This document shows positions 1 to 38,997 of a stretch of DNA of 38,997 nucleotides, piece after piece. Within the stretch, counting starts at the first letter, position 1. Every line of letters starts with the position of its first letter. A program made the position numbers and the translations under genes. This DNA is from Sphingomonadales bacterium (GTDB taxonomy: Bacteria; Pseudomonadota; Alphaproteobacteria; Sphingomonadales; Sphingomonadaceae). Below the pieces are notes generated by a model, which saw only the letters and a list, made by a program, of their open reading frames with translations, had not been told where the DNA came from and made no database searches. The stretch lies in contig JAAURJ010000027.1 in assembly GCA_012032285.1 (NCBI GenBank), positions 1-38,997 on the forward strand, read 5' to 3'.

Positions 1-215
1 ACGCGCTCCATGCGCGCGCGCATCATCTGGGCGGCGCCGGTGATCTCCTCCACGGTCTCGCCGCGCACGCGCAGCGCCATCAGGAAAGCACCCATCTGCG
101 CCGGCGTGGCGTGGCCGGCGGTCATGATGTCGAGAGCGGAGCGGATCTCGTCCTCTTCCAGCGTGGCGCCGGTCGACACCTTCTGGATCAAGTGGCGCAG
201 CTCTTCGACAGGCAT
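1..215 (-). CDS. trpD: Anthranilate phosphoribosyltransferase, N-terminal part (runs off the window)
   Basis: TrpD transfers the phosphoribosyl group of PRPP to anthranilate, the second committed step of tryptophan synthesis in the cytoplasm. Only the first 71 or so residues are present. They form the N-terminal helical domain of the family, with the typical stretch GHATPAQMGAFLMALRVRG followed by ETVEEITGA. The start is the ATG at 215, 17 bases after the trpG stop; no strong Shine-Dalgarno is visible, which suits translation coupled to trpG. The glycine-rich PRPP site lies beyond the window edge. Codons are almost all G/C-ending, and the region is far richer in GC than the genes upstream (see the composition finding). 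The family call is secure; whether this DNA is native is not. Confidence 0.9.
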   Translation of the reverse strand, partial: MPVEELRHLIQKVSTGATLEEDEIRSALDIMTAGHATPAQMGAFLMALRVRGETVEEITGAAQMMRARMER

Positions 216-232
216 GGAACGGCTCGCGTCGT

Positions 233-853
233 TTAAGCGGCGACCACGCGGGCGGCCGGCGCATTGCGCCTCCGCGGCGCGAGGCCTGCCAGTTCGAGGA
301 AATTGGCGAGCAGGGCGTGACCGTGCTCGGAGGCGATGCTTTCGGGATGGAATTGCACGCCATGTATGGGCAATATTTTGTGGCGGAACCCCATGACATG
401 GCCGTCATCGCTCCGCGCATTAATGATCAGGTCTGCGGGTATTTCATCAACGATCAGCGAATGGTAACGGGTCGCGGTAAAGGGTATAGGAAGCCCTTCA
501 AAAAGGCCGCTATTGTCATGGGTTACAGGTGACGTCTTGCCGTGCATCAAGCCGCCGCGCCGCACCTTGCCGCCAAAATATTGGCCGATAGACTGGTGAC
601 CAAGGCACACGCCAAGCAGCGGTTTTCCCGCATCGGCACAAGCGGCAACCAGATCAAGGCTGATCCCCGCTGCATCGGGGGTTTTGGGGCCGGGAGAGAT
701 CAGAAAAGCCTGAGCCCCCGATGATAGCGCCTGGCCAGCAGAAATGGCGTCATTGCGCACGACATCGACCTCAGCCCCCAATTCCATCAGATAATGGACC
801 AGATTGAACGTAAAGCTATCATAATTGTCGATGACGAGGATTTTATTGCTCAT
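233..853 (-). CDS. trpG: Anthranilate synthase glutamine amidotransferase component
   Basis: TrpG hydrolyses glutamine and channels ammonia to TrpE for anthranilate formation. The 206-residue protein is a complete class I glutamine amidotransferase: it opens [16 protein letters not shown], has the nucleophile Cys83 in GVCLGHQ, and the His169/Glu171 pair in GVQFHPES. I chose the ATG at 853 because its bases overlap the trpE stop (ATGA), the usual coupling of these genes, and because the family begins here; an in-frame start at 931 would add residues inside trpE. The tail after HPESIAS (residues about 172-206) uses strongly GC-ending codons and ends in an unusual Arg/Ala-rich stretch ([15 protein letters not shown]), unlike the moderate-GC front. 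The protein may therefore be a recombinant or an assembly chimera. Confidence 0.95.
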
Positions 854-2364
854 TGCCCATATCCCGCTTCTGATGAAACCCGCACGGCTTCTCGCGCAGC
901 TGCGAAGAGCGCACTTGCCTTGGCTTCGCATTCGGCCTGTTCATAGGCGGGGTCGCTGTCGGCAACGATGCCGGCACCGGCCTGAACATGGAGCGTGCCG
1001 TCTTTTACGATACCGGTGCGCAGGACGATACAGCTGTCCATATCACCATTGGGGCTAAAATAACCGACACCGCCTGCATAGGCCCCGCGGGTTTCGCTTT
1101 CCAGTTCGGCGATAATTTCGCAGGCGCGAACCTTGGGTGCACCCGATACTGTGCCTGCTGGAAAACCGGCAAACAACGCATCAATTGCATCCTTATCAGG
1201 CGAAAGCTGCCCAGTTACATTGCTGACAATATGCATCACATGGCTGTAAAATTCGACCATATAGCTGTCAGTCACCGTCACACTATCGGGCGCGGCGACG
1301 CGGCCAACATCGTTTCGGCCAAGGTCGAGCAGCATCAAATGCTCGGCGCGTTCTTTGGGATCGGATAGCAGCGAGGCTTTGTTTGCTGCATCCTGCGCCG
1401 CTGTGGTGCCGCGCGGGCGGGTTCCAGCGATGGGGCGGATGGTGACTTCTCCTGCCCGCACGCGCACCAAAATTTCCGGACTGGACCCGATGACGGCGAA
1501 TCCCGGCAGGTCGAGGAAATACAAGAAAGGCGACGGATTAATGCGGCGCAGCGCCCGATAGAGCGAGATAGGGGGCAGGGTGAACGGCGATGTGAAACGC
1601 TGGGCCAAAACAACCTGAAAAATATCGCCTGCCTCAATATAATTTTTGGCCCGATCAACCATATCGGCATAGTTTCCGGCAGGCAGCACCGGCTGAACCA
1701 TGATTTCACGCGCGGCGAGGGCGGCGGCGTCATTAAGATTGGCGGGAACAGGGCTGTCCAACCTCTGTTCGCACTGGTCAAGCCGCTCTTCGGCAGTGCG
1801 CAGCTGCTTTTCGGGGCTGGTCGAAGGGTCAGGCCAAATAGGCGCGACCAGAAACATTTCATCTTTCAACCGGTCAAACACGATTATCACCGTGGGCCGA
1901 ACAAACAGCATATCGGGCAATGCCAGTTCCGATTGCGGGGCGCGGGGCAGATTTTCCACAAGCCCCACTGTTTCATAACCAAAATAGCCGACCAAACAGG
2001 CCAATGCGGGCGGCAGTTCGGCGGGTATATTATCCATGCGGCATTGCCCCGCCAATTCACGCAGCGCGGTTAGTGCCGGAATATCCAGTCTCTCAAATGT
2101 ATTCTGGTCGTGTAGCCATTGCCGGTTAATTTCGGCCCTGTTGCCCTGTGCACGGAATATCAGGTCGGGGGCGAGGCCGATCAGGCTATGCCGCCCCCGT
2201 GTTTCGCCGCCCTCCACCGATTCTAGCAGGAAATCGCCGCGTTCGCCGTGTATAAGCTTCAGCGCAGCCGATACCGGTGTTTCGGTATCGGCAATGCGTT
2301 TTCGCCAGATGAGCGATGGTTTCCCCGCCGCAACACAATCCGCGTCCGGTTTATTGGCTGTCAT
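850..2364 (-). CDS. trpE: Anthranilate synthase component I
   Basis: TrpE converts chorismate to anthranilate using ammonia from TrpG. The 504-residue protein has the LLESVEGGE segment near the N-terminus, the tryptophan feedback-binding region of the family, and the full chorismate-binding core: [42 protein letters not shown] and [12 protein letters not shown]. Several in-frame starts exist. The ATG at 2364 overlaps the end of ppiD by 14 bases and is preferred, because the next start (2406) would push 56 bases into ppiD. The 3' end overlaps trpG by four bases. With no gap before it, there is no room for a trp leader-peptide attenuator; allosteric inhibition by tryptophan is the regulation the sequence supports. 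Confidence 0.96.
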
Positions 2365-4291
2365 TTTTGGTAAGGCGTTTGCGCTGGGCGTCGATGGCGC
2401 CTTCATTCTTCTTCACGCCAACCTGCTTTGTCGCAGCAGCGACGAGCTGGGCAGCCTGCTCCCGCGACATAAGGGCTGAAAGTTCAGCGGTTTTTGCGGT
2501 TACTATACCGGCATTTTTGCTGGCATCGCCTTTGACAATATTGTTTAATTTTATCACCAGCCATCCATTATTATTGGGCACAGCCAGTGTTTTGGCAGTG
2601 CCTTGCTTCATGCTGAAAAGCAGCAATAGAGCAGGGGGAAGGTTTTGGCCTGGCTGCTGCAACTCGGCCCGGCTTGCTGTTATACTTTGTGTCGGCTGTG
2701 TTTTGATGTTCAGCGCCTTTATGGCTTCAGGAAGCGATTTGCCAGAGATTACCGCTTTTTGTACCTGTTCGGCCACGGCCTTGGCTTTTCCTGCCCCTTG
2801 CGCCAATTTCCACTGCTGCATGATCATATCGCGCACTTCGGCCAAAGGCGGCGGCGCCGCTTTTTTCAGTTCGGCGAGCGAAACCATGGCAAAGCTCTTG
2901 CCTTTTTCCACCTCGATTAACTGGGCCTCTCCGCCTTCTTCCAATTGGAATGCGGCCGGTAAAATCGCACCCATTTCTGGCTTAGGGCGATAGTTGGGGT
3001 CATTTGGATTTTGGCCGGTCGCTAACAGTTTCGGCGTTGTTTCGACTTTTAACCCACGCTCCTTGGCCACATCGGTGATTAATTGACCATCGGCAAAAGC
3101 ATCTTCTATCTCGCTGGTATATTCGCTGAGCACTGTGCCTGCTTTTTCATTTTCAATCAGCTGCGTGATTTCCGGCGTCGCTTGCGCCAGTGTTTTTGCA
3201 GGGGTTGCGCGAATATCGGCCACCCGTGCGACATAATAGCCAAGGCTGGCACGGGCAGGTTTTGCGATTTGCCCCTTAGCCGCAGTGAACACGGCATCGG
3301 CGACCGCCTTGGACGACTGACTGGTGAGCGCCTGGCGGGTGATGTTGGTGTCATTTGAAACGGATAGCCCAAGGCTCTGGGCAACGGCATCGATTGATTT
3401 TCCAGAATTGATCTGGTCAATCGCGGCTTTTGCGGCGGCTTCGGTTGGAACCACGAAGCGGGCCACATCGCGGACTTCGGATGCGGCATAGGCATCTTTA
3501 TTGTCATTATAATAATCCGCAATTTCCTTTGCCGTCGGTTTGGCGCGATCATTGACGATGCTAGCATCAAACAGGACATAGCTCACCGATCGTTGTTCCG
3601 GTATGGTGAATTTTGAGCTGTTATCGCGGTAATATTTTTTGAGTTCAGCGTCGCTCGCATCTTTTTGCGGTGCATACGCTTCCGAAGGGATGAAACCGAA
3701 TTCACCGCTACGTTTTTCAAGCTGTAAAGATGCATAGGGCAAAACATAACTGGCAGGCGGTTTGATCTGCCCTCTGGTGGCGGGCAAAATCTGTTGAATA
3801 TAATATTGCTGTGTTAATCCTTCGCGGAAAGTTTTTTCGGACATACCAATTTGCCCCAAAAAGGCTTGGAAAGCCTCTTGGCTGAATTTGCCGTCTATCC
3901 CTTTTGCGCCTGGCAGCTTCACGATTTCCGCATCGACCATGGCCTTGCTCACGGCGATACCCACTTCTTCACCAAAAGCTGATATCGCGTAACGGTCGAT
4001 CAGATTTTGTAATGTGTCTTCAAATCCGCCGCCCTTAACAAATCCGGTCATGTCAAGATTGGGGTTTTGCTGCCGCACGGCACGGAATTGATTGTCTAGC
4101 GCTTCGTTAAATTCGCCAAGCGTGATTTCCTTGCCCCCGACCTTAGCAACATTACCGCCGCCAAGTCCCCCAAAACTGCCACTTCCGGTGACATCGCCTA
4201 GGGTAAAAGCAACAGCAATGAGGCCAACGAAAACCAGTGCGAATATCGTCCCAAATTTGGAGCTGAACAATTTACGAAAAAAGGTAATCAT
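2351..4291 (-). CDS. ppiD: PpiD/SurA-type peptidyl-prolyl isomerase, membrane anchored
   Basis: This is a 646-residue inner-membrane anchored periplasmic folding factor. A short cytoplasmic N-terminus (MITFFRKLFSSK) leads into one membrane segment (residues about 13-33), then a SurA_N-like helical region (about 45-190, including GFVKGGGFEDTLQNLI), a central parvulin-like domain (about 230-370) and a helical C-terminal part. This is the usual PpiD architecture, in which the parvulin domain is often degenerate, so chaperone activity may matter more than isomerase activity. The gene is the first of the ppiD-trpE-trpG-trpD run, an order known from sphingomonads; its stop lies inside the start of trpE. 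It is divergent from tpiA across about 165 bases. Start ATG at 4291 gives the expected N-in anchor. Confidence 0.9.
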   Translation of the reverse strand: MITFFRKLFSSKFGTIFALVFVGLIAVAFTLGDVTGSGSFGGLGGGNVAKVGGKEITLGEFNEALDNQFRAVRQQNPNLDMTGFVKGGGFEDTLQNLIDRYAISAFGEEVGIAVSKAMVDAEIVKLPGAKGIDGKFSQEAFQAFLGQIGMSEKTFREGLTQQYYIQQILPATRGQIKPPASYVLPYASLQLEKRSGEFGFIPSEAYAPQKDASDAELKKYYRDNSSKFTIPEQRSVSYVLFDASIVNDRAKPTAKEIADYYNDNKDAYAASEVRDVARFVVPTEAAAKAAIDQINSGKSIDAVAQSLGLSVSNDTNITRQALTSQSSKAVADAVFTAAKGQIAKPARASLGYYVARVADIRATPAKTLAQATPEITQLIENEKAGTVLSEYTSEIEDAFADGQLITDVAKERGLKVETTPKLLATGQNPNDPNYRPKPEMGAILPAAFQLEEGGEAQLIEVEKGKSFAMVSLAELKKAAPPPLAEVRDMIMQQWKLAQGAGKAKAVAEQVQKAVISGKSLPEAIKALNIKTQPTQSITASRAELQQPGQNLPPALLLLFSMKQGTAKTLAVPNNNGWLVIKLNNIVKGDASKNAGIVTAKTAELSALMSREQAAQLVAAATKQVGVKKNEGAIDAQRKRLTKNDSQ

Positions 4292-4381
4292 AATGGTCCT
4301 GACTTAAACTATCTAATGCGGCCGCGCCATTGCGCCTATGTTGGAACGTGCTTTAGGCGGCATGGCGGGCTGTTTCAAGCC

Positions 4382-4397
4382 TATCATATGATATCAT
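4382..4397. repeat. Two overlapping short palindromes between ppiD and tpiA
   Basis: The 12-base perfect palindrome tatcatatgata (4382-4393) overlaps a second palindrome, atgatatcat (4388-4397). They sit in the divergent ppiD/tpiA promoter region, 60-75 bases before the tpiA start. They could be a regulator site or simply AT-rich promoter DNA; nothing else supports a function. Confidence 0.3.
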
Positions 4398-4458
4398 GCT
4401 TGGCGCACTGCTTGGCACCTGCTAGCCCATGCGCAAAGAGCGTGGGAGTGGAAAATTT

Positions 4459-5199
4459 ATGCGCAAATTAATCGTCGGCAATTGGAAAATGAATGGCGTT
4501 TTGACGCAGGTTGATGAAATCGGGAATATCGTTAAGGGCGCACAGCTATATGATAATGTCGATTGCGGGCTGTGCCTTCCAGCGACCCTGATTTATGCTG
4601 CAACGCAGCGTTTTCCGGCTTTTCATTTTGGCGGGCAGGATTGTCATAAAGACGTGAAAGGGGCGCATACAGGCTGTGTATCGGCGGCTATGCTCAAAGA
4701 TGTCGGTGCTGGATTGGTGATATTAGGGCATAGTGAACGCCGCGCCGATCAGCATGAAAAAAATGCCGATGTTCACGCAAAAGCTATCGCAGCAGGCGAA
4801 GCAGGTTTGCATATAATCATATGCGTCGGCGAAACAGAAGCGCAACGCGAAGCTGGGCAAACAGAAGATGTCATATTGGCGCAGCTATCAGATTCGGTTC
4901 CGGATACCCTTGCAGGCAGCAAGTTCAGTATAGCCTATGAACCTGTTTGGGCGATTGGCAGCGGCAAAGTGCCATTGATAGAAGAAATTGCCACCGTGCA
5001 TGGCGCGATCCGGGCCCATCTTAAGCAGCGATTCGGAGATGCAGGGGCGGTGGTCCCCATCCTTTATGGCGGGTCAATGAACGGCGATAATGCAGCGGCA
5101 ATATTGGGCGTTCCCAATGTTGATGGCGGCCTGATTGGCGGAGCCAGCCTGACGGCGGAGAAGTTCCTTCCTGTTTTGAAAGCGGCATCACAGCTATAA
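4459..5199 (+). CDS. tpiA: Triosephosphate isomerase
   Basis: TpiA interconverts dihydroxyacetone phosphate and glyceraldehyde 3-phosphate in glycolysis and gluconeogenesis. The 246-residue TIM barrel keeps all catalytic residues: Lys10 in GNWKMNG, His91 in ILGHSERR and Glu161 in AYEPVWAIGSG, plus the phosphate-binding loops ILYGGSMNG and GLIGGASL. The start chosen is the ATG at 4459, preceded by ggagtgg at a suitable distance, because the family begins at M(R)KLIVGNWK; an in-frame ATG at 4429 would add ten uncharacteristic residues. It is followed by secG, a common neighbour order in alphaproteobacteria (tpiA-secG-pyrG). Confidence 0.97.
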   Translation: MRKLIVGNWKMNGVLTQVDEIGNIVKGAQLYDNVDCGLCLPATLIYAATQRFPAFHFGGQDCHKDVKGAHTGCVSAAMLKDVGAGLVILGHSERRADQHEKNADVHAKAIAAGEAGLHIIICVGETEAQREAGQTEDVILAQLSDSVPDTLAGSKFSIAYEPVWAIGSGKVPLIEEIATVHGAIRAHLKQRFGDAGAVVPILYGGSMNGDNAAAILGVPNVDGGLIGGASLTAEKFLPVLKAASQL

Positions 5200-5257
5200 G
5201 CGATGATCATAGCGTGAAGTCAAATCTTTGCCTTGCTTTGGGCGATTGCCATTGAAG

Positions 5258-5277
5258 ATAGCGAAGTTAATCGCTAT
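5258..5277 (+). terminator. Hairpin between tpiA and secG
   Basis: A 7-bp perfect stem (atagcga / tcgctat) with a 6-base loop lies 58 bases after the tpiA stop. There is no T tract after it, so it is at best a weak or processing hairpin between tpiA and secG rather than a classical intrinsic terminator. Confidence 0.35.
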
Positions 5278-5325
5278 GTGGCCTGCAAACGGCGCAACGC
5301 GCTCTCATTTTTCGGAAAAAACATC

Positions 5326-5706
5326 ATGGGCCTTTTTCATTTTCTTATTGTTTTGCAGGGCATAATTGCGGCTGCGCTTGTCGGCGTAATTTTGATGCAG
5401 CGCAGTGAAGGCGGCGGTCTTGGCACCGGCGGCAGCCCATCGGGATTGATGTCGGCACGCGGCGCTGCCGATTTTATGACCCGTACGACAACGGCCCTGG
5501 CAACTATGTTTGTGCTTCTGTCCATCTCGCTTGCTTTTGTTGCCGCGCGGCAATCGGGGGGCGGAATAGATGACAGCTTCAAACGCAGCGAAGCGCCTGC
5601 TGCGGCATCCGAGACGGCTCCTGCTGCGGATGGCACTGCGGCGCCGTCGCAAGGCGAAGCAGCCCCTGCTGCTCCGGCCGGAGAAAACGTGCCCCTCGAC
5701 CAATAA
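5326..5706 (+). CDS. secG: Preprotein translocase subunit SecG
   Basis: SecG is the small accessory subunit of the SecYEG protein-conducting channel in the inner membrane. The 126-residue protein has two membrane segments (residues about 3-20 and 50-70) separated by the conserved loop LMQRSEGGGLGTGGSPSG and GLMSARGAADFMTR, the SecG signature. The C-terminal 45 residues are an Ala/Pro/Glu-rich tail typical of alphaproteobacterial SecG. Start ATG at 5326 matches the family N-terminus (MGLFHFLIVLQ); an upstream TTG at 5233 would add 31 non-family residues. An intrinsic terminator follows immediately. Confidence 0.95.
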   Translation: MGLFHFLIVLQGIIAAALVGVILMQRSEGGGLGTGGSPSGLMSARGAADFMTRTTTALATMFVLLSISLAFVAARQSGGGIDDSFKRSEAPAAASETAPAADGTAAPSQGEAAPAAPAGENVPLDQ

Positions 5707-5731
5707 ATCTTGAAAAGAGATTTTTTCATAG

Positions 5732-5756
5732 ACGGGGCCTTTTGGTCCCGTTTTTT
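5732..5756 (+). terminator. Intrinsic terminator after secG
   Basis: The stem acggggcc / ggtcccgt (8 bp, one G-U) with a tttt loop is followed by a run of six T. It lies 26 bases after the secG stop and 100 bases before pyrG, and should end most transcripts from tpiA-secG. Confidence 0.88.
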
Positions 5757-5831
5757 GTTGCGCAGATGAATTTTCACTTTTGCACAAATTTATTTGCACA
5801 AAATGGATTCGGGCGCTTGCCAATTCCCTAA

Positions 5832-7487
<1,656 letters not shown>

Positions 7488-7754
7488 ACTGAATTCATAT
7501 ATCTAACGCTCATCAGCAACATTGCTGTCATATTGCCCGTATAGTTTGTGACTAATCGGATGAGCTTGTTTTTCCAATTGAATTAATATAGCACAAAGCA
7601 GCTTTAGTTGTCATAATAGCAAAGTTTGTTTTTCATGTGACTATCGGCCCATTTGCGACCCGGGCCGGAAGGGCATGAAGGGGGGCGTTCAGTCCCGGGG
7701 ACGGCAAGCACCCACTTGCCGTCCCCAAAAGTATCAAACGCCGCCTAATCAAAT
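7488..7754. other. Gene-free stretch between convergent pyrG and hsp20
   Basis: These 267 bases carry no supported gene. The first half is AT-rich without obvious structure. The second half (from about 7660) is G-rich and ends in the strong hairpin at 7697-7726 described separately. Nothing else is recognised. Confidence 0.6.
7697..7726. terminator. Strong 12-bp hairpin between convergent genes, no T tract
   Basis: ggggacggcaag at 7697-7708 pairs perfectly with cttgccgtcccc at 7715-7726 around a 6-base loop. Position between convergent pyrG and hsp20 suggests a shared transcription barrier. Neither strand has a T run after the stem, so termination could be factor-assisted, or the hairpin could protect 3' ends. 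Confidence 0.55.
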
Positions 7755-8237
7755 TTAAGCCGCTTTGCCAGACTTGGCTTTTTGCGCTGTTTTATGCTCA
7801 ATAATATTGGCATTTTTATGCTCACCAATCATGATCTTGCGCGGTTTTAGCGCGTCCGGTATTTCGCGCAGCAAGGTGATTTTAAGCAAACCATCCTCAA
7901 TATCCGCGCCCGTCACAAGGACATAATCTGCCAATTGGAAACGGCGTTCAAAATTCCTACTGGCAATGCCCATATGCAGATATTCGCGGTTATCATTGCT
8001 GTCTGGTTGCTTGCTGCCTGCAACGACGAGCATATTTTGCTGCGCGGTTATATCAATTTCATGGGGTTTAAAACCAGCAACGGCAACTGTGATTTCATAA
8101 TCATTTTCGCCCGTCCGTTCGATATTAAACGGCGGGTAGTTTTCATTCTGCGTAACCCGGCCCGCATTTTCGAGCAGTTCGAACAAATGGTCAAAGCCGA
8201 CGGTTGTACGGCGATAAGGTGTAAAATCTAAACGCAT
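7755..8237 (-). CDS. Small heat-shock protein (Hsp20 / alpha-crystallin family)
   Basis: This is an ATP-independent holdase chaperone of the IbpA type that binds unfolding proteins in the cytoplasm. The 160-residue protein starts MRLDFTPYRRTTVGFDHLF, the IbpA-like N-terminus. It has an alpha-crystallin domain (about residues 35-130) with VAGFKPHEIDI and GIASRNFERRF, and an unusually Lys/Ala-rich, hydrophilic tail (HKTAQKAKSGKAA). The ATG at 8237 is preceded by AGGAG eight bases away. Upstream lie a sigma-32-like promoter and a possible ROSE-type thermometer, so both transcription and translation look heat controlled. It stands alone, convergent with pyrG. Confidence 0.95.
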   Translation of the reverse strand: MRLDFTPYRRTTVGFDHLFELLENAGRVTQNENYPPFNIERTGENDYEITVAVAGFKPHEIDITAQQNMLVVAGSKQPDSNDNREYLHMGIASRNFERRFQLADYVLVTGADIEDGLLKITLLREIPDALKPRKIMIGEHKNANIIEHKTAQKAKSGKAA

Positions 8238-8260
8238 TTCAAATTCTCCTGTTGAGCAAT
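8238..8260 (-). promoter_or_regulatory. Possible ROSE-like RNA thermometer over the hsp20 ribosome binding site
   Basis: On the minus strand TTGCT (8259-8255), a 4-base caac loop and AGGAG (8250-8246) stand directly before the hsp20 start. The ROSE elements of alphaproteobacterial small heat-shock genes use a U(U/C)GCU anti-Shine-Dalgarno pairing with AGGA through a G-G pair, and the same order is seen here. The outer stem is weak and the predicted leader short (about 55-60 nt), so this is a motif match, not a folded proof. Confidence 0.5.
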
Positions 8261-8301
8261 CTGTATCTTTAATAAGGCCCGGGATTCCAGCACCTCATGC
8301 A

Positions 8302-8331
8302 AAAATAGGGTGGGATAGCAAAATTTCAAGG
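8302..8331 (-). promoter_or_regulatory. Sigma-32 (RpoH) type promoter of hsp20
   Basis: Minus-strand CCTTGAAA (8331-8324) is a full match to the RpoH -35 element. It is followed after 13 bases by CCCTATTTT (8310-8302), close to the CCCATnTn -10. Transcription would begin near 8295, giving a leader of about 58 bases before hsp20. Confidence 0.75.
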
Positions 8332-8342
8332 GGTGGAAAACC

Positions 8343-8373
8343 AAAGGCCGCCCGAATGATCGGACGGCCTTTT
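8343..8373 (-). terminator. Rho-independent-type hairpin upstream of hsp20
   Basis: aaaggccgcccg (8343-8354) pairs with cggacggccttt (8361-8372), 11 of 12 pairs, around aatgat. Read on the minus strand it is followed by tttggtttt; on the plus strand by four T. No protein gene ends here on either strand, so it most likely ends a small RNA transcribed from the minus strand, just before the hsp20 promoter. Confidence 0.65.
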
Positions 8374-8490
8374 CGAGCTTTCGCTTGTTAATGGCACTAC
8401 CACAATTTAGCTTGCGATTAGCTACCATCCCCCTGAACCATTGGCCGCGTGTTGACCTTAGTTGCCCCTCCTTAATTGACAAGATTGCCA
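8343..8490 (-). ncRNA. Candidate small RNA ending at the 8343-8373 terminator
   Basis: The minus strand between about 8490 and 8374 has no convincing gene but contains small stem-loops (tagct / agcta near 8420; agc-gaaa-gct near 8382), an AAGGAGGGG stretch (8474-8466), and the strong terminator at its end. The opposite strand of AAGGAGGGG is CCCCTCCTT. A stand-alone terminator with no upstream protein gene is the main reason to propose an RNA. The 5' end is a guess: a TTGCCA element at 8500-8495 with a poor -10 is the only promoter-like signal. Confidence 0.3.
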
Positions 8491-8537
8491 ATAATGGCAA
8501 ATTTTTATGTCATCTGTTTGACGCATTTCCAAATGGC

Positions 8538-8555
8538 TGTTGCACCGGTGCAACA
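8538..8555. promoter_or_regulatory. 18-bp perfect palindrome, candidate operator before lolC
   Basis: The half-site tgttgcacc (8538-8546) is followed immediately by its exact complement ggtgcaaca (8547-8555), with no spacer. It lies 80-95 bases before the lolC start and next to an aatataag -10-like sequence at 8555-8562. The symmetry is typical of a dimeric repressor site (LacI- or TetR-like); no regulator gene is adjacent. Confidence 0.5.
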
Positions 8556-8633
8556 ATATAAGCCGCTTGCCAGCAATACCCCGTACACCTAAGGAAGGCA
8601 GCTGATAACCATATTACAGGCTTCATCCTATCT

Positions 8634-9884
8634 ATGTTCCTATCCCGATATGAAATGATGGTCGCCCGGCGCTATCTGGCGCCCGGCAAGGGCGAGGGTT
8701 TTATTTTCCTTGTCGCCAGTATAAGCCTTGTCGCCGTTGCATTGGGCGTTGCGGCTTTGATCATTGTGATGAGCGTAATGAACGGCTTTCGCGCTGAATT
8801 ATTTGACAAGATTGTTGGTTTGAACGGCCATGCGGTGATGCAGGGCTATGGCGGGCGGATATCCGATTGGCGTGATATATTGGCCGAAACCCGAAAAACC
8901 CCTGGGATCATTAGCGCAACGCCGTTGATCGAGCAGCCCTTGCTCTCCACCAATAATGGCCGGGTAGAAGCGGTCATGGTGCGCGGGATGCTGGTGCCCG
9001 ATATTTTGAAAAATGAAACGCTGGCCGGCAAAACCATTGCTGGGCGATTGGAAAACCTGAAACCTGGTAGCGATAAAATTGCGATAGGTTCGCGGCTTGC
9101 GCTTAATTTGGGGGCGCAGCTTGGACAGCGGATAACGATCATCAATCCGCAAGGCAGACCCACTCCTTTTGGCACTGTGCCGCGCGAAATCAGCTATGAG
9201 GTGGCGGCGATATTCGAAGTGGGTGTTTATGACTATGATAAAGCTTTCGTGGTCATGCCGCTACAGGATGCGCAGACATTGATGCTGCTTGGTGATGATG
9301 TCGGCATAATCGAAATGAAGACCAATAATCCGGAAAATGTCGATGCGATTATTGAACCCTTGCTTCCCAAAATGGGCAGCAAGGCGCAATTGGTGACATG
9401 GCGTCAAATGAATGCATCCTTGTTCGAAACGCTGGCGGTGGAGCGGGTGGCGATGTTTGTCATTTTGTCGATCATCGTGCTGGTCGCGGTGTTCAATATT
9501 CTCTCTTCTTTGATTATGCTGGTCAGGGCAAAAACACGCGATATTGCGATATTGCGTACCATGGGTGCATCCCGAAGATCCTTGCTAAGAATATTCATGA
9601 CAGTGGGCGTGCTGATCGGTGCATCGGGAATTGTCTTGGGGATGATATTGGGCTTTATCTTCCTCTATTTTCGGCAAGCGGTGGTCAATTTTGTGCAATT
9701 TGTGACCGGGCAAAATCTATGGGATCCTTCCATACGTTTTTTGACCGAATTGCCGTCGCGCACTGACCCTGTGGAGGTGGCGGCGATCATTGTTCTTGCT
9801 ATGCTATTCAGCTTTCTTGCAACTCTTTACCCGGCGTTCAAGGCGGCGAGTACCGATCCTGTACAGGTGCTGCGTTATGAATGA
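8634..9884 (+). CDS. lolC: Lipoprotein-releasing ABC transporter permease (LolC/LolE family)
   Basis: This inner-membrane permease extracts outer-membrane lipoproteins and hands them to LolA. The 416-residue protein has the family layout: a cytoplasmic start with [10 protein letters not shown], one membrane segment (about 23-50, ending [12 protein letters not shown]), a large periplasmic domain (about 55-270), and three C-terminal segments (about 275-305, 320-350 and 375-400) with the FtsX-type [12 protein letters not shown] coupling region. It overlaps lolD by eight bases. Only one permease is seen beside lolD, so the complex may be a homodimer; another permease could be elsewhere. Start ATG at 8634 fits the family. 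The leader contains an 18-bp palindrome. Confidence 0.93.
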
Positions 9885-10566
9885 GTCTCCAAATATTATC
9901 GCAAATCTGATCGATGTTCGGCGCAGTTTTACACAGGGCGATGTGACAATCGACGTGCTGCGCGGTGTGAACCTTCAGATTCGGAAAGGAGAGCTGGTCG
10001 CTTTGCTAGGACCATCGGGAACAGGAAAGTCCACGCTGTTGCAGGCGCTCGGCTTGCTCGAAGGCGGATTTAGTGGATCTATCAAAATTGACGGCACCGA
10101 AACGCGCGATCTGGGACCGGATGCGCATACGATAATCCGGCGAGAGAAATTGGGTTTTGTGTATCAATTCCACCATTTGCTACCGGATTTCAATGCGCTG
10201 GAAAATGTCACCCTGCCGCAGCTTATTGCCGGCGCATCGCAGGATGAAGCGACGGAAAGGGCGGCTGCGCTTTTGACCGCGCTTGGCCTAGCGGAGCGAC
10301 TGGATCATAAGCCGTCCAAATTATCGGGCGGCGAACAGCAGCGCGTAGCGGTCGCAAGGGCGCTCGCCAATAAACCGCGATTGGTGCTTGCGGATGAACC
10401 TACTGGCAATCTGGATGAACATACCGCTGATATTGTGCTTGCCGAATTTATGGGGCTGGTGCGGGAACAGGGAACGGCGGCGGTTGTCGCCACCCATAAC
10501 GAACGGCTTGCCCGTAAAATGGACCGTATCGTGCGGCTGCATGATGGTATATTGACCGAAGGATAA
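9877..10566 (+). CDS. lolD: Lipoprotein-releasing system ATP-binding protein
   Basis: LolD is the cytoplasmic ATPase that drives LolC/E lipoprotein release. The 229-residue protein carries Walker [10 protein letters not shown] (residues 45-53), the Q-loop in [17 protein letters not shown] (typical of LolD/MacB-type ATPases), signature [15 protein letters not shown], Walker [10 protein letters not shown] and the switch His in VATHNERLA. The ATG at 9877 lies inside the end of lolC (8-base overlap), so the two are translationally coupled; longer readings upstream run through lolC and are rejected. A glutathione peroxidase follows after 11 bases, probably on the same transcript. Confidence 0.96.
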
Positions 10567-10577
10567 AGGAAACAGAA

Positions 10578-11060
10578 ATGCCGATTTATGACTATTCAGC
10601 CAAATTACCGGGCGGCAAACAACTGCAAATGGATGAGCATAAGGGCAAGGTTCTGCTGATCGTCAACACAGCATCGAAATGCGGCTTTACACCGCAATAT
10701 GAAGGTTTGGAGGCGCTTTACGGCAAATATCGTGATCAAGGCTTTGAGATATTGGCTTTCCCCTGTAATCAATTTGGGGAGCAGGAACCCGGCGATGCGG
10801 AGGAGATCAAAAATTTCTGCTCGCTCAATTATGATGTCAGCTTTCCGTTATTGGCCAAGGTTGATGTAAACGGTGACAATGCCGACCCGTTATGGGAATA
10901 TTTGAAACAGCAGCAGGCGGGGCTTTTGGGGTCGCGCGGTATTAAGTGGAATTTCACCAAATTTCTGGTGGATCGCAGCGGTAAAGTGGTTGCCCGTCAT
11001 GGGCCGCAGGTCAAACCAGAATCATTGGAACAGGATATTGTGCGGCTGTTAAAAACATAG
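10578..11060 (+). CDS. Glutathione peroxidase family protein
   Basis: This thiol peroxidase reduces hydroperoxides, in bacteria often using thioredoxin as well as glutathione. The 160-residue protein has the catalytic tetrad of the Cys-type family: Cys35 in NTASKCGFTPQYEGL, Gln in FPCNQFGEQEPG, and Trp/Asn in IKWNFTKFLVD. The FPCNQFGxQEPG segment is the family signature. A good Shine-Dalgarno (aaagga) precedes the ATG at 10578, 11 bases after lolD. A similar pairing of lolCD with this gene is plausible as an envelope/oxidative-stress grouping, but that is inference. Confidence 0.94.
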   Translation: MPIYDYSAKLPGGKQLQMDEHKGKVLLIVNTASKCGFTPQYEGLEALYGKYRDQGFEILAFPCNQFGEQEPGDAEEIKNFCSLNYDVSFPLLAKVDVNGDNADPLWEYLKQQQAGLLGSRGIKWNFTKFLVDRSGKVVARHGPQVKPESLEQDIVRLLKT

Positions 11061-11136
11061 GCTGCTTTTACAGCTTCTCCACAATTTAGCGGTGTATTGC
11101 GGTTGCGAATCGACGCTGTCGCTATAAGCTCTAGCC

Positions 11137-14100
11137 ATGGCCTATGTTCCCTTCATCCCACTGCGTATTTTTTCGGCCTATACCATGCTGGAAGGGGCGA
11201 TTGAGCCTAAAGCCATTGCCAAGCACGCAAAAAAGCTGGGCTTTCCCGCCATCGCCATATGTGACCGCAACGGCCTATATGGCGCGATGCAATTTGAAGA
11301 TGGCGCACGCGGCGAAGGGGTGCAGCCGGTAATCGGAATGCTGCTGGGGATCGGCCGCCCAAGCAGCGCGGAACAAGGCGGGTTTGTAAGGGATTGGTTG
11401 CCGCTTTATGCGCAGGATGAGCGTGGCTATGACAATTTATGCCGTCTTGCCTCCATGGCGCATCTCGACCGTCCTGAGGATCAAGACGCCAATGTCAGTT
11501 TCGAACAAATTGCCGGATTAACAGACGGCCTTATCGCGCTAACTGGCGGCGGGGAGGGCGGTGTTGCCAGGTTGCTGGCCAGCGGGCAACAGGATGCCGC
11601 AGAAAGCTATCTGGCGCGCCTACAATCCCTATTCCCGGACCGGCTTTATATTGAATTGAGCCGGCGTAACGACCCGATTGAGGATGCTGCCGAGGCAGCA
11701 TTGATTGATTTGGCTTATACCCGCAATTTGCCTCTTGTTGGTACTAATCCCGCCAATTATGCCGAACCAGATTTCTTCGAAGCTCATGATGCCATGCTTT
11801 GCATTGCGGACGGGGAATATATTGAAAGCGAAGATCGCCGGAAATCGTCACGCGACGCTTGGATCAAAACCGGCAGGCAAATGGCGGAGATATTTTCGGA
11901 CATCCCCGAAGCTATCGTGAATACGGTTGTTATCGCAAAAAGATGCGGCGTTGGTGCGCCGCGCCGTAATCCTATCCTGCCAAGCCTTGCCGGTGATCTG
12001 GAGGCAGAAAAACAGCAATTGCGTGATGATGCCAAGGCAGGCCTTGTCAAACGGTTGGAGGCCGCAGGTCAGAATGATGAAAAATTGCGGCAATTCTATT
12101 TTGAGCGGCTCGAATTTGAATGCAATGTCATATGCGACATGGGCTTTCCTGGATATTTCCTGATTGTTGCCGATTTTATCAAATGGGCGAAAAGCAAGGA
12201 TATCGCCGTAGGGCCGGGACGTGGATCGGGGGCGGGGTCGGTGGTTGCTTGGGCGCTTACCATCACCGATTTGGATCCGATTGAGCTAGGGCTGCTGTTC
12301 GAACGTTTCTTAAATCCCGAACGTGTGTCAATGCCTGACTTCGATATTGATTTCTGCGAAACACGGCGCGGAGAGGTAATCCGCTATGTGCAACAAAAAT
12401 ATGGCAGTCGTCAGGTCGCACAGATCATCACCTTTGGAAAACTGAAAGCCCGCGCTGTGCTGCGCGATACAGGGCGCGTTCTGCAAATGAGTTATGGGCA
12501 GGTGGACCGGCTGTGCAAGATGGTGCCAAACCACCCCACCGACCCATGGGATTTGCAAAGGGCGCTGGGCGGTGTTCCTGAACTGCGCGAAGAATATCGC
12601 CGCGATCAACAGGTTAAGAAGCTGTTTGATCTTGCCATGAAGCTGGAGGGGTTGCCGCGCCACAGCTCCACCCATGCGGCAGGCGTAGTGATTGGCGATC
12701 GGGAATTGTCGGAACTGGCCCCTTTATACCGCGATCCCCGTTCCGATATGCCCGTAACCCAATTTGATATGAAATATGTCGAAACGGCAGGGTTGGTGAA
12801 ATTTGACTTTCTCGGGCTAAAGACATTGTCTGTGCTGCAACGGGCGATACAGATGCTCGAAAAACGCGGCCTATTTGTGGATCTGGATAACCAACCCGTT
12901 GATGACCCGGCGGTTTATGATCTGCTTAAACGCGGCGATACGGTTGGCGTTTTCCAGCTGGAATCTGAAGGGATGCGGCGAACGCTTTCGGCGGTCAAGC
13001 CAACCAATTTTGGCGACATTATTGCGCTCGTCTCGCTCTATCGGCCTGGGCCAATGGACAATATCCCGATGTTCGGACGGCGTAAAAATGGCGAGGAACA
13101 GATTGAATTTCCGCATCCCTTGCTTGGCCCGGTGCTGAACGAAACCTATGGTATTTTCGTTTATCAGGAACAGGTGATGCAGGCGGCGCAGATATTGGCG
13201 GGTTATACGCTGGGCGGCGCGGATTTGCTGCGCCGTGCCATGGGCAAAAAGATACAGGCTGAAATGGACGCGCAGCGGGAGATTTTTGTTAAAGGATGCA
13301 AGGAAACCAATAATATCGATGCTGCAAAGGCCAATGAGCTGTTTGATTTGATCGATAAATTTGCAGGCTATGGTTTCAATAAAAGCCATGCGGCCGCCTA
13401 TGCCTTGCTCGCCTATCAAACCGCATGGGTAAAGGCGCATCATCCAGAGGAATTTTTCGCGGCCTCCATGTGTTTTGATATGCACCAAACCGACAAGCTG
13501 GGTGTGTTTATTGATGATATGCGGCGTTTACACGTGGCTTGCTTGCCGCCCGACATAAATGAAAGCGAAGCCGAATATTGTGTGCAAGAGGATGCGCGTG
13601 GCGGGCTTGCGGTCCGTTATGCGCTGGCGGGTCTGAAAAATGTCGGTGAAAAAGCCATGGAGGCACTGGTTCAGGAGCGCGAGGCGGGCGGAAAATTTGC
13701 CAGCCTTGATGATTTTGCCAATCGCACCGATCCGTCACAGATCAACCGCCGCAGTTTGGAAAATCTGGCCGCTGCAGGTGCTTTTGACTGTCTGGAACCC
13801 AATAGGGGAGCGGTGTCGGCGGCAGCGGAGATGATATTAGCGACCGCGGCATCGGCCAAATCTTCGCGTGAAAGCGGGCAGGGCGGTCTTTTTGGCGGTG
13901 ATGAAAATGGCAATGCCGCGCAAATACGCCTCAGTTCCGATGCTTCATGGCCAATAGGCGAAACAATGAACCGTGAAAAAGACGCATTTGGTTTCTACTT
14001 CGCCGCCCATCCGGTCAGCCAATATCGCGCGGTTGCCGAAAGCCATGGAGCCCGAACCCATGGTGAGTTGATGACCAGCGGACCGATAGCCGAAGGCGTG

Positions 14101-14626
14101 CGAAAGCCCGGCACAATGGCCGCCCTGATCGAAGGGGTGCGGTGGCGCGAATCGCGGCGGGGCAAACGGTTTGTCCTCATCGACCTGTCGGATAGCAGCG
14201 GACAGTTTTCGGCAAGCTGTTTTGAGGAACCGGTGGCGGAATTGCTGGCCGATGGCAAAATCGGCCGAATGCCTTTTGCTCAGCGTCGAAATGGATATGA
14301 AGCCGGGAGAAGAAACGCCCCGTTTTTCCATTCGCAGTGCAAAACCATTAAGCGGTCTGGTCAGCGCATCTCGGTTGAAGATGGAAATGGATGTGGAAAA
14401 GGTGGAGGCGCTGCACGCGCTTTGTCACATAATGGGGCCGTTGCAGGGCGGAAAAAGCGAACTGGTGATCCGCGCTCCCGCCAGCGACGGGCGCACCGCA
14501 CATATTGTGCTGGGCCGGAAATTTCAGCTGGATGCCGAAATAAAAATCCAGATCGAAGCGATTGACGGTATTGCAAATGTTCGGCTTGCACCTTTGTCCT
14601 CACCTCATCTAAGCTTAGTTAGGTAG
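11137..14626 (+). CDS. dnaE: DNA polymerase III alpha subunit (one-base frameshift near the 3' end)
   Basis: DnaE is the replicative DNA polymerase catalytic subunit. The reading frame from the ATG at 11137 contains the PHP domain (start FIPLRIFSAYTMLEGAI), the palm motifs GPGRGSGAGSVVAWAL (about residue 359) and MPDFDIDFCETRRGEVIRYV (about residue 400) carrying the catalytic aspartates, the fingers, the tandem helix-hairpin-helix (YALAGLKNVGEKAMEALV) and the OB fold. Near 14257-14272 the frame breaks: the family sequence resumes one base later as LLLSVEMDMKPGEETPRFSI and runs to the TAG at 14626. One extra base, possibly in the aaaa run at 14257-14260, explains it. With it removed the protein is about 1162 residues, normal for DnaE1. 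An essential gene cannot tolerate this, so an error in the sequence is likely. Confidence 0.93.
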
Positions 14627-14645
14627 AGAATTTAACGAGGAGAAG

Positions 14646-16261
14646 ATGATGCTGAATGGCATTACCGGCGGCATTCAGGCGGGCAAGTTGCTCGTCACCC
14701 ATTTGATCGACCATGCGGCACGCGAACATGGCGGCAGGGAACTGGTTTCCTATTGGGCGGACGGATCGCTTACCCGGTCCAATTGGGGAGAGGTGGGATT
14801 GGAGGCCCGCAAATGTGCACAGGCCATGACGCGCCTTGGTATGAAAAAAGGCGACCGGATCGCTACGCTGGCGATGAACCATCTGCATCATTTGTCCTGT
14901 TGGTATGGCGTTGCGGGCATGGGCGGGGTTTTGCACACGGTCAATCCGCGCCTGTTTGAAGAACAGCTTGTGTATATTTTCAACCATGCCGAAGATCGCG
15001 TGCTGCTGTTTGACAAGATGTTCACACCGATAATTGAAAAAATAAAGCCGCAGTTAAATACAATAGAGCATTTCATCCAATTTGACGGCGAAAAAGCATC
15101 CTATCCCATTTACCGCGATCTTATCGATGCGGAAGATGGCGATTTTCAATGGGCGGCGTTGGAGGAAACCGATCCTGTCGGACTATGCTATACCAGCGGA
15201 ACCACCGGCAACCCCAAAGGCGTATTGTATGAACATCGTTCCAACGTCCTCCACGCGATTACAGAGGTGCAGCCTGATGTGATGGATCTGGCCACTCGCT
15301 CCGTCATGCTGCCGGTTGTGCCGATGTTTCATGCCAATGCCTGGGGCATTCCCTTTGCCGCCGCCGCCGTTGGCGCAAAGCTGGTATTTTCCGCGAGTAA
15401 TGAACCGGCTGTTTTGTGGAAGCTGATCCGTGAGGAAAAGGTCACCCACAGCGCCGGCGTGCCAACGGTATGGCTGGGTATGTTTGCCGATATGGATGCC
15501 AATGGCGGCGATTATGGCGATTTAAGATTGGTGGTGATTGGCGGGTCCGCTTGTCCGCGCGCGATGATAGAGCGTTTGATGAAGGCTGGAATACGGGTTG
15601 GCCATGCATGGGGCATGACCGAAACATCACCAATCGGATCAACCGGGGCCTATCCCGCTAATTGGGATGAGCTTCGCTTTGACGAACAGGTGGATATCAT
15701 TTGTATGCAGGGACGGCCGCCATTTGGCGTTGAGCTGCGCGTCGTGGATGATGAAGGTAAGGAATTGCCGCGTGACGGAGAATCGAGCGGCACGCTCCAC
15801 ATTCGCGGGCCATGGATTGTACAACGCTATTTTCAGGCGGATACAGATGCTGTCGCGCCGACAATGGTTTGGATACAGGCGATGTTGCTGTCCTTCATCC
15901 TGACGGCACGATGCAGATTACCGACCGAGCCAAAGATGTCATCAAATCGGGCGGCGAATGGATCAGCTCGATTGAACTTGAAAATGCCGCCGTTGGTTGT
16001 CCCGGAATTGCCGAGGCCGCTGCAGTTGGCGTATATCACCCCAAATGGGATGAAAGACCTCTGTTGATCGCGGTGCGCAAACCGGGCAATGATGTGAGCG
16101 CACAGGATGTAAAAGATTATCTTTCGGATAAGATTGCCAAATGGTGGATGCCTGATGAGGTGATTTTCGTGGAAGAATTGCCGCACACGGCAACGGGCAA
16201 AATTCTAAAGCGGGCATTGCGAGAGGAATATAAGGACTATCAACTGGCAAGTGCGCTTTGA
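14646..16261 (+). CDS. Medium/long-chain acyl-CoA ligase, AlkK-like (one-base frameshift)
   Basis: This is an adenylate-forming enzyme activating fatty acids to acyl-CoA. Motifs in order: the P-loop [18 protein letters not shown] (about residues 180-197), [24 protein letters not shown], the A5 motif [10 protein letters not shown], and after the break the hinge [17 protein letters not shown] with the C-terminal lysine region [16 protein letters not shown]. The frame changes at 15853-15860 (tcgcgccgac), where one missing base (probably a g) would join ADTDAVA to [13 protein letters not shown]. Restored length is about 538 residues, normal for the family. The ATG at 14646 follows gaggag. Its TGA shares a base with the next ATG at 16261. 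It could serve fatty-acid, alkane or aromatic-acid use; the substrate is not visible. Confidence 0.9.
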
Positions 16262-16698
16262 TGACGGGATATTATGTCGACCCATCGCGCAAGGCATTTG
16301 ATGTTTTCAAGGCGTTGCCGCGCGATACGCCGATCCAGATGCTCAACCTCATCCGCTACCGCGAAATAGCGGCCTATCCTGATGGGCATGAGCATTTTGG
16401 CAAGGAATGGAGCGGGGAAGAGGCTTACCGAGAATATGGCAAGAGCAGCGGACCGATTTTCGCCCGTGTTGGCGGACATATCGTCTGGCGCGGCGTTATG
16501 GAAGCGATGCTGACCGGCCCGGATGACAGGCAATGGGACTTAGCCTTTATCGCAGCTTACCCGGATAGTGCCGCTTTTTTTGAGATGATCAAGGATCCCG
16601 ATTATCAAAAAGCGGTGGTTAACCGCCAAGCCGCAGTGCTCGACAGCCGGTTGATCCGGTTCAAACCGCTGGCGGTGGAGGGCCAAAGCTTTGTGTGA
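16261..16698 (+). CDS. DUF1330 family protein
   Basis: This is a 145-residue cytoplasmic protein with the ferredoxin-like dimeric alpha/beta-barrel pattern of DUF1330: IQMLNLIRYREIAAYP at the first strand, GPIFARVGGHIVWRGVMEA in the middle, then WDLAFIAAYPDSAAFFEMI and YQKAVVNRQAAVLDSRLI. The biochemical role of the family is not established. Its ATG shares its first base with the TGA of the acyl-CoA ligase, so the two are translationally coupled and probably act in the same pathway. The family call is good; function unknown. Confidence 0.82.
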   Translation: MTGYYVDPSRKAFDVFKALPRDTPIQMLNLIRYREIAAYPDGHEHFGKEWSGEEAYREYGKSSGPIFARVGGHIVWRGVMEAMLTGPDDRQWDLAFIAAYPDSAAFFEMIKDPDYQKAVVNRQAAVLDSRLIRFKPLAVEGQSFV

Positions 16699-16721
16699 GC
16701 CGGGCCATGGGCCAAATCTGG

Positions 16722-17249
16722 TTATTTTTCCTTAAGCCGCGGCATCAATTCGACAAAATTGCACGGGCGATAGCGGCTATCAAGTTGATAAACCAATATT
16801 TTGTCCCAGCCATCTTTCACCGCGCCGTTGGAACCGGGCAAGGCAAAAATATAGGTTCCACGGGCCAACACGGCGCAAGCACGCGACTGTATGGTCGATA
16901 GGCCGATGCTTTCATAGCTGAGCCAGCGGAAAAGCTCTCCAAAGCCAGGAATTTCCTTTGACTTAACCCTGTCTAAAGCTTCGGGCGTAATATCCCGGCC
17001 AGTCAGGCCGGTTCCGCCGGTGCAGATGACGCAGTCCACATCTTCATTGTCGATCCAGTTGTGGAGAAGCGCCGTTAGCTTTGCCGTGTCATCCCTCTCG
17101 ATATGGCGATCGACCAAATTATGGCCGGCTTCTTTAATCCGTTCGGCGAGTATGTCGCCGCTTGTGTCATTTTCAGGGGTTCTTGTGTCCGAAACCGTTA
17201 CCAAGGCGATATTTACGGGTTTGAAGTTGGCATTATCATCGATTGGCAA
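16722..17249 (-). CDS. moaB: Molybdenum cofactor biosynthesis protein MoaB/MogA-like
   Basis: This is a molybdopterin-binding protein of the MoaB/Mog family, which adenylylates molybdopterin before metal insertion. The 175-residue protein has the fold's core motifs: VTVSDTRTPENDTSG near the N-terminus, the CTGGTGLTGRDITPEAL loop, and FALPGSNGAVKDGWDKIL. The start must be the TTG at 17249: an in-frame TGA stands just upstream, no ATG/GTG fits before the first strand, and GGGAG lies nine bases ahead of the TTG. The gene overlaps the end of the lytic transglycosylase by 14 bases, continuing a chain of overlapping minus-strand genes. Confidence 0.92.
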   Translation of the reverse strand: MPIDDNANFKPVNIALVTVSDTRTPENDTSGDILAERIKEAGHNLVDRHIERDDTAKLTALLHNWIDNEDVDCVICTGGTGLTGRDITPEALDRVKSKEIPGFGELFRWLSYESIGLSTIQSRACAVLARGTYIFALPGSNGAVKDGWDKILVYQLDSRYRPCNFVELMPRLKEK

Positions 17250-19014
17250 AGCTGTTCACTCCCACTGGGGTTCCACCATTTTTACTGCCCGCACGTAATG
17301 CAACGCTGCGGCCGTCTTTACCGGGAAAACTTGGCCACATATATTGGGCAAGGCCGGTCATGCTATCGCTATGCTTGCCCTTGCTGGCTTCATAAATCCA
17401 GTAATTGCGCAGGATAATAGCAACATAGCCGCGGGTTTCCCAATAGGGAATGGATTCGACGAACAATAATGGATCGCCATTGTCCCTTACCTCATCATTC
17501 CAGCGGGCAATGGGGGCAGGGCCAGCATTATAAGCGGCAATCACCTTGGGCAAAAGCCCTTGTGTCGCGCTCATATCGCGCAATTGCTCCATATAGCTTT
17601 GGCCGTATTCCAGATTGATCGACGGATTGTTCAAATCATCGCGGGAAAAGCTCATCCCGCGGGCGCGGGCAATGTCACCTGCTGTGCCGGGGCGGACTTG
17701 CATCAATCCTTGGGCGCCGGCGGGGCTGATGACGCTGGTACGGAATTGGGATTCTTGAAGAGCATGGGCATAGACCAGATTACTGTCAACGCGCCAGCCG
17801 CCTGTGGGGCTCCAATTGGGGCTGGGATAACGGGTCATTGCATCGCTATTCCCGCCCGCTGGACCATAATGGCCCATCCAAAGCTGTGTCGCGGGCAGAT
17901 TGAGCGATCCGGCAAGCTTGGCAAGATTGGAATGTTTCGAACTATCCCCAATACGAGCCTGAAAACGGAGGGTTTCATCCGCCAGGCTTGATTGGCCGAT
18001 TTCCGCAAGGCCAACGGCTATCTGCACATTTTTTTCGCTTTTCAGAGCATTCCAGTCGAGCGCGGCATTACGGGCTTGTTTGGAAGCAAGAGGCTCCATC
18101 CCAAGCGATTCGCTGGCAAGCAGGCCATAAAAGGTTTCCGGAAGCCGTGCGGCATTTTGCAGGCGGACCTGAACCTGTTCCGGCATTTTGGCGGCCATTG
18201 CGGCGCGGGCGCTCCAAAACAATCCTGCCGCGCGTAAGTCATCGTCACTTGCGAAGCGCGAGACATGGTCAAAAGATTCAAACGCCGATTTTTGATTTCC
18301 TAATCGCCAATTGGCCAGTGCGTTTACCCAATGCGCCTGCACACCCCAATCACCGCCGCCTGCCATTGCGATTTGCGCGACACGGCGGGCATTATCATCT
18401 TGATTTTCGATATAATAGGACCACGCAACACGATAGCGTAATTCGGTCAGGGCTGCAGAGGATAGGGTTGAGGAGCGGCTTTCAACAAGTTGTTCCGCCG
18501 ATGCCGGATCATCATTGCGTATGAAGACGTTAATCTCGCTGCGCAGAGCGGCGGCGTCGCTAATATCGTCGGGCAAGTTGCGCTTGGGTGCGCTTCCCAG
18601 ATAGGAAAAGCGCTGCGTTCCCGGGCGCAAAGGCAAATCGCTGGCCCCGCGTTTGAGCGCCAGGCTTTCCAGTCGCTCGGCCTGCGGCAAATAGGGCGCC
18701 TTGCTGAGTAATGCCTGTAACTGCGGCGCTTCTACAAGCGGGCTGTTTGCGGCCAGATAAAGTTCGGCCTGTGCCATATAGGCGAGCGGTGCGTCGCCGG
18801 CCTTATTAATTAACATTTGCGCTTCATCCCATTGCTGGTTGGAAATAGCGCTGAAAATTTCGGAAAACTGTTTTTTCTCTTTGCTGTTCAATATATTGGG
18901 CGTGGCATTCTCTATTGCGCTTCGCACTGTCTCACTGGTGAGTGCGTGGGCATTTTGGGGAATGAGAAGCGCCGAAACGAAAGATACAGCCATGAACAAA
19001 GGAAATGATTTCAC
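17236..19014 (-). CDS. slt: Soluble lytic murein transglycosylase (family 1A)
   Basis: This periplasmic enzyme cleaves peptidoglycan glycan strands to 1,6-anhydromuropeptides. The 592-residue protein has a signal peptide (MKSFPLFMAV...NAHA, cleavage near residue 24), a long helical superhelix domain, and a C-terminal lysozyme-like domain with catalytic Glu in HALQESQFR, then GAQGLMQVRPGTA and IAAYNAGPAPIARW. The start is a GTG at 19014 whose bases overlap the TGA of the upstream gene (GTGA), implying translational coupling; the next in-frame ATG (18993) would cut off the charged part of the signal peptide. The 3' end overlaps moaB by 14 bases. Confidence 0.94.
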   Translation of the reverse strand: MKSFPLFMAVSFVSALLIPQNAHALTSETVRSAIENATPNILNSKEKKQFSEIFSAISNQQWDEAQMLINKAGDAPLAYMAQAELYLAANSPLVEAPQLQALLSKAPYLPQAERLESLALKRGASDLPLRPGTQRFSYLGSAPKRNLPDDISDAAALRSEINVFIRNDDPASAEQLVESRSSTLSSAALTELRYRVAWSYYIENQDDNARRVAQIAMAGGGDWGVQAHWVNALANWRLGNQKSAFESFDHVSRFASDDDLRAAGLFWSARAAMAAKMPEQVQVRLQNAARLPETFYGLLASESLGMEPLASKQARNAALDWNALKSEKNVQIAVGLAEIGQSSLADETLRFQARIGDSSKHSNLAKLAGSLNLPATQLWMGHYGPAGGNSDAMTRYPSPNWSPTGGWRVDSNLVYAHALQESQFRTSVISPAGAQGLMQVRPGTAGDIARARGMSFSRDDLNNPSINLEYGQSYMEQLRDMSATQGLLPKVIAAYNAGPAPIARWNDEVRDNGDPLLFVESIPYWETRGYVAIILRNYWIYEASKGKHSDSMTGLAQYMWPSFPGKDGRSVALRAGSKNGGTPVGVNSFANR

Positions 19015-19796
19015 GGTAAACCCTTATTTATCAGTATGATCTGCAAATCCTTCCAGCTTTGCGCCTTCAAAACCGGGCGCGCTATCAGGGTTCGCGGGTG
19101 GAAACTTGTAACGGCCACCACTTTTTGACCATTATGCTTAACAAATAGTAAATTTCCGCGCGCTGACATCAATTCTGCGTCCAATAGAGCGCTGCAGGCG
19201 GCTGAGCCGAGGATCAGCACTATCTTTGGCTGCACCAGCCCGATTTGATGCTTCATAAAAGCGGTCAACTCCCCGATGGCTTCTTCGGGTAAGTCGCCGG
19301 ATGCAGGGCGGCTTGTGGCCAGCGCGGTCAGGAAGCAATCGGCCAAGTCATAACCGATTGCTGCGGCCATATTGGCAAGCAATTTGCCGCTTTGGCCTTG
19401 CCCCAATGAACCGGCCTCTATTTCATCAAAGTCGGGAATATCGGAGATGATCATCATATCCGCATCGGCCCTGCCAAACGGTTTTGCGCATCCGCCGCCC
19501 AATTGCGTGCCGGGCAGCGCCTGTCCCTGTTCAATGGCGGCGCAAAACTGCTCGATCGTTTGCGGCCATTTTTCCGGCTGCACCGGCTGCGCTGGGGTGG
19601 GTGCCGTTTTGGGCCGGGCTTCCCTTGCCTCCGCTGCGCGGTTAGGCGAAACTTGTGAAGAGTGATCAGCGGCGCTTTTTTCCTGCTCTAGCCAGCTAGA
19701 AGGGGCATCATCGACCAGATAGTCAAGCCCCGCCATTGCCCACCAACGGGTAAGGGATATAGCAGTTTGCTTGGCAAGGGATGGATGTAAACTCAT
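19011..19796 (-). CDS. Uracil-DNA glycosylase superfamily-like protein, degenerate motifs
   Basis: This 261-residue protein aligns in general plan with family 4 uracil-DNA glycosylases, but key residues differ. A variable, Pro/Ala-rich N-terminal region (1-80) is followed by the superfamily core. Where active enzymes have GEAPG..ED, this one has ISDIPDFDE (117-125). Only one cysteine (Cys103, in LGGGCAKPFGRADADMMI) remains at the usual Fe-S position. A C-terminal HPR (233-235) stands in place of the HPS/HPA motif. Loss of the cluster cysteines and the altered motif 1 suggest a different substrate or a non-enzymatic role. It overlaps slt by four bases and is divergent from ETF-QO. ATG at 19796. 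Confidence 0.72.
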   Translation of the reverse strand: MSLHPSLAKQTAISLTRWWAMAGLDYLVDDAPSSWLEQEKSAADHSSQVSPNRAAEAREARPKTAPTPAQPVQPEKWPQTIEQFCAAIEQGQALPGTQLGGGCAKPFGRADADMMIISDIPDFDEIEAGSLGQGQSGKLLANMAAAIGYDLADCFLTALATSRPASGDLPEEAIGELTAFMKHQIGLVQPKIVLILGSAACSALLDAELMSARGNLLFVKHNGQKVVAVTSFHPRTLIARPVLKAQSWKDLQIILINKGLP

Positions 19797-19836
19797 TCAA
19801 TCTGATCAGTCATGTGTTGACGTAAAGGTCAATTGC

Positions 19837-19858
19837 TTGGCATGGGATAGTATGCCAA
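19837..19858. promoter_or_regulatory. Inverted repeat in the divergent region before ETF-QO
   Basis: ttggcat (19837-19843) and its complement atgccaa (19852-19858) are separated by eight bases. They lie about 57 bases before the ETF-QO start and 41 bases before the UDG-like start, next to a gatagtat -10-like sequence. It is a possible operator, unsupported by an adjacent regulator gene. Confidence 0.35.
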
Positions 19859-19914
19859 TGGTTTGGTATATCAGATGACCCGAAAAGGCCGGATAAGTAA
19901 AGGACAATGATGCG

Positions 19915-21553
19915 ATGAGCGAACGGGAATCAATGCCCTATGACGTGGTGATAGTGGGGGCAGGGCCAGCAGGCCTGTCTGCCGCGATCCGGATAAAGCA
20001 AAAATCGCCGGATACCAGTGTTGTGATCCTAGAAAAAGGATCGGAGGTTGGCGCACATATTTTATCCGGCGCCGTTGTCGACCCCAAAGGGCTGGACGAG
20101 TTAATCCCGGATTGGCGTGATCAGGGCTGTCCCATGGCCGAAGCACCGGTAAATGATAATCAGCATTGGATATTGACCAAAAAGGGCAAATATAACCTAC
20201 CACATTTCCTGACCCCCGGTTTCATGCATAATAAGGGCACCTATACCGGCTCGCTCGGTAATATGTGCCGGTGGCTCGCGCAGCAGGCCGAAAATCTGGG
20301 CGTTGAGATTTTTCCCGGTTTCGCCGCAGCCGAGATACTTTATAATGACGATGGATCGGTAAAAGGCGTTGTGACGGGCGATATGGGTGTTGCAAAGGAT
20401 GGCAGCCATAAGCCCGATTATATGCAGGGTATGGAAATCCACGGAAAATACACCCTTTTTGCCGAGGGTGTGCGCGGCCATTTGACCAAACAGCTAAAGC
20501 CCAAATTCGCGCTAGACGCCGATTGCCAACCACAGGTTTATGGTATCGGTATAAAGGAATTATGGGATATAAATCCCGAAAATCATACGACAGGGCGGGT
20601 GATCCATTCACAAGGTTGGCCATTAAGCGATGCCAATGGCGGCGGGTTCTTATATCATCAGGCCAATGGTCAGGTGGCATTGGGCTTCGTCGTTTGGCTC
20701 AATTATTCCAACCCCTTTCTATCACCATTTGAAGAAATGCAGCGTTGGAAAACGCATCCCGAAATCCGCAAGATTCTGGAAGGCGGCAAACGGGTCTCCT
20801 ATGGCGCGAGAGCAATTAGCGACGGCGGTTTCCAATCGGTGCCCAAGCTCGCCTTTCCGGGCGTGCATTGATCGGATGCACCGCAGGATTTTGAATGTGC
20901 CGCGGATAAAAGGCACACATACCGCCATGAAATCCGGGATGCTGGCGGCCGATGCGATTGTTGATGCGCTTGCCGCTGGCCGGGCAAATGATGAATTGAC
21001 ATCCTATCAATCGGGATATGAAAATAGCTGGATTTACAGCGAATTGCGCATGGTTCGTAATATCCTTCCTCTGGTTGAGAAATATGGAAATTTCTGGGGC
21101 ACAATGCTGTCCGGCATCAATATGTGGTTGGAAAATTTTGGTGTGCGGATGCCCTTTACGATGAAGCACCATGCCGACCATAATGCTTTGCGGCGCAAGG
21201 ATCATGTCCATAAAATTGATTATCCCAAACCCGATGGCGTGATCAGTTTCGACCGTTTGTCCTCAGTATTCCTATCCAACACCAATCATGCAGAGGATCA
21301 ACCGGTCCATTTGCAGGTCAAAGATTCCGAATTGCAGCTTTCCAGCGAATTGAATATTTTTGCTGGCCCCTCCACCCGCTATTGTCCGGCAGGCGTATAT
21401 GAGTGGATCGAAGAAGAGGGGAAGGAGCCACAATATCAGATCAATTCGCAAAACTGCGTGCATTGCAAAACCTGCGATATCAAAGATCCGAACCAGAATA
21501 TCAACTGGGTGGTTCCCGAAGGCGGAGGTGGTCCCAATTACCCGAATATGTAA
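19915..21553 (+). CDS. Electron-transfer flavoprotein:ubiquinone oxidoreductase (two one-base deletions)
   Basis: ETF-QO passes electrons from acyl-CoA and other flavin dehydrogenases, via ETF, to ubiquinone at the inner membrane. The N-terminal part has the FAD-binding VVIVGAGPAGLSAAIRIKQ, GAHILSGAVVDP and the HFLTPGFMHNKGTYTGSLG region. After the break come NVPRIKGTHTAMKSGMLAA and the 4Fe-4S domain with CPAGVYEW and NCVHCKTCDIKDP. Two bases are missing within 30 nt: one g at 20861-20864 (LAFPGGALIGCTAG expected) and one t in the tttt run 20889-20892 (GFLNVPRIKG expected). Restored length is about 546 residues, normal. The acyl-CoA ligase upstream and ETF-QO fit fatty-acid oxidation, though the genes are not adjacent. 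Confidence 0.93.
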
Positions 21554-21611
21554 AAAACAAATAGCTAGGGCTTTTTGGGCTGCCGGAGCGATTTATGCCT
21601 TGGCGGCTCCT

Positions 21612-23214
21612 ATGGCATCGCTCCGTGCCGCCGAAGTGAGCGAACGGGATCTGCAAATTTATGTCGACGCACGGTTGGCAGAAATTCAGGACAGGGACAC
21701 TGATGCGCTGAAAAGCTATCAATTGCTGTTCAAAACCCATGCAGATAGCGCGGCTTTAGCGGACAAGCTGTTCGACAATGCCATACGAACAGGCGATATG
21801 GATGCGGCCCTGCGCGCCGCACGGGCGCAGGAATTGCAAGGCGTGGTAACGGCGACTGTGCCTTTGCTGCTTTTTGCCGATTCGATTAAGCGCGGCCAAT
21901 GGAATGATGCGGAAAATGCGGCTAATTTGCTGGAAGAGAAAAGCAATCTCGGATTCGCAGCGCCTTTGCTGCGCAGCTGGATCAATGTCGCGCGCGGCAA
22001 GGCGGGCAAGTTCAAAATTGATGATCCGCGCGAACAGGCATTGTTAAATTATTATTCCACCGACCAACGCATTTACCTTGAACTGGCCGAAGGAAATTAT
22101 GCCAAAGCCAAAACTATGCTCGATGTCTTTGTCGGCATGGATGATGATTTTGCCCGTGATCTGCTTATCCGCGCCGCGCCCCCTATATGCGGCGCAGGGG
22201 GATGAGGGCTTTGCCGGAAAGCTGCTCGAAAAAACTGTGGATCGGCGCTACCGTGATTTGTTGAGCGCAAAGCAACAGCCGCGCTCCTTGGCTAAATTGA
22301 CTACAGCGCAGGGCTTTGCGGCGCTCAATACCAGGCTGGCGGCATCTTTGGTCGAACAAAAAGCGCCCGAACAAGGGCTTGTTCTTGCGCGTATAGCATT
22401 TTGGTTGGATCCGGATAGCGATTCGGCAAAGCGGACTTTGGCCCGCGCCTTACAGGCAACCGGTTCCTCCGATATGGCGCAGAGGATATGGACAAAAATC
22501 CCGGAAAGCTCTCCCTATTGGACAAGGTCTATTGGCGAGCAAATACGCTATTTTTCGGATGAAGGCGATAATGACAGCGCACTGAAACTGGCCAAAGGGG
22601 GGCTGGCACGCCGCCCTGATTCGGCCAGCTTAATCTTGTTGACGGCACAGGCGCAGGAACGGATAGGCGATTTCGCGTCCGCCAGTAAAGCCTATGTCAT
22701 GTTGGTTGAAGATGCTGAGCAATCAAATGTCCCTGCCTCTCAAAAAGCACTTTATACGCTGTTCTACGCTACCGCTCTTGACAAAAATGGCGATTGGCTA
22801 CTGGCCAAATCCTATTTGGAAAAAGCGCGTAAATTGGACCCCAGCAACCCTTATATTTTGAATTATCTAGGCTATAGCCTTTTGGAACGCGGCGAGGAAT
22901 TGCAGGCAGCATTATCCTATATTCAGCAAGCCCATAGACTGGAGCCGGATTCGGCGGCAATCATGGATTCGCTTGGCTGGGGCTATTTCCTGAACGGACA
23001 ATATGAAAATGCTGTCGTCCATTTGGAACAGGCAGTACAAAAATCCGGCAATGATCTGACCATCAATGAACATATGGGCGACGCTTATTGGAAAGCGGGT
23101 CGGCGGGTCGATGCCCGCTATGCCTGGAAAACCGCAAAGCATATGGCAACTGATGAAGATGCCGTCCGGCTGGCACGGAAAATTGATCTCGGCTTGCCGC
23201 AGTCCGGGCGTTAG
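21612..23214 (+). CDS. Tetratricopeptide-repeat protein, probably exported (one-base insertion)
   Basis: This TPR-repeat protein (about 533 residues as drawn) is of the kind often found beside ispE and ETF-QO genes in sphingomonads. Helical repeats run throughout. The clearest are in the C-terminal third: [38 protein letters not shown] and [20 protein letters not shown]. The frame breaks at the ccccc run 22179-22183; removing one c joins LLIRAAP to [15 protein letters not shown]. The start is unclear. The first in-frame ATG is 21612, but the codons before it (from 21552) read KKQIARAFWAAGAIYALAAP, a convincing signal peptide lacking a standard start codon. A TTG at 21600 is the other option. 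Function is unknown beyond protein-protein interaction. Confidence 0.8.
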
Positions 23215-23234
23215 GAATACGGGTCATTTTTTCA

Positions 23235-24067
23235 ATGCTGATCGAGACTGGTTTTGCAAAGATCAACCTTGCACTGCATATCCGGAGACGGCGCGGCGAT
23301 GGCTATCATGAATTGGAAACGATATTCGCTTTTCTGGATAAGGGCGATATTCTGGAAGCGGTGCTTGGCGATGCATTGTCCTTGGATATTGAAGGCGAAT
23401 TTGCCGCCGACCTGTCCAATGGACCGGATAACCTGATCCTGAGGGCGGCGCAAATGCTGCGTGAACATTATAATGTGGACGCGGGAGCAAAGCTGCGTCT
23501 TCAAAAAATCTGCCGATTGCGTCGGGCATTGGCGGCGGATCGGCGGATGCGGCGGCGGCGGCGCGGCTGTTAAACCGGCTGTGGCAAATTGACGCGCCGT
23601 TGAGCGATATAGAGATTTTATTGGCTCCGCTGGGCGCTGATATACCTGCCTGCGTGCAAAGCGCGACTGTGCGCGGTATGGGCACAGGAACGCAGCTTTC
23701 ATCTGTCAGCGCATCCGATATTGCCGCATTGCCGGTTCTGCTGATCAATCCGCGAAAGCCGGTATCGACAGGGCCGATATTTGCGGCATGGAATGGTGAG
23801 GATGGCGGTGCGATTACAGGGGATAGCGTGCGCGAAATGATGCTGTCCGGGCGCAATGACCTGCAAGCACCGGCGATCGCATATTGCCCGGACATTGCCG
23901 ATGCGCTGAAGGCATTGGAGCAATATGACCCTTTGCTTGCCCGGATGTCGGGTTCCGGTGCAACGTGCTTTGCGCTGTTTGAACAGGCGGAGCAGCGTGA
24001 TCAGGCGTTTGCCGGACTGTCACGCCAACACCCGCAATGGTGGTTTATGGCGGGTGCAGTCCGATGA
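23235..24067 (+). CDS. ispE: 4-diphosphocytidyl-2-C-methyl-D-erythritol kinase (one-base deletion)
   Basis: IspE phosphorylates CDP-methylerythritol in the MEP pathway to isoprenoids. The N-terminus [26 protein letters not shown] is the family start. The GHMP ATP loop is split by a missing a in the run at 23503-23508; restoring it gives [21 protein letters not shown], then the frame continues to the C-terminal [13 protein letters not shown] motif and stops at 24067. Restored length is about 277 residues, normal. The gene is normally essential and single copy, so an error in the sequence is the simplest explanation. It overlaps the next gene by four bases (ATGA). Confidence 0.93.
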
Positions 24068-24792
24068 GAGACACTTTCCGGGTCGTTGGCAATCCGGTCA
24101 CAAAGGGGATTTTGATTGTTGCGGACCACGCATCAAACCATGTGCCTGATGATATTGACCTTGGTTTGGCGGGGGAAAGGCTTGAAACGCACATTGCATT
24201 GGACATTGGCGTTGCTCCGGTGGCCGAATATATGGCCGAAAATTCTGGGATTGCGGCGATATTGGCCATCAATTCGCGTTTGATTGTGGATTTGAACCGT
24301 GACGCGGGGGAGGCGGGGGTTATCCCGCTTGTCAGCGACGGCATAAAGATTGCAGGCAATGCGATTTCACCTGCCGAAAGAATTGCCCGGCTGGACCGCT
24401 TCTATCACCCTTATCATGCAGAAGTGGCCCGGTTAATCCGTGAATATCGGCCGCAATTGCTGCTGTCGCTGCACAGTTTTACACCGCAGCTGGCCAGCAA
24501 TCCGAAAGAGGCGCGGCCATGGGACATAGGCGTGCTCTATAATGAAGATGACCGCGCCGCCCGTTTGGCCCTACCGATGCTTGCCAAATATGGGCTGAAC
24601 GCCGGTGATCAATTGCCCTATTCGGGAAAGCTGCTGAACGCGACCATGAACCGGCATGGAGAAGGTAGCGGAACGCCCTATCTTGGTATCGAAATGCGTC
24701 AGGATTTGGCTGCGAATAGCAGCGGACAGAAAAGATTTGCGTCTATTTTGACCGATATTTGTCATAAAATAACAGAAAAGCTTGGCCAATAG
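24064..24792 (+). CDS. N-formylglutamate amidohydrolase family protein
   Basis: This 242-residue member of the N-formylglutamate amidohydrolase (HutG-like) family hydrolyses N-formyl amino acids, with a zinc-dependent fold. The metal/active-site segments visible are [16 protein letters not shown] (about residues 15-30), [16 protein letters not shown] and [16 protein letters not shown], and near the end [10 protein letters not shown]. No hut genes are nearby, so a role in histidine breakdown is not supported by context; the family is broad. The ATG at 24064 overlaps the ispE stop (ATGA), so it is coupled to ispE. Longer in-frame starts lie inside ispE. Confidence 0.85.
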
Positions 24793-24848
24793 CCGCAAAT
24801 TCAATAGACGCGGCCCAAGGGGTCAGGCCCTCAGTAACGGAGCACCAT

Positions 24849-26570
24849 ATGACGCATATATTCGACAAAGCCAAATTGCCCAGCCGCCATGTTTCTGTCG
24901 GGCCGGAACGGGCGCCGCATCGCAGCTATTATTACGCCATGGGGCTGACCGAAGAGGAAATTGCCCGGCCGTTTGTGGGCATTGCGTCGGCGGGAAACGA
25001 CAGTGCACCATGCAACACTATGCTCGATCATCAGGCGGATATTGCGCGGGCAGGGGTGGAGGCTGGCGGCGGTATGCCGCGGCGGTTCAACACCATCACC
25101 GTAACAGATGGCATCGCCATGGGGCATCAGGGGATGAAATCCTCTTTGGTCAGCCGCGAAGTGATAGCAGATTCGGTCGAGCTATCGGTGCGCGGCCATT
25201 GTTATGATGCGCTGGTAACCTTTGCCGGTTGTGACAAAAGCCTGCCGGGCATGATGATGGCGATGCTGCGGCTCAATGTGCCGTCAATTTTTGTCTATGG
25301 CGGTTCGATCCTGCCGGGCCGTTTCCGGGACAAGGATGTGACCGTTGTCGATGTGTTCGAAGTGGTCGGTAAATATGCCGCTGGTTCCTGCCCCTTATCA
25401 GAGCTTGAGGAACTGGAAAAGGCAGCGTGTCCGGGGCATGGCGCGTGCGGCGGGCAATTTACCGCCAACACAATGGCCTGCGTTGCCGAAGCCATTGGCC
25501 TTTCGCTGCCCAACAGCAACATGGCACCGGCACCCTATACGACAAGGGATCAGGTCGCCCATGCGGCAGGCGCTCAGGTGATGGAATTGCTCGCCCGTAA
25601 TATCCGCCCGCGGGACATCTGCACGAAAGAGGCGTTTGAAAATGCCGCCCGCGTGGTCGCTGCAACCGGCGGGTCGACCAACGCAGCGCTTCATCTGCCC
25701 GCTATGGCGCATGAAGCGGGGATCAAAATGGATTTGTTCGATGTTGCCGAAACCTTCAAAACTACCCCTTATATGGCGGATTTGAAGCCCGGCGGCCAAT
25801 ATGTGGCCAAGGATATGTATGAGGCGGGCGGCATTTATATGCTGATGAAATCGTTGCTTGCCGAAGGCTTGCTGCATGGCAATTGCATGACGGTTACCGG
25901 CAAGACACTGGGCGAGAATATTGACGCAATCACATGGAACCCCGATCAAAAGGTGATCTATGATGCCAAAAGCCCGATCACACCAACAGGCGGTGTCGTC
26001 GGTTTGCGCGGATCGCTTGCGCCCGACGGTGCGATTGTAAAGGTGGCGGGTATGGCGCGCCTGCAATTTAGCGGGCCTGCACAGGTTTTTGATTGTGAAG
26101 AAGATGCATTTGAAGCGGTGGAGAACCGCGAAATAGCCGAAGGTTCGGTCATCGTTATTCGCTATGAAGGCCCCAAAGGCGGGCCGGGTATGCGCGAAAT
26201 GCTTTCCACCACGGCGGCGCTTTATGGGCAGGGTATGGGAGAGAAAGTGGCCCTGATCACCGATGGCCGTTTTTCGGGTGCGACACGCGGTTTTTGTATC
26301 GGCCATGTTGGGCCGGAGGCCGCAGAGGGCGGACCGATTGGATTGGTCGAAAATGGCGACATCATCAGCATTGATGCCGAAAATGGCACGATCGACTTGG
26401 AGGTTTCTGACGAAATTTTGGCGAAACGGCGGGCGGCATGGACGGCAAAAACGACCAATTATGGGTCAGGTGCATTATGGCGCTATGCACAAAATGTCGG
26501 ACCGGCCTATAAGGGCGCTGTCACGCATCCGGGAGCGGAGAATGAAAGCCATATCTATGCCGACATATAA
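24849..26570 (+). CDS. ilvD: Dihydroxy-acid dehydratase
   Basis: IlvD dehydrates 2,3-dihydroxy-isovalerate and 2,3-dihydroxy-3-methylvalerate to the keto acids of valine and isoleucine. The 573-residue protein has the three cluster cysteines Cys55 (DSAPCNTM), Cys128 ([13 protein letters not shown]) and Cys200 ([15 protein letters not shown]), the substrate-binding [17 protein letters not shown] and the C-terminal family motifs. The three-cysteine pattern fits the IlvD/Edd family; sequence around Cys128 and the length favour IlvD over 6-phosphogluconate dehydratase (usually about 600 residues). ATG at 24849 has no strong Shine-Dalgarno but matches the family start. Its end overlaps the next gene by 29 bases. 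Confidence 0.94.
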
Positions 26571-27039
26571 ATGGGGCGCAGCTTTAGCGGCCATTTTATG
26601 GCTATCGGCCTGTAATAAGGGCGATGATAAGGCATTGGAAAATGCGGAGGAACAAGCCGCACAACAAGCCGCCGATAATGGCAAGATTGAATGCGCTTTA
26701 GCAGGGGCGGCTGAATTTTCGCGCAACTGCGAAAGCGAACGTATTGCCGGGCCAAATGGCCAGATTGCGGTCATCCGCCACCCCGATGGCGGCTTTAGGC
26801 GGTTCAGGATTCTAACCGATGGTAAAGGGCTTGCCGCCGCTGAAGGGGCTGATCTTGTTAAAATTACACCGATCAGCGCCGATGAAATTGAAGTATCAAT
26901 CGCCGATGACCGGTACAGGCTGCCTGCGCGGGTGAAGCCAACGGTTGGTCAAGAGGCGGCTGCCTCCACCGCCGCGCCCGCACCCACCTCAACACCCACA
27001 CCCACCGCAAATAGCGCCCCTGTATCGGATGGCGGTTGA
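26542..27039 (+). CDS. Predicted lipoprotein, unknown function
   Basis: This is a 165-residue protein I do not recognise. It has a lipoprotein signal ending in LSAC (Cys at about residue 22), an acidic/Ala-Gln helical linker, a compact domain (about 45-125) with [32 protein letters not shown] and [18 protein letters not shown], and a Pro/Thr/Ala-rich tail that ends the protein. The two cysteines in the first part of the domain could form a disulfide. The ATG at 26542 lies inside ilvD (29-base overlap) after ggag; a second ATG at 26557 is possible. Probably co-transcribed with ilvD and the downstream methyltransferase. Confidence 0.75.
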
Positions 27040-27069
27040 TTGCGGCCTGTGCAAGGTGCATTGGGCGGT

Positions 27070-28271
27070 ATGACTGATACAGATTTGATATTAAGGGTGG
27101 CGGCGCGCGGCGACGGCGTGACCGCAGATGGACGCTATATCGCCCACGCCGCCCCCGGTGACCGGCTTGATCCATCAGGTGGCTTGATCCACGGCCCGCA
27201 TCATCAGGAACCGCCTTGCCGCCATTTCCTGCAATGTGGCGGCTGTCAATTGCAGCATATTGATGATGAAAGTCTTGCGGCCTTTGTTTCTGACCGGGTC
27301 GCCCATGCCCTTGCGACTCAGCATATCGTCCCGCGTCAGATCATGCCCGTCCATTTGTCACCTGTTGGTAGCAGGCGCCGTGTCGCGGTGCGATCGGCCT
27401 GGGCAGGAAAACAATTTCATCTGGGTTTCAGCACAGAGAAAAGCCACCGGATTGTCAATATTGGCGAATGTGACGTCATGCTGTCAAATATTTTCAACCT
27501 GTTGGAACCTTTGCGGAAATTCCTGTCGTCGCGAGTGGATAAGCAGCGTCAGGTGCAGGTTAAAATGGCGTGCGTGGATCAAGGCATCGATATGCTGATT
27601 GAAAATTGGACGGCGGAGGATTTGCATAATCATGAGGCCTTATCGGAATTTGCGGTTCAACATGGTCTGGCGCGTTTGTCGCTTGACGAAGGCTATGGGC
27701 CGACGGCATTTTATGAACCCGAACCAGTGACCATGACATTGGGCGGCGTGCCTGTGGCCTATCCGCCCTATGGTTTTTGCAAGCAACAGCCGATGGCGAA
27801 AAAGCTTTGATCAACGCGGTGCAATCCATCATCGGCGATAGCAAAATGGTTGCAGACCTGTTTGCGGGCCTTGGTACATTTGCGCTTTCATTGGATGGTT
27901 CACGCAAAATTTATGCGGCCGAAGCGGACTTGGAACCCATTACCGGCCTCAAACAGGCTGCCGCGCATGCGCAAAGACAAATTTTTACCGAACATCGTGA
28001 TTTGTTCCGCAGGCCGTTATCTGCGGAGGAGCTTAACAAATTTGACGCAGTCATCTTGGACCCGCCAAGGGCAGGGGCAAAGGAACAATCGGCCCATCTG
28101 GCGGTATCCAATGTTGGCAAAATCGCTTATGTCAGCTGTAACCCCGCCAGCTTCGCCCGGGACGCAAGGCGCCTTGTTGATGGTGGTTATGAACTGCTCC
28201 GCATATGGCCGGTCGGACAATTTCGTTGGTCATCTCATGTCGAAATGGTCGGCGAATTTGCCCGTTCTTAA
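27070..28271 (+). CDS. TrmA/RlmD-family RNA (uracil-5-)-methyltransferase (one-base deletion)
   Basis: This SAM-dependent enzyme methylates uracil C5 in rRNA or tRNA. An iron-sulfur cluster is marked by Cys50, Cys56, Cys59 (CRHFLQCGGC) and Cys134 (GECDVM). The methyltransferase domain has the SAM motif VADLFAGLGTFALSL, the catalytic DPPRAG segment and SCNP. The frame is lost at the ttttt run 27774-27778; one more t gives PYGFLQATADGEKAL and the frame continues to 28271. Restored length is about 400 residues, slightly short because the N-terminal TRAM domain is reduced. Which RNA position it modifies cannot be told. The ATG at 27070 gives the family start; a TTG at 27040 would add ten residues. 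Confidence 0.9.
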
Positions 28272-28277
28272 GCCCGC

Positions 28278-28715
28278 TTAAAAAACCGCCATGGCCGCGT
28301 GCAGCACCAGCGCAATTAAAGCAAGAGACGAAAGCGAGAAGGCCGCAAATCGCAATAATATAATATTGCCGAAAATCTGCATCAGGCTGTGGATGACACG
28401 CAGGATCACATAAATCCAAGCGATAGTGGCATTGATCCCGTCACCTTGCCCAATAAAGGCCAGCGTCAGGCATATGGCATAAAATATCGTTGGCGCCTCG
28501 TGCAGGTGATTATAATTATCGGCAACCCAGCTTGCCTTTTCTTCACCCTTTGCCACCAGATCATCGCGCAGGGCCTTACCGGTGGTTCCAACCATTTTCG
28601 TGCCATCAATGCCCGCACGCTTCATCGCCGGAAGGCGCGTTGCATACATCCACAGCCATAGGATCATCGTCCACGCCGCCAGCGCAACGAGCGGCCCCAA
28701 TATTGCACTTTGCAT
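28278..28715 (-). CDS. MAPEG family membrane protein (downstream copy)
   Basis: This is a 145-residue protein of the MAPEG family (membrane-associated proteins in eicosanoid and glutathione metabolism), with four membrane segments at about residues 5-25, 75-95, 97-115 and 120-143. The bacterial members' reactions are mostly unknown. Conserved-looking elements are NYNHLHEAPTIFYAICLTLAF and AWIYVILRVIHSLMQ, shared with the adjacent paralogue. The ATG at 28715 follows ggagggg. It lies ten bases after the other MAPEG gene, so the pair is an operon from tandem duplication. It is convergent with the methyltransferase. Confidence 0.88.
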   Translation of the reverse strand: MQSAILGPLVALAAWTMILWLWMYATRLPAMKRAGIDGTKMVGTTGKALRDDLVAKGEEKASWVADNYNHLHEAPTIFYAICLTLAFIGQGDGINATIAWIYVILRVIHSLMQIFGNIILLRFAAFSLSSLALIALVLHAAMAVF

Positions 28716-28725
28716 ATTCCCCTCC

Positions 28726-29160
28726 CTATAAAGTCAATGTGGCCCAAACGGCATTGACTGCCATGATCAATAGACACACTGTCGATAAGAGAAAAATGAA
28801 AAAACGTATCGGCGTATTATTGACCAATGCCTGCCATAGGCTGTGCATGATGCGCAACACCACATAAGCCCACGCCATTTGAAGGTTTAACCCGGTGCCA
28901 TGGCCCGTTAGCGCAAGGATAATGACAACCGCATAGAAAATCGTCGGTTGTTCCATCAAATGCGTATAATTGTGGGATATCCAGTTGGTTCTTTGCGGTA
29001 ACACTGGTTCCAAATCGACGCCGCGTCCTCCAGGTGCTGCATTGGAAAGCGTTACGCCCGCTTTTTGCATTCCCGGCAAACGGGTTACGGCTAGCCAAGC
29101 CAACATGATTAAAGACCATAAAGCCAAAATCGCAGCCGGTGCCAATATTTGTAATGACAT
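28726..29160 (-). CDS. MAPEG family membrane protein (upstream copy)
   Basis: This 144-residue MAPEG paralogue of the following gene has the same four-helix plan and the NYTHLMEQPTIFYAVVIILAL and AWAYVVLRIMHSLWQ segments. The start is the ATG at 29160, because AGGAGG stands five bases before it; an in-frame ATG at 29199 would run through the hairpin described below. That Shine-Dalgarno is fully buried in a 10-bp stem with a TTCG loop, suggesting translational control. Function is unknown; the family includes glutathione-dependent enzymes but no catalytic residue can be assigned here. Confidence 0.88.
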   Translation of the reverse strand: MSLQILAPAAILALWSLIMLAWLAVTRLPGMQKAGVTLSNAAPGGRGVDLEPVLPQRTNWISHNYTHLMEQPTIFYAVVIILALTGHGTGLNLQMAWAYVVLRIMHSLWQALVNNTPIRFFIFLLSTVCLLIMAVNAVWATLTL

Positions 29161-29164
29161 ATTT

Positions 29165-29188
29165 TCCTCCTGTTCGAAAACAGGAGGA
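29165..29188 (-). promoter_or_regulatory. Hairpin sequestering the MAPEG Shine-Dalgarno
   Basis: On the minus strand tcctcctgtt (29188-29179), a ttcg loop and aacaggagga (29174-29165) form a perfect 10-bp stem whose 3' arm contains the AGGAGG ribosome binding site. Two G-U pairs can extend it. The start codon follows at 29160. This should hide the site from ribosomes unless melted or bound; an RNA thermometer or a transcription-coupled switch are options. Confidence 0.75.
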
Positions 29189-29228
29189 GGATGCGTCAAG
29201 TGAAATAAATTGTCAATTGCAACTTAAA

Positions 29229-29301
29229 TAGCGCTTAAGCCTTTTTGCCAATGTTGGATATATCCTACAAATCCGTTCAAAAATGGCGCTAAAAAAGGCT
29301 T
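29229..29301. repeat. Paired inverted repeats between odc and the MAPEG genes
   Basis: aagccttttt (29237-29246) is complementary to aaaaaggctt (29292-29301), and tagcgc (29229-29234) to gcgcta (29286-29291). The two pairings cross, so they would be alternatives or a pseudoknot. No T run follows on the minus strand, so this is not a clean terminator of odc. A tandem exact 9-mer, tgtaaactt twice, sits at 29308-29325. Confidence 0.4.
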
Positions 29302-29343
29302 CCTTGGTGTAAACTTTGTAAACTTAGCTTTGCGGTTCAACGC

Positions 29344-30561
29344 CTATTGCTTTGACATATTGGCCGAGTTTTGCTTCTCACCAATGTCATTTGCTGCAAT
29401 CTGCGTATACAGCGAAGCCATAGGCTCATCGCCAACGGTCACGGTATCGACATCGCCAAAACCGTTAAATTCCGTCCGCATCGCGCAGCCATAGGCTCCA
29501 AGCATACCGATTTCGATATAATCGCCCGCGCCCATATCATCGGGCAGGATGAAGGGGCCGGGCATGAAGTCCATATCGTCACAAGTCGGACCATAAAAGC
29601 TGAACTCTGTCATACGCACATTGATATTGGTTTCAGGGTTGAGCGCTATCACCGGAAAGCGCCAGCCAATATGCGCGGCATCGAACAGAGCACCATAGGC
29701 ACCGTCATTGACATATAGCTCCTTGCCGCGGCGCTTTTCTACTTTGACTAGCAAAGAGGCATATTCGGCGCACAAGGCGCGGCCCGGCTCACACCAAAGC
29801 TCCGCCGAATAGCTGATCGGCAAGTCTTCAAAGCAGCGTTCGATTACATCGAAATAGCTTTCCAGCACAGGCGGTTCCATGCCGGGATAGACCGAAGGGA
29901 AACCGCCGCCGACATCAATGATATCGACAACCACTGATGCTTCGACAATGGCCGCACGGACAAGGTCCATCGCATCGCTATAGGCTTGCGGGCTCATCGC
30001 TTGGCTACCGACGTGGAAACATATGCCAAGGCAGTCGGCAACTTGCCGTGTTGCGGCCAGCAGGCTGGCAACATCGGCAGGATCAGCTCCGAATTTCGCC
30101 GCTAGGCTTAGCTTCGCATGATCCGAAGATACACGGATACGCACGCACAGCTCCAAATCGGTTGCGGTGACGCCGTCCTTCGATGTCGCCCGGACAATCT
30201 TGTCCAGCTCATCATGGCTGTCGAGCGAAAAGACGCGCACGCCGTGATTGTGATAGGCCTGCGCTATAGCCCGTTCCGATTTCACAGGGTGCATGAAACA
30301 CAAACTCGCATCAGGCAGGAACTTATGCACCAGCCGCACTTCACCCAGTGACGCAACGTCAAAATGGGTTATGCCGGAATCCCAGAGCAATTGCAGCAAT
30401 TGCGGCGAAGGATTGGCCTTTACGGCATAGAGCGACTTGCCCGGAAACTTCTCGGTAAAGAAGCGGGCAGCGCGCTGTGCGGCGTGCGGGCGTAGTAGCG
30501 TGATCGGATCATCCGGGCTTAAAGCGCGGACTACGGCGAGAGCGTCAGGAAATTCGTACAA
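29344..30561 (-). CDS. Ornithine decarboxylase (alanine-racemase fold)
   Basis: This enzyme makes putrescine from ornithine. The 405-residue protein has the PLP lysine Lys48 (SLYAVKANPSP), DVASLGEVR, the His in ICFHVGSQ, the phosphate loop DVGGGFPSVYPG, CEPGRALCAEY, and the catalytic cysteine in FYGPTCDDMDFM, the eukaryotic-like ODC signature. I chose the TTG at 30561 (MYEFPDALAVVRALSPDDP): GGGGG lies nine bases upstream, the family starts here, and the codons between it and a GTG at 30609 would run through the structured leader. Protein sequence alone cannot separate ornithine from lysine specificity. Last gene of the polyamine cluster, possibly with its own leader control. Confidence 0.92.
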   Translation of the reverse strand: MYEFPDALAVVRALSPDDPITLLRPHAAQRAARFFTEKFPGKSLYAVKANPSPQLLQLLWDSGITHFDVASLGEVRLVHKFLPDASLCFMHPVKSERAIAQAYHNHGVRVFSLDSHDELDKIVRATSKDGVTATDLELCVRIRVSSDHAKLSLAAKFGADPADVASLLAATRQVADCLGICFHVGSQAMSPQAYSDAMDLVRAAIVEASVVVDIIDVGGGFPSVYPGMEPPVLESYFDVIERCFEDLPISYSAELWCEPGRALCAEYASLLVKVEKRRGKELYVNDGAYGALFDAAHIGWRFPVIALNPETNINVRMTEFSFYGPTCDDMDFMPGPFILPDDMGAGDYIEIGMLGAYGCAMRTEFNGFGDVDTVTVGDEPMASLYTQIAANDIGEKQNSANMSKQ

Positions 30562-30647
30562 CTCAAGGGACCCCCAATAGTTTGTTAAACTTAAAAATTG
30601 CGAAAACACGCTGCCTTGCGGTTATTGGAAGTCCCCCTGGGGCAGCG
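30562..30647 (-). promoter_or_regulatory. Structured 5' leader of ornithine decarboxylase (speF-motif-like)
   Basis: Two pairings stand out on the minus strand. P: cgctgcc (30647-30641) with ggcagcg (30615-30609). A-B: gggacttccaata (30635-30623) with tattgggggtccc (30579-30567), 13 continuous pairs with two G-U. The A-B partner holds the ribosome binding region six bases before the TTG start. The two pairings cross, so this is a pseudoknot or a two-state switch. A conserved speF leader is known upstream of alphaproteobacterial ornithine decarboxylase genes; the location fits, and I propose this is a member. Confidence 0.65.
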
Positions 30648-30720
30648 GAGAAGTGCGTATATGCAGATGTGGATTTAATGTAAAGTGAATGGGGGCAAAA
30701 AATCGAATTTTTTAGGTTTT

Positions 30721-31893
30721 TTAGCTCAACCGATTTCTGAATTCGGTCCAGTCGAAGCGTTTAACGCATTGAAGATCGTCGGTATCGCTATCCCATAGCC
30801 AGATAGAGGGGAGGGGAACGCCATTGAACGTGTTTGTTTTGACCATTGAATAATGCGCTTGGTCCAAAAAAGCGAACCGCGTACCGGCTTCGCCATTGCC
30901 GGGCATATGATAATCGCCGATGACATCGCCCGCCAGACAGGAAGGCCCGCCCAAGCGAACCGCTTCGCCCTTAGCAGATTCGTGCAGCATAGCGGGGCGG
31001 TAAGGGGCCTCGATCACATCGGGCATATGGCAGGTGGCGGAAATATCGGTTATGGCAACCGGGATATCATTGCGGAACGTGTCAAGGATCGTACCAACCA
31101 ATATCCCGGCATCGAGCGCAACCGCTTCTCCCGGTTCCAGATAAATCTCGCAGCCGCTATCCTCTTTCACATCGCGTAGGAATTCGATCAGTTCCTCCCG
31201 CTGATAATCCGCGCGGGTGATATGATGCCCGCCGCCCAGATTGATCCAATCAAGCTGGTCAAAATAAGGTTCGATAAAATCGAAAACCCGGTCCCATGTG
31301 GCCTGCAGGGGTTCCAGATCCTGTTCGCACAAATTATGGAAATGGATGCCATTCACGCCCTCCATATGTTCCTCGGTCAGTTGATCGACCGGAAAACCTA
31401 ATCGGGAACCGGGGCTGGAGGGGTCATATTTTGGGGTCTCGCCCGTGGGATGCTGCGGATTGATGCGCAGGCCAATATCAAATGTCTGACCAGCGGCGCG
31501 GGCCTGTTCCAATATCAGCGCAGCCCGCCGCATTTGCATGGGTGTGTTGAAGATGACATGATCCGACAAGCGGCAGATTTCGTCCAGCTCATCGGGTTTA
31601 TATGCCGCCGAATAGGTCGCAATTTCACCATCATAAAATTCCGATGCCAGCCGCGCCTCCCAAAGCCCCGATGTGCAAACCCCGTCAAGATATTCGCCGA
31701 TAATGGGCGCGGTGGACCACATGGAAAAAGCTTTCATCGCGGCCAGCACTTTGATCTCCGCCGCATCGCGTATATCGGCTAGAATCTGACAATTGGCACG
31801 CAGCTTCGCCGCATCCACGACGAAAGCCGGGCTGTCTACGCGGGAAAGGTCAAAATGGGCAAAGGCCCCAGGATCGCCAGCTTTTGTTTCCAT
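30721..31893 (-). CDS. nspC: Carboxynorspermidine decarboxylase
   Basis: NspC removes CO2 from carboxyspermidine or carboxynorspermidine to give spermidine or norspermidine, the last step of the alternative polyamine route. The 390-residue alanine-racemase-fold enzyme has the PLP lysine Lys54 (AAMKAFSMWS), SGLWEARLA, the GSRLGFPV and GIHFHNLCEQD segments, NLGGGHHIT, LEPGEAV and the catalytic cysteine region GGPSCLAGDVIGDY, all typical of this decarboxylase. ATG at 31893 starts the family sequence. Upstream are a small lipoprotein and the dehydrogenase that makes its substrate; downstream is ornithine decarboxylase, which supplies putrescine. Confidence 0.95.
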   Translation of the reverse strand: METKAGDPGAFAHFDLSRVDSPAFVVDAAKLRANCQILADIRDAAEIKVLAAMKAFSMWSTAPIIGEYLDGVCTSGLWEARLASEFYDGEIATYSAAYKPDELDEICRLSDHVIFNTPMQMRRAALILEQARAAGQTFDIGLRINPQHPTGETPKYDPSSPGSRLGFPVDQLTEEHMEGVNGIHFHNLCEQDLEPLQATWDRVFDFIEPYFDQLDWINLGGGHHITRADYQREELIEFLRDVKEDSGCEIYLEPGEAVALDAGILVGTILDTFRNDIPVAITDISATCHMPDVIEAPYRPAMLHESAKGEAVRLGGPSCLAGDVIGDYHMPGNGEAGTRFAFLDQAHYSMVKTNTFNGVPLPSIWLWDSDTDDLQCVKRFDWTEFRNRLS

Positions 31894-31955
31894 TTAAGAA
31901 TCCCATTCCGTTTGTTTTGCGTAGAGACGCAGAGTTTCGCAATGCAAGCAGAGCA

Positions 31956-32312
31956 TTATTCATTTTGTGGCAGCTCTGGGCAGCGATGCCATAGATCATT
32001 AAGTTTTAAGCCATCTTTTGAGAGAACCAGCTTTTTTGGGGCTATGCGATAAACATCTTGCTTAGGGTAATAACTCAGCTTCAGATGGCTTTTAGTAACA
32101 GTCACCATATTGACCTGATAATCCTCTGCGTGGAACCCGACACTGTCTTCACTAATAAAAAGCTCGTTATCCAGCGTATCGCCTTCATAGTTGCAGTAAG
32201 CTTTATCCATGCTCCAGCTACCCTGATATTGGGCCGGTATTATTTGTGTTTTTGATACAGTTGCGCAAGCGGTAAAGGCCATAAGAGGCAGGATTGTTGC
32301 AAATTTCTTCAA
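31956..32312 (-). CDS. Small predicted lipoprotein inside the polyamine cluster
   Basis: This 118-residue protein of unknown function has a lipoprotein signal (MKKFATILPLMAFTAC, Cys at 16). The mature part begins with ATVSKTQIIPAQYQGSWSM, then AYCNYEGDTLDNELFISEDSVG, and ends with a second cysteine region (LWHRCPEL); two cysteines could form one disulfide. Pattern and size resemble small envelope lipoproteins with a single beta domain, but I assign no family. The start is a TTG at 32312 that overlaps the TGA of the dehydrogenase (TTGA); there is no usable ATG before the lipobox. Base composition is lower in GC than its neighbours. No link to polyamines is visible other than position. Confidence 0.65.
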   Translation of the reverse strand: MKKFATILPLMAFTACATVSKTQIIPAQYQGSWSMDKAYCNYEGDTLDNELFISEDSVGFHAEDYQVNMVTVTKSHLKLSYYPKQDVYRIAPKKLVLSKDGLKLNDLWHRCPELPQNE

Positions 32313-33520
32313 AACCCGACCGGCCCGTCTAGTTCTTCAACGGTCCAAGGAAGACCGTCGCTGTTGAGCATTTCCATGAAGGGATCGGGATCCATTTCTT
32401 CCATGTTGAACACGCCGTCGCCGCTCCATTTGCCGGTAACCATCATGGCCGAACCGATCATTGCGGGGACGCCGGTTGTATAGCTGACCGCTTGATTGCC
32501 GGTTTCTTCATAGGCGGCCTCATGGCTACAGATATTTTTGATATAATATGTCTTTTCACCCGAACCGTCCAAAGCTTCGCCGGTTGCGATCACGCCGATA
32601 TTGGTATTGCCCTTTGTGGTTTCACCCAGCGTTTCTGGTTTGGGCAAAACGGCGGCAAGGAATTGCAACGGAATGATTTCCTGCCCCTGATAGCGTACCG
32701 GCGCGATAGAGGTCATACCGACATTTTGCAGCACAGTGAGATGTTTGATATACTCATCGCCAAAGGTCATCCAGAAACGCGCACGCTCAAGCTCGGGGAT
32801 GAATTTGGCGAGGCTTTCCAGCTCCTCATGATACATCATATACATATTTTTGGGGCCAACTGCTTCAAAGTCGAATTCGACCTTATGCGCCATCGCCGGG
32901 GTTTCAATAAACTGACCATTTTCCCAATGGCGCGCCGGGGCTGTTACTTCGCGGATATTGATTTCGGGGTTGAAATTAGTGGCAAAGGCCTGCCCATGAT
33001 CGCCGCCATTGCAATCGAGAATATCAAGCTGGCGGATGGTCTTGAGCTTATGTTTCTTGAGCCACATGGTGAAAACGCTGGTAACGCCCGGGTCAAAACC
33101 TGACCCCAAAAGCGCCATTAACCCGGCTTGTTTGAACCGGTCATGATAGGCCCACTGCCAGTGATATTCGAACTTTGCCTCATCCTTGGGTTCATAATTG
33201 GCTGTGTCGAGATAGCTGACCCCGGCGGCGAGACAGGCGTCCATGATCGGAAGATCTTGATAGGGAAGGGCAAGGTTGACGACGAGTGCGGGACGGATTT
33301 GTTCGATTAATTTGGTCAGCGCGGGCACTTCTTCGGCGTCAATTTCATAGGTGGCGACTTCGGTGCCGGTTCGCTCTTTCACAGAAGTGGCAATAGCATC
33401 GCATTTGCGCTTTGTCCGGCTAGCGAGGTGAATGTCACCGAAGATAGTCTTGTTCATGGCCATTTTGTGGACCGCGACTGAGCTGACCCCGCCTGCTCCG
33501 ATTACCAAAATTTTGCTCAT
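32309..33520 (-). CDS. Carboxynorspermidine dehydrogenase (saccharopine dehydrogenase family)
   Basis: This NADPH-dependent enzyme condenses putrescine (or diaminopropane) with aspartate 4-semialdehyde to carboxyspermidine/carboxynorspermidine. The 403-residue protein opens with the Rossmann loop ILVIGAGGVSSVAVHKMA, has LASRTKRKCDAIA after the second strand, and LALPYQDLPIMDACLAAGVSYLDTANYEP, the pattern of the carboxynorspermidine dehydrogenases rather than of lysine-forming saccharopine enzymes. Gene context with nspC confirms the assignment. ATG at 33520 follows aaaggaag; a reading from 33655 would add 45 non-family residues. It heads the minus-strand polyamine cluster and is divergent from the dehydratase gene across 53 bases. 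Confidence 0.93.
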   Translation of the reverse strand: MSKILVIGAGGVSSVAVHKMAMNKTIFGDIHLASRTKRKCDAIATSVKERTGTEVATYEIDAEEVPALTKLIEQIRPALVVNLALPYQDLPIMDACLAAGVSYLDTANYEPKDEAKFEYHWQWAYHDRFKQAGLMALLGSGFDPGVTSVFTMWLKKHKLKTIRQLDILDCNGGDHGQAFATNFNPEINIREVTAPARHWENGQFIETPAMAHKVEFDFEAVGPKNMYMMYHEELESLAKFIPELERARFWMTFGDEYIKHLTVLQNVGMTSIAPVRYQGQEIIPLQFLAAVLPKPETLGETTKGNTNIGVIATGEALDGSGEKTYYIKNICSHEAAYEETGNQAVSYTTGVPAMIGSAMMVTGKWSGDGVFNMEEMDPDPFMEMLNSDGLPWTVEELDGPVGF

Positions 33521-33573
33521 TGCCGCTTCCTTTGTTTTTGCAAGATTCGTCTGCTTTGATATAGAATGCTGAT

Positions 33574-34581
33574 ATGACAGCACAAGACCCGCTTTCCCCC
33601 AATAGCAAAGCCGCCCGCACCCCAGATAGAGAGGGGGTTTTGCGGGCTGCCGCAAAAATCGCTGAAATCTTGCCGCCCACGCCGCTTCTGCCGTTGGAGG
33701 TGGATGGGGTAACGCTTTGGTGTAAGGCCGAAATGCTGCAACCTGTTGGGGCCTTCAAGATACGTGGGGCTTGGCACCGTCTAACCGATATGACGCCATT
33801 GGAGCGCAAACAGGGTGTTGTAGCAGTGTCCAGCGGCAATCATGCACAGGGTGTCGCTTGGGCAGCTCGAAGACTAGCTATTGGCGCGACCATAGTGATG
33901 CCTGAAAATGCGCCAGCGGCCAAAATCGCGGCGACCAGGGCCTTGGGCGCCGAAGTGGTTTTGTATCAGCGTCCCGGACAAGATCGTGATGCCATTGCGG
34001 CGGAAATCACTGCACGCACAGGAGCAATTTTGGTCCATCCCTTTGCCGACCCATGGGTGATTGAGGGGCAGGGTACGCTGGGCATTGAGGCGGCTGCGCA
34101 AATGAAGGCTGCGGGGATTGATGATGGGCCGCAGCATATCGTCGCTTGCTGCGGAGGCGGCGGATTAGCGGCGGGACTTGCGCTGGCCTGTCCAGATGCC
34201 AAACTCTCAATCGCTGAACCAGAGGGTTGGGACGATGTTATCCGGTCAATAGAGGCAGGATTGATCGTGCCAGTTGCCGATCAATCCTATCAAACACCCT
34301 GTGATGCGCTGCAAACACCGCGCACCTTCCCTATAAATTTCACCATTTTGAAAAGCAGAATATATAGCAGCGCAGCAGTTACACCGGCGGACATAAGCGC
34401 AGCAATGCGTTTGGTCTTTGAAAAACTGCGCCTCGTTGTCGAACCGGGCGGCGCGGCGGCGCTGGCGGCGGTTGTTTCTGGTAAAATAGCTATAGAAGGT
34501 TCCGCGCTGGTAACTCTTTCTGGCGGCAATATTGATCCGAATCTATTTGCTAAAATAATTTCAAATAATACAGTTCGATAG
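33574..34581 (+). CDS. PLP-dependent threonine/serine dehydratase
   Basis: This fold-type II enzyme deaminates threonine or serine to oxo acid and ammonia. The 335-residue protein has the PLP lysine Lys62 in GAFKIRGAWHRL, SSGNHAQGVAWAARRL, the glycine-rich phosphate loop ACCGGGGLAAG and a C-terminal SGGN motif. It lacks the C-terminal ACT regulatory domains of IlvA (about 510 residues), so it is a short, unregulated dehydratase, or a serine racemase-like enzyme; a biosynthetic role in isoleucine formation with the nearby ilvD is possible but not adjacent. ATG at 33574. It is divergent from the polyamine cluster and shows no clear terminator. Confidence 0.88.
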   Translation: MTAQDPLSPNSKAARTPDREGVLRAAAKIAEILPPTPLLPLEVDGVTLWCKAEMLQPVGAFKIRGAWHRLTDMTPLERKQGVVAVSSGNHAQGVAWAARRLAIGATIVMPENAPAAKIAATRALGAEVVLYQRPGQDRDAIAAEITARTGAILVHPFADPWVIEGQGTLGIEAAAQMKAAGIDDGPQHIVACCGGGGLAAGLALACPDAKLSIAEPEGWDDVIRSIEAGLIVPVADQSYQTPCDALQTPRTFPINFTILKSRIYSSAAVTPADISAAMRLVFEKLRLVVEPGGAAALAAVVSGKIAIEGSALVTLSGGNIDPNLFAKIISNNTVR

Positions 34582-34638
34582 ATATATTCCCATTATTTTT
34601 GTCGTTGATGCATCCCGATCCACATTCCGCTCGTATCT

Positions 34639-34666
34639 GGGGATGTTCATTTTCTGAACATTCCCC
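34639..34666 (+). other. Hairpin between the dehydratase and the fasciclin gene
   Basis: gggga (34639-34643) plus tgttca (34644-34649) pair with tgaaca (34655-34660) and tcccc (34662-34666) around a ttttc loop with one bulged t. It ends 20 bases before the fasciclin start and eight bases before its Shine-Dalgarno aaagga. It may be a leader hairpin or a weak terminator (no T run follows). Confidence 0.4.
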
Positions 34667-34686
34667 CGAACCCGAAAGGATGATAG

Positions 34687-35250
34687 ATGCAATTAGGAAA
34701 AATTATAAAGACAGCTTTGGCTGGATCAGCCGCTTTTGCCGCAATGGGCGGCGTAACTTTGGCTCATGCCGGGCATCATAGCGAAAAAGCGGCCAAAATG
34801 GCACCTGCCAATATTATCGGTGTCGCGGCAAGCAATGAAAATTTTGAAACATTGGTTGCTGCGGTAAAAGCAGCCGGGCTGGTCGAAACCTTGTCCGGAA
34901 AAGGACCGTTCACTGTTTTTGCGCCAACGGATGATGCCTTTGCAAAGCTGCCAGCAGGGACTGTTGGCGAATTGGTTAAACCGGAAAACAAGGACCAGCT
35001 GACCAGCATTTTAACCTATCATGTTCTTGCCGGCAAATTTGATGCTAAAAATGTTATGAGTTTGCTAAAAGCCAATAATGGATCGGTTTTCGTTGAAACC
35101 GTGCAAGGCGAAAAGCTGAATATCCGGACTGATAGCCATGGTGCCCTGACGCTGATTGATAATAATGGTAATAAGTCCAAGATTATTATGACCGATGTTG
35201 GCGCATCCAATGGCGTCATTCATGTGATCGACAAGGTCGTTTTACCCTGA
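34687..35250 (+). CDS. Exported fasciclin-domain protein
   Basis: This is a 187-residue secreted protein with a signal peptide (cleavage near residue 28, after LAHA) and one fasciclin (FAS1) domain. The H1 box is visible as GPFTVFAPTDDAFAKLPAGTV, followed by LTYHVLAGKF and the C-terminal GASNGVIHVIDKVVLP. FAS1 domains bind surfaces or partners; adhesion and biofilm roles are known in other bacteria but not proven here. Good Shine-Dalgarno (gaaagga) seven bases before the ATG at 34687, and an intrinsic terminator follows at 35260. A monocistronic unit. Confidence 0.93.
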   Translation: MQLGKIIKTALAGSAAFAAMGGVTLAHAGHHSEKAAKMAPANIIGVAASNENFETLVAAVKAAGLVETLSGKGPFTVFAPTDDAFAKLPAGTVGELVKPENKDQLTSILTYHVLAGKFDAKNVMSLLKANNGSVFVETVQGEKLNIRTDSHGALTLIDNNGNKSKIIMTDVGASNGVIHVIDKVVLP

Positions 35251-35259
35251 AAAACCATA

Positions 35260-35289
35260 CGGGGGCCAATATTCTGGCCCCCGCATTTT
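35260..35289 (+). terminator. Intrinsic terminator after the fasciclin gene
   Basis: cgggggcca (35260-35268) pairs perfectly with tggcccccg (35275-35283), 9 bp around atattc, followed by ca and four T. Placed nine bases after the stop codon. Confidence 0.82.
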
Positions 35290-35360
35290 CCCCTAAAAAA
35301 TTTGCAATTTATTTAGGATATTAGCTTATTTTGCTCTGATATTATTCATTGAGCTATTTT

Positions 35361-35825
35361 ATGATTATATTGCAAAAATCGCCAAATGGCCCCAGAAAAA
35401 TGGTTCCGACGGGCTTTTCTTGGACCACTTTCTTTTTCGGAATTTTTCCGGCCTTGCTTCGCGGGGACGCGAAAAATGCGGCATTCATGTTCTTTTCCGC
35501 ATTGCTGACATTGGGATTTGCGGCTTTGGTTTGGCCCTTCATCTACAATGATATTTACATTAATGATTTAAAAGCAAAAGGCTGGACCGAAGTTAAAGAT
35601 GGTTTCGGCGTTGAAGACAGCAATGATGGCAAAGCGAAAGTCCCCGTATATCATGAAGCAACAGCGCCATCATCGGGTTTCCGCGATAATCCGCGTCTTG
35701 ATATTCTATATTCTGAACCCGAACAGGAAAATCCGAAGATTAAAGAAGAGCCGAAGCCGGTTCCTCCGCCGGTACCAACCAATCATATCGGTGTAGCCGC
35801 TAGCTTTGGACGGAAAGTCGCCTAA
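35361..35825 (+). CDS. DUF2628-like small membrane protein
   Basis: This 154-residue protein has two predicted membrane segments (about residues 18-35, FSWTTFFFGIFPALLRGD, and about 40-62) and a cytoplasmic tail with GWTEVKDG, then a Glu/Lys/Pro-rich linker ending in a short hydrophobic motif. The opening (IILQKSPNGPRK...PTGFSWTTFFFGIFPALLRGD) is the DUF2628 pattern, whose function is unknown. The ATG at 35361 is preferred over the TTG at 35349. It lies between the fasciclin terminator and the convergent hemA, apparently alone. Confidence 0.78.
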   Translation: MIILQKSPNGPRKMVPTGFSWTTFFFGIFPALLRGDAKNAAFMFFSALLTLGFAALVWPFIYNDIYINDLKAKGWTEVKDGFGVEDSNDGKAKVPVYHEATAPSSGFRDNPRLDILYSEPEQENPKIKEEPKPVPPPVPTNHIGVAASFGRKVA

Positions 35826-35840
35826 GTGGGGTAAGGGGTG

Positions 35841-37061
35841 TCAGGCAGCTTTTTGCAGCTGTAATTCCATCCGGTCCCAAATTTCGACCAAAGCCATGGT
35901 AAGATCGCGCATCATGACTGCATCATGTTGGGGACCTGGTGTAAAACGTAGGCGTTCTGTGCCGCGCGGGACAGTAGGATAATTGATCGGCTGCACATAA
36001 ACGCCATATTCAGCGAGCAATGTATCGCTGATTTTCTTTGCCTTGACCGGATCGCCGACCATTAAAGGCACGATATGTGTGCCGGTCATCATCACCGGCA
36101 GGCCCGCATCGGAAAAGAGACTTTTCAGCATCGCGGCATTGGCTTGCTGCGCATCGCGCTCCTCAGACGATGCTTTCAAATGTCGCACTGCGGCGAGCAC
36201 GCCCGCGACCAATACTGGTGACAGGCTGGTGGTGAAAATAAAACCCGGCGCATAGCTGCGGATCACATCGACGATTTTCTGCTCGGCGGTTATATAGCCG
36301 CCCATAACGCCAAATGCCTTGCCCAAAGTGCCTTCGATAATCGTTACCCGGTTCGCCACCGCATCACGCTCTGTAATACCGCCACCGCGCGGACCATACA
36401 TACCGACTGCATGAACTTCATCGCAATAGGTCAGCGCATTATATTTATCGGCCAGATCGCAAATAGCGGCAATCGGTGCGACATCGCCGTCCATCGAATA
36501 GACACTTTCAAAAGCAATTAATTTGGGTGCATCGCTGTCATCAGCTGCCAGTAATTCTTCAAGATGCGCAAGATCATTGTGCCGCCAAACTCGCTTTTCA
36601 CACCCTGAATTGCGGATACCAGCGATCATGCTGGCATGGTTGAGTTCATCGGAATAAATGATGCAGCCGGGAAGGATTTTGGCCAGCGTCGACAATGTTG
36701 CTTCGTTCGATACATAGCCGGAGGTAAACAGCAAAGCCCCTGACTTGCCATGCAGGTCGGCCAGTTCGGCCTCCAATTCGATATGATAATGGGTGTTGCC
36801 GCCAATATTTCGCGTGCCGCCCGATCCGGCACCGACATCGTGCAGTGCCTCCTCCATCGCCGCAATCACTTTGGGATGTTGGCCCATGCAAAGATAGTCG
36901 TTGGAGCACCAAACGGTTATCGGTTTCGGACCGTTATGTCCTGCAAAACAACGCGCATTGGGGAATTTACCCTTGTTGCGCAATATGTCAATGAACACAC
37001 GGTAACGCCCTTCTGCGTGCAGGCGGTCTATCGCCTTGTCAAAAACCTGATCATAATTCAT
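35841..37061 (-). CDS. hemA: 5-Aminolevulinate synthase
   Basis: HemA condenses glycine and succinyl-CoA to 5-aminolevulinate, the first step of heme and (bacterio)chlorophyll synthesis in alphaproteobacteria. The 406-residue PLP enzyme has [50 protein letters not shown] and the PLP lysine Lys248 in [14 protein letters not shown], with the C-terminal family end. ATG at 37061 matches the family N-terminus and follows cagga; an in-frame start at 37088 would add nine residues. A perfect FNR box lies about 172 bases upstream, so expression is likely raised when oxygen falls, as known for other alphaproteobacterial hemA genes. Follows murI on the same strand after a 279-base gap. Confidence 0.97.
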
Positions 37062-37340
37062 TGCTGAAAAATTCCTGTTGCCACGCATTCTGTTTTTGCC
37101 ATTCGAGGCGCTTTAGGGGAGGATTTCCGAAAAATCCAGTGCTAACGACTTGCAAATCACGCACCCCAATTTTCACTTCGCGTCCTGAACGTATTGTTCA
37201 TAGCCCTATCTCACCGATAGAGTGTATATTCGTTGATTTATATCAATTTGACAGGAAATTTTTCTACACGCCAATGAAGATTTTTGGGTATTCTGATTGA
37301 TAAAGGCGATCAAAGTTTCTGTTATCGAAACTATTATCGA
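37062..37340 (-). promoter_or_regulatory. hemA upstream region
   Basis: This 279-base AT-rich stretch before hemA holds the FNR box at 37233-37246 and no gene I can support. A box centred at 37239.5 would put an FNR-type class II transcription start near 37198, giving a leader of about 137 bases. Confidence 0.6.
37233..37246 (-). promoter_or_regulatory. FNR/FnrL box upstream of hemA
   Basis: TTGAT-ttat-ATCAA is an exact match to the FNR consensus TTGAT-N4-ATCAA. Placement in the hemA promoter region mirrors the known oxygen control of hemA by FnrL in Rhodobacter. It is not near another start on the plus strand. Confidence 0.82.
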
Positions 37341-38165
37341 TTAAAGCCCATCAATCCGGCTAAAACCATATTTTGCCAATCGCGGAAGATAATCAGCAAT
37401 GGTTTCAGGATTGGTTGTTGTTACAAAATGAAAAGCTGGCTCAATATCTGGCCACTCTTGCCCCTCAGAAAGATAAGCTATTCGCCGTGCTATGCCTTTT
37501 GCTCCGTCGACAAATTCAATTGTGGGCGCTGCTTTGTTGAGTTCCGCGGTTAAAAGCGGAAAATGAGTGCATCCCAAGATAACAACATCCATTTTGGCAC
37601 CGCCTTTTTGGGTGCGAAGCCCGTCAATAGCGTTCTGATAGATTGCAGCATCAACAGATACCCCGCGCATTTTTGCTTCCGCTGCATGGACCAATTCACC
37701 TGCACCATGGCGCAGCAAGGTCATGCCCGATGCAAATTCGCTTTCCAGCTGGTCTACATAAGGCTGTCTTATCGTCGCCTGTGTCCCTAAAAGGCCGATA
37801 ACGCCGGTTTTTGTGATAAGCGTAGCGGGTTTTATCGCTGGAACCGTGCCTACCACCTGTAGATTCAGCGCCGCACGAACATGGGACAACGCGATAGTAC
37901 AGGCAGTATTGCAGGCTATGGCAACCAGCCGGGGGGAATAACGCTCGACAAGCCGGCCGAGTAATGCGGGTACGCGGGCGGCGATTTCGGCTTCGCTCTT
38001 TTCACCATAGGGCAGGCCGGCATGATCGGCGGCGTAGACAATTGGCGCATAGGGTAATGCCCGTTTTACCTCTTGCATGACAGAAAGCCCGCCTATGCCG
38101 GAATCGAAAATCAGGATCGGCGCGTTTGTGTCAGCTGTTTTTGCTAAACTTTGTGCTGTGAACAT
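37341..38165 (-). CDS. murI: Glutamate racemase
   Basis: MurI makes D-glutamate for peptidoglycan. The 274-residue protein has both catalytic cysteines: Cys85 in ACNTACT and Cys199 in LGCTHFP, with the acid Asp21 in IFDSGIGGLSV and YAADHAGLPYGEKS. The ATG at 38165 is chosen; an in-frame TTG at 38201 would add 12 residues before the family start. Divergent from plsY across about 170 bases that hold no recognised operator. hemA follows on the same strand but probably has its own promoter. Confidence 0.95.
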   Translation of the reverse strand: MFTAQSLAKTADTNAPILIFDSGIGGLSVMQEVKRALPYAPIVYAADHAGLPYGEKSEAEIAARVPALLGRLVERYSPRLVAIACNTACTIALSHVRAALNLQVVGTVPAIKPATLITKTGVIGLLGTQATIRQPYVDQLESEFASGMTLLRHGAGELVHAAEAKMRGVSVDAAIYQNAIDGLRTQKGGAKMDVVILGCTHFPLLTAELNKAAPTIEFVDGAKGIARRIAYLSEGQEWPDIEPAFHFVTTTNPETIADYLPRLAKYGFSRIDGL

Positions 38166-38337
38166 GATTATGCGCGTATCGCTGTCAGCCGATAATGGCA
38201 ATGGCCAACACCATTTAACGAGCCTTAGAACCGGCCTGCCGCCAATTTTGCGAACTGGTCACTATCTGTGTCCACAGTTGCTTGAGACTATAGGAAAATT
38301 TCTATAACTGCTTAGCGAAAGAAGAGGATTCGGCAGC

Positions 38338-38934
38338 TTGGATTTAATCACTCCTATCATTTTTTCCTTGCTGCTCGGCTATGGCTTGGGGTCCATACCC
38401 TTTGGCTTGATATTGACGAAAGCCGCAGGCGGTGGAGATTTACGCACCATAGGCTCCGGAAATATAGGTGCGACCAATGTCCTGCGCACGGGCAAGAAAT
38501 GGCTGGCTGCGCTTACCTTGCTATTGGATTTGGTCAAAGGATTGGTTGCTGTATGGCTTGCAGCCTATTTTTTTCCAGGCTGTGAAGCTATAGCGGCGGC
38601 AGGGGCCTTTTTCGGTCATCTTTACCCTGTCTGGCTCCGTTTCGAAGGTGGCAAGGGGGTTGCAACCTATGCTGGTATCATGTTCGGCCTTTTTTGGCAG
38701 GGCGGCGTGGTCTATGCCGTCGCATGGTTAGGGGCTTTGCTATTGTTCCGGGTTTCTTCGCTGTCCGGGCTAATTGCCGCCATTTGTGCGCCGGTTGCGG
38801 CTTTTTACTTCGAACGCGGTGAATTGGTACCCTTGCTCATTGCCTGTTCCTTAATTGTTTTTTGGAAACACCGTGAGAATATCGAAAGGCTGCTCAATGG
38901 AACCGAACCGCGTGTCGGCTCCAAACCGAAATAA
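38338..38934 (+). CDS. plsY: Glycerol-3-phosphate acyltransferase PlsY
   Basis: This inner-membrane enzyme transfers an acyl group from acyl-phosphate to glycerol 3-phosphate, the first step of phospholipid synthesis. The 198-residue protein has several membrane segments and the three conserved motifs: GSIPFG (18-23), GSGNIGATNVLR (39-50) and FEGGKGVAT (about 102-110). The start is a TTG at 38338: agagga precedes it and the family N-terminus begins here; no ATG fits. Followed after 12 bases by the start of another gene. Confidence 0.95.
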   Translation: MDLITPIIFSLLLGYGLGSIPFGLILTKAAGGGDLRTIGSGNIGATNVLRTGKKWLAALTLLLDLVKGLVAVWLAAYFFPGCEAIAAAGAFFGHLYPVWLRFEGGKGVATYAGIMFGLFWQGGVVYAVAWLGALLLFRVSSLSGLIAAICAPVAAFYFERGELVPLLIACSLIVFWKHRENIERLLNGTEPRVGSKPK

Positions 38935-38946
38935 CGGCGGGTAATT

Positions 38947-38997
38947 TTGAACAATAACAATGATTTTGATAAGCTGAGACTGCCTAAGCATCACAAG
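38947..38997 (+). CDS. Start of a further gene (truncated by window end)
   Basis: From a TTG at 38947 a frame stays open to the window edge (17 codons), beginning NNNNDFDKLRLPKHHK and preceded by ggcggg. In alphaproteobacteria plsY is commonly followed by dprA, whose N-terminus has a similar K/R-L-R-L stretch, so this may be dprA; the visible sequence is too short to prove it. Confidence 0.35.
   Translation, partial: MNNNNDFDKLRLPKHHK

Follow-up and report, generated by a model that had tools for sequence, protein, structure and literature searches.

In Salmonella and E. coli the ornithine decarboxylase gene speF is preceded by a leader that combines a short reading frame with RNA folds, and the enterobacterial leader peptide SpeFL is an arrest peptide through which the ribosome responds to ornithine or a polyamine. 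The alphaproteobacterial leader that is also named speF (RF00518; Corbino et al. 2005, PMC1273637) precedes genes of COG0019 decarboxylases. A further alphaproteobacterial element, odc1 (uORF-25-1), was described from 272 examples by Brewer et al. (2021, RNA Biology, PMC8632094). The text on odc1 in that paper specifies: a stem whose right shoulder holds the ribosome binding site (RBS); a pseudoknot that joins the 5' end to the loop; and a UUG main start, with another UUG two nucleotides upstream and an upstream reading frame (uORF) of 11 residues. The legend on odc1-associated genes includes pfam01124. The authors further report lacZ fusions in E. coli of the copy from Sphingomonas echinoides, in which both starts were used, that of the uORF about 3-fold more, and mutants (M4 to M6, in conserved nucleotides before the pseudoknot strand) that lost expression of the main ORF, while M4 and M5 kept that of the uORF. 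In the literature that was searched, which left most subscription papers and all bioRxiv preprints outside its scope, we recognised no later publication on odc1, and no signal sensed by odc1 was named in what was found.

Architecture of the leader and its match to odc1

We analysed a stretch of 38,997 nucleotides (the window) from a Sphingomonadales bacterium (NCBI GenBank assembly GCA_012032285.1, contig JAAURJ010000027.1), in which a first-pass annotation, made from the letters only, had pointed to a folded leader before an ornithine decarboxylase gene. The features are collected in Table 1. Read along the minus strand, the leader (30647-30562) consists of: CGCUGCC, a short spacer, GGGACUUCCAAUA, ACCGCAA, GGCAGCG, a linker, UAUUGGGGGUCCC and UUGAG, after which the UUG of the decarboxylase gene follows at 30561. 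Both predicted pairings were recovered: a 13-pair helix over the ribosome binding region (helix 2; 30635-30623 with 30579-30567, including 2 G-U pairs, duplex energy -19.4 kcal/mol), which encloses the Shine-Dalgarno (SD) sequence GGGGG (30575-30571), and a 7-pair helix (helix 1; 30647-30641 with 30615-30609, -12.6 kcal/mol), which crosses it. The nested minimum-energy fold contains helix 2 and lacks helix 1. The main start (30561-30559) lies 9 nt after the SD and a second UUG (30566-30564) 4 nt after it, the two starts being 5 nt apart and served by one SD. This second UUG with its 11-codon uORF had been overlooked in the first-pass annotation, as had the promoter-like sequence directly upstream and the published identity of the element.

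Table 1. Features of the decarboxylase leader and gene in the window
Feature	Position	Strand	Basis or remark
-35 box TTTACA, probable	30679..30684	-	17 bp before the -10 box; sequence pattern
-10 box TATACG, probable	30656..30661	-	sequence pattern
Transcript start, predicted	about 30650-30648	-	prediction
Helix 1 (pseudoknot), 5' strand CGCUGCC	30641..30647	-	complementarity and relatives
Helix 2 (P1 of odc1), 5' strand GGGACUUCCAAUA	30623..30635	-	complementarity and relatives
Conserved CCGCAA, immediately 5' of the helix 1 3' strand	30616..30621	-	almost invariant in the aligned leaders
Helix 1 (pseudoknot), 3' strand GGCAGCG	30609..30615	-	complementarity and relatives
Helix 2, 3' strand UAUUGGGGGUCCC with the SD GGGGG	30567..30579	-	complementarity and relatives
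uORF: UUG start, 11 codons (start + SCTNFLTLSP), TAG stop	30531..30566	-	reading frame; overlaps the main ORF out of frame
Main ORF: UUG start, ornithine decarboxylase-type PLP enzyme, 405 aa	29344..30561	-	Pfam PF02784/PF00278

Every odc1 feature that is given in the section text of PMC8632094 and can be read from a sequence is present in the window: the position directly before an ornithine decarboxylase-type gene; the extended stem P1 with the RBS in its right shoulder (helix 2); the pseudoknot between the 5' end and the P1 loop (helix 1, by complementarity and by compensatory changes in relatives); the two UUG starts separated by two nucleotides; and the uORF of 11 residues (TAG at 30533-30531). 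Since no Rfam model fires at the leader, its membership in odc1 rests on the description in the text of that paper. We consider it highly likely that the leader is a member of odc1, that is, a short 5' leader that controls the start of ribosomes on the ornithine decarboxylase mRNA and that probably has its own promoter. The element has already been described, and the comparison of sequences supports an assignment of this leader to odc1 instead of speF. The present analysis adds the compensatory changes in helix 1, the retention of the uORF stop though the peptide varies, the exclusive use of valid uORF starts, the presence of one copy per genome in one family of those sampled, and the existence of leaders (13/128) in which the SD is mostly unpaired.

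The counts given below refer in part to sets of 110 and 176 loci, which hold some genomes twice and represent 90 and 134 distinct leaders, respectively. A -35/-10-like pair that ends just 5' of helix 1 was found in 165 of the 176 loci (by a permissive custom pattern, applied without a chance control), and CTTTACA is visible in most aligned leaders. Because the pair ends directly before helix 1, the transcript probably begins with the fold, and the leader probably has its own promoter a few nucleotides upstream.

The best solved relatives of the main ORF are lysine/ornithine decarboxylases (E 8.7e-46). None of the NCBIfam models scored over its cut-off for this ORF, so the substrate specificity of the decarboxylase is a prediction. 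Just upstream, on the same strand (30721-33655), lie genes resembling those for carboxynorspermidine decarboxylase (nspC; 374 bits, below the cut-off of 409) and carboxynorspermidine synthase (387 bits, cut-off 800). Of 80 named loci, 38 have a relative of nspC upstream in the same orientation, within the flank that was examined. The decarboxylase gene is followed, on the same strand, by two adjacent genes of the MAPEG family (PF01124; 28726-29199 and 28278-28715), relatives of which occur downstream in 44 of the 80 named loci.

The first-pass annotation had further taken TTG 30561 for the real start and the GTG at 30609 for a wrong one. The former proved right; UUG is the main start in 133 of 134 distinct loci. 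The GTG starts on the final base of the helix 1 3' strand, and its counterpart at -48 occurs in only 2 of 110 loci, namely L089 (the copy in the window) and L090. Within the 60 nt upstream of the TTG, 41 of the 110 loci have an in-frame stop and 47 have some in-frame ATG, GTG or TTG (mostly a TTG at -33/-36), none of which is common to all loci, and the length of the linker varies among leaders by non-multiples of three. Judged from these comparisons, GTG 30609 is very probably not the start.

Relation to speF and distribution of the leader

The leader had been thought to belong to speF. The suggested check with the Rfam speF covariance model gave no match, which is one of the two outcomes that the first-pass annotation itself had named together as counting against its proposal. 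No family of Rfam 15 exceeded its threshold in the whole 39-kb window, and a search of 30400-30900 at E up to 10 recovered no RF00518 and only a chance-level match to an unrelated viral family (30491-30531), outside both helices. Among 61 genomes (the own genome and relatives) none held RF00518 over its cut-off; sub-threshold matches at E ≤ 1 occurred in 22 of them (best 19.9 bits against a cut-off of 37; none in the own genome) and also in 2 of 14 control genomes. In a sample of the class, RF00518 was over cut-off in 14 of 387 genomes and 16 loci were retrieved at E ≤ 0.001. The decarboxylases at all 16 of these speF loci are only 28-31% identical to that of the window, and their leaders are long and quite different in sequence (ACUGAAGAGGCACACC and variants). 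In the stretch between -420 and +60 nt relative to their starts, neither GCTGCCCCA nor GGGACTTCC was found at any of the 16 loci, and CCGCAAGG and GGRGGTCCC were found at one each (L124 and L131), each alone.

That the leader is speF, or a divergent form of it, might be argued from the similar downstream gene in the same bacterial class, from conserved blocks, still without explanation, that Corbino et al. (PMC1273637) noted in the interval from speF to the start codon, and from one of the 16 speF loci, L131, that carries GGAGGTCCC before its start. Against the missing match at the gathering threshold and at E ≤ 10, the 61 genomes, the distant decarboxylases behind true speF leaders and the absence or isolation of the odc1 core pieces there, this reading is extremely improbable. 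Membership in speF was rejected on the Rfam model (window, 61 genomes and 387 genomes of the class), on the different decarboxylase and sequence, and on the search for the odc1 core at true speF-led starts. At 13 of the 14 over-threshold speF loci (L119-L132), a match to ar45 (RF02347, which Rfam lists as an sRNA gene) immediately precedes the speF match in the same orientation, only a few nucleotides from it, and the two families may be halves of one leader.

A covariance model built from 22 long-form leaders located one place per genome in 182 of the 247 genomes of the order. With the families taken as the table is ordered, all hits fall in the family of the window (182/186) and none in the 61 genomes of other families. 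The sample of the class yielded hits in 6 of 387 genomes, namely the own genome and five of the same family; in both searches the filters were strict, at the cost of weak matches. Under laxer filters the four genomes missed in the family divided into one positive (G473, E 0.005), one with a decayed copy (G652, E 0.48) and two without any (G522 and G526), the last of which has no decarboxylase at E ≤ 1e-20. Two second matches in this laxer search (E 0.08 and 0.19) are at chance level. No copies were seen before other genes, the order-wide search giving one match per genome, and all 64 fetched loci with a model hit (L135-L198) contain the decarboxylase gene, from which it follows that element and gene travel together.

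A related decarboxylase (40-53% identical) is present in 12 of 24 genomes from other families of the order. None of these 12 genes is accompanied by GCTGCCCCA, GGGACTTCC or CCGCAAGG, and GGRGGTCCC was found only at L202. There, before a gene for a decarboxylase of about 53% identity, GGAGGTCCCATGAATGG resembles the SD/start block of odc1 without the rest of the motif, which may be chance or a remnant. Within the sampled genomes odc1 presents itself as an orphan control element, found in 182 of 186 members of one family, once in each, before the gene for the committed enzyme of polyamine synthesis.

Conservation of the helices and of the upstream reading frame

Among 3000 dinucleotide shuffles of the core (86 nt), 42 could form a helix with 13 pairs or more, and 6 of the 3000 could combine it with a crossing helix of 7 pairs or more. 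For the nested fold the energy is unremarkable (z = -0.33, with an equal or better value in 66 of 200 shuffles), so folding energy alone would not have revealed the leader, and the weight of its reality lies on the conservation of the core in relatives; folding stability, being no better than in shuffles, was set aside as evidence. The core that is kept in relatives reads GCUGCCCCA..GGGACUUCC..ACCGCAAGGCAGC..GGRGGUCCCUUGARUUG. A MAFFT alignment of 49 leaders misplaced the GGGA strand between long and short forms and was replaced by one fitted to the covariance model, which comprises 84 of 177 sphingomonad loci (81 distinct leaders): 53 that represent clusters at 85% and 31 further, mostly divergent ones.

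Helix 1 has 6 pairs in most relatives, without the outermost C-G (judged by eye). Its cells are paired for 95.8% in the model-fitted alignment, and 3 of its 6 pairs have changes on both sides. Individual changes include U-A for C-G in both L190 and L198; three related leaders, L186, L191 and L193, carry a U-G wobble where others have G-C. Seven rows (L073, L174, L179, L188, L192, L195 and L196) were misplaced for helix 1, and in three of these compensations were read by eye and then confirmed: U-A to A-U in L174 (GCAGCC/GGCTGC), U-A to C-G in L195 (GCCGCC/GGCGGC) and C-G to U-A in L192 (GTTGCC/GGTGAC). In the same seven leaders an additional hairpin separates the helix 1 strand from the GGGA strand. 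Just three plain pairs are kept in L051, L065, L185 and L189 (by eye), L176 has a mismatch and L200 has one mismatch. The search for covariation in sphingomonad relatives, which the first-pass annotation had proposed, thus did find compensatory changes in helix 1, contrary to the second of its refuting outcomes. Its view of a cis-acting leader of an ornithine decarboxylase-type gene, with two crossing pairings of which one encloses the RBS, proved right.

The SD-side duplex of helix 2 has 9-12 pairs in 98 of 128 distinct leaders, 13 in 9 and 4-6 in 14. Double changes occur at 2 of its 11 pairs (13 cells; U-A, U-G and C-G at the one, A-U, G-C and U-A at the other), in an alignment that is fitted to helix 2 and with a 3' strand that is held by the SD. 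Over both helices we counted 18 double-changed cells against 6.0 ± 2.4 in shuffles (0/500 as high), distributed over 5 pairs, a number reached by 15 of 500 shuffles; pair types were not in excess (119 of 500 shuffles as high). When the partners were slid by +2 columns, likewise 5 pairs had double changes (11 cells, against 18), which argues that the covariation is modest. Of all cells in both helices 96.5% are paired, versus at most 57.7% in the slid versions. Helix 1 accordingly shows covariation that is real but modest, and what helix 2 shows is for the most part complementarity.

The extension of helix 2 over the SD (at least 4 of the 5 SD G's) is present in 114 of the 128 distinct leaders and absent in 14; one of the latter (L175) owes its low value to a long linker that was cut, so that 13 is the fair number. 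In these 13 leaders, L180 and L191 among them, most of the SD is free and pairing is confined to the stretch directly behind it (L187 pairs only GGCC with GGUC). The missing SD-covering part implies that simple hiding of the RBS is not universal. When the 3' segment was shuffled (176 loci), at least 9 pairs arose in 4 of 176, versus 107 of the 128 real leaders, and 4-6 pairs in 136 of 176, so that the short forms are no longer than expected by chance; the support for the short pairing in the 14 leaders is the block GGGA(C) kept at its place, and not the length of the pairing.

The uORF stops 28 nt into the main gene. Its stop at codon 12 is found in all 110 loci (90 distinct leaders; TAG 98, TGA 10, TAA 2). 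Given the residues and the codon usage of the main gene, chance would yield a stop in a mean of 7% at 85% clustering and of 13% at 75% clustering, against 53/53 and 10/10 observed, respectively; joint probabilities derived from these values assume an independence that related sequences do not have. All 89 clusters (<85% identity) have the stop, versus a background of 2.4% in that frame. Over 135 distinct leaders (the 134 and L200) it is present in 133, and the two exceptions, L199 and L200, are from genomes in which the RNA motif is absent or decayed; judged from these two cases only, the motif and the uORF seem to decay together. L200, which has no anchor and has TGG as codon 12, was left out of the counts of starts, stops and peptides over the 134 leaders. 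The uORF starts in these 134 are all valid: TTG 130, GTG 3 and ATG 1. In genome G473 (L198 / L201) the leader is AT-rich and both starts have changed to ATG, with an 11-codon uORF retained. A further candidate pairing, between CCCCA of the leader and UGGGG of the main codons, was considered and rejected: it is better explained by the codons of the uORF and is absent in Sphingorhabdus (by eye).

The 11-residue peptides come in 78 distinct forms, of which 74 have Cys at position 3. The mean entropy per uORF residue is 1.69 bits versus 0.81 for the body of the main protein, with 1.71 for the overlapped main residues 2-10 (this comparison and that of the clusters left out L198, L199, L200 and coding sequences of ≤330 codons). 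Six loci of one clade (L010, L102, L104, L105, L109 and L114) have an extra in-frame stop, which leaves a uORF of 9 codons with the usual stop still there. The fixed position of the stop raises the option that the uORF encodes an arrest peptide, like SpeFL, that senses ornithine or a polyamine on the ribosome and that the RNA folds only serve. The near-constant Cys and the overlap with the gene for the committed enzyme would fit such a peptide as well. It is weakened by residues 4-11, which vary, though the overlapped main residues do so to the same degree, by the clade that stops after 9 codons, and by the consideration that a ribosome arrested at the last uORF codons would lie over the main start or crowd it; we regard it as improbable. 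The variable peptide and the 9-codon clade favour the reading that translation and termination of the uORF, and not its product, are what matters.

In the larger comparison the crossing helix, CCGCAA, GGGA/UCCC, two valid starts and the early stop are kept, and the peptide sequence and the full pairing of the SD are not. This separation makes the mechanism of the leader directly testable.

Possible control of start choice and comparison with known systems

In the mechanism that we propose, the single SD may serve either UUG, and GGGA(CUUCC), in the loop of the second, crossing helix, can pair with the SD, with the UCCC that directly follows the SD, or with both. The fold would then decide between a closed RBS, a start on the uORF and a start on the main ORF, the choice of start would set the output of decarboxylase and polyamines, and a ligand, perhaps of the polyamine pathway, could tip the balance. 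The carboxynorspermidine-like neighbours, both below their curated cut-offs, make a polyamine-pathway signal reasonable and prove nothing. By our own reading of the text of Brewer et al., the conserved nucleotides mutated in M4 to M6 correspond to CCGCAA. The loss of main-ORF expression in these mutants suggests that the main start depends on some element close to the pseudoknot. Such a dependence is hard to reconcile with a pairing that acts only as a lid on the SD, because breaking the lid should raise both starts.

It could also be that the pairing senses nothing and is a static brake, i.e. a weak and half-hidden RBS that keeps the enzyme low. The UUG main start that almost all distinct loci share would suit a brake, and so would the fact that no ligand is reported for odc1 in section 19 of PMC8632094. 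The near-invariant unpaired CCGCAA and the kept uORF, however, exceed what a brake needs, and M4 and M5 separate the two starts (PMC8632094); all in all, a brake seems unlikely.

The leaders with a mostly free SD suggest a selection of starts that is based on spacing. The pairing common to nearly all copies is that of GGGA with the UCCC between the SD and the two UUGs, so that ribosomes would prefer the main UUG when this spacer is folded and the uORF when it is open. While the pseudoknot holds, the UCCC would be tied up, the uORF UUG would be too close and the main UUG at a good distance; when the pseudoknot opens, ribosomes would take the uORF, translate 11 codons and end inside the main gene. 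A signal of the polyamine pathway would in that case shift the use of the one SD from a futile to a productive start, or back, through effective spacing, and not simply by hiding the ribosome site. We put this forward as a tentative and rather doubtful proposal, since 4-6 pairs arise so readily in the shuffled control.

Compared with the speF leader of Salmonella and E. coli, which precedes another enzyme and encodes a longer, sequence-specific leader peptide, the peptide found here varies and overlaps the main start. The SAM-II (metA) riboswitch (RF00521; PMC1273637) likewise has a compact stem and a crossing pseudoknot helix in a leader; it differs in its genes, its family has no Rfam match here, and no uORF is mentioned for it in the text consulted. 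The alphaproteobacterial speF of Corbino et al. shares with this leader the position before a COG0019 decarboxylase gene, and differs in being longer, in sequence, in the subgroup of the decarboxylase (by identity) and in its place behind ar45 in 13 of the 14 scanned loci. Relative to odc1, the length of the peptide, for which the text of the paper states no variation, is 9 codons in 6 of our 110 loci; most peptide positions are called highly conserved there, whereas residues 4-11 vary here; and we found short-helix variants with most of the SD free, of which the odc1 section of PMC8632094 makes no mention. The leader and odc1, as described in that section, are alike in the downstream gene, the long RBS-bearing stem, the pseudoknot, the two UUGs with two nucleotides between them, the uORF of 11 residues, their occurrence in alphaproteobacteria and the pfam01124 (MAPEG) genes downstream.
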